Shown: positions 1-64,000 of the stretch, one piece after another
How the letters are laid out: each line of letters opens with the position of its first letter
How positions within the stretch are numbered: the stretch's first letter is position 1
Assembly: GCF_009756665.1 (NCBI RefSeq)
Contig: NZ_CP037953.1
Span: 248,001-312,000, forward strand
Source: Permianibacter aggregans
GTDB taxonomy: Bacteria > Pseudomonadota > Gammaproteobacteria > Enterobacterales > Permianibacteraceae
DNA: 64,000 bases
Reading direction: 5' to 3'
Notes under the pieces: generated by a model
What the model was told of the DNA's origin: nothing
The model's database searches: none
The model's input: only the letters and a program-made list of their open reading frames with translations
Translations under genes and position numbers: made by a program

Positions 1-60
1 GCCGGCCATCACGCTGAAGCTCGCGCAGAATTCGACGGTCAACTTTATCTAGTTGATTAA
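1..60 (+). other. Possible end of a gene entering from the left
   Basis: Two frames stop near the left edge: frame 1 at 60 (AGHHAEARAEFDGQLYLVD) and frame 2 at 52 (PAITLKLAQNSTVNFI). There is too little sequence to choose between them or to identify a product. Confidence 0.3.
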
Positions 61-90
61 TCAGGACTTTTCTTGCTCTCACAGGATTTT

Positions 91-160
91 ATTCTGCCAA
101 ACGTTTAAAAAGGCTTACGGATACTGCCAAACAGTCTATTACAGAGCAATATTCTGGCAA
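91..160 (+). promoter_or_regulatory. Three direct repeats at exact 30-bp spacing upstream of ald
   Basis: Three copies of a 10-base element (ATTCTGCCAA, ATACTGCCAA, ATTCTGGCAA) start at 91, 121 and 151, so the period is exactly 30 bp, about three helical turns. They therefore lie on one face of the DNA, and end 104 bases before the ald start. The similarity extends 1-2 bases 3' (A, then C or T). Phased multi-site arrays are typical of octameric Lrp/AsnC-family regulators, which often control alanine dehydrogenase; that assignment is inference. No clear -10/-35 pair was found in 161-264. Confidence 0.6.
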
Positions 161-264
161 ATAACAATTAAAATAGTGAAATCTGTTGCTTATGCATTTG
201 TTGTCAGACCATTTCTACTATTCAGCCCCCCCAACAACCGGCCCAGTCCGGAGGAGTCAGAACC

Positions 265-1383
265 ATGTTGATTGGTGTACCCAAGGAAATCAAAAACCAC
301 GAATATCGGGTAGGTATGGTGCCTGCCAGCGTGCGCGAACTGGTTGCCCACGGCCATAGCGTCGTGGTTGAGCACAACGCCGGCATCGGCATTGGCTTCA
401 CTGACGCCGACTACGAAGCCGCTGGCGCCAAAATCCTGGCCACCGCCGACGAGGTATTTGCCAAGGCCGAGATGATCGTCAAGGTCAAAGAGCCGCAAGC
501 CGTTGAGCGTGCCCGTCTGCGCGAAGGCCAAATCCTGTTCACCTATCTGCACCTGGCGCCGGATCTGCCGCAGACCGAAGACTTGATCAAATCAAAAGCC
601 ACCTGCATCGCCTATGAAACCGTGACCTCCAATTCCGGCGGCCTGCCGCTGCTGGCGCCAATGTCGGAAGTGGCCGGTCGCATGTCGATTCAAGCCGGCG
701 CCACCGCGCTGCAGAAAGCCAATGGCGGTCGCGGCATGCTGCTCGGCGGCGTACCAGGCGTTGAGCCGGCGAAAGTGGTGATCATCGGTGGTGGTGTCGT
801 CGGTGCCAACGCCGCGATGATGGCCGTCGGCATGGGCGCCGAAACCATTGTGCTGGACCGTAATGTCGACGTGCTGCGTCGCCTGATCACCCAGTTCGGT
901 ACCAGCATCCAGACCGTATTCTCCAGCCAGGACGCCATTGAGCGTCACGTACTCGAAGCCGATTTGGTCATTGGCGGTGTGCTGATTCCAGGTGCCGCGG
1001 CGCCGAAACTGGTCACCGCCGACATGGTCAAGCGCATGAAGCCGGGGGCGGCAATCGTAGACGTTGCCATCGATCAAGGCGGCTGCTTTGAAACCGCCAA
1101 GGCCACGACCCACGCTGACCCAACTTATATTGTTGATGACGTCGTTCACTACTGCGTCGCCAACATGCCGGGTGCGGTGCCGCGCACGTCCACTTTTGCG
1201 CTGAACAACGCGACGCTGCCATTCATCATCGAGCTGGCCAACAAGGGCGCGAAGAAAGCATTGGCTGACAACGTTCACCTGCGCGCTGGCTTGAACGTGC
1301 ATCAAGGCAAAGTGACCTACAAACCAGTCGCCGAAGGCTTTGGCATGGAATATGTGCCGGCCGAGAAAGCGCTGGGTCTGTAA
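265..1383 (+). CDS. ald: Alanine dehydrogenase
   Basis: Catalyses NAD-dependent reversible deamination of L-alanine to pyruvate and ammonia in the cytoplasm, feeding alanine into carbon metabolism. The 372-residue length fits the family. Family landmarks are in register: Arg15, Lys75 in VKVKEPQ, His96 in TYLHLA, a Rossmann loop ([11 protein letters not shown], near 173-185) and the [10 protein letters not shown] segment near 265-275. The ATG at 265 follows a strong GGAGGAG ribosome-binding site. It is a single-gene unit: a phased repeat array lies upstream and a strong terminator follows, isolating it from trxB. No defect is seen. Confidence 0.96.
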
Positions 1384-1400
1384 TCCGCTTTACGCCACAC

Positions 1401-1427
1401 AAAACCCGGCCCTGTGCCGGGTTTTTA
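1401..1427 (+). terminator. Rho-independent terminator after ald
   Basis: Stem AAAACCCGGC / GCCGGGTTTT with a 5-base loop (CCTGT), running into a T tract. It lies 17 bases after the ald stop. Confidence 0.9.
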
Positions 1428-1567
1428 TTTGTTTGCGACTAACCGATTCAGATTGAAATTTGACCAGCTTCGTAACGAGGCTCGTCTATCATGACCATAG
1501 TTCTTGCTTTGCACGCGTGAGCCACCATATCACGTACAATGTGCGCCATTTTTGGAGTTGAGGATAG

Positions 1568-2524
<957 letters not shown>

Positions 2525-2550
2525 TCGTTCCGTATAATCGATAGCAACCC

Positions 2551-2588
2551 CGTCGCAGCTTTATGGACTAAATTAAAGCTGCGGCGTG
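2551..2588 (+). terminator. Hairpin after trxB, likely terminator
   Basis: Perfect 10-bp stem CGCAGCTTTA (2554-2563) / TAAAGCTGCG (2574-2583) followed by a weak T run (GTGTTT). It lies between trxB and aat. The poor T tract lowers confidence. Confidence 0.5.
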
Positions 2589-2625
2589 TTTCCCCGCCGT
2601 CAGCGAACCGCTATACACTGACGAT

Positions 2626-3354
2626 ATGAAGCAACGACTGACGCTGATTGACGGCGATATTCCCTTCCCTGCCCCGGCCAATGCCATGGCTGAACCGAAC
2701 GGCCTGTTGGCTGTTGGCGGTGATTTGTCACCGAACCGACTGCTTGATGCCTATCGTCATGGCATTTTTCCCTGGTATGGCCCGGACGATCCGATTCTTT
2801 GGTGGTCACCGGACCCACGGGCGGTATTTCAGGTCAACAATTGGCAGCCGAACGTCTCACTGAAAAAAGCGCTGCGCAAACAGCAATTTGATGTCTCGCT
2901 CAATCAGCAATTTGATCACGTCATTGAAGCCTGTGCCCGCACTCCGCGCCCCGGCCAGGACGGCACCTGGATCACCCGTGATATCCAAGCAGCTTATAAA
3001 CGGCTGTTCCGTCGTGGCTCAGCATTTTCAATTGAAGTGACCGCCAACGGTCAATTATTCGGCGGCATGTACGGAGTACATATCGGCCGTATGGTCTATG
3101 GTGAATCGATGTTCAGTTGGCAAACCAACGCCTCAAAATATGCGCTCGCCGCGCTGCTATTTTGGATGAAACAGCAGGCGTTGCCATTGTTGGATGCACA
3201 AGTGGCCAATGCCCATACAACGATGCTCGGCGCCAGCCAAATGGCGCGCGAGGAATTCCTCGATCATGTCGCGACACTCTCCACGCAAACCGTGTCGAAT
3301 GAATGCTGGCAACCCCGTTCATTAACACCATTGTTGTGTGGTGATTCACGATGA
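2626..3354 (+). CDS. aat: Leucyl/phenylalanyl-tRNA-protein transferase
   Basis: Transfers Leu or Phe from aminoacyl-tRNA to proteins with N-terminal Lys or Arg, creating a primary N-degron that ClpS recognises. The 242-residue protein has the family core near residues 33-70 (GGDLSPNRLLDAYRHGIFPW, then a WWSPDPR segment) and the GGMYG segment near 145. Its stop overlaps the next gene's start in an ATGA, so the two transferases are probably translationally coupled. The ClpS and ClpA genes lie 1-4 kb away on the other strand. Confidence 0.95.
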   Translation: MKQRLTLIDGDIPFPAPANAMAEPNGLLAVGGDLSPNRLLDAYRHGIFPWYGPDDPILWWSPDPRAVFQVNNWQPNVSLKKALRKQQFDVSLNQQFDHVIEACARTPRPGQDGTWITRDIQAAYKRLFRRGSAFSIEVTANGQLFGGMYGVHIGRMVYGESMFSWQTNASKYALAALLFWMKQQALPLLDAQVANAHTTMLGASQMAREEFLDHVATLSTQTVSNECWQPRSLTPLLCGDSR

Positions 3355-4070
3355 ATGCACCGGAAAAACAATGGCGTTTACCGCTGCTGCTGACCATGGA
3401 GTCGGAATGCCCTTACCTGCCGGAGCAGCAGTCGCGGAATGCTTTTGTCGACAGCGCCATAGCAATCTCCACCGATTTGTATACCGTGCTGCTACACAAC
3501 GGTTTTCGCCGTTCAGGAACCGATATTTATCGTCCCTACTGCAAGCAATGCCAAGCCTGTATCCCGCTGCGCGTCGTCGTCGACGCATTTCATGCCAACC
3601 GTAGCCAGCGACGCACCGCCAAGCGCAATCAGGATTTGCAGTGGCGTATCGAAACGCCACCACTGACTGACGCCCACTACCAGCTTTATGCCCGCTACCT
3701 GGAAGCCAGGCATGCAGATGGCGGCATGTATCCACCGGACCGACAGCAGTTCGACCGCTTCCTGACTGCAGAATGGGCTGATACCGAGCTGGTTTGCCTT
3801 TATCAGGATCAGCAGCTTGTCGGCGTCATGGTTGCCGACCGGGTGTTTGATGGCATATCGGCAGTGTATTCGTTTTTCGAACCGGAGCTGCCCCGGCGCA
3901 GCCTGGGCGTTCAATTGGTGTTGAGCCTGATCGACTACACCCGCTCACTGGGACTGGCGTATTGTTATCTCGGTTATTACATCAGCCGCTGCGCTAAAAT
4001 GAACTACAAGGCGCAGTATCAACCGGTGGAAGCCCTGCTTGACGGCAAATGGGAGCCGTACCAAGTTTGA
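3351..4070 (+). CDS. bpt: Aspartate/glutamate leucyltransferase (Bpt/ATE family)
   Basis: Bacterial homologue of arginyl-tRNA-protein transferase. Bpt enzymes add Leu to proteins with N-terminal Asp or Glu, extending the N-degron pathway. The 239-residue protein shows the N-terminal ESECPYLPEQQSRN block, a Cys pair in YCKQCQAC near 64-69, and a C-terminal LGYYISRCAKMNYKAQYQP block typical of the family. It overlaps aat by four bases. Databases often label it arginyltransferase (ate); the Leu specificity is family knowledge, not visible here. Confidence 0.92.
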   Translation: MNAPEKQWRLPLLLTMESECPYLPEQQSRNAFVDSAIAISTDLYTVLLHNGFRRSGTDIYRPYCKQCQACIPLRVVVDAFHANRSQRRTAKRNQDLQWRIETPPLTDAHYQLYARYLEARHADGGMYPPDRQQFDRFLTAEWADTELVCLYQDQQLVGVMVADRVFDGISAVYSFFEPELPRRSLGVQLVLSLIDYTRSLGLAYCYLGYYISRCAKMNYKAQYQPVEALLDGKWEPYQV

Positions 4071-4135
4071 CGATTTTACAATCAGTCGGCTTTCGGGCAT
4101 CATAGCGCGCCTTCAAGAGGACACTAATTCAGGTT

Positions 4136-4354
4136 ATGGCAAGAGAAGATTGTATTGAGATGCAAGGCACCGTTACTGAAACGTTGCCGAACACCATGTT
4201 CCGGGTGCAACTGGAAAATGGTCACGTGATCACCGCCCACATTTCCGGAAAAATGCGCAAGAACTACATCCGCATTCTGACTGGCGACTCGGTGACCGTG
4301 GAAATGACGCCATACGATCTGACCAAAGGCCGCATTATTTTCCGCGCCCGCTGA
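4136..4354 (+). CDS. infA: Translation initiation factor IF-1
   Basis: 72-residue OB-fold protein that binds the ribosomal A site during initiation. The sequence is canonical from [11 protein letters not shown] to the RIIFRAR end. It sits 65 bases after bpt on the same strand, the usual aat-bpt-infA order. A bidirectional terminator follows, facing clpA. Confidence 0.98.
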
Positions 4355-4366
4355 AACGAGTCCAAT

Positions 4367-4395
4367 AAAAAAGGGGGAATCATTCCCCCTTTTTT
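4367..4395. terminator. Bidirectional terminator between infA and clpA
   Basis: Symmetric GGGGG/CCCCC hairpin with A-run on the left and T-run on the right (AAAAAAGGGGGAAT / ATTCCCCCTTTTTT). It can end both the infA transcript and the opposing clpS-clpA transcript. Confidence 0.92.
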
Positions 4396-4425
4396 CGTGC
4401 CTGCGTTTTTTGCCAGATCGCTGGC

Positions 4426-6717
4426 TCAGGTTATGCTGAGCTTTTCTTCCGAGTCGTGGGTGTTTTCATCAAAGACAAATTGCAAAGCATTGTCTTCGAA
4501 GATCACTTTCACTTCACCGCCTTTGGCCAAACGACCGAACAGCAATTCGTCGGCCATTGGTTTCCGCAGTTTCTCACGGATGATACGCGCCATCGGTCGA
4601 GCCCCCATGGCCCGATCATAACCCTGCTCGGCGAGCCAAGCCCGGGCATCGGCTGACACTTCCAAACTGACGCCTTTGGCATCAAGCTGCGCCTGCAGTT
4701 CAACAATGAACTTGTCGACCACCGACAGAATGACGTCTGGCGGCAACGCCTTGAACTGCACAATCGAATCGAGGCGGTTGCGGAATTCTGGCGTGAACAT
4801 ACGCTTGATCGCTTCCATGCTGTCGGTCGTGTGATCGTTCAGCGTGAAACCGATTGACGACTTCGCCATTTCTTCGGCACCAGCGTTCGTGGTCATGACG
4901 ACGATCACATTGCGGAAATCGGCTTTGCGACCGTTGTTGTCGGTTAATGTGCCGTGATCCATGACCTGCAACAGCAGGTTGAACACATCCGGATGCGCTT
5001 TCTCGATTTCATCGAGCAGCAATACCGAGTGCGGGTTCTTGCAAATCGCTTCCGTCAACAAGCCGCCCTGATCGTAACCAACATATCCCGGAGGGGCGCC
5101 GATCAAACGCGAAACGGTGTGGCGCTCCATGTATTCCGACATGTCGAAACGCAGCAGATGCAAACCAAGAATGCGCGCCAATTGTTTGGTGACTTCGGTT
5201 TTGCCAACACCGGTCGGCCCGGCAAACAGAAACGAACCCACCGGCTTGTCTTCCTGGCCCAAACCGGAGCGCGCCAGTTTGATCGCATCGGACAATTGCG
5301 AAATCGCTTCGTCCTGACCGAACACGACATTCTTCAACGAGGTATCCAGTGTGCGTAGCGCTTCGCGATCGGAAGTCGAAACGGTCTTGGTCGGTACCCG
5401 GGCAATCTTCGAGACAATGTCTTCGATTTCATGTACGCCAATGGTCTTGCGACGCTTCGAAACCGGCAGCAAACGCTGATTGGCACCGGCTTCATCGATG
5501 ACATCAATGGCCTTGTCCGGTAATTGCCGATCATTGATGTACTTGGCCGATAACTCCACGGCCGCATGCAAAGCTGCAGGCGTGTAGCGCACGCTGTGAT
5601 GCTTTTCGTAGTGGTTTTTCAAGCCTTTGAGAATTTCATAGGTTTCTTCAATCGACGGCTCCAGAATATCGATTTTCTGGAAGCGACGCGCCAAGGCCCG
5701 ATCTTTTTCGAAGATGCCGCGATATTCCTGGAATGTCGTCGAGCCTATGCACTTGATGCCGCCTGAGGCAAGCAACGGCTTGATCAAATTCGATGCATCC
5801 ATGACACCGCCACTGGCTGCGCCGGCACCGATAATGGTGTGAATTTCATCGATGAACAGCACCGCATGCTCTTCATCCTGCAATTGCTTCAATACCGCTT
5901 TCAGGCGTTTTTCGAAATCACCGCGGTATTTGGTGCCGGCCAGCAAGCCGCCCAAATCGAGCGAATACACCACGGCATTGCTCATCACTTCCGGCACTTC
6001 GCCATCAACAATGCGGCGGGCCAAACCTTCAGCAATGGCCGTTTTACCGACACCGGCTTCACCGACCAACAATGGATTGTTTTTGCGGCGACGGCAGAGT
6101 ACCTGAATCGTGCGCTCCAACTCCAAGTGACGGCCAATCAGCGGATCAATTTTTCCGTCGATTGCCAACTGGTTCAAATTGGTCGCGAAATTATCCAGCG
6201 GCTTTGCTGAAGAATCGGCACCCGCTTCTTCCTCGGTCTCGGATTGCGGCGCCGCTTGCGCGTTATCGCGCTCGGAACCAGAAACTTTCGACACGCCGTG
6301 GGAAATGTAATTGACCACATCAAGGCGGGAAATTTGCTCTTGATGCAACAGGTAAACTGCTTGTGATTCCTGTTCGCTGAAAATGGCCACCAGCACATTG
6401 GCGCCAGTCACTTCTTTTTTACCCGCCGATTGCACATGAAAAACCGCGCGCTGAAGTACGCGTTGAAAACCCAGCGTTGGTTGCGTATCACGGCTGTCAT
6501 CGCCATCGGGAATCAATGGTGTCGTTTCATCAACGAATGCACCGAGCTCGCGCCGCAGACGATCGACATTGGCACCGCAAGAACGCAGCACATTCAATGC
6601 CACGGCGTTATCCAGTAACGCCAGTAACAAATGCTCAACCGTCATGAATTCGTGACGTTTATCACGCGCCTGTTTAAAGGCTTGATTCAAGGTGAGCTCC
6701 AAATCTTTACTTAACAT
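4426..6717 (-). CDS. clpA: ATP-dependent Clp protease ATP-binding subunit ClpA
   Basis: AAA+ unfoldase that feeds substrates, including ClpS-delivered N-degron proteins, into ClpP. The 763-residue protein has the Clp N-domain, a first ATPase module with GEAGVGKTA and FIDEIHT, and a second with GPTGVGKTE and LLDEIEKAH. The IGF tripeptide in SSIGFTLND corresponds to the ClpP-docking loop. It lies 18 bases downstream of clpS, so the two form an operon. The C-terminus is intact and ends before the shared terminator. Confidence 0.97.
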   Translation of the reverse strand: MLSKDLELTLNQAFKQARDKRHEFMTVEHLLLALLDNAVALNVLRSCGANVDRLRRELGAFVDETTPLIPDGDDSRDTQPTLGFQRVLQRAVFHVQSAGKKEVTGANVLVAIFSEQESQAVYLLHQEQISRLDVVNYISHGVSKVSGSERDNAQAAPQSETEEEAGADSSAKPLDNFATNLNQLAIDGKIDPLIGRHLELERTIQVLCRRRKNNPLLVGEAGVGKTAIAEGLARRIVDGEVPEVMSNAVVYSLDLGGLLAGTKYRGDFEKRLKAVLKQLQDEEHAVLFIDEIHTIIGAGAASGGVMDASNLIKPLLASGGIKCIGSTTFQEYRGIFEKDRALARRFQKIDILEPSIEETYEILKGLKNHYEKHHSVRYTPAALHAAVELSAKYINDRQLPDKAIDVIDEAGANQRLLPVSKRRKTIGVHEIEDIVSKIARVPTKTVSTSDREALRTLDTSLKNVVFGQDEAISQLSDAIKLARSGLGQEDKPVGSFLFAGPTGVGKTEVTKQLARILGLHLLRFDMSEYMERHTVSRLIGAPPGYVGYDQGGLLTEAICKNPHSVLLLDEIEKAHPDVFNLLLQVMDHGTLTDNNGRKADFRNVIVVMTTNAGAEEMAKSSIGFTLNDHTTDSMEAIKRMFTPEFRNRLDSIVQFKALPPDVILSVVDKFIVELQAQLDAKGVSLEVSADARAWLAEQGYDRAMGARPMARIIREKLRKPMADELLFGRLAKGGEVKVIFEDNALQFVFDENTHDSEEKLSIT

Positions 6718-6735
6718 ACTGCTACCTCACGGACT

Positions 6736-7056
6736 TCAGGCTGCTTCAACCGCACACTGCAAAGGGTGCTCGTGCGCCTTGGCGTATTCGACTACCTGCA
6801 TCGCTTTTGATTCCGCAATCTCATAACGATACACCCCACACACTGCCCGACCGTCGTGATGCACTTGCAGCATCACCTTCACTGCTTTTTCAGGATTCAT
6901 GGAGAAAAAGCGTCGTAACACGTCAACGACGAAATCCATCGGTGTGTAATCGTCGTTCAACATCACCACCTTATACATTTTTGGTGGTTTGACCTGTGGT
7001 TCGGCCGGCGCAACCTCGACACCGGGCTGACCGGCAGGTAAGTGCGTCATTCCCAT
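6736..7056 (-). CDS. clpS: ATP-dependent Clp protease adaptor ClpS
   Basis: Small adaptor that binds N-terminal Leu, Phe, Tyr or Trp and hands the substrate to ClpA. The 106-residue protein contains the family core: [18 protein letters not shown], whose Asp pair contacts the substrate amino group, and [15 protein letters not shown] with the conserved His. The N-terminal 30 residues (Pro, Ala and Gln rich) form the usual flexible tail. It is first in the clpS-clpA operon and diverges from the cold-shock gene across a 247-base gap. The Met at residue 3 is an alternative start. Confidence 0.96.
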
Positions 7057-7303
7057 AATTACAGCTTAGTCCAGACTGGAAAAAATCCAGGGGTTACCCC
7101 CAACAAAATCGAGACACAATCTACCATATTCAAGGGAACCAACCGGCATTTTCAGCACCGCAACCGCAGTACGACTTGACATAAGGGGGTCATCGGGACA
7201 ACACTCATCCTCGCCCTGCGTAGATGTCTGAATGGTGACGCCGATCGTCGCATTCAAGGAGCAGCCAGCATTTCCTGTAATATGTACGAGAGGGAAGTCA
7301 GGT

Positions 7304-7528
7304 ATGGCTTACGGCACGGTCAAATGGTTCAACAATGCCAAGGGTTACGGGTTCATTCGTCCATCGGAAGGTGGCGATGACGTCTTTGTGCATTTCTCAA
7401 CCATCGATATGGACGGGTACAAGAGCCTCAAAGCAGGCCAGGAAGTCTCGTTTGATGTAACGCAAGGTCCGAAGGGCCTGCACGCAACCAATATTCTTCC
7501 GGGAAGCGTGGAGCAGAAAAGCCGCTGA
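7304..7528 (+). CDS. cspD: Cold-shock domain protein, CspD-like
   Basis: A 74-residue single cold-shock domain that binds single-stranded nucleic acid. RNP1-like KGYGFIRP and RNP2-like VFVHFS are present, and the domain starts [11 protein letters not shown]. The ATG at 7304 follows AGGGAAG and gives a standard length; the frame stays open upstream to 7232 but that extension is not cold-shock sequence. Divergence from clpS-clpA matches the position of cspD in E. coli, which is why I use that name; assignment among paralogues is less sure than the family. Confidence 0.88.
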
Positions 7529-7567
7529 ATAAGCGGTCTTTCTTAACTCGCTCTACGCATTTCAGCC

Positions 7568-7600
7568 AAGGGGGTTTTCCAGCCCCCTTCGGTTTTCTCC
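7568..7600 (+). terminator. Terminator after the cold-shock gene
   Basis: Stem AAGGGGG (7568-7574) / CCCCCTT (7583-7589) followed by CGGTTTTC, 40 bases after the stop. Confidence 0.75.
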
Positions 7601-7869
7601 CACGCCTTCTATTCATACTTTGTTGTCTAAGGTTCGCGTCGATCTATGCGGTTTTAGAATTAGAACTCGCGTTCGCGTTTTGTATCAATTTGTACGCAAC
7701 AAGCCGTAATCAATCTGAAAGATGTTCCACGCGCAAATGCAATCGCTGATCATCGGAGTTTGGTCAACCGGATATGTTGAATAGCGGTAAGATCGCGCTC
7801 CACTTCTGATAAAAAACTTCCCACTCTGAAGATGCCAATAACCCACAACAAAACGCGCATCCTGCCGAC
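7601..7869. other. Intergenic stretch without recognised genes
   Basis: Between the cold-shock terminator and rluE. It is more AT-rich than its surroundings. I see no coding potential, RNA gene or clear repeat; it presumably carries the rluE promoter. Confidence 0.5.
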
Positions 7870-8427
7870 ATGAGCAAACTGATTCTGTTCAACAAACCAT
7901 TCGGCGTGCTGTGCCAATTCAGTGATGATGGCAGCGGCAAACCGACGCTGAAAACGTTTATCGATGTACCCGATGTCTATCCTGCCGGGCGCCTGGATAC
8001 CGACAGTGAAGGCCTGTTGCTGTTGACGGCTGATGGTCGCCTGCAGGCGCAAATCACCGAACCGCGATTCAAGATGCCGAAAACCTATCTGGCGCAGGTG
8101 GAAGGCGTACCAAATCAGGAAGCGCTGAATGCGCTGGCACGTGGGGTTTTGCTGAAAGACGGCATGACCAGGCCGGCTCAGGCACGTTTGCTACCCGAAC
8201 CAGAGCTTTGGCCACGCCACCCGCCGATTCGTCAGCGGGCCGCGACCCCCACCAGTTGGCTGGAGCTGACCATCCACGAAGGCAAGAATCGTCAGGTGCG
8301 ACGAATGACGGCGGCAGTCGGCTTCCCTACCCTGCGGCTGGTTAGGGTGCAGATCGGCGCCTGGCAACTCGGCGATTTGGCGCCGGGTCAATGGCGCTGG
8401 GCCGAACCGATGACGTTCAAGCGCTAA
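7870..8427 (+). CDS. rluE: 23S rRNA pseudouridine(2457) synthase RluE
   Basis: Isomerises one uridine of 23S rRNA to pseudouridine. The 185-residue protein lacks an S4 domain, as RluE does, and starts directly in the catalytic fold ([14 protein letters not shown]). The catalytic Asp lies in [14 protein letters not shown] near residue 40, and the RluB/E/F-type [23 protein letters not shown] block is near 140-160. Its stop overlaps that of the convergent rlmC by three bases, leaving no space for a terminator between them. Confidence 0.92.
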
Positions 8428-9566
8428 GCGGGTTCCCGCTGCAGCAGCCCAAGCACTTCGTAATGGGCGGTGTGCGGGAACATATCGAATAACTGCAGAC
8501 GCCGTAAGCGATAACCGGGCAATTGGCCGATATCATCAGCCATCGATTCGGCATTGCAACTTGAATAGAGAATCTGGTTTGGTGCGACCTGGCGCAACCA
8601 ATCACAAACCGCAAGTCCCAGGCCGCGTCGCGGCGGGTTTACCAACACCTGATCCGGGTGGGCAAAATCAGCTGGCAACGTCGGCAAGCCTTGTTGCAAA
8701 TCCATCACCTGAAACTGCACCCGGTCTGCACAACCCATTTGCTCGGCACTGCCTTGCGCGGCGGCAATGCTTTCCGGGCTGATTTCCAAACCCAGCAGTT
8801 TTTGCCCGCTTTGCAGGCAATGCAAACCGAATCCGCCGGCGCCGCAGAACAAATCGACCAGGTTTTTTGCCGACGACTGGCTCGCCCACTCGGCAGCGGT
8901 GCGATAGAGCTTTGAGGCGATATCGGTATTGGTCTGAAAAAAGCCGCCGGGACGAATATGCAATGGCACATCGTTCAGCACTTCGGTCAATGCGCCGGCC
9001 TCGGTCAGCAGCACTTCTTCATCGCCTTCAAGCACCGCCATATGTACCGGTTGCAGATTGACACTGACAACCTTGAGCGACGGCTGCGCGGCGAGCAATT
9101 CTGGAAGATGTTGACGAATACGCTCGATCTGCTCGGTCGAGCGCAAGACAAAACGCAGCATGAAGGCGTTTTCGGCTTGCGAGTATTGCAGCAGGACGAA
9201 CTTCAGTTCGCCGCGTTTCTTGCTGACATTGTATGGCGTCAGTCGCGCCTGTTTGATGAAGCCTTTGATCGCCACAAACAGCGGTTGAAAAACAGCTGGG
9301 TAAAGCGGGCAATCCGACAGATCCGTGGCAACACCATGGCGATTGACGATGCCAAGCACTGGATGATCAACAGTGCCCAACACCACCATTTTTGCTTTAT
9401 TGCGAAACCTGGTCTCGGCACTCACGACCGGAGGAAAAAAATCCGCGCCGGAGTTCGCAAACAGCGTTTTCAACTGCGCCTGCTTGCGCTCCAGTTGTTG
9501 CGGATAAGGCAGTGCCAACCATTGGCAGGAGTGACAGCGATCGCTGCTGAACTTTTCGCAAAGCAT
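8424..9566 (-). CDS. rlmC: 23S rRNA (uracil(747)-C5)-methyltransferase RlmC
   Basis: SAM-dependent methyltransferase forming m5U747 in 23S rRNA. The iron-sulfur cysteines are visible in the N-terminus ([16 protein letters not shown]) and in SDCPLYP. The C-terminal half has [13 protein letters not shown] for SAM binding, VNPPRRGLG, and the catalytic Cys in YSSCNAE. No TRAM domain precedes the cluster, which favours RlmC over RlmD. I place the start at the ATG at 9566, one base after the moaE stop (TGACATG), giving 380 residues and implying coupling to the moa genes. Confidence 0.92.
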
Positions 9567-9567
9567 G

Positions 9568-10005
9568 TCAGCGCCATTGCGCAGCGACGGCGACATCCTG
9601 TTCGCTCGGTTCCACCCAGCGAGTACCATCAACCAGATGTTCCTTTTTCCAGATCACCGCGCGGGTTTTCAATTGATCGGCAATGTAAGCGCAGGCTTCG
9701 AGCGCCGCCTGACGATGGGCACTGGCGGTGCCGACATAAACGATCTGCTCACCCGGCAATAGCTTGCCAACACGATGGATAATGCTCACCGCAGCCAGCG
9801 GCCAGCGCGCATTCGCCTCACCGGCAATCAGCGCCAGGCTCTGCTCACTCATGCCGGGATAGTGACTCAGCTCAAGCGCCTTGACGACGGCATCAGCACG
9901 AACAATGCCGACAAAAGTAGCCACGGCGCCGACATTTTTCGCCGCGTCATAAAGCGACGTCGTCAGTTCAGCGACATCAAAATTTTCGGCTTGCACGGCG
10001 AGCAT
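9568..10005 (-). CDS. moaE: Molybdopterin synthase catalytic subunit MoaE
   Basis: Large subunit of molybdopterin synthase, which inserts two dithiolene sulfurs into cyclic pyranopterin monophosphate. The 145-residue protein has the LSHYPGM loop, the HRVGKLLPGE block and the active-site Lys pair in AVIWKKEHLVDG. It starts two bases after the moaD stop and ends one base before rlmC, so it sits inside a compact operon. Confidence 0.95.
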   Translation of the reverse strand: MLAVQAENFDVAELTTSLYDAAKNVGAVATFVGIVRADAVVKALELSHYPGMSEQSLALIAGEANARWPLAAVSIIHRVGKLLPGEQIVYVGTASAHRQAALEACAYIADQLKTRAVIWKKEHLVDGTRWVEPSEQDVAVAAQWR

Positions 10006-10007
10006 GT

Positions 10008-10256
10008 TCAGCCTCCGGTGACGGGTGGCATGAATGCCACTTCGTCACCATCCTTGACACTGGCATCGCGTCGCACCAATTGCTGATTGACGGCAATCAG
10101 TAATGAACGTCGAGCCTCAATCACGTCGAATACTTTTGGCGCATGCTGACGCAGCACCCCAAGCAACTGTTCAACATTACTGACCGGTTGCTCAATGACA
10201 ACCGTATCGGTACCAGCCTGCTCGGCGAGACTGGCAAATAACAACACCTTAATCAT
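10008..10256 (-). CDS. moaD: Molybdopterin synthase sulfur carrier subunit MoaD
   Basis: Ubiquitin-fold sulfur carrier. The C-terminal Gly-Gly (PPVTGG) is adenylated and thiocarboxylated before insertion into MoaE. I use the ATG at 10256, giving 82 residues that begin MIKVLLFASLAEQAG, as in other MoaD proteins. The frame extends nine codons upstream to a TTG overlapping the moaC stop, but that is unlikely to be the start. Confidence 0.94.
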   Translation of the reverse strand: MIKVLLFASLAEQAGTDTVVIEQPVSNVEQLLGVLRQHAPKVFDVIEARRSLLIAVNQQLVRRDASVKDGDEVAFMPPVTGG

Positions 10257-10279
10257 TTCTCGTTTCCCATCATGCCGGA

Positions 10280-10756
10280 TCAACCGGCATGAAAATCGCC
10301 AGATTTGCCACCGGTCTTTTTCAACAAGCGAATACCGTCGATGCGCATATGTTTATCAACCGCTTTGCACATATCGTAAATCGTCAGCGCCGCGACACTG
10401 ACCGCAGTCAAGGCTTCCATTTCAACTCCGGTCTGGCTGCAGACCCGGCATTGCGCCTTGATGTGCACCGCACTGCGAATACCGTCAATGGCAAACTCGA
10501 TATCGACACCAGAAAGCGGCAGACTGTGACAGAGCGGAATCAGTTGGTCGGTGCGCTTGGCCGCCAATACGCCGGCGATATGCGCCGTGGTCAGCACATT
10601 GCCTTTCGGCAGCTCATTGGCAGTCAACAGCTTCAAGGTTTCCGGCTTCATGTAAACATAGCCTTCAGCCAGCGCCAGTCGTTCGGTAGCCGGTTTGTCA
10701 CCGACATCAACCATCCGTACCTGACCAGCATCATCAAGATGACTTAATTCGGACAT
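10280..10756 (-). CDS. moaC: Cyclic pyranopterin monophosphate synthase MoaC
   Basis: Converts the MoaA product to cyclic pyranopterin monophosphate, the first stable molybdenum-cofactor intermediate. The 158-residue protein shows [14 protein letters not shown] near the N-terminus, [12 protein letters not shown], and the catalytic-loop region [25 protein letters not shown]. It is first in moaC-moaD-moaE-rlmC. Neither moaA nor moaB lies in the window, so the rest of the pathway must be elsewhere. Confidence 0.96.
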
Positions 10757-10799
10757 GCCTTGCTCCTTGAATTAGACAGTTTACGTATTATGGCAAACT

Positions 10800-12482
10800 T
10801 CAGGCGCTATCCAGTTGATCAAAATCGGTTGTTTCCGACAACCAAATGATTCCCTGCTCTTCATTCAACCGTTTGCGCAGCTTGTCCCGATAGGCCGATT
10901 CGACCTGATGCCGGCGAATTTTCAGCGTCGGCGTTAGCAAACCATTCTCGGTGGTCCCCTGTTCTGCCACCAACACAATGGCAGCGAGACGTTCGTGTGG
11001 GTCCAACTGTTTATTCAGTTTCTCCAGCACATCCTGGAGTTTTTGCTCCAGCGTGGCTTTCAAATCCTCAAATTTATCGCCGAGCGCAGCGATAGCCACT
11101 GGCTGACGCATGCCGGTACCAATCACGCAAACCTGCTCGAATCCGGCCAGTTGTTCCAGCCGTTGCTCAATCGGCACTGGCGACACGTATTTGCCTTTCT
11201 CGGTCTTGAACAGCTCTTTCTTGCGGCCCGTGATGATCAGTCGGCCTTGGTCATCGAGTTTGCCGAGATCGCCGCTGTGTACCCAGCCATCAACCAGCGT
11301 TTCATTGGTCAGCGCTTCATCGCGGTAATAGCCGAGCATGACACCCGGATGCTTCAGCAGAATTTCGTTGTCTTCACCAAACTGGCACTCAGCATTCGGC
11401 AGCAATTCCCCGACGGTGCCAATGCCGCGTCGTTGCGGAAAATTCAGATGCGAATAAGCCAGCGTTTCCGTCATGCCATACACTTCGAGAATCGTTATCC
11501 CCAGCCTTTGCCACCAATTGATCAACTCGACATCAATTGATGCGCCACCACTCAATGCCACCTGCACCTGGCCCATGCCCAATTGACGACGAATCAGCGC
11601 AGCGAACCAACCACCCAGAACCGGCAGTTGCAGTAAACGCTGCAATTTCTGTTCAGGCAGTTTCGCCAACATGCCCTGCTGCAGCTTCAGCCAGATGCGT
11701 GGCACACCAAAGAACACGGTCGGCTGGGCACGTTTCATATCACGCAAAAAGTGATCAATCGATTCGACAAAGAAGATGCGGCCACCGAGAACCAGCACCG
11801 CCAATTCGATCGCGCAGCGCTCGGCAACATGCGCCAACGGCAAGTAGGAAAAAAAACGGCCCTCACGCAAGCCGAGTTGCTGTGTTACTGACACCATGTT
11901 TTCCGCGACAAAGCCGGCATTGCCAAAACTGTGCATGACGCCTTTCGGGGTGCCCGTGGTGCCCGAGGTATAAATAATCGTCGCCAACTCGTGCTCATCA
12001 ACCTTGACCGGCGCCAGCATCGGCAACTCGCGCTTAACGAGCTCATCCCAATCGATCAAGCCGTCGTGGTGATGATGCATCGCGACCATCTGGCAGGCAT
12101 CGGGAATGGCTTCACGCTTGTCAGCAAAATCGTGCAACTTGCCGACAAACACCAGCACCGATTCGGAATGCTCCAGTACATGACGAATATTATCGTTGCC
12201 GGCGGTCGGATACAGTGGCACCGAAACATGGCCGGCATACCAAATGGCTAAATCAGCCAAAATCCAGTGCGCGCAATTCAGCGAATAAATAGCGATACGC
12301 GAACCGCGCGGGAAACGCTGCAACCACTGGGCAACGCGCGACACCTGTTCGTGCGCTTGACGCCAACTGATGTCACGCAGGCCACCACCAGGCAGCGGTT
12401 GTGACAGGAAGATCGCGTCGGGCTTTTCATACACCCAATGGAGAAACTTGGAAACCGGCAGGCGTTCGTTATTATCGTTCAT
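10800..12482 (-). CDS. AMP-dependent long-chain acyl-CoA synthetase
   Basis: Activates fatty acids to acyl-CoA through an acyl-adenylate. The 560-residue protein has the P-loop-like YTSGTTGTPKGV near residue 170, the VYGMTE adenine-binding block near 340, the DGWVHSGDLG block near 395 and ITGRKKELFKTEKGKYVSP, characteristic of the FAA1/FadD15-like long-chain branch. No membrane segment is obvious. It lies 43 bases after moaC on the same strand, but function suggests a separate unit. Substrate chain length cannot be read from sequence. Confidence 0.88.
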   Translation of the reverse strand: MNDNNERLPVSKFLHWVYEKPDAIFLSQPLPGGGLRDISWRQAHEQVSRVAQWLQRFPRGSRIAIYSLNCAHWILADLAIWYAGHVSVPLYPTAGNDNIRHVLEHSESVLVFVGKLHDFADKREAIPDACQMVAMHHHHDGLIDWDELVKRELPMLAPVKVDEHELATIIYTSGTTGTPKGVMHSFGNAGFVAENMVSVTQQLGLREGRFFSYLPLAHVAERCAIELAVLVLGGRIFFVESIDHFLRDMKRAQPTVFFGVPRIWLKLQQGMLAKLPEQKLQRLLQLPVLGGWFAALIRRQLGMGQVQVALSGGASIDVELINWWQRLGITILEVYGMTETLAYSHLNFPQRRGIGTVGELLPNAECQFGEDNEILLKHPGVMLGYYRDEALTNETLVDGWVHSGDLGKLDDQGRLIITGRKKELFKTEKGKYVSPVPIEQRLEQLAGFEQVCVIGTGMRQPVAIAALGDKFEDLKATLEQKLQDVLEKLNKQLDPHERLAAIVLVAEQGTTENGLLTPTLKIRRHQVESAYRDKLRKRLNEEQGIIWLSETTDFDQLDSA

Positions 12483-12546
12483 CGCTTACATCATCGCGGT
12501 TGGCAATACTGCTGTATAGCACAACCGCGGTTGCCGACAAATCAGT

Positions 12547-15500
12547 TCAGCGCGATTGCCCCGTGCGTAAATGCTTCAACAAGAGTTCGGCCGGTGAAGA
12601 CAGTTCCAACTGCTGTTGTATGCGTGCCTGTTCGCGACAGGAAAAGCCGCTGGCACAAACACTGCCAAGCCGCTGCGCCTCGGCAATATTGTCCGCCCAG
12701 CCCTGCTGCCAGAGTCGCGCGGCCTGTTCGCGATGCTCACGTTCATGGCCGTAACTGCCAGCCATGCCGCAGCAACCAGTAGCCACCGCCTGCAGTTCCA
12801 GGCCGGCACGCTGAAAAATACTTTGCCATTGAACGGTGCTCGCCGGCTGCTGCGATTTTTCTGTGCAGTGGGAAAATAAAAACACGGTGCCGCCAGCGTG
12901 TTGGGGGACGGTGATTTCCGTGCCATGCAGATACTCATGTAGCGACAGAATCGAAGGCAGCTCGTAGCGGCTGGTCAACTCCCGGTATTCCTGACTGAAC
13001 ATCAGTGTCTGCGTGGTTTCAAGACAAACAACTGGAACCTCCAACGATGTCAGCAAAGACAAGAACGACAATGCGCGATTGGCCTTGCGTTCGAAGCCCG
13101 GCAACAGGCCTTTGACATGGTCAGCCTTGGCCAGCGGCAAAAACGGCAACAGCACGACGCGCTTGCCCAGCGTTTCCAGCAATTGCACCGCACTTTCGAG
13201 CGTATGTGCATCGAAAAACCCGGTGAACGCATCAGGCAGTAGAAACACAGTATTATGGCGTTGCTCACTGCTCAGTTTTTGCAACTCGGTCAAATCAAAA
13301 CGGCGCTCTGCCTTGTTTTTGAGATGGTATAAGTTACGCGTAGCGAAACGCGGCAACTGGCGCAAGCCAAACACTTTCTCGGCGAACCAGGACGAAAGCG
13401 GATTGAACATCAAGGCATTGGCAAGGCGCGGAACCCTGGCCATGATCGGCGCCCAGCTTTCCATGCTGCTCAACAGGTAATCACGCACCGGACGCGGGTA
13501 GCGTCGATGATAATGATGCAAAAACAAGGATTTCTGCGCCGGCACATCGACCTTGATCGGGCACTGCGTCGCACAGGCTTTGCAGCCCAGGCACCCCGAC
13601 ATCGCATCAGCAACCTGATGGGAAAAATCATTGCTGTCGCGACCGCCAAAACGACGTAGTTCGCGACGCAGCACTTCTTTACCGGTCAATGGTTTGACCG
13701 CGATATCAATATTCTGCGCACTGACTTGCGTCAGCCATTCGCGCATCAAGCCGGAGCGGCCTTTCGGTGAGTGAATGCGGTCATTGGTGGCTTTGTATGA
13801 AGGACACATGATGCTGTCCATCCGGTAATCAAAGCACTGGCCGTTGCCATTGCAATACAAAGCCCCTTGCGCCATCTCTTCGGCGCGAGTGTCAATTTGC
13901 CGGTCACGTTGGCCACGCCATTGCGCAAACGGAGATATCAGCTCGGCATCGGAATTCAACGGCGTACAAATTTTACCCGGATTCAATTGATTGCGCGGAT
14001 CGAATGCGGTTTTTATCCGGCGCATGCGCTGATAAATCGCGTCGCCATGAAAATCCGGGCCGTACCAGGCACGAAATCCTTTGCCATGTTCCGACCACAT
14101 GACACCGCCGTATTTTTTCAGCAACGTGTAAACACCATCGGAAATTTTCCGGAACAGTTGCTCATCTTCATCCGTGCGCAAGTTCAATGCTGGTCGCACA
14201 TGCAGGCAGCCGACGTCGACATGACCGAACATGCCGTAACTCAAGCCATGACTATCGAGCAGCGCACGAAACTCACGGATGTAATCAGCCAGGTGCTCCG
14301 GCGGCACTGCCGTGTCTTCGACGAACGGAATCGGTCGGCGTTTGCCCTTGGTGTTACCGAGCAAACCGACGCCTTTTTTACGCAGCTCCCAGAGCGCGCC
14401 TTGCGGTGCCGATTCGGTGCTGTAATAAAAGCTGATCACGGCCTGATCATCGGCCAATTGTTTTTTCAGCTCAGCCGTTTTTGCCGACAACGCCGAATCA
14501 TCAGTGGCAATAAACTCGACCAGATTGACGGCATTACCGGTGAACTCCTCATCGACGCCAAGATACGGACGCACTTTCGGAAACAGTACATCGTTCTTGG
14601 CAAGGTTCAGAATTTTGTCATCAATGGTTTCAATGGCTGAAGGTTCATGCGCCAGCAATTGCTGCGCGGCTGCCAATGCCTGATCAAAGCTGCGATAACG
14701 CACCGCAAACAAACCTTTATGTTTTGGTAGCGGAGTCAGTTTCAAGGTTAGTTCGGTGACGACCGCCAGCGTACCTTCGGAACCACAAATCAGCGGATCA
14801 AGCGCCAGACTGCCGTCATCACGCAACGGGCGCCAGAGATTGTACGCCGTGATAAACCTTCCGAGCTTTTCCGAGCCAGGATGACTCGGCGCATCAGCGC
14901 ACACGTCGCGTACGGTTTGATAAAGTTCGGCTTCGCGAGTTTTCTGATTGACTACCGCGTTTAACTGTTCAGCGGTTTTCCGGCCGGTAACCAACACGGT
15001 GCCATCATTCAACACAATGCGCATGCCCAGTACATGATCGCTGGTGCGGCCGTACAAACGCGAGCCTTTACCACAAGCATCAGTATTGGCCATGCCGCCT
15101 ATCGTTGCCCGATTCGATGGCGACAGGTTCGGCGCAAAAAATACCCCGTGCGGTTTCAGATGATCATTCAATTGGTCAAGAATGACACCGGGCTGAATAC
15201 GCACCCAGCCCTGCTCCAGGTTCAATTCCAGAATGTGATTTTGCAGGCGTGCGACATCGATGACGATGCCACGAGTCAGTGATTGACCGTTGGTGCCGGT
15301 GCCACCACCGCGTGGTGAAAAGTTCAACGAGTGAAAAACTGGCTCGGCCGCCAAGCGAAAAATGCTGGCAACATCCTGTTCATTCTTGGGCGTCAATACC
15401 GCTTGCGGCAACACCTGATAAACGCTGTTGTCGGTGGCATTGATCAAGCGCGTGGCGTAATCGGTTTGAATCAAACCGGTGAAACCGTTTTGCGGCAATT

Positions 15501-15564
15501 GCTGAAGAAACTGCGCTACCAGCGCGTCCAACTGTGGCACTTCAGTCAAGGCGGGAAACATCAT
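12547..15564 (-). CDS. ydiJ: FAD-binding and Fe-S-binding oxidoreductase, YdiJ-like (probable D-2-hydroxyglutarate dehydrogenase)
   Basis: Very large (1005 residues) flavoprotein with three parts: an N-terminal FAD_binding_4 domain (PRGGGTGTNGQS near 80), a FAD-oxidase C domain (SEHGKGFRAWYGPD near 495), and a C-terminal iron-sulfur region with CLGCKACATQCP near 665 and a CCG-type motif (GCCGMAGSYGHE) near 945. This architecture and length match E. coli YdiJ, reported to oxidise D-2-hydroxyglutarate; the substrate here is inference. The ATG at 15564 lies ten bases past the stop of the RhtA-like exporter gene, so the two are probably co-transcribed. Confidence 0.87.
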   Translation of the reverse strand: MMFPALTEVPQLDALVAQFLQQLPQNGFTGLIQTDYATRLINATDNSVYQVLPQAVLTPKNEQDVASIFRLAAEPVFHSLNFSPRGGGTGTNGQSLTRGIVIDVARLQNHILELNLEQGWVRIQPGVILDQLNDHLKPHGVFFAPNLSPSNRATIGGMANTDACGKGSRLYGRTSDHVLGMRIVLNDGTVLVTGRKTAEQLNAVVNQKTREAELYQTVRDVCADAPSHPGSEKLGRFITAYNLWRPLRDDGSLALDPLICGSEGTLAVVTELTLKLTPLPKHKGLFAVRYRSFDQALAAAQQLLAHEPSAIETIDDKILNLAKNDVLFPKVRPYLGVDEEFTGNAVNLVEFIATDDSALSAKTAELKKQLADDQAVISFYYSTESAPQGALWELRKKGVGLLGNTKGKRRPIPFVEDTAVPPEHLADYIREFRALLDSHGLSYGMFGHVDVGCLHVRPALNLRTDEDEQLFRKISDGVYTLLKKYGGVMWSEHGKGFRAWYGPDFHGDAIYQRMRRIKTAFDPRNQLNPGKICTPLNSDAELISPFAQWRGQRDRQIDTRAEEMAQGALYCNGNGQCFDYRMDSIMCPSYKATNDRIHSPKGRSGLMREWLTQVSAQNIDIAVKPLTGKEVLRRELRRFGGRDSNDFSHQVADAMSGCLGCKACATQCPIKVDVPAQKSLFLHHYHRRYPRPVRDYLLSSMESWAPIMARVPRLANALMFNPLSSWFAEKVFGLRQLPRFATRNLYHLKNKAERRFDLTELQKLSSEQRHNTVFLLPDAFTGFFDAHTLESAVQLLETLGKRVVLLPFLPLAKADHVKGLLPGFERKANRALSFLSLLTSLEVPVVCLETTQTLMFSQEYRELTSRYELPSILSLHEYLHGTEITVPQHAGGTVFLFSHCTEKSQQPASTVQWQSIFQRAGLELQAVATGCCGMAGSYGHEREHREQAARLWQQGWADNIAEAQRLGSVCASGFSCREQARIQQQLELSSPAELLLKHLRTGQSR

Positions 15565-15574
15565 CAATGCTCAT

Positions 15575-16414
15575 TCAGGTTTTGCCAAAACGGACCACAC
15601 CGTAACTGGCCGACATGACCAAAAATACGGCGGCCCATTGGGTCAGGGTCAATTGTTCGGAAAGCATCAGCCAGCCAATCACCGAAGCCACCGCCGGTTC
15701 AAGGCTCATCAAGATGCCGAACTGCCGCGTCGGCATTCGCCGCAGCGCTTCGATTTCCAAGGTATACGGCACCACCGAGGACAAGAACGCCACGCCAATG
15801 GCGAACAAGATGCCGAAACCATACTCGACATTCTGCAGCACTGGCACCGTCGACAAAGGTGTCATCAACAGCGCGCCGACAATCATCGACAAGGTCAATC
15901 CCTGCGCGCCCGGCAAGGCGCCACCAATGCGTTGTCCGAGCAGAATATAAGCAGCCCAACAGGCACCGGCAATGACCGCGAAGATCAGCCCGACGCTATC
16001 AAGCGCACCGGATAGAGGATTCAGAAGAATGATGCCGCCGGCGGCTAAGGCTACCCAGAGTAAATCCAGCGGTCGGCGACTCTGCCAGAGGGCAACGCCG
16101 AGTGGGCCAAAAAATTCGATGGTAACGGTCAAACCGAGCGGCAAACGTTCCAGCGCCAGGTAATAGAAGGCATTCATGCCGACCAGCACGGCGCCAAACA
16201 CGACAATGATTTTCCACCGGCCCTGACGCCAGAGGTTCAAACCTGGGCGCACCAGCAGCCAGAGAATAATGGCGGCGAACAGCACACGTAGATACACGGT
16301 GCCGATTGCACCAAATTGCGAGAACAGCGACTTGGCCAGCGCCGCGCCGGCCTGGACACTGACAATGGCGACCAGAATCAGAATTGTTGCGGGAAAGCGT
16401 TCAAGCGCGCGCAC
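15575..16414 (-). CDS. EamA-family exporter, RhtA-like
   Basis: Inner-membrane drug/metabolite transporter. The 279-residue protein has about ten hydrophobic segments in two EamA repeats. Features such as GLTVTIEFFGPLGVAL and the ending RMPTRQFGILMSLEPAVASVIGW resemble RhtA, a threonine/homoserine exporter. The start is a GTG at 16414 behind GAGG; no nearby ATG gives a full first membrane segment. It precedes the YdiJ-like gene by ten bases. The exported substrate is not shown by sequence. Confidence 0.85.
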   Translation of the reverse strand: MRALERFPATILILVAIVSVQAGAALAKSLFSQFGAIGTVYLRVLFAAIILWLLVRPGLNLWRQGRWKIIVVFGAVLVGMNAFYYLALERLPLGLTVTIEFFGPLGVALWQSRRPLDLLWVALAAGGIILLNPLSGALDSVGLIFAVIAGACWAAYILLGQRIGGALPGAQGLTLSMIVGALLMTPLSTVPVLQNVEYGFGILFAIGVAFLSSVVPYTLEIEALRRMPTRQFGILMSLEPAVASVIGWLMLSEQLTLTQWAAVFLVMSASYGVVRFGKT

Positions 16415-16486
16415 GACTGCCTCGGGAATGAAATCGGCGGGTTAACCCCGCCGTTTTCGCTAGTTTACTGCTTAGTGAGTCCGTTG

Positions 16487-19400
16487 TCAGATGTTGCCTG
16501 TGGGTGATGACGTCGCTTCACCCGCCGGTTCCGCTTGCTTTCGCTTGAAACCATCAGTAATCAACCGATAGAACAGCGGCACAAAGAAAACCGCCAGGAA
16601 GGTGGCCGCCAACATGCCGCCGGTGACACCAGTGCCGACTGCATGCCGGGCCGCGGCGCCTGCGCCACTGCTCAAGGTCAGCGGCAGCACGCCGAGAATG
16701 AATGCCAACGAGGTCATCAGAATCGGCCGGAAACGCAGTCTCGCCGCTTCCAGTGCCGCATCCACCGTGCTCATGCCCAGCTCTTTTTTCTGCGAAGCAA
16801 ACTCAACGATCAGAATGGCGTTTTTCGCGGCCAGACCAAGCAAGGTCACGAGACCAATCTGGAAATAAATATCGTTGTTCATGTCACGCAGCCAAACCGC
16901 CATCAACGCGCCGAAAGTACCAAATGGCAGCGCCAACAATACCGACAGCGGTAATGACCACTTTTCATATTGCGCGGCCAAAATCAGGAACACCATGACC
17001 ACGGCCAACGCAAGCGCCAAACCACTGGTACCTGAGGACTTTTTCTCCTGGAACGAGGCGCCGCTCCAGTCAAAGGAAAATCCGGGCGGCAGTGTTTCGG
17101 CCATGATCGCTTCGACTCGGGCAATCGCTTCACCGGAACTGACACCGGGCGCACCGCCACCGAAAATCTTCACGGCCGGCAAATTGTTGAACCGATCTTG
17201 CGTGTCCGGACCCGAGGTGTAACGCACCTGGGCAAACGCCGCCAGCGGAATCATCTGGCCGTGTGTCGAACGCACGTAAATATTGCCAATGTCGTTGGGA
17301 CGACGACGATAATCCGGGTGCGCCGACATCAACACCTGCCAGGTGCGGCCGTATTTGTTGAAGTCATTGACGTAATAGCTGCCGAGACTTGCCGACAAGG
17401 CGTTGAACGCCTCGTCCACCGAAACACCAAGCACTTTCGCTTTTTCGCGATCCATATCCACAAACAACTGTGGTGTGCTGGCGCGCCACAGCGTCGACAC
17501 GTTGGCGAGCATGGGATCTTGATTGGCTTTTGCGATAAACGCTTGCGTTACCGCCTCCAGTTGCTTGGCGCCACCTTCACCGCGGTTCTGAATGTAGAGC
17601 TCGAAACCACCGGCCGTACCCAGACCGAAAATTGGCGGAGGATTGAACGCCAACACCAACGCCTCTTTGATGTGCGCAGTTTTCATGAACACTTCGCCGA
17701 CCAGAGCCGTCGTTGGCACGTCCCGCTCATCCCAATGCTTTTGCGTGACGAAAATGGTCGCCGCGTTATTCTTGTAACCACCACCGAGAAAATCAAAACC
17801 GGTGAACGCGACCACATTTTCGTTGGCCGGGTTTGACTGGATCTGTTTAACCACTTCGTTGACGACCGAGTCGGTGCGCGTCAGCGTGGCGCCATCCGGC
17901 AAAATCACCGCCGCGATATAGAAACCCTGATCTTCATCGGGCACCAACGCTCCCGGTGTGATTTTCCATAGACTGGCGGTAATCACGACCATCCCCAGAA
18001 ACAAACCAATACCGAGGCCAGCACGTTTCAACAAGAACCGCACGCCATCGGTGTAGCGATGGGTAAAGCGTTCGAACCAGTCGTTGAACCACTGGAAAAA
18101 CTTGCCGGGATTCTTATGCTCGTGCTTCAGAATCAGTACACACAATGCAGGCGTCAAGGTCAGCGCAACAATGCCTGAGATGGCCACCGAGATCGAAATA
18201 GTGATCGAGAACTGACGATACAACTCACCAGCCAAGCCACCAAGAAATGCAATCGGCACGAATACCGAAGTCAGCACCAGCACAATCGCGATCACTGGAC
18301 CCGTGACTTCTTTCATTGCCCGAATCGCCGCTTCGCGTGCTGACAATTTGTCTTCGTCCATGTGCCGTTCGACGTTTTCCAGCACGACGATGGCGTCATC
18401 CACAACGATACCAATGGCCAGCACCATACCGAACAGCGTCAGCGTGTTGATCGAATAACCGAGCATGTGCAGCCCGGCAAACGTACCGATCAACGAAACC
18501 GGCACGGCCAGTGTCGGAATCAATGTCGCGCGCCAGTTTTGCAGAAACAGATAGACGACCAAGAACACCAGCACCATCGCTTCGAGCAGCGTTTTGCCGA
18601 CTTCGCGGATAGACACTTCGACGAAACGGGTGGTGTCGTACGGCACGCTGTAGGTAAAGCCGTCGGGGAATGAGCGCGCCAGCTCGGCAACCGTGGCATT
18701 GACTTCATCAGCGACCGACAGCGCGTTGGCACCCGGTTGCAGAAAAATACCGACCAGCGTTGCCGACTTGCCGTTGATGCGACCAATAAATTCGTAATCC
18801 TTGGAGCCGAGTTCAACGGTCGCGACATCCTTCAGTCGCAGCACCGAACCATCGGCGTTGGCTCGCACAATGATTTGCTCAAACTGGTTGACATCGCTCA
18901 AACGACCTTGGGTGGTGATGGTATAAACCAGTGATTGATCATTCTGAATCGGCGGCTGGCCGATTTTGCCCGGCGCAAACTGCGAGTTTTGTTCGCCGAT
19001 CGCACGCGCGACATCGGCCGTCGTCAATTGCAAACGGGCCAGCACGTCCGGCTTTATCCAGATGCGCATCGCGTAGTCCTTGGCACCGAAGATCTGAACA
19101 CCCGTTGTGCCAGGAATGCGTTTCAGCCGATCGAGCACATTCAACGTGACATAGTTGCTGGTGTACAAGTCATCAAAGCGATCGTTCGGCGAATAAAAGG
19201 CCAACACCTGCAGGAACGATGAGGAGCCCTTCTCCACCGTTACGCCTTGGCGACGCACTTCGTTCGGCAGTTTCGCTTCCGCCTGTTTGACCCGGTTGTT
19301 GACGTTCAATGCTGCCTGATCGACATCGGTGCCGATATCAAACGTCACCTGAATCTGCACCACGCCGTTCGAGGCTGAAGTCGAACTCATGTAGAGCATG

Positions 19401-19624
19401 TCTTCGACACCGTTGATCTGATTCTCAATCGGTGCCGCAACGGTTTGTTCCAATACTTCGGCGGACGCACCAGGGTAAATCGCAGTAACGGTGACGACCG
19501 GTGGCGCAATTTCCGGGTACTGCGCAATGGGCAACACGCGGATCGCGGCCAAACCGGCGATCACAAAAAACAGCGACAGTACCGTCGCAAAAATCGGCCG
19601 ATCAATGAAAAATCGGGAGAACAT
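16487..19624 (-). CDS. acrB: RND multidrug efflux permease (AcrB/MexB type)
   Basis: Inner-membrane proton/drug antiporter of a tripartite pump. The 1045-residue length is typical of the HAE1 family. It begins MFSRFFIDRPIFATVLS, has the proton-relay Asp pair in GIVVDDAIVVLENVERHM near 407-408 and the partner Lys in LLGLAAKNAILIVEFA near 935. The gene follows the membrane-fusion gene by 16 bases. No outer-membrane channel gene is in the operon, so the pump must borrow a TolC-like protein encoded elsewhere. Confidence 0.95.
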   Translation of the reverse strand: MFSRFFIDRPIFATVLSLFFVIAGLAAIRVLPIAQYPEIAPPVVTVTAIYPGASAEVLEQTVAAPIENQINGVEDMLYMSSTSASNGVVQIQVTFDIGTDVDQAALNVNNRVKQAEAKLPNEVRRQGVTVEKGSSSFLQVLAFYSPNDRFDDLYTSNYVTLNVLDRLKRIPGTTGVQIFGAKDYAMRIWIKPDVLARLQLTTADVARAIGEQNSQFAPGKIGQPPIQNDQSLVYTITTQGRLSDVNQFEQIIVRANADGSVLRLKDVATVELGSKDYEFIGRINGKSATLVGIFLQPGANALSVADEVNATVAELARSFPDGFTYSVPYDTTRFVEVSIREVGKTLLEAMVLVFLVVYLFLQNWRATLIPTLAVPVSLIGTFAGLHMLGYSINTLTLFGMVLAIGIVVDDAIVVLENVERHMDEDKLSAREAAIRAMKEVTGPVIAIVLVLTSVFVPIAFLGGLAGELYRQFSITISISVAISGIVALTLTPALCVLILKHEHKNPGKFFQWFNDWFERFTHRYTDGVRFLLKRAGLGIGLFLGMVVITASLWKITPGALVPDEDQGFYIAAVILPDGATLTRTDSVVNEVVKQIQSNPANENVVAFTGFDFLGGGYKNNAATIFVTQKHWDERDVPTTALVGEVFMKTAHIKEALVLAFNPPPIFGLGTAGGFELYIQNRGEGGAKQLEAVTQAFIAKANQDPMLANVSTLWRASTPQLFVDMDREKAKVLGVSVDEAFNALSASLGSYYVNDFNKYGRTWQVLMSAHPDYRRRPNDIGNIYVRSTHGQMIPLAAFAQVRYTSGPDTQDRFNNLPAVKIFGGGAPGVSSGEAIARVEAIMAETLPPGFSFDWSGASFQEKKSSGTSGLALALAVVMVFLILAAQYEKWSLPLSVLLALPFGTFGALMAVWLRDMNNDIYFQIGLVTLLGLAAKNAILIVEFASQKKELGMSTVDAALEAARLRFRPILMTSLAFILGVLPLTLSSGAGAAARHAVGTGVTGGMLAATFLAVFFVPLFYRLITDGFKRKQAEPAGEATSSPTGNI

Positions 19625-19640
19625 TGCAATGCTCCGTTAA

Positions 19641-20810
19641 TCAGGTCGCAGGTTTGGCAATCGACACCGGCGCACCCGGCTGGATTTTGATCAGATTATC
19701 GAGGATCAGTTGATCGCCGGCTTGCAGGCCGGAATCGATAATCCAGCGTTGTTCGTTATTGGCACTCGGCTCGGTATACCAATCACCGGCCGTGATCTGA
19801 CGCATCGCCGCGACCGGATTGCCATTGGCATCTTTTTCGACAATGTAAACGAACTTGCCTTGCGGACCTTCCAGAACCGATTTCTGCGGTACCGAAATTG
19901 CCTCGCTACGATAAGCACCGTTCAACACGACGCGCACAAATTGACCGGCAATCAAACGTCGCTCCGGATTCGGGACTTTGGCCCGCATCAGCACGGTACC
20001 GGCGTTTTCGGTGACCGAGACATCGGTGTAATTCAGCTCGCCGGTTTGCGCCAGCAATTGACCATTGGCCAGGCGAATCTGCACTTCGCCCTTCTCACCT
20101 TTTTCCGACTTGATCCGGCCTTCGGCAATCGCTTCACGATGACGCAGCAATTCGGTTTCGGAGACATTGAAATAGACATACATCGGATCGATTTGCACAA
20201 TCGTCGTCAGCACATCGTTGAGTGCTTCGACCAACGCGCCTTCATGTTTTTGGGTCAGCGAAATCACACCATCAATCGGCGCCTTGACTTCGGTGTAACC
20301 AAGATTCAGTTCCGCTTCGTTGACCGACGCTTCTGCCGCTTGCATGGCCGCCTGCGCGGCTTGCAATGTCGATTGCGCCGTGTCGAGATCGCGCTGGCTG
20401 ACCAGCTTGCTTTCACGCAAGGCATCAACGCGTTTGAATTCGCGCTCAGCTTGCATCAAGCGGGCATGCGCTTCAGCTTTCTGGGCGTTCGCGGAAGCCA
20501 GGGCAATCCGGAATGGTTTCTGATCGAGGACAAAAAGCACCTGGCCTTTCTTGACCTGCTGACCCTCCTCGAAACGGCGGGTTTGCAGAATGCCGCCGAC
20601 CTGGGCACGCACCTGCACCTCGCGGTAAGCATGGCTTTCGGCGACGTATTCACGGTTGATTGGAATATCTTTGGCCACCAGCATTTCGGTGTTGACTTCG
20701 GGTGGCGGAAAACCGCCCATGCCGCCATTTTCAGCGCCGTCGCTGCTGCAGCCAGCCAGCAGAACCAGCGCCAAAGCCGACGCAGGAATCAGATTCTTAT
20801 TGGTACCCAT
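19641..20810 (-). CDS. acrA: RND efflux periplasmic adaptor lipoprotein (AcrA type)
   Basis: Membrane-fusion protein linking the RND pump to an outer-membrane channel. The ATG at 20810 gives 389 residues beginning MGTNKNLIPASALALVLLAGC, a lipoprotein signal with the lipobox LAGC. A biotinyl-lipoyl-like domain (VRAQVGGILQTRRFEEGQQVKKGQ), a helical hairpin rich in Ala and Gln near 100-150, and a beta-barrel region follow. The frame continues two codons upstream to a TTG. A TetR operator lies between this gene and the divergent repressor gene. Confidence 0.94.
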   Translation of the reverse strand: MGTNKNLIPASALALVLLAGCSSDGAENGGMGGFPPPEVNTEMLVAKDIPINREYVAESHAYREVQVRAQVGGILQTRRFEEGQQVKKGQVLFVLDQKPFRIALASANAQKAEAHARLMQAEREFKRVDALRESKLVSQRDLDTAQSTLQAAQAAMQAAEASVNEAELNLGYTEVKAPIDGVISLTQKHEGALVEALNDVLTTIVQIDPMYVYFNVSETELLRHREAIAEGRIKSEKGEKGEVQIRLANGQLLAQTGELNYTDVSVTENAGTVLMRAKVPNPERRLIAGQFVRVVLNGAYRSEAISVPQKSVLEGPQGKFVYIVEKDANGNPVAAMRQITAGDWYTEPSANNEQRWIIDSGLQAGDQLILDNLIKIQPGAPVSIAKPAT

Positions 20811-20872
20811 ACTCAAGATCTCGGGATTGAGGTGTGCAAATTGGACGCGCCTTGAAGCAGCGCGGAAAGCAG

Positions 20873-20900
20873 TTTACATACATGCATGTATGTTTGTAAA
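20873..20900. promoter_or_regulatory. TetR-family operator between acrA and the repressor gene
   Basis: An 18-bp perfect palindrome (ACATACATGCATGTATGT, 20876-20893) sits inside a second imperfect inverted repeat (TTTACA at 20873-20878, TGTAAA at 20895-20900), offset by 2 bp. It resembles the TACATACA-type operators known for AcrR and TtgR. It lies 62 bases from the acrA start and 36 from the repressor start, so one bound site could control both promoters. Confidence 0.85.
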
Positions 20901-20936
20901 CTACCGACGTCACTATTCACCAAGGTTGACCCCGCC

Positions 20937-21554
20937 ATGGTCAGACGTACCAAAGCCGAAGCCTTAGCCACCCGCGATCAGCTGTTGGATGCCGCTGAGC
21001 AAATCTTTTCTCAGAACGGCGTCGCCAATACCTCGCTGCAGGAAATCGCCCAACACGCCGGTGTTACCCGCGGCGCGTTTTATTGGCACTTCAAGGACAA
21101 GGCCGAACTGATTGGCGCGCTGATGGAGCGCGTGATGATGCCGCTCGATGAATTGCAGGAACAGGCGAAAGCGGATAACCCCGACGACCTGGTCCTACAG
21201 ATCCGCAACGACATCATCATCATGTTGCAACGAATTACCACCGACGCGCATTTGAAAGCGGTGGTCAGCATTCTGCTGTTGAAATGTGAATACACCGAAG
21301 CTGTCGATGATATCCGTCAACGCTTTTTGCGCAGTCGCGAAGAATGCGCTGAAGACCTGGAAACGCGTATCGGACAAGCCATCACACTCGGTCAGTTACC
21401 GAAAGCGGTAAATCCGAAATTGACCGTCATCGCACTGTTCAGTCTGGTCGACGGCCTGCTGTTCAATTGGTTGATCGATCCGGAAGCATTCGATTTGCAT
21501 CAGAACGCCGAAGCCTTGATCAAACCGTTTTTTGACGGATTATTGCACGCCTGA
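20937..21554 (+). CDS. TetR-family repressor of the divergent efflux operon (AcrR/TtgR type)
   Basis: 205-residue regulator with an N-terminal helix-turn-helix (TSLQEIAQHAGVTRGAFYWHFKDKAELI, residues about 30-57) and a C-terminal ligand domain as in AcrR and TtgR. The start at 20937 (MVRRTKAEA) matches the family; the frame is open upstream to 20886, but that would run into the operator. It is expected to repress acrAB and itself and to release DNA on binding drugs. It converges with the Bcr/CflA exporter gene. Confidence 0.92.
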   Translation: MVRRTKAEALATRDQLLDAAEQIFSQNGVANTSLQEIAQHAGVTRGAFYWHFKDKAELIGALMERVMMPLDELQEQAKADNPDDLVLQIRNDIIIMLQRITTDAHLKAVVSILLLKCEYTEAVDDIRQRFLRSREECAEDLETRIGQAITLGQLPKAVNPKLTVIALFSLVDGLLFNWLIDPEAFDLHQNAEALIKPFFDGLLHA

Positions 21555-21571
21555 GCGCAAGACCGCTGCGC

Positions 21572-22789
21572 TCAGAGTGATGAGGCCATTCGTTCCACGG
21601 TCCAGCGATACACCAGCAATGCCAGCACACCACAGACGGCCATCAACATCAGCATGGGTCGTGGTGATGCGCTGCTGAACAGACTCATCGTCGCGCCGGT
21701 CAATGTCGCCACCGTGAATTGCAATGCGCCCATCAGGGCCGAGGCACTACCCGCCACTTTCATTTGATTGTGCATCGCCAGCGCGACACCGTTTGGCCCA
21801 ATCAAACCGAGACTGGCGATAAACAAAAACAAGCCAATCAACAAACCGGTCAGATTCAACCATCCCAACAATTCCAATATCACCAGCGAGACGCCGGTGA
21901 GGCACGGCAGCCACATCATCCGGTCGAGCAGAAAACTCAAACGAAAACGCTTCAGCAATTGCACATTGATTTGGCTGGCCAGAATCAAACCGCCGGCATT
22001 GGCGCCAAAAATATAAGCATATTGCTGCGCGGATAATTGAAATCCTTCGATAAACACAAACGCCGAACCGGTGATGTAGGCAAACATGCCGGCCCAGGCC
22101 AAACCATTGCTCAACGTGTAGCCGACAAAATCGGCCTGGCCCATCAAATGTCGATAGTTGCGAAAAATCACCGCTACGCGAGTCGCCAAGGGATTGCGCG
22201 TAACGAGTGTTTCTTCAATGGCGAAAAACACCAGCAAAAACATCAGTGCGCCGTAGCCGGCCAGCACGGCAAAAATCCAGCGCCAATTGGCCAGCGCCAG
22301 CACCCAGCCGCCTATCAACGGGGCCAGAATCGGTGCAACGCCCATGACCAACATCAATAAAGAAAATGCTCTTGCCGCCTGCTGGGTATCACAGCGATCG
22401 CGGACAATGGCGCGGGTGATGACCATGCCGGCAGCGCCGCCAAGCGCCTGAACAAAACGCCAGAAGACCAGCATCATGACATCGTTGGTCAGTGTGCACA
22501 TCAACGACGCCAGTACATAAATCGCCAAACCGATCAGCAATGGCGGTTTGCGGCCATGGCGATCACTGGCCGGGCCGTAAATCAACTGACCAAGCGCCAG
22601 ACCAATGAAATAACTGGCCAAGGTCAATTGCACTTGATCGCTGCCGGTTTGCAGATCAGTGCCGATTACCGGCAACGCCGGCAAATACATGTCGATGGTC
22701 AATGGCCCGAGTGCGACAACGGCACCAAGCAAGGCGATCCAGCCCTGCATCCGGGCTGGCACAGAAAAGGAAGGGGCTTTATCAGACAA
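21572..22789 (-). CDS. Bcr/CflA-family multidrug MFS transporter
   Basis: Twelve-helix proton-driven exporter. The protein has the family N-terminal block PLTIDMYLPALPVIGTDL, the motif-A loop YGPASDRHGRKPPL after helix 2, and RAIVRDRCDTQQAARAFS near helix 4-5. The 405-residue form starts at a TTG (22789); the first ATG in frame is at 22750 and also leaves a complete first helix, so the start is uncertain. It converges on the TetR gene with a 17-base gap and extends the efflux cluster. Confidence 0.9.
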   Translation of the reverse strand: MSDKAPSFSVPARMQGWIALLGAVVALGPLTIDMYLPALPVIGTDLQTGSDQVQLTLASYFIGLALGQLIYGPASDRHGRKPPLLIGLAIYVLASLMCTLTNDVMMLVFWRFVQALGGAAGMVITRAIVRDRCDTQQAARAFSLLMLVMGVAPILAPLIGGWVLALANWRWIFAVLAGYGALMFLLVFFAIEETLVTRNPLATRVAVIFRNYRHLMGQADFVGYTLSNGLAWAGMFAYITGSAFVFIEGFQLSAQQYAYIFGANAGGLILASQINVQLLKRFRLSFLLDRMMWLPCLTGVSLVILELLGWLNLTGLLIGLFLFIASLGLIGPNGVALAMHNQMKVAGSASALMGALQFTVATLTGATMSLFSSASPRPMLMLMAVCGVLALLVYRWTVERMASSL

Positions 22790-22922
22790 AGAAATGAATC
22801 CACTGCTTGTTAGGGCAGCAGCATAACCGATCGCCAGCTTTGATTAAAAAGCGATTTTTCGAATAACTTGTGCAGGCTCGTGCTAGCGAAGCCCTTCGCG
22901 AAAACAGGGAGATTCGATAGCG

Positions 22923-25900
22923 CTACAAGACCTCGGTAATCAGGCGCAGCTTGAAACGGTCGACCAGGCGCAAATAATCCTGAATATTTTGCAAGCCGAC
23001 TAAATCGTTCGGCTCGAACAAATCGCCTGCTTCGATACCAATCCAGCGATCCCGCCCACGGCTCTTGGCAATATACAACGCCGCATCGGCAATGGTGACA
23101 ATCTGCTCCCAGTTCAGCGCATCGAGATCTTCACTCCAGAACGGATAATGGGCAAATCCAAGTGAACAGGTTACGTTCAATTTCTGATCGCCGCCAATCC
23201 AGATGGGTTGACCGGAAACGGCGCGTAACAAACGCTCCGGTAAATGCATGGAATGATGATGATTGGCGCAGCGGCCAACAACCATGAATTCCTCACCGCC
23301 CCAGCGCACCGCGTAATCGGAGTCGCGAATCACACCGCTGATACGCTTGCCCACTTCGGCCAACACCAAGTCGCCAACGGCATGACCGTAACGATCATTG
23401 ATTTGTTTGAAATGATCGATATCGAGCATGACAAACACAATGTCACGGTTGTCCGGATCAATCTGACGGATATGAGCGCGACGCGACAGCGCGACATCGT
23501 GCGGCACCCGCTCCACGACGTAACGACGATTGCCGAGTTGGGTCAGCGGATCGGTGCTGCTGGCTTTTTGCAGCTGCTCATTGACCAGCGTTAACTCGCG
23601 GGTGCGTTGTTCAACCAGATGCTCCAGTCGTTGCTTGTTGGCCTGCAACAGGCGATAACGCCAAACAAACAACGCAACGAAAAGCGAAATCGCCGCCAGC
23701 ACCAGCAAGGCTCGGAACCACCAAGTCTGGTAGTAATATGGCGCCAACTTGATCATCAGCGTCGCATTGTTCTGAGCACTGACACCGTCATCGGTCTGAG
23801 CGCGCACTTCAAAAGTGTAGTTATCCGGTGGCAGTGAGTGAAAGTACGCGGTGTTACGGGTACCGGCATCAATCCAGCTCTTGTCGTTGTCGGAAATGCG
23901 GTACTGATACTGGGTGAACATCGGCTCACGATAACTCGTGGCGACATAATCAATCTCGATATTGTGGGCACCGGCCGGCAACTCTGCCTTGTTACCAGCA
24001 ACACGCTGTTGCACGCCATCAACGGTAAAGCGCACGTTGGTGATATGCAGCTTTGGTGGAAATGGCACTGCGCTCAAACGCGACGGATCGATCATGACAA
24101 TGCCGTCAATCGTTGGGCAGTACAGTCTGCCCTTGTCATCGACCAAACCCGCTTGCAGATGACCGCCGTTACATTCCGCTCGATCGGTGCGATTCGATGC
24201 GCCATACACCATGCTGCTCAAACGTTGACGCTGATTCGAATCCATCTCAGCGAATTGATTGAACTCGACAAAGAAAATGCCGCGATGGCTGGTCAGCCAC
24301 AATTTGTCACCAATGCTGTTGATGTAGAAAACGGTGTTGGAATGGAGGCCGCTGACCGTGTTGTACATCGTCCACTGATTTTGGCGGAAGCGAAACAATC
24401 CCGAGTTCTGAGTGCCGACCCAAAGTGTTCCGGTCGGGTCGACATACATGGCCGATATGAATTCACTACCGAGTGGTAAATCGCTGGCAATTTTGGTGAA
24501 CGCACCATTCTGCCATTGAAACAAACCGGAAGACGTACCAACCCAGAGCCGTTTGTCTTTGTCGACGATCATTCCGCGCACAGTGATCGGAGGAATACCG
24601 GCGAATGCGCTGGGCAAATACAGCTTGCCATCCTGTATCCGGTACAAACCATTGCGCGCACCGATCCACAATGCTTCATCGGTTTCCACCAAGCTGTAGA
24701 GCTTTTCGTTTTCCAGCGGCTTCAACAATTCCTGATGCACCCGTTTGCCTTGTTGGAATGCGGCAAGCCCCTGCGCCGTGCCGACCCAGAACGTGCCGTC
24801 GCGAGTTTTCAGTGCCGCCAAGGCATTCGGATGCGGCAATTGCTCCGGCGAGTAACGCAGAGCAAAACGATCACCGATTTGCTGATACACACCGTTCTGA
24901 CTTTGCGCGAAAATCGTGCCGCTTTGGTCTTGATACAGCCCCCAGATCAACGGTTCGGCGATGCCCTCCTCGTCACCGATTCGCGTCAGATAACCATTCC
25001 AGTAACGTGCGACCCCTTCTGTCGTGGAGCCGACCCACAGATTGCCTTCGTGATCTTCAAACAAACTGCGGGCCCAGCGATCATTCATCCGCTGCACTTC
25101 ATCGCCGAGTCGAGCATAACGAAGTCGGAACCAGCCAACATCCGATGCCACCCAAAGATTGTCGTCACGGTCATGCCACACCGCTTCAATCAGGCGTGAA
25201 CGCAGAGCCGGATGCGCAATTGGCTGGCTCAATTTTCCATCACGCCAATGCCAAAGTCCGCGTTCCGTGCCAAGCCAGGCATAGCCCTGTTTGTCATTGT
25301 AAAAATGGGTCAGCGGCGCCTGCAGTTCGGCCAGCGTCGACAATCGACCATCATCGGCATAACGCCATAACGCCGTGCCGGCGCTGAACGCCAGCTCGCC
25401 ATCGATCAAGCCGACCCGTTGCGTTGCGCGCTGAAAAATCCAGTTCGGGTTACCGATGTTGGCCAGATCAAACTGCACCAGGCCGTTGTCGGTGGCGGCG
25501 TAAACATGGTCTTTGAAAGACAGCAATTGGTGCACGACCCCGGTGCTGGCCAACGGCAATACCTGCTCCACTTTGTGATCTGAAAAGCGGGAAATACCAC
25601 CACGTGTTGCGATCCAGACCGAGCCATCATCCAGGGCGAGCAAACTGTTGACGTAGTTGTTGGAAAGCCCCGAATCATTCTCCGCATTGAACACGCGAAA
25701 TTCACGGCCATCGAAGCGCGCCAGACCGACTTGCGTGCCAAGCCAGATGAAGTGGTCCCGATCTTGGGTAATGGCCAATACCGTCACCTGTGGCAGGCCT
25801 TCCGGGGTACTCCATTGATCCTGACGGTACTGGTGCAGCGCCTTACCGGGGTCCAGCGCCCAGACCAACTGAGATATCAACAACGCTGCCAAAACCATCC

Positions 25901-25934
25901 ATATTTTGCTTAGATTTGAGGTGTCGACCAGCAC
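22923..25934 (-). CDS. Two-component-regulator-propeller sensor diguanylate cyclase
   Basis: Large membrane sensor making c-di-GMP. After a signal segment (MVLAALLISQLVWA) come about 14 propeller blades with repeated W(V/L)GT and GL.R.. motifs, a Y_Y_Y domain (QYQYRISDNDKSWIDAG), one transmembrane helix (WFRALLVLAAISLFVALFVW), a short coiled coil and a GGDEF domain. The active site is GGEEF and an RDSD product-inhibition site lies five residues before it, so the cyclase looks active and feedback-controlled. The start is uncertain: TTG at 25988, GTG at 25934 (used) or ATG at 25898. The periplasmic ligand is unknown. Confidence 0.9.
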   Translation of the reverse strand: MLVDTSNLSKIWMVLAALLISQLVWALDPGKALHQYRQDQWSTPEGLPQVTVLAITQDRDHFIWLGTQVGLARFDGREFRVFNAENDSGLSNNYVNSLLALDDGSVWIATRGGISRFSDHKVEQVLPLASTGVVHQLLSFKDHVYAATDNGLVQFDLANIGNPNWIFQRATQRVGLIDGELAFSAGTALWRYADDGRLSTLAELQAPLTHFYNDKQGYAWLGTERGLWHWRDGKLSQPIAHPALRSRLIEAVWHDRDDNLWVASDVGWFRLRYARLGDEVQRMNDRWARSLFEDHEGNLWVGSTTEGVARYWNGYLTRIGDEEGIAEPLIWGLYQDQSGTIFAQSQNGVYQQIGDRFALRYSPEQLPHPNALAALKTRDGTFWVGTAQGLAAFQQGKRVHQELLKPLENEKLYSLVETDEALWIGARNGLYRIQDGKLYLPSAFAGIPPITVRGMIVDKDKRLWVGTSSGLFQWQNGAFTKIASDLPLGSEFISAMYVDPTGTLWVGTQNSGLFRFRQNQWTMYNTVSGLHSNTVFYINSIGDKLWLTSHRGIFFVEFNQFAEMDSNQRQRLSSMVYGASNRTDRAECNGGHLQAGLVDDKGRLYCPTIDGIVMIDPSRLSAVPFPPKLHITNVRFTVDGVQQRVAGNKAELPAGAHNIEIDYVATSYREPMFTQYQYRISDNDKSWIDAGTRNTAYFHSLPPDNYTFEVRAQTDDGVSAQNNATLMIKLAPYYYQTWWFRALLVLAAISLFVALFVWRYRLLQANKQRLEHLVEQRTRELTLVNEQLQKASSTDPLTQLGNRRYVVERVPHDVALSRRAHIRQIDPDNRDIVFVMLDIDHFKQINDRYGHAVGDLVLAEVGKRISGVIRDSDYAVRWGGEEFMVVGRCANHHHSMHLPERLLRAVSGQPIWIGGDQKLNVTCSLGFAHYPFWSEDLDALNWEQIVTIADAALYIAKSRGRDRWIGIEAGDLFEPNDLVGLQNIQDYLRLVDRFKLRLITEVL

Positions 25935-26175
25935 GTTATTGTGATTTTCCAAGTGGGCACATAACTCAAGTGTAGTCACGATCAGCAAAACGCCAAGTTA
26001 TTCCTGTTCCGCTTAAAAATAGCCTTCCGTCAGCATCATCCGATATGACAGCGAGACTTCCGTTCGATGACACGAGGAAGCCAACGTCATCGCGGCGACA
26101 CGGAACCGCCACAAATCTGCAACACGCGCTCCCTAGCATGGCTCCGCTTATCAAAAGGTAACGGAGTTCCTGACA

Positions 26176-27933
26176 ATGAAGATTCCCGGCTTTGGTGGTG
26201 TCTTGATAATTACGGTAGCCGCCATGCTACTGACTGGTTGTGCCGATGATGGCCGCGATGGCGTCGATGGCAGCAATGGTCAAAATGGTGCGGATGGTGC
26301 GGATGGTGCGGATGGTGCAAACGGCGCCAATGGTAACGACGGTCGCAATGCACGCAACGGCCGCCTGCATCAAATCGGCCGTTACGAATCGGGCATTTTT
26401 GAAGATGGCGGCGCCGAAATCGTCGCTTACGATGCCGGCACCATGCGTCTGTTCGTCGTCAACGCCAGTGACAACAGCATCGATGTGCTGGACATCACCA
26501 ATCCAAGCCAGCCGGAAAAACTCAACACCATCGACGTTGCGGCTCAGGATTCCGCGAGCTTCACTTCCGGTGGCGCCAACAGCGTCGCAGTCAAAAACGG
26601 CATATTGGCCGTCGCTGTCGAAGCCGATGTCAAACAGGACAATGGCCGCGTTTATTTCTATAACACCGATACGCTCGCCTTCATTCACGGTGTCACCGTC
26701 GGCGCCCTGCCCGATATGGTGACCTTTACTCCCGACGGTCTTCGCGTGCTGAGTGCCAACGAAGCTGAACCCAGCAATGACTATCAGCTTGACCCGGAGG
26801 GTTCGGTCTCGATCATCAATATCGGCGCCGGTGTTGCCAGTGCCACCGTTACCCACGCCAGCTTCACGGCCTTCAATGGTGATGCCGCGACACTGAAAGC
26901 TTCTGGTGTTCGTCTGTTCGGGCCAAACGCCAGCGTTGCTCAGGATCTGGAGCCGGAATACATTGCCGTCTCCTCAGACTCCAGCAAAGCCTACGTGACA
27001 TTGCAGGAAAACAATGCGCTGGCCATCGTTGATATTGGCACGGCCACGGTCACCGACATCAAAGCCTTGAGCTTCAAAAATCACAACATTCCCGGTATGG
27101 GCCTCGACGCCAATCGCAACGACAAATATCCGAATATCGAAAACCTGAAGATATACGGCATGTACATGCCGGATGCGATCGCCTCTTACTCTTTCAATGG
27201 CAAAACCTATCTGGTTACTGCCAATGAAGGTGATGGCCGCGAATATATTTACGATGCCGATAGCGCGACCTGCACTGGTGCTGGCCATACCGATTTGGGC
27301 GACGGCGAATGCCTGGCGTTTGCCGATGAAACCGCACTTGAGGATTTGACACTGGATAGCAGCAAATTCAGTGCGGATGAAATCGCGCTGTTGCAGGATG
27401 GTGGCGGCATTGGCGATCTGACCGTCTCTCGTGTCGATGGCGATGCGGACAATAATGGCCAGCACGAAAAAATTTATGCTTATGGTGCGCGGTCGTTCTC
27501 GATTTGGAGTGCAACTGGCTCGCTGATTTATGACTCCGGCGATCAAGTCGAGCAGATCATTGCCGATACCTCACCGTTATTCTTCAACTTGAACAACACC
27601 GGCAATGGCACCGACAACCGTAGTGACAACAAAGGCCCGGAACCAGAAGGCGTCGCGATTGGTGAAGTCAACGGTCGCACTTATGCGTTTGTCGGTCTGG
27701 AACGTCAGGGCGGCATCATGGTGTTTGATATCAGCAATCCGTTCGCACCGGGTTTCGTCGAGTACGTCAGCAATCGTGATTTATCGGTGACACCGGCTGA
27801 AGGTGCAGCGGCCGGCGATCTGGGACCGGAGGGTTTGTTGTTCGTACCGGCGAGTGACAGCCCGAATGACAAAGCATTGTTGATTGTCGGCAATGAAATC
27901 AGCGGCACGACCACGATCTACGAAGTTGAGTAA
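26176..27933 (+). CDS. Choice-of-anchor I family lipoprotein with collagen-like segment
   Basis: 585-residue predicted lipoprotein: signal peptide with lipobox LLTGC (Cys22), then eleven Gly-X-Y triplets (residues 26-58, Asp/Asn/Ala rich), then a long beta-propeller-like domain. Blocks such as GALPDMVTFTPDGLRVLSANEAEP, EPEYIAVSSDSSKAYVTLQENNA and FVGLERQGGIMVFDI are typical of the choice-of-anchor I family, often annotated as alkaline-phosphatase-like. The Gly-X-Y stalk could lift the domain off the outer membrane. RBS is AACGGAG. It stands alone and ends at a strong terminator. Function and catalysis are not established for the family. Confidence 0.85.
   Translation: MKIPGFGGVLIITVAAMLLTGCADDGRDGVDGSNGQNGADGADGADGANGANGNDGRNARNGRLHQIGRYESGIFEDGGAEIVAYDAGTMRLFVVNASDNSIDVLDITNPSQPEKLNTIDVAAQDSASFTSGGANSVAVKNGILAVAVEADVKQDNGRVYFYNTDTLAFIHGVTVGALPDMVTFTPDGLRVLSANEAEPSNDYQLDPEGSVSIINIGAGVASATVTHASFTAFNGDAATLKASGVRLFGPNASVAQDLEPEYIAVSSDSSKAYVTLQENNALAIVDIGTATVTDIKALSFKNHNIPGMGLDANRNDKYPNIENLKIYGMYMPDAIASYSFNGKTYLVTANEGDGREYIYDADSATCTGAGHTDLGDGECLAFADETALEDLTLDSSKFSADEIALLQDGGGIGDLTVSRVDGDADNNGQHEKIYAYGARSFSIWSATGSLIYDSGDQVEQIIADTSPLFFNLNNTGNGTDNRSDNKGPEPEGVAIGEVNGRTYAFVGLERQGGIMVFDISNPFAPGFVEYVSNRDLSVTPAEGAAAGDLGPEGLLFVPASDSPNDKALLIVGNEISGTTTIYEVE
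26287..26313 (+). repeat. Three exact 9-bp tandem repeats inside the collagen-like coding segment
   Basis: GGTGCGGAT occurs three times head to tail and is followed by the variant GGTGCAAAC. Each unit encodes Gly-Ala-Asp. Such repeats change copy number in frame, altering the length of the stalk without breaking the gene. Confidence 0.9.
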
Positions 27934-27942
27934 TGCTGAAGC

Positions 27943-27972
27943 AAGGGCGAATGATGTTCGCCCTTTTTTTTT
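27943..27972 (+). terminator. Terminator after the collagen-like lipoprotein gene
   Basis: Stem AAGGGCGAA / TTCGCCCTT with a 5-base loop and a long T tract. It ends just before the stop of the opposing small membrane-protein gene. Confidence 0.93.
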
Positions 27973-27975
27973 CTC

Positions 27976-28200
27976 TCAGCGACGTCTGCCGCCACCCCAG
28001 AGAAATAACACGCTACCGACCACAATGGCACCGACGCCGGCCCACACCGGCACGTTGACGGTTTCTTTCTCGGCAATAGAAAACTCTATCGGCCCCAGCT
28101 TGGCATCATGACGATCCGATGTATAAGTAAAGCCACCGTAAGCCAATGCCAATGCACCGGCGACAATCAGTAAAATGCCAATCAGTTTGACCCCTTTCAT
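27976..28200 (-). CDS. Small two-helix membrane protein
   Basis: 74 residues beginning MKGVKLIGILLIVAGALALAYGG, with one hydrophobic helix at 5-22 and another at about 53-70, joined by a polar loop with a KLGPIEFSIAEKE stretch; the end is Gly/Arg rich. The ATG at 28200 has an AAAGGAG ribosome-binding site; longer upstream starts are not supported. It resembles small uncharacterised proteins of the DUF3185 kind, but I am not certain of the family. It is divergent from the ybaL-like gene. Confidence 0.7.
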   Translation of the reverse strand: MKGVKLIGILLIVAGALALAYGGFTYTSDRHDAKLGPIEFSIAEKETVNVPVWAGVGAIVVGSVLFLWGGGRRR

Positions 28201-28411
28201 CCATTGTTCTCCTTTCCGGTTTATGTTGTTTGGCAACCATTCAGATGGCCTGCGCGACCGGCGACAGGCCGCAGCGCCTGATACAAACATAGTTGCAGCG
28301 CCCGATAAGACAAGTTTCAACGCAGCACGCTCCAAAAAATTGCCCGGTCAAACACTTTGCTTCTAGAATGTATTGGTCTGCTCTCCACCACGCCTGAACA
28401 GCCGGAAAACG

Positions 28412-30115
28412 ATGGACCACACCCTGATCACCACAATCGCCATGAGCTTTTTGTTCGCGTTTGCTGCCGGATTGCTGGCCGCCCGACTGGGCTTGCCGCC
28501 ATTGGTTGGCTACCTGCTGGCCGGTGTTGGTATCGGGCCCTACACACCGGGTTTCGTCGCGGATCTGAAGTTAGCCGCGCAGTTGTCAGAAATCGGCGTC
28601 ATCCTGTTGATGTTTGGTGTCGGTCTTCACTTTTCCTTTCGCGATCTGATGAAACTGCGCGGCATCGCGATGACCGGTGCACTACTGCAAATCATCGCGG
28701 CCACCGTCATGGGTGCGCTGTTCGCGCTCTGGTGGGGTTGGTCGCTGGCATCCAGTTTGATGCTGGGCTTTTCGCTGTCGGTAGCCAGCACCGTGGTGTT
28801 GCTGAAATCCCTGGAAGAACATCATCTACTCGAAACCACGCAAGGACGCATCGCTGTCGGCTGGCTGGTCGTCGAAGATCTGGTCATGGTCCTGGCACTG
28901 GTAATGATTCCGGCGCTGGCCGTGTTGATGGAAACTCATGAGCAATGGTGGCTGGCCAATGACTTCTGGATTTCGTTGTTTGAAGTCACCATCAAAATAG
29001 TGCTGTTCATCGTTGTCATGCTGCTGGCCGGCACGCGATTGATCCCGTGGATTCTGCATCTGGTGGTGAAAACCGACTCAAGAGAATTGTTTACCTTGGC
29101 AGTCATTGCCATGGCGCTTGGCATCGCCTATGGTGCCGCCAGCTTGTTTGGTGTGTCGTTTGCACTGGGCGCTTTTCTCGCTGGTGTCGTGATCAATGGC
29201 TCGCATATCAGCCATCGCGCCGCGTCCAACGCACTGCCATTTCAGGATGCGTTTGCGGTACTGTTTTTTGTCTCGGTCGGCATGTTGTTCGACCCAACCA
29301 TTCTGCTGAAAATGCCTTGGCATGTACTGGCCGTCGTCGCTGTGATCATGATTGGTAAATCGATCGCCGCGTTCGCCATCATGCTGCTATTTCGCTACCC
29401 ACTGGTCGCGGCGTTAACCGTAGCGGCCAGCCTCGCGCAGATTGGTGAGTTTTCCTTTATTCTGGCGGCGCTCGGCAATCGACTTGGATTACTGTCCAAC
29501 GAGGCGCAGAGTTTGATCATGGCTGGCGCCATCGTATCGATAACGTTGAACCCGATTGCGTTCCGGATGATTCCGCTACTGGCGAGAATGTTTGAGAATC
29601 GCCCAGGCTTCCTTAATAATCATCAACCCGAAAGCACCGAATCCAGCGCGCAGCACACTGAAGGACATTCGGAACAGCTCAACGCCCATGTGGTGTTGGT
29701 CGGCTACGGGCGAGTCGGCAAAAAAATCGGCTTACAACTCGATCAATATCAAATACCTCATGCTGTTGTCGAAAACAATCGACAAGCCTGCGACGCTTTG
29801 CGAAAAGCCGGTAAATCGGTCATCTTCGGCGATGCATCAATGCATGGCATTCTCGAGCATACCCATCTGCGTCACGCCAAGGTGCTGGTCATTACCTCGC
29901 CAGAGCGTTTTCAAACACGACGCATCATTGAACTGGCCAGAAAACTGAATCCACACATCGACATCATTGTTCGCACCCATTACGAAGAAGAGCTGGATTA
30001 TCTGCAGTCCATTGGCATCAACGCACCGGTCATGGCGGAACATGAGTTGGCTGATACCATCAGCAAACATGTTTTGGAACGATTCGCTGACGTCAGAAGC
30101 GCCACACCACCATGA
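28412..30115 (+). CDS. ybaL: YbaL-type cation:proton antiporter with TrkA-N domain
   Basis: CPA2-family antiporter (KefB/KefC superfamily). The ATG at 28412 gives 567 residues. The first 380 form about 12 membrane helices with SPLVGYLLAGV-like PPLVGYLLAGVGIGPYTPGFVAD, LMFGVGLHFS and IAVGWLVVEDLVMVL, all closely like E. coli YbaL. The C-terminal part is a Rossmann TrkA-N domain (VVLVGYGRVGKKIGLQL near 440). The stop overlaps the next start by four bases. The transported cation is not established. Confidence 0.9.
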   Translation: MDHTLITTIAMSFLFAFAAGLLAARLGLPPLVGYLLAGVGIGPYTPGFVADLKLAAQLSEIGVILLMFGVGLHFSFRDLMKLRGIAMTGALLQIIAATVMGALFALWWGWSLASSLMLGFSLSVASTVVLLKSLEEHHLLETTQGRIAVGWLVVEDLVMVLALVMIPALAVLMETHEQWWLANDFWISLFEVTIKIVLFIVVMLLAGTRLIPWILHLVVKTDSRELFTLAVIAMALGIAYGAASLFGVSFALGAFLAGVVINGSHISHRAASNALPFQDAFAVLFFVSVGMLFDPTILLKMPWHVLAVVAVIMIGKSIAAFAIMLLFRYPLVAALTVAASLAQIGEFSFILAALGNRLGLLSNEAQSLIMAGAIVSITLNPIAFRMIPLLARMFENRPGFLNNHQPESTESSAQHTEGHSEQLNAHVVLVGYGRVGKKIGLQLDQYQIPHAVVENNRQACDALRKAGKSVIFGDASMHGILEHTHLRHAKVLVITSPERFQTRRIIELARKLNPHIDIIVRTHYEEELDYLQSIGINAPVMAEHELADTISKHVLERFADVRSATPP

Positions 30116-30909
30116 CCGAACTTGCCGTCATGAGTTTCAACATTCGCTACGGTGAGGCACCTGATGCTGAAAACGCCTGGTCATTCCGTAAAGATGCTGT
30201 TATTGCCATGCTGGCAGAGCACCGCCCTGCTCTCCTCGGTTTGCAAGAAGCAATGGGCTATCAGATCGATACCATCCGCAATGCATTTCCGCAGTATGGC
30301 TTCATCGGTCGCGGTCATCTGACAGGAAACTATTCGGAAGAGCATGCCGCGATACTCTTCGATCAACAGGTACTGAGCCCGCTGCAACACGATACCTTCT
30401 GGTATGCCGATACGCCGGAAATACCCGGTTCAAAAAGCTGGGGGAATAAAATTCCTCGAACCTGTAGTTGGGCACAGTTTCTCTGGATGAAAACGGAGCA
30501 GACTTTCCGTGTTTACAACTCTCACTGGGATCACGAACAGGAAGCGCTACGGGAGAAAAGCGCCCAGCAATTGCTACAGCAAATCTCGCGGCAGGCAACA
30601 ACGAAAGATCCCGTGATTGTGCTCGGTGATTTCAATTGCGGAGAATCGGCATCAGCTTTCCGTCAGTTACTAACCAGTACCGAACTGACGCTACAAGACA
30701 GTTATCGCCTTCTCCACCCGAACGCCACGGATGTCGGTAGCTTTCATCAGTTCACAGGCGCTCGAGCTGGTGAAAAAATTGACGCGATACTCGTTTCCCC
30801 ACACTGGCAAGTCAAAGCGGCGGAAATTATCAGCAGTAAATTTTCACAACGTTACCCCTCTGACCATTTTCCGGTCACCGCTACCTTATCGCTAATTCAA
30901 AGCCTTTAA
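30112..30909 (+). CDS. Endonuclease/exonuclease/phosphatase family protein
   Basis: 265-residue cytoplasmic member of the EEP metal-dependent phosphoesterase fold. Visible catalytic blocks are MSFNIRYGE at the start, LLGLQEAMGYQ (metal-binding Glu), VYNSHWDHEQEALR, VLGDFNCGESA and the C-terminal YPSDHFPVTATL. There is no signal peptide. It overlaps ybaL by four bases (ATGA), so it is translated with it. The substrate (nucleic acid, phospholipid or sugar phosphate) cannot be deduced. Confidence 0.85.
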   Translation: MTELAVMSFNIRYGEAPDAENAWSFRKDAVIAMLAEHRPALLGLQEAMGYQIDTIRNAFPQYGFIGRGHLTGNYSEEHAAILFDQQVLSPLQHDTFWYADTPEIPGSKSWGNKIPRTCSWAQFLWMKTEQTFRVYNSHWDHEQEALREKSAQQLLQQISRQATTKDPVIVLGDFNCGESASAFRQLLTSTELTLQDSYRLLHPNATDVGSFHQFTGARAGEKIDAILVSPHWQVKAAEIISSKFSQRYPSDHFPVTATLSLIQSL

Positions 30910-30942
30910 AAATGGCCTTGATTGAGTATCAGCTACACGCAC

Positions 30943-31593
30943 TCAAAGCCTGGCGCCAAATCGCTCGGTTCTTGGCAGGAAATAGTTTTTCGGATCCAGT
31001 GACAACACCACATGAGTGGAACGCCCGACGATTTCCTTTCTCGGTACAAAACCAATCACCCGTGAATCGGCGCTATTGTCACGATTGTCGCCAAGCACCA
31101 GGTAGTGGCCGGCAGGAACCGTCACCGCCGGAAAGCTGGACCAAGGCCTTTCCGCGTTGGCCACCGCGATACGATGAGAGATGCCAGTCATTTCAATGCG
31201 TCGTAGATCACCATAGGTGGCGGTTTCGAGATACATCGCCGCTTGCTTTTGACCATTGATGAACAATTCGTTGTTCAGCAATGCCACCCGATCTCCCGGC
31301 AAGCCAATCACACGTTTCACCAGTCGCTTTTCAGAAACCGCCGAATCAAATATCACGATATCGCCGCGCGCCGGGTCAGCCAGTTTCAGCAGAGAAATAT
31401 GAGTGAAAGGAACGCGTATGTCGTAGGCCATCTTGTTGACGAAAACTCGATCACCTTCCAGAATCGTCGGCTTCATCGAGCCGGTCGGCACATCATTCCA
31501 GTCGGCAAATGAACTGCGAAATACCAGCATCAGCACAACAAACACGATAAAGCCTTTGTGTTGACGCCATTGACGCCTCGTCCAGTTTTTCAT
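30943..31593 (-). CDS. lepB: Signal peptidase I
   Basis: Membrane-bound protease that removes signal peptides from exported proteins. The 216-residue protein has one N-terminal helix (FIVFVVLMLVF), the catalytic Ser in VPTGSMKPTI near 43, the general-base Lys in LVKRVIGLPGDRV near 96-107, and the GDNRDNSADSRVIGFV box. The ATG at 31593 follows AAGGAA. It is shorter than E. coli LepB (324) and has only one membrane segment, so it may be a second copy rather than the housekeeping lepB, which usually lies beside lepA and rnc. Confidence 0.88.
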   Translation of the reverse strand: MKNWTRRQWRQHKGFIVFVVLMLVFRSSFADWNDVPTGSMKPTILEGDRVFVNKMAYDIRVPFTHISLLKLADPARGDIVIFDSAVSEKRLVKRVIGLPGDRVALLNNELFINGQKQAAMYLETATYGDLRRIEMTGISHRIAVANAERPWSSFPAVTVPAGHYLVLGDNRDNSADSRVIGFVPRKEIVGRSTHVVLSLDPKNYFLPRTERFGARL

Positions 31594-31705
31594 ATTGATT
31601 CCTTGGAGTTTAACCATGACTGCTTTTCGGCACGCGGTTCAGCGAATTGGTTCCGGTTGGCACGGTAACAAGGTTTTTCAGCGAGGCATTCGCGATCCCT
31701 CAGAC

Positions 31706-32299
31706 TTACTGGCGCCGCCAAACCAGAATCCGGTTGTTGGCTGGCATCGGATGGTCGGCAACAAAGCATATGCCGTGTTGGTTTGCCAGCTGATTCAGAT
31801 CGGAAAAATCGCGAATGCCGCTTTCGGGATCACGTGCGCGCAGCATCGCGTCAAACTGGCGGTTGCTGTCGCTGGTGTATTGACCATCAAAATTGAATGG
31901 CCCATACAGACAGAAATGGCCTCCCGGTTTCAGCACCTGGCTGACGCCCGTGAAGCAACGTTGCACTTCCGGCCAGCTCATGATGTGGGCTGTATTGGCG
32001 GAGAACACGCCATCAAATTGCTGTTTGGGCCATTCGCCGTTGACATCCAAGGTTATCGCTGCTGGCTGGTTTGTCAGGCCCGCCTCTGTTCGCCAGGCCT
32101 CAATGCCAGGTTGATGAACCGCGACATCCGATGCCTGCCAGATCAGATGCGGCAGCTGGCCGGCAAAATAGGCCGCATGCTGTCCGGTGCCACTGCCAAC
32201 CTCCAACACTCGATGGCAATCGGCGAAATACTCGCGAATCACCGCCAATATTGGCGCCTTGTTGTTCTCACAGGCTTGGGAAAACGGTTTTTCCTGCAT
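31706..32299 (-). CDS. DUF938-family class I SAM-dependent methyltransferase
   Basis: 197-residue protein with the DUF938 opening KPFSQACENNKAPIL, a SAM-binding glycine loop VLEVGSGTGQHAAYFA near 34-49, and GVFSANTAHIMSWPEVQ and CLYGPFNFDGQYTSDSN blocks typical of this family. The ATG at 32299 is preceded by GGAGGTAAG, an excellent ribosome-binding site. It lies 112 bases upstream of lepB on the same strand. Its substrate is unknown. Confidence 0.85.
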   Translation of the reverse strand: MQEKPFSQACENNKAPILAVIREYFADCHRVLEVGSGTGQHAAYFAGQLPHLIWQASDVAVHQPGIEAWRTEAGLTNQPAAITLDVNGEWPKQQFDGVFSANTAHIMSWPEVQRCFTGVSQVLKPGGHFCLYGPFNFDGQYTSDSNRQFDAMLRARDPESGIRDFSDLNQLANQHGICFVADHPMPANNRILVWRRQ

Positions 32300-32426
32300 A
32301 CGCTTACCTCCATTCAGAGCCATCTAGCCTAAAGCATTCTGCCCCGCCGATCTGCAGGCGATTGGCGTCGCCGCCAATTTCACCTAGGATGAATGATGCG
32401 GGTCGTCATATTGGTTGTTACGGACC

Positions 32427-34256
32427 ATGAGTTCGCCGAAAAAACCTGTCACAACAATAAAAATCGGTTGGGCATTCGCTGGCTGTCTGCTGCTGTTATT
32501 GGCTGCCAGCCATTTGCCATTGATGCATCGGCTGGATTTTTTCTGGCTGGATACGCTGACGCATTGGCGGGCCATGCAGCGCGAGCCGCCAAGTGACATT
32601 GTATTAATAGATATCGACACCTATAGCATCGAAGCGATGGCGCCGGAAGTCGGTGCTTGGCCTTGGCCTCGTGCCACCCATGCCTATCTACTGGAATGGC
32701 TCAATGAGCAAGGCGCCAAAGCGATTGTGTTCGACATCTGGTTCAGCGAGGCCTCGCTTTACCTGAAAGAAATGGACAGCTATTTCGCGGAAGTCCTGGC
32801 CAACCACGACAACATCTATATGCCAACACTGCTGTACAGCGGTGAAGCTCATAACGTGAAAAATCTGGCCGAGCGTTCGCGCTTTCACCCGTTCATCGAA
32901 CCGACCGCGCGAGCCGACAACAACGCCAAAGCCGATGTGCTTTGGCCGGCACTCGGGCAACCGGAACACTGGCGGCTCGGGCTGATCAATTTTCTTTCAG
33001 AGCCGGATGGTATCGGCCGTCAATATCATGTTCATATCGAAAAGAATGGTTGGCGGTTTTTCAGTTTGCCGGCCATCGTTGCCAGAGATTTTGCTTATCC
33101 ACTGCCGGAGCACTCACCGATTCGGCTGGATTGGTTTGGCAAACGGCCACCGATTCAAACCCTTTCCTATCACGATGTGTTTCAGCAGGTTAAAAGTGGT
33201 GCGGCGAACTCAACATTGAAAGACAAATTCGTTTTCATTGGTTCCACCGCCACCGGCAATCACGATCTGAAGCCGACAGCGCTGGATTCGCAATACCCAG
33301 CGGTCTATATGCTGATCACGGCGTTCGATAATTTGCGCAGCGGAGAGCAACTGCACTGGTCGCCATGGTATGCCGTGTGGGCTGGCTTGCCGGCACTGCT
33401 GCTAATGTGGCTCGTGGTCGTTGCCGAGTTGAGTTATTGGCGTGTCGTCGCTGCCGCATTGGTGATGACGGCCGCACTGGTTGTCGCCAGTTTTCTTGGC
33501 ATTCATCAGGCTGTGCTGATTCCGATCATCAGTCCATTGCTGGTTGTCATCGTGTTTCTCTTTGCTTGCGCCGTTTTGCGCTACTTGCAAGCGCGCGATG
33601 AACGCAAAAGCACCGTGGAATTGTTTGGCCGCTTTCTCGATAAGAACGTCGTTCAGCAATTGATCGATTCCGGACTGACCGAAACCAGCCAACTCGCCCA
33701 GGAACGCGTGATCACCGTGCTGTTCTCTGATATCCGCGGCTTTACCACGCTGTCCGAACAGCACAATGCGGCAACAATCATGCGGCTGTTGAACCAGTAT
33801 TTCACAACACAGGTTGATGTGATCTTCAAACATCAGGGTACGCTCGACAAATTTATCGGCGACGCCATCATGGCGTTCTGGGGCGCACCACTCGACGATG
33901 CCAAACACGCCGAGCATGCCATTCAGGCCGCCATGGACATGTCTGATGCACTCGACGCTTTCTGTCGGGAACAGCAATTAACCGGCTTCGATATCGGCAT
34001 TGGCATACACACCGGCCCTGCGGTGATCGGCATGCTCGGTGCCCAGCAGCGAATGGACTATACGGCCATCGGCGACACGGTCAATCTGGCCAGCCGTCTG
34101 GAAGGTTTGACCAAAGGCGTTGCCCGAATTCTGGTATCTGAGGCCACGCGTGCCAGTTGCCCCGAGGCCTTTGACTTCGTGCCGCACGGGGAATATAAAG
34201 TCAAAGGACGCAGTGAAGCCGTCAGGGTGTTTGAACCACGGAGTACGCACCGATGA
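32427..34256 (+). CDS. CHASE2-domain class III adenylate cyclase
   Basis: 609-residue membrane cyclase: N-terminal helix, a periplasmic CHASE2 sensor (residues about 40-310), three membrane helices (about 315-385) and a class III cyclase domain. Metal-binding Asp is in LFSDIRGFTTLS and the second in FIGDAIMAFWG. The base-reading positions are Lys in LDKFIGD and Asp in MDYTAIGD, which favour ATP over GTP. NLASRLEG supplies the transition-state Asn and Arg. It overlaps the SH3 gene by four bases, so an operon cyclase-SH3-M48 is likely. The CHASE2 ligand is unknown. Confidence 0.9.
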   Translation: MSSPKKPVTTIKIGWAFAGCLLLLLAASHLPLMHRLDFFWLDTLTHWRAMQREPPSDIVLIDIDTYSIEAMAPEVGAWPWPRATHAYLLEWLNEQGAKAIVFDIWFSEASLYLKEMDSYFAEVLANHDNIYMPTLLYSGEAHNVKNLAERSRFHPFIEPTARADNNAKADVLWPALGQPEHWRLGLINFLSEPDGIGRQYHVHIEKNGWRFFSLPAIVARDFAYPLPEHSPIRLDWFGKRPPIQTLSYHDVFQQVKSGAANSTLKDKFVFIGSTATGNHDLKPTALDSQYPAVYMLITAFDNLRSGEQLHWSPWYAVWAGLPALLLMWLVVVAELSYWRVVAAALVMTAALVVASFLGIHQAVLIPIISPLLVVIVFLFACAVLRYLQARDERKSTVELFGRFLDKNVVQQLIDSGLTETSQLAQERVITVLFSDIRGFTTLSEQHNAATIMRLLNQYFTTQVDVIFKHQGTLDKFIGDAIMAFWGAPLDDAKHAEHAIQAAMDMSDALDAFCREQQLTGFDIGIGIHTGPAVIGMLGAQQRMDYTAIGDTVNLASRLEGLTKGVARILVSEATRASCPEAFDFVPHGEYKVKGRSEAVRVFEPRSTHR

Positions 34257-34735
34257 AATCGACAAAAATAACACTGACACTGATTTTATTGCTTGCTGTG
34301 CCGTGCTCGTTCGCAGCACCAAGTCAATCCGGACAACTGGTTACCGATGCTGAACTGAAATCACAACCCGAGCCAAAAGCGCCAACTCTGTTGGCACTGA
34401 AACAAGGACAAACGCTGGCAATCAAGGAACGACGTGGTGGCTGGTATGCCGCTGATGTCGATACTACCGGCGGCTGGGTGCGCATGCTGCATGTGCGGAT
34501 GATTGGCGATATCGAGTCCCATGCTTCCAGCTCAGCAAAAAGTCTGACTCAAGTCAGGCGTGGTGATTCAACGATTGCCACAGGCATACGCGGGCTTTCC
34601 GAACAACAACTGAAACAGGCCAAGGAAAATCTGCCGGAACTGAAGCGTCTGGATCGCTGGTCGGCCAATGACAAAGAGGCCGCGCAATTTGCCAAAGAAG
34701 GCCGGCTGCCGGCCGCAAAGAAAGGAGGCAAATAA
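34253..34735 (+). CDS. Secreted SH3-domain protein
   Basis: 160 residues: signal peptide (MKSTKITLTLILLLAVPCSFA), then a bacterial SH3-like domain (residues about 28-85, ending GGWYAADVDTTGGWVRMLHVRM), then a polar helical tail ending AAKKGGK. Such domains often bind cell-wall peptides. It overlaps the cyclase gene by four bases and the M48 gene starts two bases after its stop, so all three are co-translated. Confidence 0.82.
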   Translation: MKSTKITLTLILLLAVPCSFAAPSQSGQLVTDAELKSQPEPKAPTLLALKQGQTLAIKERRGGWYAADVDTTGGWVRMLHVRMIGDIESHASSSAKSLTQVRRGDSTIATGIRGLSEQQLKQAKENLPELKRLDRWSANDKEAAQFAKEGRLPAAKKGGK

Positions 34736-34736
34736 T

Positions 34737-35606
34737 ATGCGCGCTCGTCTGATGTTGTTGCTGGGTTGCACACTGTTGCTCGATGGCTGTGGTGGACTCA
34801 AAGGTGTCCGCGTTGGCAATTACAATCTTGATCCGCTTCTCTCGGCTGGTCAGAAGGTAGCTGATGCGCAAGAGGTTTCAGAGCCAGCAGAAATCGATAT
34901 CGGTATGCATATGGCCGCAACCTTGGTTGGTGCCGCACCGCTGGACAACGATGAAACGGCTCAGCGCTACCTCAATCGTATCGGTCGGCTGTTGACGCTG
35001 CATTCTTCGCGTCCGCAACTGCCGTGGAAGTTCGGTATTCTCCGTGACGATAATATCAATGCTTTTGCCGCACCGGGCGGTTATGTCTTTGTCACCCGCG
35101 GCATGCTCGCACAGCTCGAATCGGAAGCGGAACTCGCCGGTGTATTGGCGCACGAGATTGCACACGTCGAACAAAAGCATCATCTGAAAGCGATACAGAA
35201 GGACAATCTGACGGGTGCCGCGGCGGATATTCTCGGCGCGGTAAGCGATCATCAAATCAGCAAATCCGGTGGTCGATATAGCGGCCTGAAAAAAGACGCT
35301 GTTGACAAAGTGGTCGGTGCTTCGCGTGTGCTTTATGCCCGCGGATTGGACCGTGACGATGAACACGCTGCGGATACCAGTGCCATCGCACTGATGAGTG
35401 CCGCCGGCTACGACCCTTGGGCGTTTGTTGCCGTGTTGCAAAAATTGGAAGCGCGCCAGAGCGGCGATTCCGGCATGGCGCTGCTGCTGAAAACCCATCC
35501 AAACCCGACGGCGCGTATCGCCTCCGTCAGCCGCCAGCCTCAGCTCGCCGCATTGGATGGTCAAGGTCAGACGCTAGCCGAACGCTTTCGCCTGCACATC
35601 AAGTAG
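34737..35606 (+). CDS. M48-family zinc metallopeptidase lipoprotein
   Basis: 289 residues from the ATG at 34737, which follows AAAGGAGG. A lipoprotein signal (MRARLMLLLGCTLLLDGC) precedes an M48 domain with HEIAH in VLAHEIAHVEQKHH near 137-141 and the third ligand Glu in DRDDEHAADTSAI near 205. The segment between them is like LoiP/YcaL-type envelope proteases. It is last in the cyclase operon, placing a quality-control protease under the same control as a cAMP-producing sensor. Confidence 0.88.
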   Translation: MRARLMLLLGCTLLLDGCGGLKGVRVGNYNLDPLLSAGQKVADAQEVSEPAEIDIGMHMAATLVGAAPLDNDETAQRYLNRIGRLLTLHSSRPQLPWKFGILRDDNINAFAAPGGYVFVTRGMLAQLESEAELAGVLAHEIAHVEQKHHLKAIQKDNLTGAAADILGAVSDHQISKSGGRYSGLKKDAVDKVVGASRVLYARGLDRDDEHAADTSAIALMSAAGYDPWAFVAVLQKLEARQSGDSGMALLLKTHPNPTARIASVSRQPQLAALDGQGQTLAERFRLHIK

Positions 35607-35676
35607 CGCGGAAACCTTCATCAACACTTTTGGCGGTGCCGACTTTTTAGATAAACCGCTTCCGGGATAAATTGCG

Positions 35677-36828
35677 TCAGAGATAAGCCGACAGCGGCGC
35701 CGGTTTGGCAATGATATAGCCCTGAATGTATTGGCATTCAAGCGCTTGCAAGACATCGATTGCTTCCTGTGTCTCAATGCCTTCGGCGATGATTTCCAGC
35801 GACAGTTTTTTCGACAGCGCAATAATCGCTTCAACGATATGTCGACTGCGCTGATCGGTCATCATCTTGCGAATAAAGCTTTGATCGATTTTCAGCGTAT
35901 CGATATCAAACTCGTGCAAATAGGAAAGGCTGGAATAGCCGGTGCCGAAATCATCGAGCGCCACACGAACACCCAAGGCCTTGCATTGTTTAATCCAACG
36001 TTTCGCTGCTTCGCCGTCGGTCAGTGCCGATTCGGTGATTTCCAGTTTGACCCGCTGCGGATTGATGCCGGTCTCCGATAATGCCAACGACAGATGATCA
36101 AAAAATTCCGGATCACGGAATTGCATCGTCGATACATTGATGGAAATAAACGCCCCACTATGCGCTACACCAGCTTTGTTCGACTGCTGCTCCAACAGCT
36201 GTGCAATACGGCAGGCTTCGTGAACGATCCAGCGGCCCAACGGCACCATCAAACCGGAATCTTCTGCGAGTTGAATAAACAAATCCGGCCGAACCAATCC
36301 CTTCTCTGGATGTTGCCAACGCACCAGCGCTTCAAAACCGGCAATTTTTCTCGTGTAGATATCAGCGATTGGCTGCAGATAGATTTGCATCTCACCGGCG
36401 CCGAGGCCAGCCCGCAGTTCGTTTTCCAGCTTGATGCGGATAAGGCCGGCATCGGACGACACCAGCGCATCACGAGGCGGTAGTTCCGGGTGTAATTGCT
36501 GGCGCAGCCGATTAAGCAGTACGGTCAGCAATAAATGCATGACCGGGTCGGCACTGGCCAGCCGTGAAACCAATTGATCGCGTTCAATGACGGTCAGGCG
36601 GACATCGGTTTTCGCGATGGCCGTTGCCGAGCGAGGACCGGCATCGAGCATTGCCATCTCGCCAAGAATTTCCCCGGCCCGTACGCAGCCAATGACCCGC
36701 TCCACGCCCGAAACATTGGCCAGGATGACCACCTCGCCGACTTCGACCACATAGGCACAATCGGCATCATCGCCATCCCTGAACAGCGTTTCCCCTTTTG
36801 CCAGGGCTTTTGACTGCAGCGCTGCCAT
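35677..36828 (-). CDS. Cyclic-nucleotide-binding EAL phosphodiesterase
   Basis: 383-residue cytoplasmic protein joining an N-terminal cNMP-binding domain (residues about 8-120) to a C-terminal EAL domain. The phosphate-binding cassette is intact: GEMAMLDAGPRSATAIA has both the ribose-binding Glu and the phosphate-binding Arg-Ser. The EAL domain retains its catalytic set: EAL in FEALVRWQH, Asn in SINVST, Glu in LEITESAL, Asp-Asp in LDDFGTGYSS, Lys in LKIDQSF and EGIET. It is expected to hydrolyse c-di-GMP under control of cAMP or cGMP. The ATG at 36828 follows AAGGAG; the frame extends 26 codons upstream. Confidence 0.9.
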   Translation of the reverse strand: MAALQSKALAKGETLFRDGDDADCAYVVEVGEVVILANVSGVERVIGCVRAGEILGEMAMLDAGPRSATAIAKTDVRLTVIERDQLVSRLASADPVMHLLLTVLLNRLRQQLHPELPPRDALVSSDAGLIRIKLENELRAGLGAGEMQIYLQPIADIYTRKIAGFEALVRWQHPEKGLVRPDLFIQLAEDSGLMVPLGRWIVHEACRIAQLLEQQSNKAGVAHSGAFISINVSTMQFRDPEFFDHLSLALSETGINPQRVKLEITESALTDGEAAKRWIKQCKALGVRVALDDFGTGYSSLSYLHEFDIDTLKIDQSFIRKMMTDQRSRHIVEAIIALSKKLSLEIIAEGIETQEAIDVLQALECQYIQGYIIAKPAPLSAYL

Positions 36829-37024
36829 ACCCCACTCCTTGGTTACAACGAGGTAATCATTGCGAACTTCGTCACAGTATAGGCCGGTAAAGCCATCACC
36901 GCACAAGGGGAATTTTGGATGGCCAGTTTGAGTGGCGGTTAACGGTCGACTCGCTGGGTCTTGCTGCTACGTTCAACCAGATCGATATACTTTGTCGATA
37001 ACCGTCGTTGAGGAAAGGTGCGCC

Positions 37025-37363
37025 ATGCTGGCCAAAATCAATATTCGAGAACAACTTGCCGGTATCGATGAGTACTGGTCGCAGAAAATCATCGGCAACG
37101 CCAATGGTCAATTGTTCAAGCTAGCCAAGGGTATAGGCTCCACACGCTGGCATCAACACGACGACCAGGACGAGCTGTTCATCGTCTACAGCGGCAAACT
37201 GATCATCGAGCTGCGTGAGCAAACGATAACGCTGAATCCGGAAGAAATGTTCATCGTGCCAAAAGGCGTTGAGCACTGCCCAAGGGCCGAACCGGAAGCC
37301 GAATTCCTGATTGTTGGTTTGGCCATCACCTCAAATGCCGCCGGCGGCAAGCCCGAATACTGA
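37025..37363 (+). CDS. Cupin-domain protein
   Basis: 112-residue single-domain cupin. Metal-ligand motif 1 is seen as RWHQHDDQDELFIVYSG and motif 2 as PKGVEHCPRAEPEAEFLIVG, so it is likely to bind a metal. The start at 37025 (MLAKINIREQL) follows AGGAAAGG and is preferred to an upstream extension. Cupins of this size are seen as sugar isomerases, dioxygenases or sensors; the neighbours do not decide. Confidence 0.83.
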   Translation: MLAKINIREQLAGIDEYWSQKIIGNANGQLFKLAKGIGSTRWHQHDDQDELFIVYSGKLIIELREQTITLNPEEMFIVPKGVEHCPRAEPEAEFLIVGLAITSNAAGGKPEY

Positions 37364-37512
37364 ACTGCCCGCCAGCGGAAAATGCGTTAAATCGCCACGC
37401 GAGACACCTCCAGTGCTAAAAATCTATTCAGATTTTCTTAAGCCAGCTGTATACGCCCACCGGTTTGACTAGACTGCAGCCCAAGATTCTCTCGATCACT
37501 CAGGAGCGATTT

Positions 37513-37713
37513 ATGCCGTACGTCAATTTGCAGATCACTCGTGGCGCCAGTCGCGAACAAAAAGCGCAACTGGTCAAGGACATTACCGACTCGCTGGTCC
37601 GAAACCTCGGCAAAAAACCCGAGCACACACATATCGTGATTCAGGAAATTGCAGAGGAAAACTGGGGGTTCAGTGGCTTACTGACTGACGACTGGAAAAA
37701 ACGCCAGCAATAA
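37513..37713 (+). CDS. Tautomerase-family protein (4-oxalocrotonate tautomerase-like)
   Basis: 66 residues beginning MPYVNLQITRG. Removal of Met exposes the catalytic Pro1 required by the family, which fixes the start at 37513 despite an open frame upstream; an AGGAG lies before it. Residues 10-40 resemble 4-OT-like proteins, including EHTHIVIQEI. Its last 44 bases overlap the convergent VOC gene. Substrate unknown. Confidence 0.85.
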   Translation: MPYVNLQITRGASREQKAQLVKDITDSLVRNLGKKPEHTHIVIQEIAEENWGFSGLLTDDWKKRQQ

Positions 37714-38155
37714 CCAAGCAGCTACCGCACAAAACAGCGCCAACTTCTTCCGGAACAGCACCACCTTCAACTGTCGGCAACTCAACCAGAGCAAATTCGT
37801 TCTCATACAGGTCGAGGAAATGCGCAAACACCGCGCCTCCCTCTTTCACGGGCGACACATTGAACTGCTCGCCTCGCGAGCTCAGGTTCTGGTAGTCACG
37901 CTGAAGATCATTGGTATAGAACACAGCAACAGGTTGGCCAGCGGTCTGATTGCCAATGCGTTGCCGATCTGCTCGCCCTTCTGCCTGCATCAGCCAGATA
38001 CCCACATCCAGCTGTGACGGCAAGCGAACATGCACATAGCGCCGCTCACCCACCTTCATATCAACAAACTTTTCAAAGCCAGGTTTGCCGCAGTAGAAAT
38101 CCAAGGCTTCCTGATAATCGCGAACGAGGATAACCAAGCGACTGAGCGTCTCCAT
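37670..38155 (-). CDS. VOC-family protein (glyoxalase/dioxygenase fold)
   Basis: 161 residues. The opening METLSRLVILVRDYQEALDFYCGKPGF is a typical vicinal-oxygen-chelate start, with GAVFAHFLDLYENEFALVEL supplying the second half with a candidate metal-ligand Glu. The last 40 residues (from about EEVGAVLCGS) look non-conserved and the final 44 bases run antisense into the tautomerase gene, so the C-terminal tail may have been extended by loss of an earlier stop. RBS is AAAGGAA before the ATG at 38155. Confidence 0.78.
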   Translation of the reverse strand: METLSRLVILVRDYQEALDFYCGKPGFEKFVDMKVGERRYVHVRLPSQLDVGIWLMQAEGRADRQRIGNQTAGQPVAVFYTNDLQRDYQNLSSRGEQFNVSPVKEGGAVFAHFLDLYENEFALVELPTVEGGAVPEEVGAVLCGSCLVIAGVFSSRQSVSH

Positions 38156-38495
38156 GATGATTCCTTTCCAATGGTTCCGTTGTGAATTGGAATGCTAAGC
38201 GACTCGCCATCAAAAATAAATGAAGAATGCATTCAGTGCCCACTGTTCATACCTGTTCAGTGGCGTGCGGATTGATTCGTTTGCGCGGACGTTGTCGCCC
38301 ACGCTTTTGACTCATTTATTCGCTAACAGAAGAAAAAGTCACAATTCATTTCGTTGAAGCGTACTCAGAGAAAAACAACCTCCAATGACTGGCGCAACAT
38401 AGATCACACGGTCCTGAAGTCGTCGCATTACTGACATGTTCCGATCGTAATTTATCGCTCGCTGTTTTCTTTCACGAACTCACGCGAGGATACTC
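38156..38495. other. Intergenic stretch without recognised genes
   Basis: 340 bases between the divergent VOC and secreted EEP-family genes. I see no ORF with coding character, no RNA gene and no convincing repeat. It must hold the promoters for both genes. Confidence 0.5.
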
Positions 38496-39986
38496 ATGAA
38501 ATTTCGATACGTGCTGGCGGTCACCGCCATCTATGCTCACTCAGCGGCGCTGCACGCCAGTACATTGGATCTTGACGTGCTCAGCTTCAATGTTTGGCAT
38601 TCCGACACCACCAGCAATGCTACCCGCGACAATATCATCAGCGCCATTCGCGCCAGTGGTGCGACGATTGTCGGACTTCAGGAACTGAATAGTCGCAATC
38701 ATGGCGAATATTTGCGGAGCAAGCTGGGCGCCGAATGGCATTTGCATCACACCAGCGATCTCGCTTATCTGAGTCGCTTTCGTATCATTGATACCAGCAC
38801 CGATGGTCGTGGTGCGAAACTGGAAATTGCCCCCGGACATGAGCTCTGGCTCTTCAATGCGCATTTGTCTCACGCGCCATATGGCCCTTATCAATTGGCG
38901 GGAATTTCCTATTACGGTGGACCGTTGCGTGATCCCAATCGTCCGGAAGATATTCAGGCAGTCATTGCCGACCAATCCGCTCGCGCTGCCGAAGCGCGCC
39001 AATACGTGACAAGCATGTCGAATGCTGGCGCACTGGCAACTGACAGCGTATTGGTCGGTGATTTCAATGAGCCTTCTCATCTCGACTGGACCGTGCGCGC
39101 CAAACAAATTGGTTTGAAGCGAGCGGCAGTAGCATGGCCCAGCTCAGCCATCTTTGCCAACGCTGGATTGAAGGATGCCTACCGCACGGTTTTTGCCGAT
39201 GAAACCTCGCGATTGGGCTCAACCTGGTCGCCTCATTACGGACCAAATTATCGTGAATCACACTACCCGGCCGGCATATACGAGCCGCAAGATCGAATCG
39301 ATCTAATTTACTTTCGTGGCGAACGACTGCAAGCCATCAACGCCGGCATGCTTGGTCCGGTCGGCGACAATGAAGCGGATATCAGCAGCGGTATTGGTAC
39401 CGGCTATTCCCTGGCGGGACAGCATCCTTCCGATCATCGTGCCGTATTCGCTACCCTGCGTTACAGCGGACTCGATCACACGCGTTTGACGTTTGCCGGC
39501 CTTGCCCACAACCCTGGCAACAGCAATGCGCTCAACGCCGGTTATGGGGACACGACACTAACGACACCGCATATCACCGTTCGTTTCCAAGGCAGTGGCG
39601 GCGCCTTTTGGGACAGTTACGACAGCCGCCGCGATGGCATCGGAAAAGACAGCAACTGGCATGGTGGCGTTGCCCAACTTCAGGGCGGTGGTAGCGGCCG
39701 TTATCATGAATTGGTGCTGACGCCAACCGCAGGCCACGGCGTGCGCGTTGAAAGCTTTCGTTTGCTGGATTACATGAATTGGTCCAGCGGCCACTACGTC
39801 AATTGGTCGCTGCGCACAGCGAGTGGCTCGATATTAGCTTCCGGTCTTGCTGAGGTACCGGCCAATGGTGTCGCCAATATCACAACTGGTGTCAGCAACA
39901 AAGTAATGGAAAATGTCATTCTGCGTTTTGAACACCTCAGTGGCGACAATACTGATTTGGCCGTGGATGATATCGTGTTCCGATAA
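38496..39986 (+). CDS. Secreted endonuclease/exonuclease/phosphatase-family protein with C-terminal beta domain
   Basis: 496 residues with signal peptide (MKFRYVLAVTAIYAHSAALHAS). Residues about 28-330 carry EEP-fold catalytic blocks: VLSFNVWHSDTT, IVGLQELNSRN, LFNAHLSHAPYGPYQ, VLVGDFNEPSHLDW and the C-terminal HPSDHRAVFATL. The last 165 residues form a separate Gly/Ser/Thr-rich, beta-type domain (ending HLSGDNTDLAVDDIVFR) that I do not recognise; it could bind carbohydrate or membrane. Ribosome-binding site GAGGA. A terminator shared with the opposing gene follows. Confidence 0.83.
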   Translation: MKFRYVLAVTAIYAHSAALHASTLDLDVLSFNVWHSDTTSNATRDNIISAIRASGATIVGLQELNSRNHGEYLRSKLGAEWHLHHTSDLAYLSRFRIIDTSTDGRGAKLEIAPGHELWLFNAHLSHAPYGPYQLAGISYYGGPLRDPNRPEDIQAVIADQSARAAEARQYVTSMSNAGALATDSVLVGDFNEPSHLDWTVRAKQIGLKRAAVAWPSSAIFANAGLKDAYRTVFADETSRLGSTWSPHYGPNYRESHYPAGIYEPQDRIDLIYFRGERLQAINAGMLGPVGDNEADISSGIGTGYSLAGQHPSDHRAVFATLRYSGLDHTRLTFAGLAHNPGNSNALNAGYGDTTLTTPHITVRFQGSGGAFWDSYDSRRDGIGKDSNWHGGVAQLQGGGSGRYHELVLTPTAGHGVRVESFRLLDYMNWSSGHYVNWSLRTASGSILASGLAEVPANGVANITTGVSNKVMENVILRFEHLSGDNTDLAVDDIVFR

Positions 39987-40011
39987 ACCCGCTTCTTCTG
40001 GACCAATCCCC

Positions 40012-40041
40012 CTGCAAGTCAGAATCATTTCTGACTTGCAG
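40012..40041. terminator. Bidirectional hairpin between convergent genes
   Basis: Perfect 13-bp stem CTGCAAGTCAGAA / TTCTGACTTGCAG with a 4-base loop, lying between the EEP-protein stop and the opposing membrane-protein stop. T tracts are weak on both sides. Confidence 0.65.
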
Positions 40042-40044
40042 TCT

Positions 40045-41019
40045 TCATGATTTCGGCAGCAAAGATCGCATTCCTTTAACCCCCACTACTGGCGGACGCT
40101 CCGGCTCGATGGTTTGGCTTAGCACCTTGTCGATGATTGCACGCTTGGCCTCATCGGCCTGCTCTTGCTGCATCGTTGATGCCATGCGAAAGCACAAAAT
40201 TGAAGTGTGGCTGTGGATTTGCCGATTATAAAAATAGGTCAATTGCGCCGTGGTACTGCGATAGACCCAGAGAAACAAAGCAGAAATGAACTCGATAATT
40301 GCGGCGCCACTCAAAATCAGAATTTGAAAATCTTCTGTTGGCCGACTCAGGCCAATTCTTTCCACCGGAGCGATATACATCGCGATGCCGATTAACAACA
40401 GCAGAAATCCAAGCCACATCGCCAGCACCGAGTTGAAAAAACTTTTCTTGGTCTGGCTTAAACCAACAGCGTAATAAGCATCGAGCTGGGCACGACTGTA
40501 TTTCAATAACGGCAACAAACCTGCCGTGTCTGTCTGTTCCAATCGGGCGAGTGCATCTTCTTCGGTTTCGCGCACGGATTTTTGCGCCTCCTCAATCACC
40601 TTCTCCTCGACAGAGAGTGACAGGTCGGCGATAAAGTGAGCAAAGGCATTGGCCAGCATCGCTGCCCAAATCGGTATCGCATAAAGAAAAACAAAGCCAA
40701 AAAAAGCCGGAATCCAATGCCACCAAAGCTCATTGGCCCAGGCCCAAATCTGGGGCGGCAACAGGTACCAGCAAACATAGGCAAAAGGCAGCACCGCAAT
40801 ATAGGCGAGCAGCACCATACTCCAGCCGATGATCAATACATTTGGATAGCGGGCAACCAAGGTTGCCAGCATCGACGCGAGACGGCTTTGCTTTCCTGCT
40901 GTTTCCTTGGGCGTTTTGCCGGTCGCAGGGTCCGGCTGCTTTTCGGCTTGCTTTTCGGTTTGTTTGACGCTCTGCTGAGCGTCACTACCGACGTCCAATA
41001 GCGTTGGTTCTTTGCCCAT
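40045..41019 (-). CDS. Four-helix membrane protein, possibly TRADD-N-associated type
   Basis: 324 residues. A Gln/Lys/Glu-rich cytoplasmic N-terminus (about 50 residues, with a KQTEKQAEKQ repeat) is followed by helices at about 60-88 and 102-125, a charged helical linker (135-165), then a module with SRAQLDAYYAVGLSQTKKSFFN leading into helices at 195-217 and 230-252, and an amphipathic C-terminal part. That last module resembles the two-helix domain described beside TRADD-N domains in predicted conflict systems; this is memory-based inference. No enzymatic motif is visible. It starts at 41019 and is not obviously in an operon. Confidence 0.7.
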   Translation of the reverse strand: MGKEPTLLDVGSDAQQSVKQTEKQAEKQPDPATGKTPKETAGKQSRLASMLATLVARYPNVLIIGWSMVLLAYIAVLPFAYVCWYLLPPQIWAWANELWWHWIPAFFGFVFLYAIPIWAAMLANAFAHFIADLSLSVEEKVIEEAQKSVRETEEDALARLEQTDTAGLLPLLKYSRAQLDAYYAVGLSQTKKSFFNSVLAMWLGFLLLLIGIAMYIAPVERIGLSRPTEDFQILILSGAAIIEFISALFLWVYRSTTAQLTYFYNRQIHSHTSILCFRMASTMQQEQADEAKRAIIDKVLSQTIEPERPPVVGVKGMRSLLPKS

Positions 41020-41264
41020 GACTGACTCCCAGTATCACCTTGCGCAAAGCTGAAACCCGCTTTGGTTGGGATACAACGCCATGACCAAGATATCCGGGGT
41101 GATGTCAGAATGATGTTAGAAACCATCTCAAAAATGCCTGGAGCTCGACAAGCTGTGCTCCTATTCGCGCACCTCACCATCGCTCAGACTATTTTTAAGA
41201 TGACTTCTAGCGACTATAGCCCAAGGTGTCGGTTGTCGCCAAAAAATAACGTGGCTGGAGCGGT

Positions 41265-42317
41265 TTAGTCAGCGGTTGGCTCGTTATAGGCTGCCGGTAT
41301 GCCGGAGCCTTGAACATACATACTAAAGATCAGCTTCAGCAACGCCGAGTCACCGGCAAACTGCTGTCGGAATGCCGATAAGTCCACTGACTCTTTCGCT
41401 TGCTCCAGCGTTTCACCTTTTTGCTTCGCTGCTTGAACCTGTGCGCACAAGTTATCCAGCAATGCCAGAATTTTTTGTGAGTACTCGGTATCGCGAAACA
41501 CCGGGCCATGACCGGGCACAATCATCTCAGGCTGCAACGCCAGCATTTCTCTGAGGCTCTGCGCATAAGCACGCGGATACGATGTCGAACCGATTAGCGG
41601 AATCGGCCAAACCACCAAATCGCCGGCAATCAACAGCTTTTCGCTTGGCAACCAGACAATTAGATCAGAACGGGTATGAGCAGCACCAAGAAAGCGTATT
41701 TCGATCGGCCGCTTGCTATCTGTCAACACCAAGCGGGAATCCACCTCCAAATCCGGATAGATGATCGGCAGTGACCCCGCTTCGTTCAAATAGCGCTCAA
41801 CCAGAAAAATATCGCTTTCGTGACTGCGACGTTCTTCTTCAGTGACGGGATTACCGGCAAGCCCTTTGCCGCTGCTTATTGCCTGTCGCAAACTGGCGAC
41901 ACCGCCGGCACCATTCTCCAGCAAGCCTTTGCGATTAGTGGCGCCGGTTGTCGATAAATCCTGATGAGTTTGCACATGCCCGATAAACTGCACATCGGGG
42001 TAAGCTTCACGCCAAACGCTATTGCCGAGAATATGATCCTCATGCCAGTGGGTGTTGATCACATAGCGCACGGGCTTATTGGTCAGCTTGCGCAGTGCGG
42101 CCAGTACTTCGCGGCTGGAGTCCGGGCTGATATTGCTGTCGACCACCACCACGTCTTGCTCATTGATGATAAACACATTGTTGGCATCAAACATCAAACC
42201 AGGCGGCTCGTTGCGTTCAGTGGCGTATATTCCATCGGCCAGCTTGTGTACCGTGAAGCCTGCGGCAACTGCTCCCGATAGCAATCCACAAAAACAGCAA
42301 AACATGATGCGCCACAT
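41265..42317 (-). CDS. Secreted metallo-beta-lactamase-fold hydrolase
   Basis: 350 residues with a short signal peptide (MWRIMFCCFCGLLSGAVAAG). The MBL zinc motif is NTHWHEDHILGN near 109-116, with further ligands in GAAHTRSDL, AGDLVVWP and PGHGPVF. This layout is common to periplasmic MBL-fold enzymes related to quinoprotein relay hydrolases and some class B-like enzymes; beta-lactamase activity cannot be claimed. Ribosome-binding site GGAGG. It diverges from the ECF sigma gene across 141 bases. Confidence 0.84.
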   Translation of the reverse strand: MWRIMFCCFCGLLSGAVAAGFTVHKLADGIYATERNEPPGLMFDANNVFIINEQDVVVVDSNISPDSSREVLAALRKLTNKPVRYVINTHWHEDHILGNSVWREAYPDVQFIGHVQTHQDLSTTGATNRKGLLENGAGGVASLRQAISSGKGLAGNPVTEEERRSHESDIFLVERYLNEAGSLPIIYPDLEVDSRLVLTDSKRPIEIRFLGAAHTRSDLIVWLPSEKLLIAGDLVVWPIPLIGSTSYPRAYAQSLREMLALQPEMIVPGHGPVFRDTEYSQKILALLDNLCAQVQAAKQKGETLEQAKESVDLSAFRQQFAGDSALLKLIFSMYVQGSGIPAAYNEPTAD

Positions 42318-42458
42318 CTGTCAGCCTCCGAAGCCATGTTTGCCAAAAAGGCTAGAGCGAACCTGGCCGGCAAACAAGGCATTATTCACGGACTTTTCAT
42401 CTGTTGTGAACCTTTTGCCCGCCCAACGCTTCTTTAGGGAAACACACGGAGTTCATTG

Positions 42459-42998
42459 ATGCAGCAAGCGGAAGAAGATCTGTTGGTCATGGCAGCGCAG
42501 CAAGGCAATGAAGCAGCATTCAACTATCTGTTTCGGCACTATTTGCAACCGCTGCGCCGGTTTGCCTACAAGCTAGGGGCCGACAACGACAGTGCCCAAG
42601 ACGCAGTACAGGAAGCCTGGATACTGATGGCCAAATCACTGCACAAGATGCAGGACGTGCGCGCCTTTCGCAGTTGGTTGTTTCGGGCTGTGCGCTGGAA
42701 GGTGCTTGAGCGACACAAATCCGCTTCGCTGCCGACGGTACCGCTTGATGACCATATGCACGACGAGTCCATGGCCGTGGACGCCAACCTCGATGGCGAT
42801 GGCTCGCAGAATTTCTTGCATCGCTGTATGCAACAGCTGCCGGCCATCGACCAACAGGCACTGTATTTGTTTTATCTGCAGGAAATGCAGATTACTGAAA
42901 TTGCCATCGCGCTGGATGTGCCGGCCGGCACGATCAAATCCCGATTACACCGGGCGCGAATGCAACTGAAATGCTTGATGAACGACAACGAGGAGTAA
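42459..42998 (+). CDS. ECF-type RNA polymerase sigma factor
   Basis: 179-residue sigma-70-family factor with region 2 (AFNYLFRHYLQPLRRFAYKLGADNDSAQDAVQEAWILMAK, residues about 19-60) and region 4 (LPAIDQQALYLFYLQEMQITEIAIALDVPAGTIKSRLHRARMQL, about 126-170). The ATG at 42459 is preferred over a TTG three bases upstream. The next gene, four bases downstream, encodes a small membrane protein that may control it, in place of a classical zinc-binding anti-sigma factor. Confidence 0.9.
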   Translation: MQQAEEDLLVMAAQQGNEAAFNYLFRHYLQPLRRFAYKLGADNDSAQDAVQEAWILMAKSLHKMQDVRAFRSWLFRAVRWKVLERHKSASLPTVPLDDHMHDESMAVDANLDGDGSQNFLHRCMQQLPAIDQQALYLFYLQEMQITEIAIALDVPAGTIKSRLHRARMQLKCLMNDNEE

Positions 42999-43002
42999 CA
43001 CG

Positions 43003-43377
43003 ATGAATATTGATCAACGCATCAAAGCGGAGTTGGAGCAAGAGTCAGCCGAAATCGACCGTATTCTCGGAGAAGACAAGGGTATCACGAGCATGATGGC
43101 CAACAGCATGAAAGGAAACCTGGGTCGTTGGTTCTTGATCGCCAATTTGTTTGTGCTGATTTTCACTGGCGCCATGATCACTGTTGGCTATCAGTTTTTC
43201 ACCGCGGACGAAACCGGAGAGCAGGTGTTTTGGGGCATTCTGCTGGTGCTGAGCCTGCAAATGCAAATAGGACTAAAACAGTGGCTCTGGCAGGAAATGA
43301 GCCGCAGTTCGCTGTTACGAGAAATCAAACGGATGGAGCTGGCGCTGGCACGGATGTCCGAAGGAAAATCCACCTAG
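43003..43377 (+). CDS. Small membrane protein paired with the sigma factor (DUF6768-like)
   Basis: 124 residues: a charged cytoplasmic N-terminus (about 1-40, with a KGITSMMANSMKGNLGRW segment), helix 1 at about 43-65, helix 2 at about 77-95, and a charged C-terminal tail containing LLREIKRMELALARM. Pattern and position resemble DUF6768 proteins found next to ECF sigma factors, so an anti-sigma or sigma-linked role is inferred. It has no zinc-binding HxxxCxxC motif. RBS: AACGAGGAG. Confidence 0.78.
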   Translation: MNIDQRIKAELEQESAEIDRILGEDKGITSMMANSMKGNLGRWFLIANLFVLIFTGAMITVGYQFFTADETGEQVFWGILLVLSLQMQIGLKQWLWQEMSRSSLLREIKRMELALARMSEGKST

Positions 43378-43389
43378 CCAACGCATTGC

Positions 43390-43415
43390 AGGGGAGCCTT
43401 TTGCTCCCCTTCTTG
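43390..43415 (+). terminator. Terminator after the sigma-factor operon
   Basis: Stem AGGGGAGC / GCTCCCCT with a CTTTT loop, followed by TTCTTGC. It sits just before the stop of the opposing GNAT gene. Confidence 0.75.
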
Positions 43416-43417
43416 CT

Positions 43418-43834
43418 TCACTCAAACTGCTTCCACATAAAATACCGATTATGTCCCAGCGGAAATCCAGCAATCTCGCCAATCACTACGAAGCCGAGTT
43501 TGCGATAAAAATCGAGCGCCTGGAATGACAACGTGTCGACCTGAGCGGCAACACAGCCACGAGCTTTTGCCTGTTGCTCTGCTCGCTCCATTAGTTTCCG
43601 GCCAAGACCCTGAGTCCTGGCCGATTCATCAACCCAAACCACCTCAATCAAAAAGTGTTGGTAAACCGTGCGCCCCGAGACGCCAGCAATCAGCTTGCCG
43701 TCATCGGATTTGGCAACGACCGTCAACGGCGTCGAATCGACATAGCCCAGGATCTTGGCGTTGAATTGCCTGACACCATCAACCAGTGCCTGCACAAGCG
43801 CCTCATCGTGTTGATCCAGTACTTCTACTTGCAT
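43418..43834 (-). CDS. GNAT-family N-acetyltransferase
   Basis: 138 residues of the Gcn5-related fold. The acetyl-CoA pyrophosphate loop is RTQGLGRKLMERAEQQAKARG near 78-98, and the C-terminal region has FQALDFYRKLGFVVIGEI. There is no signal peptide. The substrate cannot be inferred. It stands alone, convergent with the sigma-factor operon. Confidence 0.87.
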   Translation of the reverse strand: MQVEVLDQHDEALVQALVDGVRQFNAKILGYVDSTPLTVVAKSDDGKLIAGVSGRTVYQHFLIEVVWVDESARTQGLGRKLMERAEQQAKARGCVAAQVDTLSFQALDFYRKLGFVVIGEIAGFPLGHNRYFMWKQFE

Positions 43835-43949
43835 CGCCTGTCATCCCCCTGCATTGATCATTGGTTGATTACGTTGCAGACAACAGTAAGAAATTTCCAG
43901 GTAAATTTGATCACCCTCGGCCATCTCCTGCTGCAGTCGTTAACAAACC

Positions 43950-43963
43950 TTGATCCGGCGCAA
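43950..43963 (+). promoter_or_regulatory. Candidate FNR/Anr-type box before the hemerythrin gene
   Basis: TTGATCCGGCGCAA matches the TTGAT-N4-ATCAA consensus at eight of ten fixed positions, centred about 66 bases before the hemerythrin start. An oxygen-responsive regulator would make sense for an oxygen-binding protein, but the right half-site is imperfect. Confidence 0.3.
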
Positions 43964-44022
43964 ATCCTTACCGAATGCAGGGACATAAACTGCCGGCCTA
44001 GCGCCAACCATGAGCAGCCCAG

Positions 44023-44496
44023 ATGACCCGATTACCGCCAATGCGCTGGACCCGCCTGTACTCGGTCGGCCACCCGACCATGGACGCCCAGCACCAGAAA
44101 TTGTTTGTGCTGGTCAATGAGTTGATCCAGATGCAGGATACGGACTCCATCAGCCAACAACAGGCGATTCGCGAAACCCTACCGAAGCTGGCACTGTACG
44201 CAGAAAAGCACTTTCATGCGGAAGAAATGCTGATGGCCAAAGCCAAAGCCGAACACCTGGACAACCATCGACAAAAGCATGCAGCGTTATTGAACCAGGT
44301 TACCGAGTTGCAATACAAAGTCGGTAAAGGCGAGTTTCCGCCGTTCCAGGAAGTGTTGTTGTTTCTGCGCTACTGGCTGGCTGAACATATCCTGGTCACC
44401 GATAAACGTTATGCGCCGGCAATGGCGAAACTATTGATCGAAAATGAACTGACCAATGGCACTCAAGCCAGTGTTGAGGCATTGGAGTTATGGTGA
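44023..44496 (+). CDS. Bacteriohemerythrin
   Basis: 157-residue four-helix protein that binds oxygen at a di-iron centre. Ligands can be read in order: His in VGHPTMDAQH, His and Glu in EKHFHAEEML, His in NHRQKH, and His and Asp in LAEHILVTDKRY. Possible roles are oxygen storage or sensing. The Met at residue 7 is an alternative start. A candidate FNR box lies upstream. Confidence 0.9.
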   Translation: MTRLPPMRWTRLYSVGHPTMDAQHQKLFVLVNELIQMQDTDSISQQQAIRETLPKLALYAEKHFHAEEMLMAKAKAEHLDNHRQKHAALLNQVTELQYKVGKGEFPPFQEVLLFLRYWLAEHILVTDKRYAPAMAKLLIENELTNGTQASVEALELW

Positions 44497-44625
44497 ATCG
44501 GCGGGCGATATTTGTGATCCGGTATCGCCCGCAGTCGCCAGAGTGAGCCGTGCGCTTATCGATACCATTGCCCGCCGATTGCTGTCAGAATACTGCAGGA
44601 TTTCAAGCGATGGAGAATCGGCAAC

Positions 44626-45039
44626 GTGAGATCGGCAGTCCACGCCATGCTCGTTGTTTTTGCAGCAATGTCATCGGCTGTTCCCAACGCCAATGACTTG
44701 GTTTGTCGTCCGTCAAGCAAGCACTATTGCGACGCTGGCGGCTGTGCTCGCGAAACCGAAGGATTTCAGCATGCCGAAGTGTTTTACTATCATCACGAGG
44801 CAAAAACCCTGACCGCCTGCCTTTGGACCAATTGCTATTCCGACACCGTTTCGGTTTTCATTTCCCCTGACAAAACGCAGAAAAGCCTCGTTGGCTGGTT
44901 ACCACCGGATCATTCGCCGGAAATGTATCCACCAATGTTGATTACGATGACCATCGACAACGACAATCACTTCACCGTGAGTTGGCAACATCAGGGCAAT
45001 GGCGTCACCCTCGATCACGGTATTTGCAAAGCGCAATGA
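44626..45039 (+). CDS. Secreted Cys-containing protein of unknown function
   Basis: 137 residues starting at a GTG (GGAG 10 bases upstream), with a signal peptide (VRSAVHAMLVVFAAMSSAVPNA). The mature part holds six Cys, probably paired in the periplasm: CRPSSKHYCDAGGCARE, TACLWTNCYSD and a final GICKAQ. No known domain is recognised. Similar small periplasmic proteins occur in proteobacteria. It stands alone. Confidence 0.65.
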   Translation: MRSAVHAMLVVFAAMSSAVPNANDLVCRPSSKHYCDAGGCARETEGFQHAEVFYYHHEAKTLTACLWTNCYSDTVSVFISPDKTQKSLVGWLPPDHSPEMYPPMLITMTIDNDNHFTVSWQHQGNGVTLDHGICKAQ

Positions 45040-45161
45040 TTGAACTGCGTTATCGCTTTTGCAGTTCACCTTCGTAGATCAACTTAAACTCATGAAATTC
45101 GTAAAGAAAAACTTCGGATAACACGCCGGGATCAGCATCTATTTCTTTGCATGCTGCGGCG

Positions 45162-46022
45162 TCATTGTCCGCCAGCTATCGCGGCAGGCTCCCGACGTTT
45201 CCAGCTGAACCCACCGATCACTGCGCCACCAACGATAAGCAACATGGCCAGCAACACTTCACGGCTCAGCGCCCTGCCGGTACACCAGGCCAGCAATAAC
45301 GTCGAAAGTAGCGGTGTCATGTAGGAAAGCGTGCCAATGACCCGTGGGTCACCACGCTTGAGCCCGGCATCCCAGGTATAAAACGCCAAGCCCATCGGCC
45401 CCAAGCCCAACAACAGCAATCGCCAGCCGTCGCCTAGATTCAATGAGAAAACAGGCTCGGTCAGCAGGTGCAACAGTATCGCCAAGGCACCGCTAATCAA
45501 GCAGAAAAGTCCAACCGACGCCGTCGACATCGTGACAAAGCGCTTACTTAGCAAGGAGTAACCGGCCCAGACAAATGCGGCCGCCAATGCCATCAAATAA
45601 CCGACTATCGATGATTCATCGGTAATGCTTGGCGAAAAACCGATCAATACATACGCACCGGCAAAGCCCAGCAAAGCCCCCAGCAGGTGTCGCGCGGTTA
45701 ACTGAAAGCCACTCAACAGCAACGGCGTTAATACCACAATCAACAAAGGCCATAGATAATTGAGTAGATTCGCCGCCACCGGGTCAGCTAGACGAAACGC
45801 CATAATCAGCAGAAAGTGATAGCCAAAAACTCCCGATACACCGAACACCAGCAAACGCCAATCGAAAGACCAGCGCCGATAACGAAAAATCGATAGCGAA
45901 CCGCCGGCCAGCAGCGTCACCGCCAACAAAAACAATGGCGGGACATGAGTCAGATGAGCGACCAGCGTTGCCAGGCAGGCCCAGAGCAGAATGGAGATGA
46001 CGCTATAAACCAGGTAGTGCAT
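45162..46022 (-). CDS. EamA-family transporter
   Basis: 286 residues with ten predicted helices in two EamA repeats. Repeat 1 includes FGVSGVFGYHFLLIMAFRLADPVAANLLNYLWPLLIVVLTPLLL and repeat 2 GLGPMGLAFYTWDAGLKRGDPRVIGTLSYMTPLLSTLLL, the pattern of YedA/PecM- or aromatic-amino-acid-exporter-like members. The ATG at 46022 follows GAGGGG; the frame is open 22 codons further upstream. Substrate unknown. Confidence 0.86.
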   Translation of the reverse strand: MHYLVYSVISILLWACLATLVAHLTHVPPLFLLAVTLLAGGSLSIFRYRRWSFDWRLLVFGVSGVFGYHFLLIMAFRLADPVAANLLNYLWPLLIVVLTPLLLSGFQLTARHLLGALLGFAGAYVLIGFSPSITDESSIVGYLMALAAAFVWAGYSLLSKRFVTMSTASVGLFCLISGALAILLHLLTEPVFSLNLGDGWRLLLLGLGPMGLAFYTWDAGLKRGDPRVIGTLSYMTPLLSTLLLAWCTGRALSREVLLAMLLIVGGAVIGGFSWKRREPAAIAGGQ

Positions 46023-46307
46023 GTACCCCTCAAACCGAACGCGATCCCGACAAGAAAAATTATCGACGGTCTCAACCCAGCCCGGCAATGGCTAGAAGAG
46101 TTCCCGATGCGGGGAAAAAGATATTGGTTGACGCTCAGTAACTATACCCGTACAGTTGCGCCCAGCTAGAAAGCTAGGCTTTGATTTTCGCTCCATTTCG
46201 TCGTTTTATTCGTAATACCTCGTCCTGTAGTTCCAAGTTTCAGTCTGATTTTCCCGCTGCATTCACGCAGAAAATGCGTTTTCATTTCATTCCTACAGGA
46301 AAATATT

Positions 46308-46517
46308 ATGTCTAACACCGTAACTGGTACCGTCAAATGGTTTAACGAATCCAAAGGTTTTGGCTTTCTTGAGCAGCCAAATGGCCCGGACGTTTTCGCC
46401 CACTACAGCGCCATTGCCAGCACTGGTTTCAAGACCCTGGCCGAAGGTCAGCAAGTCAGCTTCCGCGTAACACAAGGCCCGAAAGGCCCGCAAGCGGAAA
46501 ACATCGTTCCGGTTTAA
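46308..46517 (+). CDS. Cold-shock protein, CspA family
   Basis: 69 residues, [20 protein letters not shown] opening, with RNP1 KGFGFLEQ and RNP2 VFAHYSAI. It binds single-stranded RNA or DNA and is distinct from the CspD-like protein at 7.3 kb (about half identical by eye). The 285-base leader upstream has no ORF and could include the long structured 5' UTR typical of CspA genes. RBS is AGGA. A perfect terminator follows. Confidence 0.94.
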
Positions 46518-46556
46518 TCCGGCGATTGGACAGGCAGATGCCTTGCCACAGCATAG

Positions 46557-46586
46557 AAAAGCGAAGTGCATGCACTTCGCTTTTTT
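46557..46586 (+). terminator. Terminator after the CspA-family gene
   Basis: A perfect 28-bp palindrome (46557-46584; arms AAAAGCGAAGTGCA and its complement) ending in a T tract. It contains the TGCA center without spacer, so the loop forms from the middle bases. Confidence 0.88.
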
Positions 46587-46942
46587 GATCCTGTTTCTTA
46601 CTGGCGATGTGCAACGAACAATCCGAATGGTGGCCAATTATTCGCCAAAACAAAACGCTCACAATCACTGAGCTTTGATTACCAAGTTCCGTCATCCCAA
46701 CGTGCTAGGTAAATCGGTATCCCTCCAATCGACTAGATGGATTGCTCTAGCGCCGGCCTACCGATACCTGTAGCCATCAAATCAGGAGCGAAATATTTCG
46801 TTCTTGATATCTAGCAAAACCGTCTTGAATACCTTAAATTCCCGCCGCTCGCTCGCCACCCCTACTTGGCGTCAAGAGACGTGCCGTACCTAACATACGG
46901 TTGATCCAGTTCAGTAGGAACTCTGCCACAGGAACCCGGCAA
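46587..46942. other. Intergenic stretch without recognised genes
   Basis: Between the CspA terminator and the 18-residue-repeat protein. No coding region, RNA gene or sigma-54 element was found. Confidence 0.5.
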
Positions 46943-47662
46943 ATGTTTGCAAAACCTCTTTTAAAATCTCTTTCAACCCTATTGCTCACTGCATCTCTAA
47001 GTCAAGCCACCCATGCAATTTGGATTGGTGGTGAGGATGTATTGACGCTGGACTCGAGTGAATCATCTATCACTGTCACCGAGTCGGCTACATTAAATAT
47101 GATTGAAGGGAGCGGCTCAGCATTTATTGATGCGTACGACCAGGCAACCATCAACATTCATAACGCGGGCCACATTTCTTTTATTGATGCTTACAACGAC
47201 TCAACCATCAATGTTGATGGAGCAAACATTTCTTGGCTTACACTGCATGACAACGCCACATTTGATATAGATCGCGTTAGCACCTCATGGCTCACACTGC
47301 GTGACAATTCATCAGGCACCATTCGTAGTGGCGATTTCTCGTGGGTACAGGTGCTGGATAACTCAACGGCAAACGTGTTGAGTTTGAGCACATCGTGGTT
47401 CTTGTTGGGAATGGATGCTCTGGTGAATGTTTACGGGGAAAATTTGAGCTATTACAACGGATTGGTCTCTGGCACGACATTGGATGGCTATGGATATTCT
47501 TTCCGGGCCTACAACGTTGATAGCAATGGCTATATTCTGGACAATATTCCAACCAATATTCGCTTGATCAACGGACCATTTGCCGTACCCACCCCTGCGG
47601 GCATTGCATTGATTTTACTTGGCGCACTTTTTCTACTGCATCGGAAGTCCAAGCGCTCTTGA
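46943..47662 (+). CDS. Secreted repeat protein with PEP-CTERM-like sorting tail
   Basis: 239 residues: signal peptide (MFAKPLLKSLSTLLLTASLSQATHA), six consecutive solenoid repeats (about residues 59-167; one of 19 and five of 18 residues, pattern SWLxLxDNxTxxI), a short linker, and a C-terminal VPTPAGIALILLGALFLL helix followed by HRKSKRS. The tail resembles PEP-CTERM exosortase signals (VPTPA variant) but lacks the canonical PEP. The repeats suggest a beta-helix surface filament. The ATG at 46943 follows a CAGGAA site; the frame extends upstream to a TTG. No adjacent exosortase gene. Confidence 0.72.
   Translation: MFAKPLLKSLSTLLLTASLSQATHAIWIGGEDVLTLDSSESSITVTESATLNMIEGSGSAFIDAYDQATINIHNAGHISFIDAYNDSTINVDGANISWLTLHDNATFDIDRVSTSWLTLRDNSSGTIRSGDFSWVQVLDNSTANVLSLSTSWFLLGMDALVNVYGENLSYYNGLVSGTTLDGYGYSFRAYNVDSNGYILDNIPTNIRLINGPFAVPTPAGIALILLGALFLLHRKSKRS
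47117..47443 (+). repeat. Six tandem protein repeats in the PEP-CTERM-like gene
   Basis: Units of 57, 54, 54, 54, 54 and 54 bases encode FIDAYDQATINIHNAGH-, FIDAYNDSTINVDGAN-, SWLTLHDNATFDIDRVS-, SWLTLRDNSSGTIRSGD-, SWVQVLDNSTANVLSLS- and SWFLLGMDALVNVYGEN-type sequences. DNA identity is moderate, so the duplication is old and the protein pattern is under selection. Confidence 0.85.
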
Positions 47663-47666
47663 AAAG

Positions 47667-47692
47667 AAAAGGCTCCGTTTGGAGCCTTTTCG
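47667..47692 (+). terminator. Terminator after the repeat-protein gene
   Basis: Stem AAAAGGCTCC / GGAGCCTTTT with a GTTT loop, four bases after the stop. Confidence 0.9.
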
Positions 47693-47765
47693 TTCTGGTG
47701 CCAGCACCTCTTCTCAACCATCAAAATCATGCCTTTGCGGCAAGGTGAGGCGCTTAAACGCTGCG

Positions 47766-49445
47766 TTACAAAGGCAACTCACTCAAGGCCTTCCGCTCTT
47801 TAGCGCGTTGACGCTTTTCCGCTTTCTCTTTTTCCAGTTGCTGCAACAACTCGCTTGGTTCGGTCGGCATTGGCTTGCGCGGCATGCGCTTGTCTGCCAT
47901 GGCAGCCTTGTAGGCGAACGTTGCCAGCATCACCGACGCTTGGCGCATGTCGTCCGGCAGCACGTGATCGAAAGAATCGATGTGGGTGTGGTGCAGGCGC
48001 GGCATGTAGTCGAGCGGGTCTTGTACGAACTGGAAGCCGGGCAGACCGACATTGTCGAATGACTCATGATCGGTGCCACCGGTAGCATTGGTGTTGACGA
48101 TGCCTTCAGTCAAGTCCGATAGCGGCGCAAACCATTCCGCGAAAATGGGCTTCACGGCGATATTGTTTTCGGTGTAAATGCCGCGAAATTTTCCGCTGCC
48201 ATTATCCATATTGAAGTACACAGAAAAGCGATCGTAATCCGGCTTCTTGCTGATCGGAAAGCCGGGGGAAGTCCAGTACCACGGCTTCAATTCACGCTCG
48301 GCCGGATCAGAGGGTTTTGGTCGTGAGGCCAGGTGCTGCTCCACGTAAGCGCGCGAACCATAAAGCCCCTGCTCTTCCCCCGACCACAGGCCAATGCGAA
48401 TGGTGCGCTTGGGCTTGACGCCAATTGCTTTCAAAATCCGCATGGCTTCCATCGTTGCCGCAACACCGGCCGCATTATCGACTCCGCCGGTGCTGGCATG
48501 CCAGGAATCCAAATGTGCACCGATCATGACGATTTCGGCGTTTTTGTCGGTGCCCGGAATTTCCGCAATGGTGTTGTAGGTGTTGTGGTCTTCATCATGG
48601 AAACGCGCATCGACCGACATCGCGATGCGAGGCGTTTCTCCTTGCTCAATAAAGCGCAGCAGTAACTGATAGTGTTCAGCTGCCAATACCAGGGCGGGTA
48701 TCGGAAAGGTTTTGCCAACCGTGTGATCATGGCCAAACACACGGATCAGTCCGCCATCGCGACTGCTGCGATACAGAGCGGCTTTTGCATTCTCCTGCTT
48801 CAGGAACGTTGACACCGCATCACGAAATGCCAAACGTTTGCGTCCTTGGGCAATGGCATCCGGCGCACCGTGAGCGTTGCTGGCCGGCCGCTTCAGATCC
48901 AGGTTTTTCATTTTGCCGAGATCTTCGCTGGTGTAGCGCTTGAACAGTTCGGGCTTTGGTTCTTCAATTTCCTCAGGCTCACTGAGCATGACGATTTTGC
49001 CGGCCAGCTTGCCGCGATATTTCTCCAGCTCCGACTCCGTGACGGCATCGAGAAACACCACGTCACCTTCGATGCTGCCGTTGGTCCCTGGCGTCCACGC
49101 TACTGGCAACGCCGAAAGCGGCGCTTTGCGCGGACTTTGCATTTGCACATAAGCACTGTCGTAACTCCAGCCCCGGCCAAACGCAAAGCCTTCCAGGTGC
49201 ACGTTTTCCAGACCCCAATCCTTCAACTGTTGCACGGTCCAGGCGCTGGCCTGTTGCATCTGTGGGGAGCCGGTCAGGCGCGGGCCAATGCGGTCGGTCA
49301 GGTGTTGCAATGTATGCATTACCTGCGAGCGATAAAGCCCTTCATCGCGAATACGGTTAATGGTTTCAAGATCGTTTTTGGCGCTGACAGTGCCACTGAT
49401 GGTGGCGCTCAGCACCGTTGCGAGCAACAAAGGACGAAAAGCCAC
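47766..49445 (-). CDS. Secreted M28-family zinc metallopeptidase
   Basis: 559 residues from a GTG at 49445 (GGAG eight bases before), giving a clean signal peptide (VAFRPLLLATVLSATISGTVSA). A PA-type insert precedes the M28 domain, whose zinc ligands can be read: IGAHLDSW (His, Asp), VDNAAGVAATM (bridging Asp), WSGEEQGLYGS (Glu pair), NMDNGSGK (Asp) and RLHHTHIDSFDHV (His). These enzymes are aminopeptidases or carboxypeptidases of periplasmic or extracellular type. A longer start at ATG 49487 would give a poor signal sequence. Confidence 0.88.
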   Translation of the reverse strand: MAFRPLLLATVLSATISGTVSAKNDLETINRIRDEGLYRSQVMHTLQHLTDRIGPRLTGSPQMQQASAWTVQQLKDWGLENVHLEGFAFGRGWSYDSAYVQMQSPRKAPLSALPVAWTPGTNGSIEGDVVFLDAVTESELEKYRGKLAGKIVMLSEPEEIEEPKPELFKRYTSEDLGKMKNLDLKRPASNAHGAPDAIAQGRKRLAFRDAVSTFLKQENAKAALYRSSRDGGLIRVFGHDHTVGKTFPIPALVLAAEHYQLLLRFIEQGETPRIAMSVDARFHDEDHNTYNTIAEIPGTDKNAEIVMIGAHLDSWHASTGGVDNAAGVAATMEAMRILKAIGVKPKRTIRIGLWSGEEQGLYGSRAYVEQHLASRPKPSDPAERELKPWYWTSPGFPISKKPDYDRFSVYFNMDNGSGKFRGIYTENNIAVKPIFAEWFAPLSDLTEGIVNTNATGGTDHESFDNVGLPGFQFVQDPLDYMPRLHHTHIDSFDHVLPDDMRQASVMLATFAYKAAMADKRMPRKPMPTEPSELLQQLEKEKAEKRQRAKERKALSELPL

Positions 49446-49612
49446 AGATGGTCTCCGGTTATCGTTATGGAAAAGCATCCGGAGCATAAACTTGCTATGG
49501 CTTGTATAGCAATTGTGAATAGCGGCATGAGCATCATGCGCTTCCGCAACCCACGTAAGCTTGGCAGGTGTTATTCGCCGCCAGCAAACTCTTGCCGAAA
49601 CGCTGACGATGG

Positions 49613-50524
49613 TTAGCTGGATTTATCCTTCTCACTTTGTTGTTTACGTCGAGTCGAAACGGTATCGGCGTCGTCAGGTTCGGAAAATGGCAGCAAATAC
49701 ATTTTCCAGATTGGTGGCTGCCGTGGCCCGATACCCGTCTGCTGCACCGGCCCGGAACTATAGGTGCCGAAAAGATGATCCCAAAGTATGGCGTTGCAGG
49801 CGTAGTTGGTATTGCTTTCGGAAAAAATCAACGAATGATGGCGGCGATGCTGATTGCTGCAAGTCACGATGGCATTGAAAATGGGCGTTTGCATATTCAC
49901 GTTGGCATGCGTAAGTAACACATTGGCAACCAGCAGCGCCGAGGTGCCGGAAACCGCTTCGCCAGAAGCTCCTGTCAGTGAAGCGATAACAATCAGCGGC
50001 AACAAAATGAAAACCAGCTCAAATGGATGATTGCTGCCGGCGTTGACGCCATGAAGATCATGAAAACCGTGGTGAAAGCCATGGCCGGATATTCGCCAGA
50101 AAATGGCCGAGTTATGTATCACGCGATGTACCCAGTAATAAACCAAATCGGAAAGCAGGAAAAGCAAGACGATTTGCAGTGCCAAGGGCAAATTAACAGG
50201 CGAAAGCGCCGGGGGTAATGCCCAGGCTTTCAAGTTTGGCACCAGCACGGCATCGTAGAAAACCAGCAGCACGCCTGTGGCAAACATGCCGAGCAGATAC
50301 ACGCCGATCAACTTGGCAAACATTGTCAGACCAAGGCGCCAGCGGGGGTTCGCCGGAACGAGTTTTTCCAAGCCAAGAATAATCAATAGCGTAATGGTCT
50401 GCACCAGTAAAACCGAGGCGTCATCCCGACCTGTCGTCCACCAAATCAGCAGCGCCAACGCCAGAATCACCGGATGACCAATCCCGGCTACACCATTGGT
50501 GAATTGATTTTTCGTCTTATCCAT
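49613..50524 (-). CDS. Sterol desaturase / fatty-acid hydroxylase family protein
   Basis: 303-residue membrane di-iron oxygenase. The histidine clusters of the superfamily are intact: HRVIH and GHGFHHGFHDLHG near 140-165, NHPFEL, and NQHRRHHSL near 230. Five or six hydrophobic segments frame them. Hydroxylation or desaturation of a lipid is likely, but sterol is not implied. The ATG at 50524 follows GAGGT; 14 upstream codons are open but lack a good site. Confidence 0.86.
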   Translation of the reverse strand: MDKTKNQFTNGVAGIGHPVILALALLIWWTTGRDDASVLLVQTITLLIILGLEKLVPANPRWRLGLTMFAKLIGVYLLGMFATGVLLVFYDAVLVPNLKAWALPPALSPVNLPLALQIVLLFLLSDLVYYWVHRVIHNSAIFWRISGHGFHHGFHDLHGVNAGSNHPFELVFILLPLIVIASLTGASGEAVSGTSALLVANVLLTHANVNMQTPIFNAIVTCSNQHRRHHSLIFSESNTNYACNAILWDHLFGTYSSGPVQQTGIGPRQPPIWKMYLLPFSEPDDADTVSTRRKQQSEKDKSS

Positions 50525-50992
50525 CTTGACCTCGAAAAACGCCGTCCGGTAACAACACGCCGTCACCGCTTGCGGAATGACACTCGTTCAACAGCCACCC
50601 CGATCATCGGCAACCATACGCCAATTGCAGGCAAAACCCGACAGCGGTTGTGTCGGATTTTGTAATCAAAGCTTTCGAACTGCCGGCACTACTTAGCGGG
50701 CGACTCCATCCAAGCACCTGGCGAAATGATTGAAACCTGATTCGATCGTGAATCGTTAACTTCGTTTTTTTAAAAGCCCCTTCGCTCCTCGATTGATTCG
50801 CGGGAGTAATTGGCCCCGGAACCTTAACCAGGAATTCCGCATTGCAACATGCGGGTATAGAAATAATCACAGGGAAAAGGAGTGTAAAGAGATCTCAATT
50901 TCCCGCCACAAAGCGTCAACCTTTTTTACACTGAACAAAATTCATACAAAACCAGCCGCCATAACCCATTGAAAATCAGGAAAATTGTGAAC
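50525..50992. other. Intergenic stretch without recognised genes
   Basis: Divergent region between the desaturase-family gene and the PEP-CTERM gene, AT-rich toward the right. No ORF or RNA gene was found. Any enhancer-binding sites for the sigma-54 promoter at its right edge should lie here, within 50-200 bases of it. Confidence 0.5.
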
Positions 50993-51008
50993 TGGTATCA
51001 ATTTTGCT
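50993..51008 (+). promoter_or_regulatory. Sigma-54 (-24/-12) promoter for the PEP-CTERM gene
   Basis: TGGTATCAATTTTGCT has the invariant GG-N10-GC spacing and matches the TGGCAC-N5-TTGCW consensus at TGG, A and TTGCT. The predicted start of transcription is about 51019, leaving about 28 bases before the ATG, with a strong GGAGGG at 51034. PEP-CTERM genes are often sigma-54 and PrsR-controlled. Confidence 0.7.
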
Positions 51009-51046
51009 CGACTGTAGTCGGAATATTCCAAGTGGAGGGTCATGTT

Positions 51047-51589
51047 ATGCACAGCTTCAAACTGGGGAAAATTGTGCTCGCCGCTCTGTTGTTGGCATTC
51101 AGCACCGTTAGCCAGGCCAGCCTCATCACCTTTACTTTCACCACCGACCTGCCGTCACCATCCGCCGATGGCTTCTTTGGTGGTTACATCACCTTTGATT
51201 CCAGCGATGTATCGCCCGGCAATTCGGTTTCCGCAGCCAGTTTTGTCGATTGGGGTTTTACCTTTGGTAGTGATATGGCGATCTTCGCCGCCGATGGTAC
51301 CGCTTCATTTGTCTTGGGCTACGACACCATCACGTTCGATGCGTTCGGAGGCATCACCAGTTGGGCGATTTGTGTCACGACTCCAGGCTCGGGCTGCTCA
51401 GTCTCCGAATTCCCCGGCTTTTATTCGGATAGTGCTGGCAATTTGAACTATACCTTGGGCGGAGGTGGCGTATTCAACTCCAATGTAAACGGCAGCTGGG
51501 AAGGAACCGCTGTTGTCGCCGAACCTTACACCGTGTTCCTTTTTGGAATGGGCCTTGTTGCCTTGGGCTTCGTGCGTCGCCGTCAATAA
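51047..51589 (+). CDS. PEP-CTERM sorting domain protein
   Basis: 180 residues: signal peptide (MHSFKLGKIVLAALLLAFSTVSQA), a beta-rich mature domain, and a C-terminal sorting signal EPYTVFLFGMGLVALGFVRRRQ with hydrophobic helix and Arg cluster as required for exosortase processing (EPY replaces the usual PEP). The start at 51047 has a strong GGAGGG; an upstream open frame to 50969 overlaps the promoter. It is likely released into the extracellular matrix. The exosortase itself must be encoded elsewhere. Confidence 0.86.
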   Translation: MHSFKLGKIVLAALLLAFSTVSQASLITFTFTTDLPSPSADGFFGGYITFDSSDVSPGNSVSAASFVDWGFTFGSDMAIFAADGTASFVLGYDTITFDAFGGITSWAICVTTPGSGCSVSEFPGFYSDSAGNLNYTLGGGGVFNSNVNGSWEGTAVVAEPYTVFLFGMGLVALGFVRRRQ

Positions 51590-51616
51590 GTACCGCAAAA
51601 ATATTCTTACTCAAGA

Positions 51617-51656
51617 AACGAAAGCCACCACACCGTTGTGTGGTGGCTTTCGTTTT
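51617..51656. terminator. Bidirectional terminator after the PEP-CTERM gene
   Basis: Long stem AACGAAAGCCACCACAC / GTGTGGTGGCTTTCGTT with a 4-base CGTT loop and T tract. It also faces the small membrane-protein gene on the other strand. Confidence 0.93.
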
Positions 51657-51696
51657 TCTTCACGCTAACAATCGAACGTAACGCTATCGATAAACG

Positions 51697-51921
51697 CTAC
51701 TTGCGCAAAGCAACATCCGATTCGCCATTCTTGCTCATCAGGTACCGCGCCAAAACACCAAGCAAAGCGCAGGAAATTCCCAGCACAGCGCCGAACACCC
51801 CCATCCACACACCCGATACAGAAAGGTTGGCACTGACACTCGCGGTAATGGCGGTGCTGACGCCAGAAGCCATTCCTGTCAAACCGGCAATCACGCCGAA
51901 CTTTTCACCGTTGGATTTCAT
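51697..51921 (-). CDS. Small two-helix membrane protein of unknown function
   Basis: 74 residues with hydrophobic segments at about 8-30 and 37-63 and a polar C-terminal tail (SKNGESDVALRK). The first segment has a Gly/Ala/Thr/Ser-rich composition (GLTGMASGVSTAITASVSA). The ATG at 51921 follows AGGAG. I recognise no family. Confidence 0.6.
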   Translation of the reverse strand: MKSNGEKFGVIAGLTGMASGVSTAITASVSANLSVSGVWMGVFGAVLGISCALLGVLARYLMSKNGESDVALRK

Positions 51922-52085
51922 CGCGCTACTCCTGTGCTCCCGTTACACGCCTTATCCGGCGTTCTGGTCGTCACTTTGTAAAACAACACGCTACCGCAGA
52001 CAAAAAAGATGATAAACGGCGTTTACTGATGAAGAGCGGCAAAAACAACAGGATGAGCTTGCGCGCGTTCAGGGGCACTCATTGT

Positions 52086-52463
52086 TTACTTCATCGAATG
52101 CAGCCCAAAAATATTGCCTTCGGTATCAACCGCCAACGCACAAAAACCATATTCACCAATGGCAAACTTTGGCTGTTGAAGCTTGCCGCCGGCTTTCTCG
52201 ACCCGCGAGGCTTCGACTGCACAATCCTCGCAAGAGAAGTACACCAACACACTATTCTTGCCCGACTCAAAACCCTTCATTTTTACCAACGTGCCTGAAG
52301 CGCCATAGGAATCCATATCGGACGGGAAAGCCCACATTTCAACACCTGTATCTGTTGGATCACTCAGTGCATTGAGTTCCACCATCAATACCGACTGATA
52401 AAACGCTTTCGCTCGCTCCATGTTGCTGACATAGATTTCAAACCAACCAACGGGATTTTTCAT
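52086..52463 (-). CDS. VOC-family protein (PhnB/glyoxalase-like)
   Basis: 125-residue single-domain vicinal-oxygen-chelate protein, with VGWFEIYVSNMERAKAFYQSVL opening and SVLVYFSCEDCAVEASRVEKAGGKL as the second half, which is the layout of the predicted-enzyme-related-to-lactoylglutathione-lyase group. The ATG at 52463 follows AGAGGA, and 20 upstream codons are left out. No partner gene identifies its substrate. Confidence 0.85.
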   Translation of the reverse strand: MKNPVGWFEIYVSNMERAKAFYQSVLMVELNALSDPTDTGVEMWAFPSDMDSYGASGTLVKMKGFESGKNSVLVYFSCEDCAVEASRVEKAGGKLQQPKFAIGEYGFCALAVDTEGNIFGLHSMK

Positions 52464-52774
52464 GGGTACAGTCCTCTTGCAGTGATGCCCTGAAGTTCGG
52501 GCTCCAAATAATGGGAAAGACAAGACGGGAAGACGGCATGCGGCTTGCCAGAAATATGCTACATCCGGCGATTACCAATTGAATAAGCACCGCCGGTTAC
52601 CTTAGCAGGCTTTTCTTGCCATTTGCATCCGGTAATCGCGGCCAATACTGGTGTATTTTTCACTACGGCACCGCAACAAACCGGCAAGCCGAAAGCGGCT
52701 GCATGACTCGCTATGGCGTTTGCCATCGATGAACTAGACTTTCCACGAGTGTTCGCTGTCCAGAGGGGCTCTTG

Positions 52775-54316
52775 ATGCGAAGGGAAATCGGTTCCGCTAT
52801 AAAAATCGCGGTCATCTATGCCGTCGTCGCGGGTTGCTGGATTCTGTTCTCGGATATGGCGGTTTCCCTGTTAGCGCCGACGCATCAACAACTGGCATGG
52901 ATGCAGACCATCAAGGGATGGTTCTTTGTCGCCGTCACGGCCTTGCTGTTGTTTATGCTGGTGATGCGGAGCTTGCGGAAGGTGCGTGATGCCTACGATC
53001 TGGATGGCCTCACCGGCTTGTTGAGCCGCAGTTCTTTCAAACAACAGTTATTCCGATTATCGGAAGAGTTATCGGAAACACAGGTGCTGATGGTTTGCCG
53101 CCTGGATATAGACAGTTTCGGCACACTCAACCAGACCGTCGGTTCAGATAGAGCGGACGAGTTTCTGCGCGCACTCGCGGGGGAATTGAAAAAGCATTAC
53201 ACCGCTCAGGATATTATCTGTCGTCTGCCGCCTGATGAGTTTGTCATATCCCGGGCGTTCAATTCAGATGAACTGATCGCCAAGGAAGCGCTGACGATAG
53301 AGAAAATCTTCCGCAATGTGGCTGCCAAGCAAAAGCATGAGCTGACATGTTCCATCGGTGTTGCCGGCTACCCCAGTGACACCGATGATGCTGATGACCT
53401 GATGGAAGCCGCAAACGCCGCACTGCGAGAAGCCAAACGCACAGGCAATCGCATTTGTTTCCACAACAAACAACTGGCTCAGGCCGAGCGGCAGCGCAGT
53501 GATTTGCTGAAAGAACTTAAAGTCGCGCTGACCAACGAATCATTGAGTTTGGTTTATCAACCCAAATACTCCGCAGACAAACTACGGATTACCGGCGTTG
53601 AAGTGCTGGTGCGCTGGCATCATCCTTACCATGGAACCATTTCACCGGCGATATTTGTCCCTCTTGCCGAAGAGAATGGTTTGTCGCGTATACTCAGTGA
53701 ATTCGTCGTCACCAAGGTGGCAAAAGAACTCCCTGCAACCGGTTTGCTGGGCAATGCCATTCCTCATGTATCGATCAACATTTCCGCAACGGAATTCAAC
53801 AGCGCGCAGGCAATGGAAAACCTTTATGACTTCATTCAGTCGCAGGCGCAGCTGGCGCCCTATGTGCGAATCGAAATCACCGAAACCGCCACTCTCAATG
53901 ATATTGGCAAAAGCTCAGCCCTAATCCGTTCACTGCGTGACAGAGGGCTGAGTTTTTCCGTAGACGATTTCGGCACCGGTTACACCTCGCTGGCGATGTT
54001 GAAGGACGTCACGGTAGATGAAATCAAAATTGATCGCAGCTTTGTTGCCGTTATAGACAGCGATAGCCGAGCCCGAACCATCGTCAGTGCAGTCATCGCC
54101 ATGGCCAGCAATTTCCGAATCGATGTAGTGGCCGAAGGTGTTGAAACCGAAGCGCAACTGAATACCTTGCGAGAAATGGGCTGCAAACAGGTTCAGGGTT
54201 ACTATCTCGCCCACCCCATGCCGATCAAGGCATTGGTGGAGCATCTAGAAGTTGCACAGACTCACGCTACCAAAAACAATCCCACTCAGCCGTATTCATC
54301 AACCCCCAACTTCTAG
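52775..54316 (+). CDS. Membrane GGDEF/EAL protein with degenerate GGDEF site
   Basis: 513 residues. Two N-terminal helices (about 7-28 and 45-65) leave no large sensor domain. The GGDEF domain (about 75-230) has LPPDEF instead of GGDEF, so cyclase activity is doubtful. The EAL domain (about 240-495) begins EVLVRWHH in place of EAL but keeps the catalytic Glu, SINISA Asn, EITETA Glu, VDDFGTGYTSL Asp pair, IKIDRSFV Lys and EGVET. It is therefore predicted to be a c-di-GMP phosphodiesterase, with the GGDEF domain possibly binding GTP as regulator. The ATG at 52775 is preferred over a TTG just before. Confidence 0.88.
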   Translation: MRREIGSAIKIAVIYAVVAGCWILFSDMAVSLLAPTHQQLAWMQTIKGWFFVAVTALLLFMLVMRSLRKVRDAYDLDGLTGLLSRSSFKQQLFRLSEELSETQVLMVCRLDIDSFGTLNQTVGSDRADEFLRALAGELKKHYTAQDIICRLPPDEFVISRAFNSDELIAKEALTIEKIFRNVAAKQKHELTCSIGVAGYPSDTDDADDLMEAANAALREAKRTGNRICFHNKQLAQAERQRSDLLKELKVALTNESLSLVYQPKYSADKLRITGVEVLVRWHHPYHGTISPAIFVPLAEENGLSRILSEFVVTKVAKELPATGLLGNAIPHVSINISATEFNSAQAMENLYDFIQSQAQLAPYVRIEITETATLNDIGKSSALIRSLRDRGLSFSVDDFGTGYTSLAMLKDVTVDEIKIDRSFVAVIDSDSRARTIVSAVIAMASNFRIDVVAEGVETEAQLNTLREMGCKQVQGYYLAHPMPIKALVEHLEVAQTHATKNNPTQPYSSTPNF

Positions 54317-54392
54317 CAAAGACATACTGAACGAGTGCTACTTGGCTACCTCGTTCGGAATGCGTCACGGCAGGTTACCCATAACAAAATCT

Positions 54393-54421
54393 TCCCGCCC
54401 GGCTAATTACACCGGGCGGGA
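54393..54421 (-). terminator. Hairpin after the BsuPI-domain gene
   Basis: Perfect 10-bp stem TCCCGCCCGG / CCGGGCGGGA with a 9-base loop, then AAGATTTTG on the minus strand, 15 bases beyond the stop of the minus-strand gene. Confidence 0.65.
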
Positions 54422-54435
54422 GCTCTTGAATGGCA

Positions 54436-55416
54436 TCAAGGTCTGCTGATGGTCATCCGTTGATCAATATACAGCGGTGCTTCGGCCGAGTACTGCACAC
54501 CGGTAAATACGCTGGCCTGCGGTGCGTTGCTGCCGGTGATGGTGATTCTCAGTCGATAGCTACCGACATCAAGTATCTGACCATTGAAGTCCTTCAAGGC
54601 GATTTCACCACCAAATCGGCGCGACTCACCCGGAGCCAGTTCAATGCTGTGAAACGCCATCATGAAACGCTTGTCGGCAGACCAGGTATTCAATACCGTG
54701 CCGTCGGCAGCAAGAATGGCGATGTCAAACGTCTGTGAGGTATTGAAATGGAACCCGATCGATTCATCAGAACGATTCTCCAGCGTCAGGTATGCCGACA
54801 CCGTGTGCTGTTCATTGCTCATGATCCGACCAATCGGAAACTCGGTAGCCATGGCGATACCATTGTGCACCGGATAACTGACGCCACCTACATTGGCGCG
54901 GCTGAGTTCATAGTGTACTGGACCGATAAGGCTTTGCTGCGCGTACGACACCAGGCCAAAGCGCGGCACGAACACTGCTTCCAGCAGGCCCGCATCAGCG
55001 CACTGCCCGGAAAAAGTCAAGCGCGTGGCGTTGCTGAAATTTCCAGCGCTCGTAGTGCTGACATACTGCTTATCTGCAATGGTTGCCTGGCTCGTGCATT
55101 CATCGACACTGACGTTGAAAACACTGCCGACGGGGCGAGAAAAATCCACCAGCAATTGGGTTTTGCCGCTATTGAGCCAGTAGACTTTCTGGCTGGCGTC
55201 GTCACTCCAAACCCATTGCTGAGACTTGCCCATAAAGCTGGAGTATTGCTTCCAGTTGGCACCATATGTCTCGATTACCTTCACCGTTACTTCATTGCCA
55301 TCGTGGTGAAACACCTTGCTATCACCGGCCTGCATTGGCAAATAGTCGTTCGCGGAGATCATCGCGCTCGACATCGCAAGGCTTCCTGTCACCAACATCT
55401 TGAACAACGTGTTCAT
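54436..55416 (-). CDS. Secreted protein with BsuPI-like domain
   Basis: 326 residues from the ATG at 55416 (AAAAGGAG upstream): signal peptide (MNTLFKMLVTGSLAMSSAMISA), a beta-rich central part with two Cys (DECTSQA, GQCADAG), and a C-terminal domain (about 210-310) with LTLENRSDESIGFHFNTSQTFDIAILAADG and GSYRLRITITG, the pattern of the BsuPI proteinase-inhibitor-like family. The start at 55416 leaves out 70 open codons upstream. No adjacent protease gene suggests a target. Confidence 0.75.
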   Translation of the reverse strand: MNTLFKMLVTGSLAMSSAMISANDYLPMQAGDSKVFHHDGNEVTVKVIETYGANWKQYSSFMGKSQQWVWSDDASQKVYWLNSGKTQLLVDFSRPVGSVFNVSVDECTSQATIADKQYVSTTSAGNFSNATRLTFSGQCADAGLLEAVFVPRFGLVSYAQQSLIGPVHYELSRANVGGVSYPVHNGIAMATEFPIGRIMSNEQHTVSAYLTLENRSDESIGFHFNTSQTFDIAILAADGTVLNTWSADKRFMMAFHSIELAPGESRRFGGEIALKDFNGQILDVGSYRLRITITGSNAPQASVFTGVQYSAEAPLYIDQRMTISRP

Positions 55417-55871
55417 TGCATTCTCCTTTTGAGCAATGGATGGGATGTTCAAAACATTTTTTATGCGACAGACTTCTCTGACAATCAAAAACAATTTCTC
55501 GTTGTGATTAATTTTTCTAATGTATGCGCTATCAATCACCGCCGCACATGGCGTGGCTGACGCTTGTTGAACTGAAACTGCGCGATGAAGTTTTTGTGAC
55601 GGCGAGATTTTCTGCGCACAAATCAATCGAACCGATCAAATAAAGCGCTACTTTAGCGCCGATTGTACAATCATGTATCTACGCGCCACTCGAATAGCTG
55701 GAGATATTTTGCGCAACACAACGCTTCAATCTATACAAGCATTGCTGACTTAGTTATCACTCAGTAACTACCCAATTGAAGCAACGTACGAAAGAGCTTT
55801 ATCCAAAACTTTGCTACTGCATTCATTTCAACCAATCAGACTTTCGCATTTATTCTAAGCACGACAAGACT
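55417..55871. other. Intergenic stretch without recognised genes
   Basis: AT-rich gap left of the MITE-like element. It should hold the promoter of the BsuPI-domain gene; a short inverted repeat (GCGCTA...TAGCGC near 55645-55659) is the only structure seen. Confidence 0.45.
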
Positions 55872-56188
55872 AGGGCCTGTTTACCTTTGCCACACCGCTG
55901 CGACGGAGCCGCCCGTTGCGCAGTGGTCGCGCGCGTTCCTGACGCGCTTGCGACACTTCCCACTTCCCTGTGGGGCGCAGGAATGAGAAGCGTGGTGTAC
56001 TTGACGTACATGAGCGACGAATGACGCCGCAATGCGCTACGGGCGGCCCGTCCCTTTGGGTTGCGCCCAGAAAAGCGCCATGCCGCGTTGCTCGTTGTTC
56101 ATTTAGCTCACTAAACTTCTCTCCTCGCGTCTTGCCTGGCACTTTTCTGGGCGGCAACGCTGTGGCGTGGCAAAGATAAACAGGCCCT
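55872..56188. mobile_element. MITE-like element with terminal and nested internal inverted repeats
   Basis: 317-bp, GC-rich segment. Its ends are inverted repeats of about 25 bp that begin AGGGCCTGTTTA and continue CTTTGCCAC, with two mismatches. Inside are two further near-perfect inverted pairs: 55908-55922 with 56033-56047 (one mismatch), and 56061-56079 with 56138-56157 (CCCAGAAAAG core). Open frames crossing it (both strands) look like repeat-derived shadows, not genes. There is no transposase, so it would be non-autonomous. No clear target duplication was seen. Confidence 0.75.
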
Positions 56189-56267
56189 CAACGCCTTTCG
56201 CCTCAAAACTTGTGCTGCCCGGCTATTGGCTTGACACTAACGACTGATGCAACCTGGGCACCACGCC

Positions 56268-57128
56268 ATGCGCCATTTGTTAATTCCGGTAATCGCCAGC
56301 ACCATAATCAGCACTGCATATGCCACGAACAACCAGCTGGAGCGCAGCGTGTGCGGCTCATTGAAAGAACCGTTCACGTTCTGGATGTGGCGAAGCGCAG
56401 CCGGAAGTCCGGCGAATAACGCGGCTGCTCACTATTCGAACGTGCAGCCCCTTGAGCACCGCACAGCCGACGGCCGCCTGCTGCGCGGCTACCGGATAAA
56501 AAGTACACAAGCTGACGAACGTTTTATTGGCACCGTCTTGGTTGCTCAAGGAAATGCCATGCTGGCGGACCAACTCCTGCCGGATCTCAGCACTTTTGCG
56601 GATGCCGGCTTGGATGTGTGGATCTTTGACTACCGAGGCTACGGCAATTCAGAAGGAAAATCGCGCCTGAAAGCCATGGTCAGCGATTACCGGGAGTTGT
56701 TTGCGCGCCTGCACTCAACGACGCAAGGGAAGCATTTTCTGTATGGCATTTCCTTCGGCGGTATCGTCTTGCTAAACGTTATCGGTTCCGGCATTGCGTA
56801 CGACCGCGTCGTCATTGATTCGACACCAAGTCTGATCTCCAACGAAGGCTGCCCTGCGGAATACGATCCAGCCGCCAACTTGCCCACCGATGCTTCGCGC
56901 TTTTTGCTTATCGCTGGCGAACAAGACAATGTGGTGTCGCCAGAAGCATCGAGCAAACTGATGAACCTTGCGCAATCACGCGGTGCCCGCGTGGAAATAC
57001 GTGGCGAGTTTGCCCACCCGTTTATGGACAAGTCACTGCAACTGCACCAGCTACGTCTGAAACTCGTCAGGGACTTTTTTACAACAGTACCGCCGGCAAT
57101 AAATAAGGCAATCTCATCGCAAGAATAA
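56268..57128 (+). CDS. Secreted alpha/beta hydrolase
   Basis: 286 residues with a signal peptide (MRHLLIPVIASTIISTAYA). The oxyanion strand DVWIFDYRGYGNSEG near 110-124 and the nucleophile elbow GISFGGIV (Ser in GxSxG) near 155 are clear; the acid is likely in LLIAGEQDNVVSPE and the His in FAHPFMDK. It resembles lysophospholipase-like/esterase members. The start at 56268 is preferred to 56247 because it begins the signal peptide. The MITE-like element lies just upstream and may affect its promoter. Confidence 0.85.
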   Translation: MRHLLIPVIASTIISTAYATNNQLERSVCGSLKEPFTFWMWRSAAGSPANNAAAHYSNVQPLEHRTADGRLLRGYRIKSTQADERFIGTVLVAQGNAMLADQLLPDLSTFADAGLDVWIFDYRGYGNSEGKSRLKAMVSDYRELFARLHSTTQGKHFLYGISFGGIVLLNVIGSGIAYDRVVIDSTPSLISNEGCPAEYDPAANLPTDASRFLLIAGEQDNVVSPEASSKLMNLAQSRGARVEIRGEFAHPFMDKSLQLHQLRLKLVRDFFTTVPPAINKAISSQE

Positions 57129-57252
57129 TCAGGCGAGGTTTTCACCCATTGCGCCTGCAACTGGACCACGCCGCCACTCCATCACAGTAGTGCTGAATAG
57201 TCGCCGCCCCTCCAGAGTCAGCCAACTCAAAACCCCTTCATTGCCCCCCTAC

Positions 57253-57288
57253 TTGACAACCGGGTATATCTGTATATATTGACTATAC
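57253..57288 (+). promoter_or_regulatory. Promoter and likely auto-operator of the GntR-ABC operon
   Basis: TTGACA (57253-57258) and TATATT (57275-57280) with a 16-base spacer form a strong sigma-70 promoter. An outer inverted repeat GTATA (57264-57268) / TATAC (57284-57288) overlaps the spacer, -10 and start, as expected for autorepression by the GntR protein. The leader is short. Confidence 0.6.
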
Positions 57289-57307
57289 ACAGCAAATGGC
57301 AGGCCCG

Positions 57308-57733
57308 ATGAACACCGAACTTCTGCTTTCCCCGCACTCCAGCAAGCCAATGTACGCCCAGATCGTTGAGCAAATTATTGCCAAGGTGATGGCGGGCGAA
57401 TGGCAAGCCGGAGATGCCCTGCCATCGATTCGTGAACTGGCGAGCACCAGCCAGGCCAGCGTGATCACGGTGAAGCGCGCCTATCTGGAACTGGAGCGGG
57501 CGGGAGTGATCGTTACGCGTCAGGGTAAAGGCTCCTTCGTCGCCGATACGCTTGAGGCAACGAGGACGCTTGCCAGCGAGGAATTCCAGAGCCGTCTCAA
57601 TGCATTGCTGGAAGCTGCCCAGAAGCTGCAGCTCAGCCGCCAGGAAATCCTGGACCGGGTCGAGCAAGCCTTGGCAAGCCGTCCCAATATCGAATCTTCG
57701 TCGACAGACCAAAAGCAAAGGAAACCAACATGA
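57308..57733 (+). CDS. GntR-family (YtrA subfamily) regulator
   Basis: 141 residues: an N-terminal winged helix-turn-helix (PMYAQIVEQIIAKVMAGEWQAGDALPSIRELASTSQASVITVKRAYLELERAGVI) and a short helical dimerisation tail, without a ligand domain, which defines the YtrA subfamily. I use the ATG at 57308 (MNTELLLS); an ATG at 57296 is also possible. It overlaps the ABC ATPase gene by four bases and is expected to repress its own operon. Confidence 0.88.
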   Translation: MNTELLLSPHSSKPMYAQIVEQIIAKVMAGEWQAGDALPSIRELASTSQASVITVKRAYLELERAGVIVTRQGKGSFVADTLEATRTLASEEFQSRLNALLEAAQKLQLSRQEILDRVEQALASRPNIESSSTDQKQRKPT

Positions 57734-58614
57734 ACTCCGCGGTCGTGCTGAAAGGTGTCAGCAAGCAATACGATGACTTCGCACTGCGCGGCATCGATCT
57801 CCACTTACCATCAGGCCAGGTCATGGGTTTGGTTGGTGTCAATGGTGCGGGCAAATCAACATTGCTAAGGCTATTGATGGGACTGATCCGCCCCGATGGT
57901 GGTGAGGTCGAAGTGCTTGGGCAGCGGCTGCCGCAAGCACAAGTTGCCGTCAAACGTGATGTGGGTTACGCCTCAGACGACATGCGCCTGTACCGTGGTC
58001 AGTCGCTGCGTTGGCACATGGACTTTATTGCGCGCATCTATCCCGGCTGGGACGAAAATTACGCGCAGGATCTGCTGAAGCGCTTCAATCTGAAGTCGCA
58101 GCAAAAACTCGGCGGATTCTCGCACGGCCAGCGCGTAAAAGCGCTTCTGCTCCTGGTATTCACCCGGCATCCACGCTTGCTGCTACTCGATGAGCCAACC
58201 ACAGGACTCGATCCGATCGCCCGTGGAGAAGTGCTTGAAGCGCTGGCTGATGTGCTGCGCGACGAGCAACGCTCAGTCTTGTTCTCCTCGCACAATACTG
58301 CCGACATCGAACAAATTGCCGACTCGATCACCTTCATCCACGGTGGCGGCATCGTCGCTTCACGCGACAAGGAATCATTCCTCGACAGCTGGCGACGAAT
58401 TCTTTGTCAGGGGCAACTGTCGGCGGAAATACGCCAGTTACCCGGCGTCGCGTCGATACGCAACAGCGCGCCCTTAATCGAACTGAAAACCAGCGCCTTC
58501 GACGCTGGCACTCTGCCTGTGTTGCAATCACTCGGGCTGACGGTGAAATCCGTTGAACCCATGTCGCTCGAAGATATTTTCGTCACCACTGTTCGAGGAG
58601 ACAACACGCCATGA
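57730..58614 (+). CDS. ABC transporter ATP-binding protein
   Basis: 294-residue ATPase with Walker A GVNGAGKST near 36-44, a FSHGQR signature in place of LSGGQ, Walker B LLLLDEPTTGLDP, and the H-loop SSHNTADIEQ. The C-terminal 80 residues resemble the regulatory extensions of YtrB/EcsA-like exporters. It overlaps the neighbours by four bases on both sides. Substrate unknown. Confidence 0.9.
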   Translation: MNSAVVLKGVSKQYDDFALRGIDLHLPSGQVMGLVGVNGAGKSTLLRLLMGLIRPDGGEVEVLGQRLPQAQVAVKRDVGYASDDMRLYRGQSLRWHMDFIARIYPGWDENYAQDLLKRFNLKSQQKLGGFSHGQRVKALLLLVFTRHPRLLLLDEPTTGLDPIARGEVLEALADVLRDEQRSVLFSSHNTADIEQIADSITFIHGGGIVASRDKESFLDSWRRILCQGQLSAEIRQLPGVASIRNSAPLIELKTSAFDAGTLPVLQSLGLTVKSVEPMSLEDIFVTTVRGDNTP

Positions 58615-59297
58615 ATTGGCTTGCATCCGATGCCGGCATGGTCCGGAAGTTGATTATCAAAGACTGGCAGGTTTATCAAAAACAACTCGCCGGTTATGTT
58701 GCCGCCATGTTACTCGCACTGAGTCTGGTCGGCATGGGTACGCCGTGGATGGCGTCGGCTGGTGCGCTGCTGCTGCTGGTGCTGTTACTCGTGGTCGGCA
58801 CCTACGCGATTCAGTCATCAATCATGGCCGAACGCAAACAACAAACCGTACCATTCATCATGAGCCTGCCAGTCACTCCGATGGATGTTTATTGGGGCAA
58901 ACTACTCGCCAACCTGATCATATATCTGGTGCCATTTGTGCTGGTTGTCGGTGGCCTTCTCGCACTGATTCTGACCACGCCACGCCCCGATGGAGCCGTC
59001 ATCTGGGTGGCGGTGGTCGCAATGTTCATGCTGGTGATTTTCTGCATATCGCTATGCGTAGCCATCGCCGTCGATTCTGAAGGTTGGAATGTCTTCACGA
59101 TGCTCGCCTTGATGACACTGATCGGTCCGTTCATGTATTGGATCAGCGGCTTCGATGGCATCACTCAATACTTGAAAAGCGATGACATCGTCTGGAGCGC
59201 GCCAGTTATTGCTTTGCTTTCGGCGGAACTGGCGGTGATCATTATCGCGATCCTCGCCACCAGTTGGCTGCACGCGCGCAAGACCTCCTTTCTTTGA
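58611..59297 (+). CDS. ABC-2 type transporter permease
   Basis: 228 residues with six predicted membrane helices (for example YVAAMLLALSLVGMG, MFMLVIFCISLCVAIAV and VIALLSAELAVIIIAILAT). There is no recognised substrate motif. It is translationally coupled to the ATPase, and with the GntR protein forms a YtrA-type cell-envelope or antibiotic-stress exporter operon. Confidence 0.85.
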   Translation: MNWLASDAGMVRKLIIKDWQVYQKQLAGYVAAMLLALSLVGMGTPWMASAGALLLLVLLLVVGTYAIQSSIMAERKQQTVPFIMSLPVTPMDVYWGKLLANLIIYLVPFVLVVGGLLALILTTPRPDGAVIWVAVVAMFMLVIFCISLCVAIAVDSEGWNVFTMLALMTLIGPFMYWISGFDGITQYLKSDDIVWSAPVIALLSAELAVIIIAILATSWLHARKTSFL

Positions 59298-59343
59298 CAG
59301 TCGGCAATTCTTCAATGGCGGTAGTGGCGTCAAGGAGCATTGA

Positions 59344-60504
59344 ATGCAGCGTGAAGATCGCCTTCATTACATGGACAACTTGCGTGCGCTGGCCATGCTG
59401 GCCGGCGTCGTCTTTCATGCCGCACTCGCCTACAGTCCGTTGATGCATCCCATCTGGCCAACGGCCGATACCGGGCATGCCCTAATCGTCGATATCGTCG
59501 CCTGGTTTTTCCATTTGTTTCGAATGCCGCTGTTCTTCGTCGTCTCAGGATTTTTCGCGGCATTACTCGTGAATAACCGTGGCATGGCCGGATTTTTCCG
59601 GAACCGATGCGCGCGAGTACTACTGCCGCTGCTGATATGTCTGCCACTAATCATCACGAGCTTGCACTGGCTGACCGCCGAGGCAGCCGTCAATGCGGCA
59701 CAGCCATCGCCAGTGCTGATCTGGCTTCGTGCTTACATTGCAGAAAATGGCGCCATGCCTTACGCGCCAGGTTGGGCGCATTTATGGTTTTTGTTTTACC
59801 TCATGCTATTCACCGTGCTGGTGTGGGTTGTCTCCGCTTTCGAGCTTGCTCGCTTCAGCAAGAAAATCGCAACGCTGCATCCTGCCATTTTACCGCTTGC
59901 GTTTCCGCTGTTGCTCACGCCGGCGTTGGCTGGCGTTACCGTACCCTGGTCTGCGCCAGAATTTTTCTTGCCGTCGCTCTGGGCATTGTTTTTTTTTGGC
60001 GCCTATTTCGCTTTGGGCTATCAAATGTTCCTTTCGACAGCGCTGCTTGAGCGCCTACGCTCGCGGTCCTCACTATGGCTGATTGGCGGACTCGCAGCCT
60101 ACGCGGCACTGTTTTGGTTGAGTAACGGCTTTATCAGCCAAGGCAACGCCTCGCAGCACTTCGCGTACGCGTTGTTGGAAGCTTATGCCGGTTTTTGGCT
60201 GACGCTCTGGTGCTTGATTACTGCCAAGCAATGGCTGGATAGCAGCAACGCACTGATGCGCTGGCTCGCCGACGCCTCGTACTGGGTTTACCTCATCCAC
60301 CTACCGCTGCTGTTCGCGATTCAATACCGGCTATTGGATGTAACGATGCACTGGACCGCCAAATTCGCCATCGCACTCATGGCGACACTGGCGCTCTCTT
60401 TTCTTAGCTACCAGTTGTTGGTGCGACATACCGTAATGGGAAAATTGCTTAACGGTAGAGTTCCGAAAAAACGCCACGGCATCGACGTGCCGAAAGCCAT
60501 ATAG
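59344..60504 (+). CDS. Acyltransferase-3 family membrane protein (glucan-biosynthesis MdoC-like)
   Basis: 386 residues with about ten helices. It begins with the acyltransferase_3 hallmark MDNLRALAMLAGVVFHAALAYSP (catalytic His near 28) and has FFRNRCARVLLPLLICLPL as the second conserved block. O-acylation of a polysaccharide or periplasmic glucan is the family role, but the acceptor is not determined. It lies 46 bases after the permease with an AAGGAG site and may be part of the same operon. Confidence 0.82.
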   Translation: MQREDRLHYMDNLRALAMLAGVVFHAALAYSPLMHPIWPTADTGHALIVDIVAWFFHLFRMPLFFVVSGFFAALLVNNRGMAGFFRNRCARVLLPLLICLPLIITSLHWLTAEAAVNAAQPSPVLIWLRAYIAENGAMPYAPGWAHLWFLFYLMLFTVLVWVVSAFELARFSKKIATLHPAILPLAFPLLLTPALAGVTVPWSAPEFFLPSLWALFFFGAYFALGYQMFLSTALLERLRSRSSLWLIGGLAAYAALFWLSNGFISQGNASQHFAYALLEAYAGFWLTLWCLITAKQWLDSSNALMRWLADASYWVYLIHLPLLFAIQYRLLDVTMHWTAKFAIALMATLALSFLSYQLLVRHTVMGKLLNGRVPKKRHGIDVPKAI

Positions 60505-60808
60505 AAAACATTGCCAACATCTGCTCGCTTCACAGCGTAGAGTCAGACCACGTAGCCATGTGGCGCTGACAGAATAAGCGTTGAAAAAACAGCAGAAAAA
60601 CTGTCACTGAAGCCATCTCAGCGTGGCTATTGGCCCGGCACGCTATCTAGCGAATGCGGCACTCATGATCGTTCGTCATAATTAATCCGCATCTCGTCGC
60701 ATGCGCATCATCCCGCAAGATGATTTCCCACTGTTCACGAGAAAACCATTTCCATTCAGCACCGCAAGCGCACTTCGCCATTACGAGTGCGCTTGCTAAC
60801 CAGGTAAT
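60505..60808. other. Intergenic stretch without recognised genes
   Basis: Between the convergent acyltransferase and lyase genes. It holds an 11-bp inverted repeat GCAAGCGCACT (60764-60774) / AGTGCGCTTGC (60786-60796) just past the lyase stop, a possible factor-independent end without T tract. Confidence 0.5.
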
Positions 60809-61882
60809 TTATCGCCGCTCGGTTACCACCAACAACACCTCGCTGCTTGCATCAAGCTGCAACTCAGCACGTAAGCTGTGCGACGGCGCTACCCGTAATA
60901 AGCCGGCAAGACCAGCTGCGCCGGATGGTGTGGTGTTTGGGCCGCCGACCTCATGCAAAGTACGCACGGCGTCGTGCAAATCGTCATCATCGACAGAGAC
61001 ACACTTGACATGGTAGCGCTGCAAAACCGCCAGCGCCGGCGCCGATGCCAAACCGCATGACAGCATTTCGGCAGCCGTGAGCAAACTGCCCTCAACCTGC
61101 ACCGGACGGCCACTTTGTAGCGCACAGGCAACGCAGGCCGCGGTACTTGGCTCGACCACGACAATTTTTGCTGGCGCGCGCAAACTGGATTGCAATCCTT
61201 CGGCCATTGCGGCGGCCAAGCCACCGACACCCGCCTGAACAAAAACATGACTGGGTCGACTCTGCTTTTCTTCACGAAGTTGAACCGTCAGCTCCTCGGT
61301 AATGAGGCGATAACCAGCCATGACATCGCTAACCACGGGGTCATCGGGGTCGCTCGAGGTGTCTGCTATCAGCAAGCCCATATGACTCGCCGCGGCGGCC
61401 GCCGACACCGCCTCATCGTAACTGCCATTGACCCAAACGATCTCTCCATCCATTTGCTCGATGCGCGCGGCACGCTCAATGCTGACGCTTGTCGGTAAAT
61501 AGATCACTGCGCGCGTACCCACTCGCTGTGCAGCGGCGGCCACTGCCAGACCGTGGTTGCCATCGCTGGCGCAGATCAACTGCGGCAAATGATTGCCATG
61601 GCGGGTTTGCGCCAGTAATTGCGATACCGTGTTTACCCCTATCGCTTTGGCCAATGCCCGTAAACCAGCAACCATGCCACCCAACACTTTGAAGTTGCCC
61701 AATGGTCGTTCGTTTTCCGCTTTCACCAGAACACGAGCAACGTCGAAACGCCGTGCCAATTCAGGCAGCTCATGCAAGCGGGTTGGTTGGTAGTCTGGCC
61801 ACAACTGGAGAATATCCGGAATCATTTTTGCAGACTCACTGGCGCCGTACACCGGTAATGGGATGTCCATCAAGCTTGCCAT
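60809..61882 (-). CDS. PLP-dependent lyase, diaminopropionate ammonia-lyase-like
   Basis: 357 residues of fold type II. The PLP Lys is in NFKVLGGMVAGL near 63-72; the Asn-containing SDGNHGLAVAAAAQRVG loop, TSSDPDDPVVSDVMAGYRL and HVFVQAGVGGLAAAMAEG match diaminopropionate ammonia-lyases or related threonine/serine dehydratases more closely than tryptophan synthase. The ATG at 61882 is used; Met6 (61867) is an alternative. The Lrp gene just upstream probably controls it. Exact substrate uncertain. Confidence 0.8.
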   Translation of the reverse strand: MASLMDIPLPVYGASESAKMIPDILQLWPDYQPTRLHELPELARRFDVARVLVKAENERPLGNFKVLGGMVAGLRALAKAIGVNTVSQLLAQTRHGNHLPQLICASDGNHGLAVAAAAQRVGTRAVIYLPTSVSIERAARIEQMDGEIVWVNGSYDEAVSAAAAASHMGLLIADTSSDPDDPVVSDVMAGYRLITEELTVQLREEKQSRPSHVFVQAGVGGLAAAMAEGLQSSLRAPAKIVVVEPSTAACVACALQSGRPVQVEGSLLTAAEMLSCGLASAPALAVLQRYHVKCVSVDDDDLHDAVRTLHEVGGPNTTPSGAAGLAGLLRVAPSHSLRAELQLDASSEVLLVVTERR

Positions 61883-61969
61883 CACGAGCTGCGGCTTAAC
61901 GGCTAAATCAGGAACATCTACGCGGAAAAACGGCGCAAAAATAGCGTTTTCGCTGAAAGCCCGATTCGA

Positions 61970-62452
61970 TCAGTCTGAGTTTTCCGATGCCAACGGAACC
62001 GGAATCGTCAAGCCGCGTTTGACAATGCCCAGCGCAACATTGGTCGTGAAGCGCGAGACATTGGGATTCTCGCTGACCAGACGCGACATCAAGGCGTCGT
62101 AAGTTTCGGTATCAGGCGCTGTCACGACCAATACGAAGTCGGCTTCACCGGTGACGTAAAACGCCTGTTGAATGCGTGGTTCGGCCTCCAACCATTTGCG
62201 CAACTGCATCAGCAGCTCCGGTCGCTCGCGCTCCACCTGCAGCGACACCACAAAAAAGCTTGGCCGCCCTACTTCCTTCGGCTCCACCAGCGCCGTTTCG
62301 CGCACAATCACGCCCTGCTCACGCAGACGCCGCAACCGTCGCTGAATAGCCGATGGCGACAAAGCGACCTGCTCAGCGAGTCGCTCAGTGGTTTGGCTGG
62401 AATCCGCCTGCACAAGGTTGAGCAGTTGGCGATCAAAGTTATCGAGTTTCAT
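61970..62452 (-). CDS. Lrp/AsnC-family transcriptional regulator
   Basis: 160 residues: helix-turn-helix (TTERLAEQVALSPSAIQRRLRRLREQGVI, about 21-50) and a C-terminal RAM ligand domain (ESFYV-like FYVTGEADFVLVVTAPDTETYDALM). It sits 87 bases before the PLP-lyase gene on the same strand, so it is probably a local regulator responding to an amino acid. The ATG at 62452 (MKLDNFD) is preferred; 62461 adds three residues. Confidence 0.9.
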   Translation of the reverse strand: MKLDNFDRQLLNLVQADSSQTTERLAEQVALSPSAIQRRLRRLREQGVIVRETALVEPKEVGRPSFFVVSLQVERERPELLMQLRKWLEAEPRIQQAFYVTGEADFVLVVTAPDTETYDALMSRLVSENPNVSRFTTNVALGIVKRGLTIPVPLASENSD

Positions 62453-62579
62453 CTGCCGCATCTTAGCGCGCTACCACGCGGAAAAAAATCAAAACCACCG
62501 CGCAGAACGCCGCCAATCCTCATTCGCCGCTTTTAGTATTTCTTCACAAACGGTCTTACACGCCAATCAGGATTCATTC

Positions 62580-63206
62580 ATGACCCCGATGCAACTGCTC
62601 TACCAAACCCATTCCCCCTACGCCCGCAAAGTGCTGGTGTGCGCCCATGAACTTGACCTCGCTGAACGAATAGAAGTCATCCACCACGAGACCAGCCCTA
62701 CCCAGTGCAATGCCAAAGTCTTCGCACAAAACCCCCTCGGTAAGGTGCCGGTACTGTTACGCGCCGGCCTGCCGCCAATTTTCGATTCCGATGTGATTTG
62801 CGCCTATCTCGATACCCTGCATGACATGCGCAAACTGATTCCGGCAGAGGGCGAAGCGCGCTGGCATGTGTTGCGCTTACAGGCTGTCGCTCAAGGCCTG
62901 GCTGATGCCGGAATCGCGGTTCGTTGGGAAACGGTGCGTCGGCCAGAAGCGCTTCGCTACGCACCACTGCGCGACGGTTATATCAGCAAACTGACCGCCA
63001 GCTACGATTGGCTGGAACGTGAACTCGACACCGATTCTCCGCTGCATATTGGTCATATCGCCCTGGCAACGAGCTTGGACTGGCTTGAGTTTCGCGCGCT
63101 ACCCAGCTTCCGGGAAAGCCAGCCGCGACTAACGGCCTGGTTTGATGAATTCAAGTGTCGGCCATCCATGCTTGCCACACCATTATCAGGCGAAACGCAA
63201 GATTAG
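62580..63206 (+). CDS. Glutathione S-transferase family protein
   Basis: 208 residues. Thioredoxin-like N-domain with QTHSPYARKVLVCAHEL (candidate Ser for glutathione), KVFAQNPLGKVPVLL with its cis-Pro, and FDSDVICAYLDTL; all-helical C-domain. The start at 62580 follows AGGA; the frame is open 64 codons further upstream but without family similarity. Divergent from the Lrp gene. Confidence 0.86.
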   Translation: MTPMQLLYQTHSPYARKVLVCAHELDLAERIEVIHHETSPTQCNAKVFAQNPLGKVPVLLRAGLPPIFDSDVICAYLDTLHDMRKLIPAEGEARWHVLRLQAVAQGLADAGIAVRWETVRRPEALRYAPLRDGYISKLTASYDWLERELDTDSPLHIGHIALATSLDWLEFRALPSFRESQPRLTAWFDEFKCRPSMLATPLSGETQD

Positions 63207-63300
63207 GGCCCGCCCCGATTTTTGACGATAAGCGCGCCTGAAACAGATAAAAATCCCGTTCACTCAGCCGCCCGAGAATAAATCGTTTCTTCGAAAGAAA

Positions 63301-63334
63301 TCGTTGCACGCCACGGCTAAGCGGCGTGCAACGA
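63301..63334 (-). terminator. Hairpin after the right-edge gene
   Basis: Perfect 12-bp stem TCGTTGCACGCC / GGCGTGCAACGA with a 10-base loop, 9 bases beyond the minus-strand stop, followed on that strand by TTTCTTTC. Confidence 0.7.
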
Positions 63335-63342
63335 GTGAAGCG

Positions 63343-64000
63343 TTACTTCTTATTACTGTTGTAAACCTCGATACTCAGACCGCCAAGGGTTTTGACTTTT
63401 CGCCCTTCACCCTGCTGCTGAGCAATGTGGACAAAGCCGTTCGCATTTTTATCGACGACTTCGATTTTCACACCAACCAAACGCTCTTCGCCGGCTTTCA
63501 GCTCGATCTGTTCATTGAACTTGAATCCTTCCGTGTGTACTCGCACCTGTTTTTCCAAAACCGGATCCAGCTCAAGTGCCAAGAAGGTTTTGATCAAACG
63601 ATCGCCGGGGTTACGAATAAAGAACGGATAGTACTCAGAGAACAGCACAGAGGTATCCAGGTTGTGATAGTTACGGTGAGTCACGTTGTTGTCATTGGGC
63701 GTAATGGAATCGGCCAAGAACAATGCTTGTGACTGCGCAGCAACCGGATCGTTGCTGGCGTTGGTGACAGCCAGTAGACAGAAGTGATTAGCAAGTCCCG
63801 GATCATAAGCCGGTGCCAAAAAGTCGAACTGGGTAATCACCGCGGCATCGCCAGCAGCTCCAGCAACCGATGCTCCGGAATAAGGCACTGACGCCACTTG
63901 GCAATAGCTGTTTGGCGAGCCAGCACAATTCATCGCTGTCCAGGGATTTCCAGGCAGAGCGGAATTGTTCGGGAACTGGGCCCAGAAATCAGCATTCAGC
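63343..64000 (-). CDS. Protein of unknown function, N-terminus beyond the right edge
   Basis: The reading frame is open to the last base of the window; at least 219 residues are seen (the visible part starts LNADFWAQFPNNSALPG). It has about three Cys and ends in a probable beta domain (HTEGFKFNEQIELKAGEERLVGVKIEV... SIEVYNSNKK). The text between, with NHFCLLAVTNASNDPVA and SVLFSEYYPFFIRNPGDR, resembles secreted structural or enzyme-linked beta domains, but no family is recognised. The gene is partial, so function cannot be assigned. Confidence 0.6.
   Translation of the reverse strand, partial: LNADFWAQFPNNSALPGNPWTAMNCAGSPNSYCQVASVPYSGASVAGAAGDAAVITQFDFLAPAYDPGLANHFCLLAVTNASNDPVAAQSQALFLADSITPNDNNVTHRNYHNLDTSVLFSEYYPFFIRNPGDRLIKTFLALELDPVLEKQVRVHTEGFKFNEQIELKAGEERLVGVKIEVVDKNANGFVHIAQQQGEGRKVKTLGGLSIEVYNSNKK

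Follow-up and report, generated by a model that had tools for sequence, protein, structure and literature searches.

MITEs are usually regarded as passive hairpins. Several small bacterial repeats are treated in a review (PMC2229807), in the available part of which ERIC/IRU/RU-1, Correia/NEMIS and RUP appear as small folding repeats bounded by terminal inverted repeats (TIRs), whose targets are duplicated and whose termini carry TA, and the MITE families covered measure ~100-200 bp. Apart from CIR, the repeats in that part each form a single end-to-end stem-loop and lack arms and linker. CIR, found in Caulobacter and Brucella, is described there as two long inverted repeats that make up two arms and a linker; it is ~110 bp long, carries GANTC and has no TIR in the table of that review.

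We analysed an element in a window of 64,000 nucleotides, by which we mean the whole stretch of Permianibacter aggregans DNA under study. An earlier note on this DNA had placed a MITE-like element at 55872-56188, and an inverted-pair search finds both place and kind to be exact. From sequence comparisons we consider it likely that this is a MITE mobilized by IS5-family transposases, with a hairpin selected for its fold as cargo, carried as an inverted pair, and that the arm most likely acts as RNA.

Element architecture

The unit at 55872-56188 is 317 bp long, and its TIRs enclose two side-by-side hairpin arms. The outer inverted pair (55872-55902 / 56158-56188) spans 31 nt with 87% complementarity, and the inner pairs form the stems of arm 1 (55908-55925 / 56030-56047, 18 nt, 89%) and arm 2 (56064-56083 / 56134-56153, 20 nt, 90%). 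The earlier note had described ~25-bp terminal repeats around two near-perfect inverted pairs, together making three nested levels. All three pairs are present, but the two inner arms lie beside each other and are not nested. The layout is a three-way junction of an outer TIR stem, arm 1, a five-base linker and arm 2, in agreement with the three-armed structure that had been proposed for the RNA. Predicted RNA folds of both strands are better than all 100 dinucleotide shuffles, with z-scores of -8.6 for the + strand and -11.3 for the - strand.

The left TIR (AGGGCCTGTTTACCTTTGCC..., 55872-55902, + strand), located by the inverted-pair search and by copy comparison, is followed by arm 1 (55902-56052), a hairpin with its sense on the + strand that is matched by our arm model R2 (G000:C1:303957-304052 +). 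Arm 1 contains a two-hairpin insert of 51 nt, with approximate borders at 55926-55976 from copy comparison, and a conserved core on the + strand (55977-56029) with internal loops and the apical hairpin TGTAC-TTGAC-GTACA. The inter-arm linker at 56053-56057 reads CCTTT (consensus CCTTC). Arm 2 (56058-56160; R2 match G000:C1:304060-304158 -) is an inverted copy of the same hairpin with its sense on the - strand, and the right TIR (56158-56188, - strand) was located in the same way as the left one. When arm 2 is reverse-complemented it aligns with arm 1, and the two make up a single family with the core CAAGGCnnnnnGAGnGnnGTnTnnT...AnATgAnCGAnnnnnnAACgcCG. The element is an inverted pair of one hairpin, with one sense arm on each DNA strand.

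The element has no transposase of its own, being 317 bp long with four ORFs of at least 60 aa that lack a Pfam match, and a tRNA search of the window found none. The suggestion that such ORFs are probably mis-annotated as small proteins found no backing where it could be checked: no annotated feature lies under the plasmid matches described below, which is weak evidence, as the plasmid gene table is incomplete and one record holds a single feature. The flanking genes are ordinary, encoding a BsuPI-domain protein on one side and an alpha/beta hydrolase on the other.

Copies and distribution

A BLAST search of the element's own genome (4.27 Mb, one contig) for further copies gave 27 matches, which resolve into ten elements with both ends and dispose of the objection that the sequence occurs once. 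Comparison of the ends shows that the TIRs are kept between copies, and the 20-base TIR, with up to three mismatches, is found in this genome at element ends only. R2 gives 19 matches here, corresponding to eight two-armed elements, two one-armed elements (L008 and L010) and one weak isolated arm. TA stands on both sides in 10 of 18 copies from this genome and the related genome G002, a count that omits the bare TIR palindrome L059; the window copy has TA on the left and TC on the right.

The 51-nt insert of arm 1 is missing from L007, L009 and eight G002 elements of alignment A1. The same two-hairpin module (GTCGCGCGCGTT..CCCTGTGGGGCGC, window 55926-55976) also occurs within a different repeat of the GTCATTCCCGCG type in the same genome, and in the sister species G001, for which no element was matched, it occurs either free or as tandem copies (loci L016, L023; L045, L047, L049). 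It has the look of a further small repeat, one that uses other repeats as insertion sites. Another insert, of ~67 nt with several hairpins (AAAAACGCCGGGAGCG...GGGATGTGTCGAAC), lies in the arm 2 loop of L003, L005 and L006. Reduced derivatives were also seen: L008 and L010 have one arm and keep both ends, and L059 is a bare TIR-TIR palindrome. The one-armed copies imply that two arms are not required for persistence. Genome G267 contains TIR pairs at C28:154657-154704 (48 bp apart) and at C16:54918-55085 (168 bp apart).

In a set of 59 genomes that includes the element's own, matches were found in three, namely this genome, G001 and G002. Only the 51-nt inserted module matched in G001, which belongs to the same genus, and G002, from another genus of the same family, has eight elements with 73-90% identity. 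Plasmids from Azotobacter chroococcum, Pseudomonas aeruginosa and Halomonas carry relatives of the same layout. No match was obtained for the window element against plasmids, for L044 against phages or for L060 against E. coli genomes. A covariance model of the element interior (R1) was run on two samples that overlap in part and have the element's own genome in common. In the class sample of 274 genomes, 72 give matches at E≤1e-3, and in 61 of these the match reaches 1e-6 or better; in the phylum sample of 299 genomes, 67 give matches at E≤1e-6. Of the 67, 46 lie outside the class, 37 of those in one family; per-genome copy numbers from R1 are lower bounds, as no more than eight candidates were scored in each genome. 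A strict one-arm pattern run over genome contigs found 88 stretches, the carriers being Candidatus Thiodiazotropha and other clam symbionts, Chromatiales, Thiohalobacter, Nitrosomonas and other gammaproteobacterial MAGs.

Ninety loci were examined, with the best-scoring row kept for each (46 of 92 rows of alignment A3 and 44 of 87 of A4); this rule applies to the counts of model-fitted pairing, consensus, wobble, neighbour orientation, TIRs and size. Sufficient flank was available for 86 loci; TIRs were placed by script in 80 of these, and three of the six misses (L001, L002 and L004) do have TIRs that were overlooked because of the arm 1 insert. Both arms are present in 13 of 13 elements of genome G180 and in 2 of 2 of G299. 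The interior is bounded by differing TIRs: TAGGGCCTGTTTACC in the element's own genome and TAGGGCCTGTTAACACTA, TAGGGTCTGTTGACGTTT, AGAGCCTGTCTATGAATAAA, TTAGAACTCATCTCAAAAATA, TAGGGAAACACTGATTGATG, AGGGCGTGTCGTCATGAG and others elsewhere. Some of these TIRs resemble the ends of DDE_Tnp_1 insertion sequences (ISs) in the same or other genomes (TAGAAGCCATCTCAAAAA, CTAGGGAACCTCTGATCAAT).

Mobility and the cognate IS

G180 carries 13 elements, three of which are identical letter for letter over 266 bp and lie at different sites. TA flanks both sides of six of the 11 elements with placed ends, the ends of the other two (L254 and L259) not being found. The same genome contains five IS copies of 807-808 bp, 99.6-100% identical to the query copy, all five flanked by TA/TA and each with a DDE_Tnp_1 match; the one copy whose full sequence was analysed has two ORFs, DUF4096 and DDE_Tnp_1, which together correspond to the NF033580 IS5 family. 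The TIRs of the IS (GGGCGTGTTAACACTA) and of the best-preserved elements (GGGCCTGTTAACACTA) differ in one base in 16. BLASTN finds these 16-bp ends alone to be common to element and IS, all other matches having E of 1 or more, and this implies that the element is not a simple internal deletion of the IS. The search with PF01609 covered 30 loci; ends were examined in 22 and R1 was run on 22, and the R1 scan, with the G180 IS (L095) among its 22 IS loci, found no arms. The idea that the arms are remains of the IS was therefore ruled out, since the IS is armless and shares only its ends.

By these comparisons a cognate IS is established in G180 only. In the element's own genome none was found: the single DUF4096 IS has another TIR, TAGAAGCCATCTCAAAAA, and of eight DDE_Tnp_1 matches the three examined do not fit the element ends. 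A search for IS ends in G226, G079 and G139 was without result. IS630 was considered as a partner, as it adjoins the element in L063, but its ends differ. In that locus an IS630-family IS is apparently inserted exactly at the CTAG end of the element (L063:1925-2178 and 2180-3365), which looks like a chance insertion at this CTAG. In L060 an element directly adjoins sequence that is also seen at the end of this IS630-family IS.

An empty site is seen in a pair of related genomes. G226 has both flanks of the G079 element (95% and 94% identical) and lacks the element, and G079 is longer by 267 bp, which corresponds to 2 bp in addition to a 265-bp element that starts with GAG and ends with CTC. 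With GA on one side and TA on the other as flanking dinucleotides in G079, the duplication is imperfect. The empty-site comparison is thus available for this pair, but the flanks of the window copy have no DNA match in G001 or G002 and offer no comparable site there; none was obtained for the plasmid elements either. Copies, TIRs, TA-flanked insertions, the cognate IS of G180 and the G079/G226 site all favour the non-autonomous transposon that had been suggested earlier, and on the sequence evidence of TIRs, dispersed copies, missing transposase and an empty site in relatives the element is classed as a MITE. Strong covariation and wide distribution would also suit a conserved host RNA gene that merely lies between inverted repeats and is not mobile. 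This is barely credible, as it is contradicted by identical copies at different sites, by TA flanks and by the empty site, and neighbouring genes differ between copies.

Genomic placement

Crude ORF calling at 77 loci, 13 of the 90 being omitted for short flanks, found no ORF that spans the element. The neighbouring ORFs are codirectional at 47 loci, divergent at 20 and convergent at 10, with element borders taken as the model match plus 28 nt, which is ~50 nt short on one side for three insert-bearing copies of the element's own genome. Among the codirectional loci, arm 1 lies on the gene strand in 21 of 47 (21 versus 26). The flanks of L044, a G002 copy, read like one interrupted coding region.

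Element ends tend to lie near gene borders. In 72 elements with a TIR score of at least 15 and at least 600 bases of flank, excluding the window copy, an ATG-initiated ORF of at least 100 aa begins 0-6 nt from 15 of the 144 ends; 4 and 9 ends fall in the two following 7-nt bins, and the bins from 21 to 279 nt average 2.0. Ten of the 15 start-adjacent ORFs were compared with Pfam, and each has a family match that exceeds the cut-off. The start-adjacent ORFs, housekeeping genes among them, include CCA-adding enzyme, L-aspartate oxidase, NusB, sulfate adenylyltransferase, a RIO1-like kinase, ATP synthase subunit a, SMC (cut by the locus end) and a response regulator. Several of the ORFs align with an NCBIfam model from the first residues, so their start codons look right. 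Examples of start-adjacent ends are L130, L137, L144, L054 and L048. Stop codons also cluster at element ends, and TA targets together with short intergenic gaps may therefore explain much of the clustering. The G079 element (L065:1472-1739, compared with the empty L265) separates the start codon of the ATP synthase a gene from its ribosome-binding site. At only 6 of the 15 start-adjacent ends, versus 27 of the 129 other ends, the far side of the element has a ribosome-binding-site match of 4 nt or more. In 10 of the 15 cases, read by eye, an AGG in the TIR end itself stands 4-10 nt ahead of the start.

Conservation of the fold and strand asymmetry

The compensatory changes looked for in the arms are present. 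In a MAFFT alignment of 14 interiors (A2), 94.8% of 923 cells are paired and 37 of 66 pairs change on both sides, with a covariation of 0.389 compared to 0.134 in shuffled alignments (0 of 500 reach 0.389) and at most 0.110 in slid controls. The alignment of 42 arms (A5) is 96.1% paired, and 25 of its 29 pairs change on both sides; here covariation is 0.774 compared to 0.210 in shuffled alignments and at most 0.175 in slid controls, all these controls allowing only partly for shared descent. In the model-fitted alignment of 46 loci, which leans to structure by construction, 2842 of 3022 cells pair. The mismatched internal loops CAAGG / AAC and GAG / CGA are kept across genera while the surrounding stems change. 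By eye, the loops could be interpreted as tandem G-A pairs (GA opposite GA) with G-C pairs on either side. CsrA-type GGA sites were considered and dropped, as GGA is not conserved, and a kink-turn, taken to require a three-base bulge, was dropped because the arms have no such bulge. Rewritten stems around kept loops are a signature used to find functional RNAs.

An alternative is that the element is a plain MITE whose arms are old, functionless palindromes, complementary through template-directed palindrome correction. In the available part of the review cited above (PMC2229807), long stem-loops are described for the transcripts of known bacterial MITEs. Arm loss is seen in derivatives within the P. 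aggregans genome, with GGGCGGC repeats bordering the loss in L008. Palindrome correction would, however, erase mismatches, and the retention of CAAGG / AAC and GAG / CGA amid rewritten stems argues against it in its simple form, as does the unequal occurrence of G-U and A-C mismatches on the two strands (see below). We consider functionless arms improbable. The covariation together with the conserved mismatched loops instead suggests selection on the fold, and the arm fold itself appears to be preserved across many Proteobacteria while the letters of its stems change.

Mismatches in the stems are distributed unequally between the strands. Read on the sense strand, the two arms together have 240 G-U and 80 A-C cells, and the direction is alike in both: 148 G-U versus 38 A-C for arm 1 on its own strand, and 92 versus 42 for arm 2 on its own, opposite strand. 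These counts omit, in each arm, the one pair that is G-U in half or more of the sequences, and the roughly 3:1 excess rests on related sequences in a model-fitted alignment. The model reads the strand opposite to that of arm 2, so its bias works against the arm 2 excess. Counted per locus (n=90), G-U is in excess in 61 versus 9 for arm 1 (20 ties) and in 43 versus 13 for arm 2 (34 ties); we claim no probability for this, because the loci are related. The TIR stems served as a control and show a milder excess in the opposite direction, with 48 G-U versus 78 A-C on the arm 1 strand in elements with a TIR score of at least 15. From the excess of G-U over A-C we infer that selection would act on the folded sense strand of each arm, one per DNA strand.

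The earlier note had also proposed a structured RNA. The structure is supported by covariation, and it may be that of RNA or of single-stranded DNA. The relevant fold could be single-stranded DNA or a cruciform: the arms would fold on either strand during replication and the TIRs would pair as the third stem, aiding the transposase or a host factor in finding or processing the ends. Several features suit such a role, since the element is mobile and near constant in size (264-280 bp in 76 of the 80 whose TIRs were placed), either strand can fold because it holds one sense arm, and orientation relative to codirectional neighbours is even. G-T wobble is tolerated in DNA too, so the strand asymmetry does not separate RNA from DNA. 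The IS with similar TIRs is armless, however, and its transposase thus needs no arms, and one-armed copies with intact ends exist. Overall we find a DNA fold somewhat unlikely; the conserved folded core would probably act as RNA and possibly as single-stranded DNA.

Discussion

The observations suggest the following mechanism. IS5-family transposases would act in trans on the terminal repeats of the MITE and insert it at TA-like targets. The interior would be separate cargo and not a leftover of an IS, as it holds one hairpin twice in opposite orientations, and selection would keep the hairpin fold on the sense strand of each arm. With one sense arm per strand, a two-armed insertion shows one correctly folded arm in either orientation. 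The arm most likely acts as RNA in transcripts that read through the element from genes nearby, where it could for example bind a host protein or nuclease that renders insertions tolerable.

A broader reading can be offered only tentatively, and we hold it less firmly than that of an IS5-mobilized MITE with hairpin cargo. In this reading, the elements may form a widespread, undescribed mobile family of structured RNA (or single-stranded DNA), with a hairpin resembling protein-binding ones, internal loops that are purine-rich and conserved, and an inverted pair that works either way. Carried on many different IS5-type TIRs, it might make insertions at gene borders tolerable to the host, even those between the ribosome-binding site and the start codon in housekeeping genes. 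Stems are rewritten and loops kept across many bacterial families, in an element whose ends are those of different IS5-like transposons in different genomes. If the core is functional, selfish DNA has spread one structured motif through much of Pseudomonadota, and the purpose of a MITE interior becomes directly testable.

The two-arm element appears to be undescribed, as far as literature and Rfam searches indicate. In freely accessible literature, ISfinder not included, no published description was found by TIR or core letters or by subject words, judged on titles and the openings of abstracts, and the available part of a later review (PMC10969869) contains no such element. Rfam 15, searched with the window and 32 loci, has no family at gathering score over the element, three matches lying outside elements; at E up to 5, all 14 matches in six loci fall below the gathering score.

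Among described systems, the MITEs of Thiomargarita (PMC4853749) have a different layout, judging from their description. ERIC/IRU/RU-1, Correia/NEMIS and RUP, as far as the available part of PMC2229807 describes them, resemble the present element in being small, TIR-bounded and folding, with duplicated targets and TA at their ends. The element differs from them in that it is a two-armed junction, mostly of 264-280 bp, found in many genera with changed stems. IS5-family ISs (DUF4096 plus DDE_Tnp_1, NF033580) share its class of TIR and its TA-flanked insertion sites, but they have no arms, and the element has no transposase. CIR, according to the same part of PMC2229807, has in common with it two arms joined by a linker. 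In the present element, however, TIRs close a third stem around the arms, and it therefore falls outside the CIR class.
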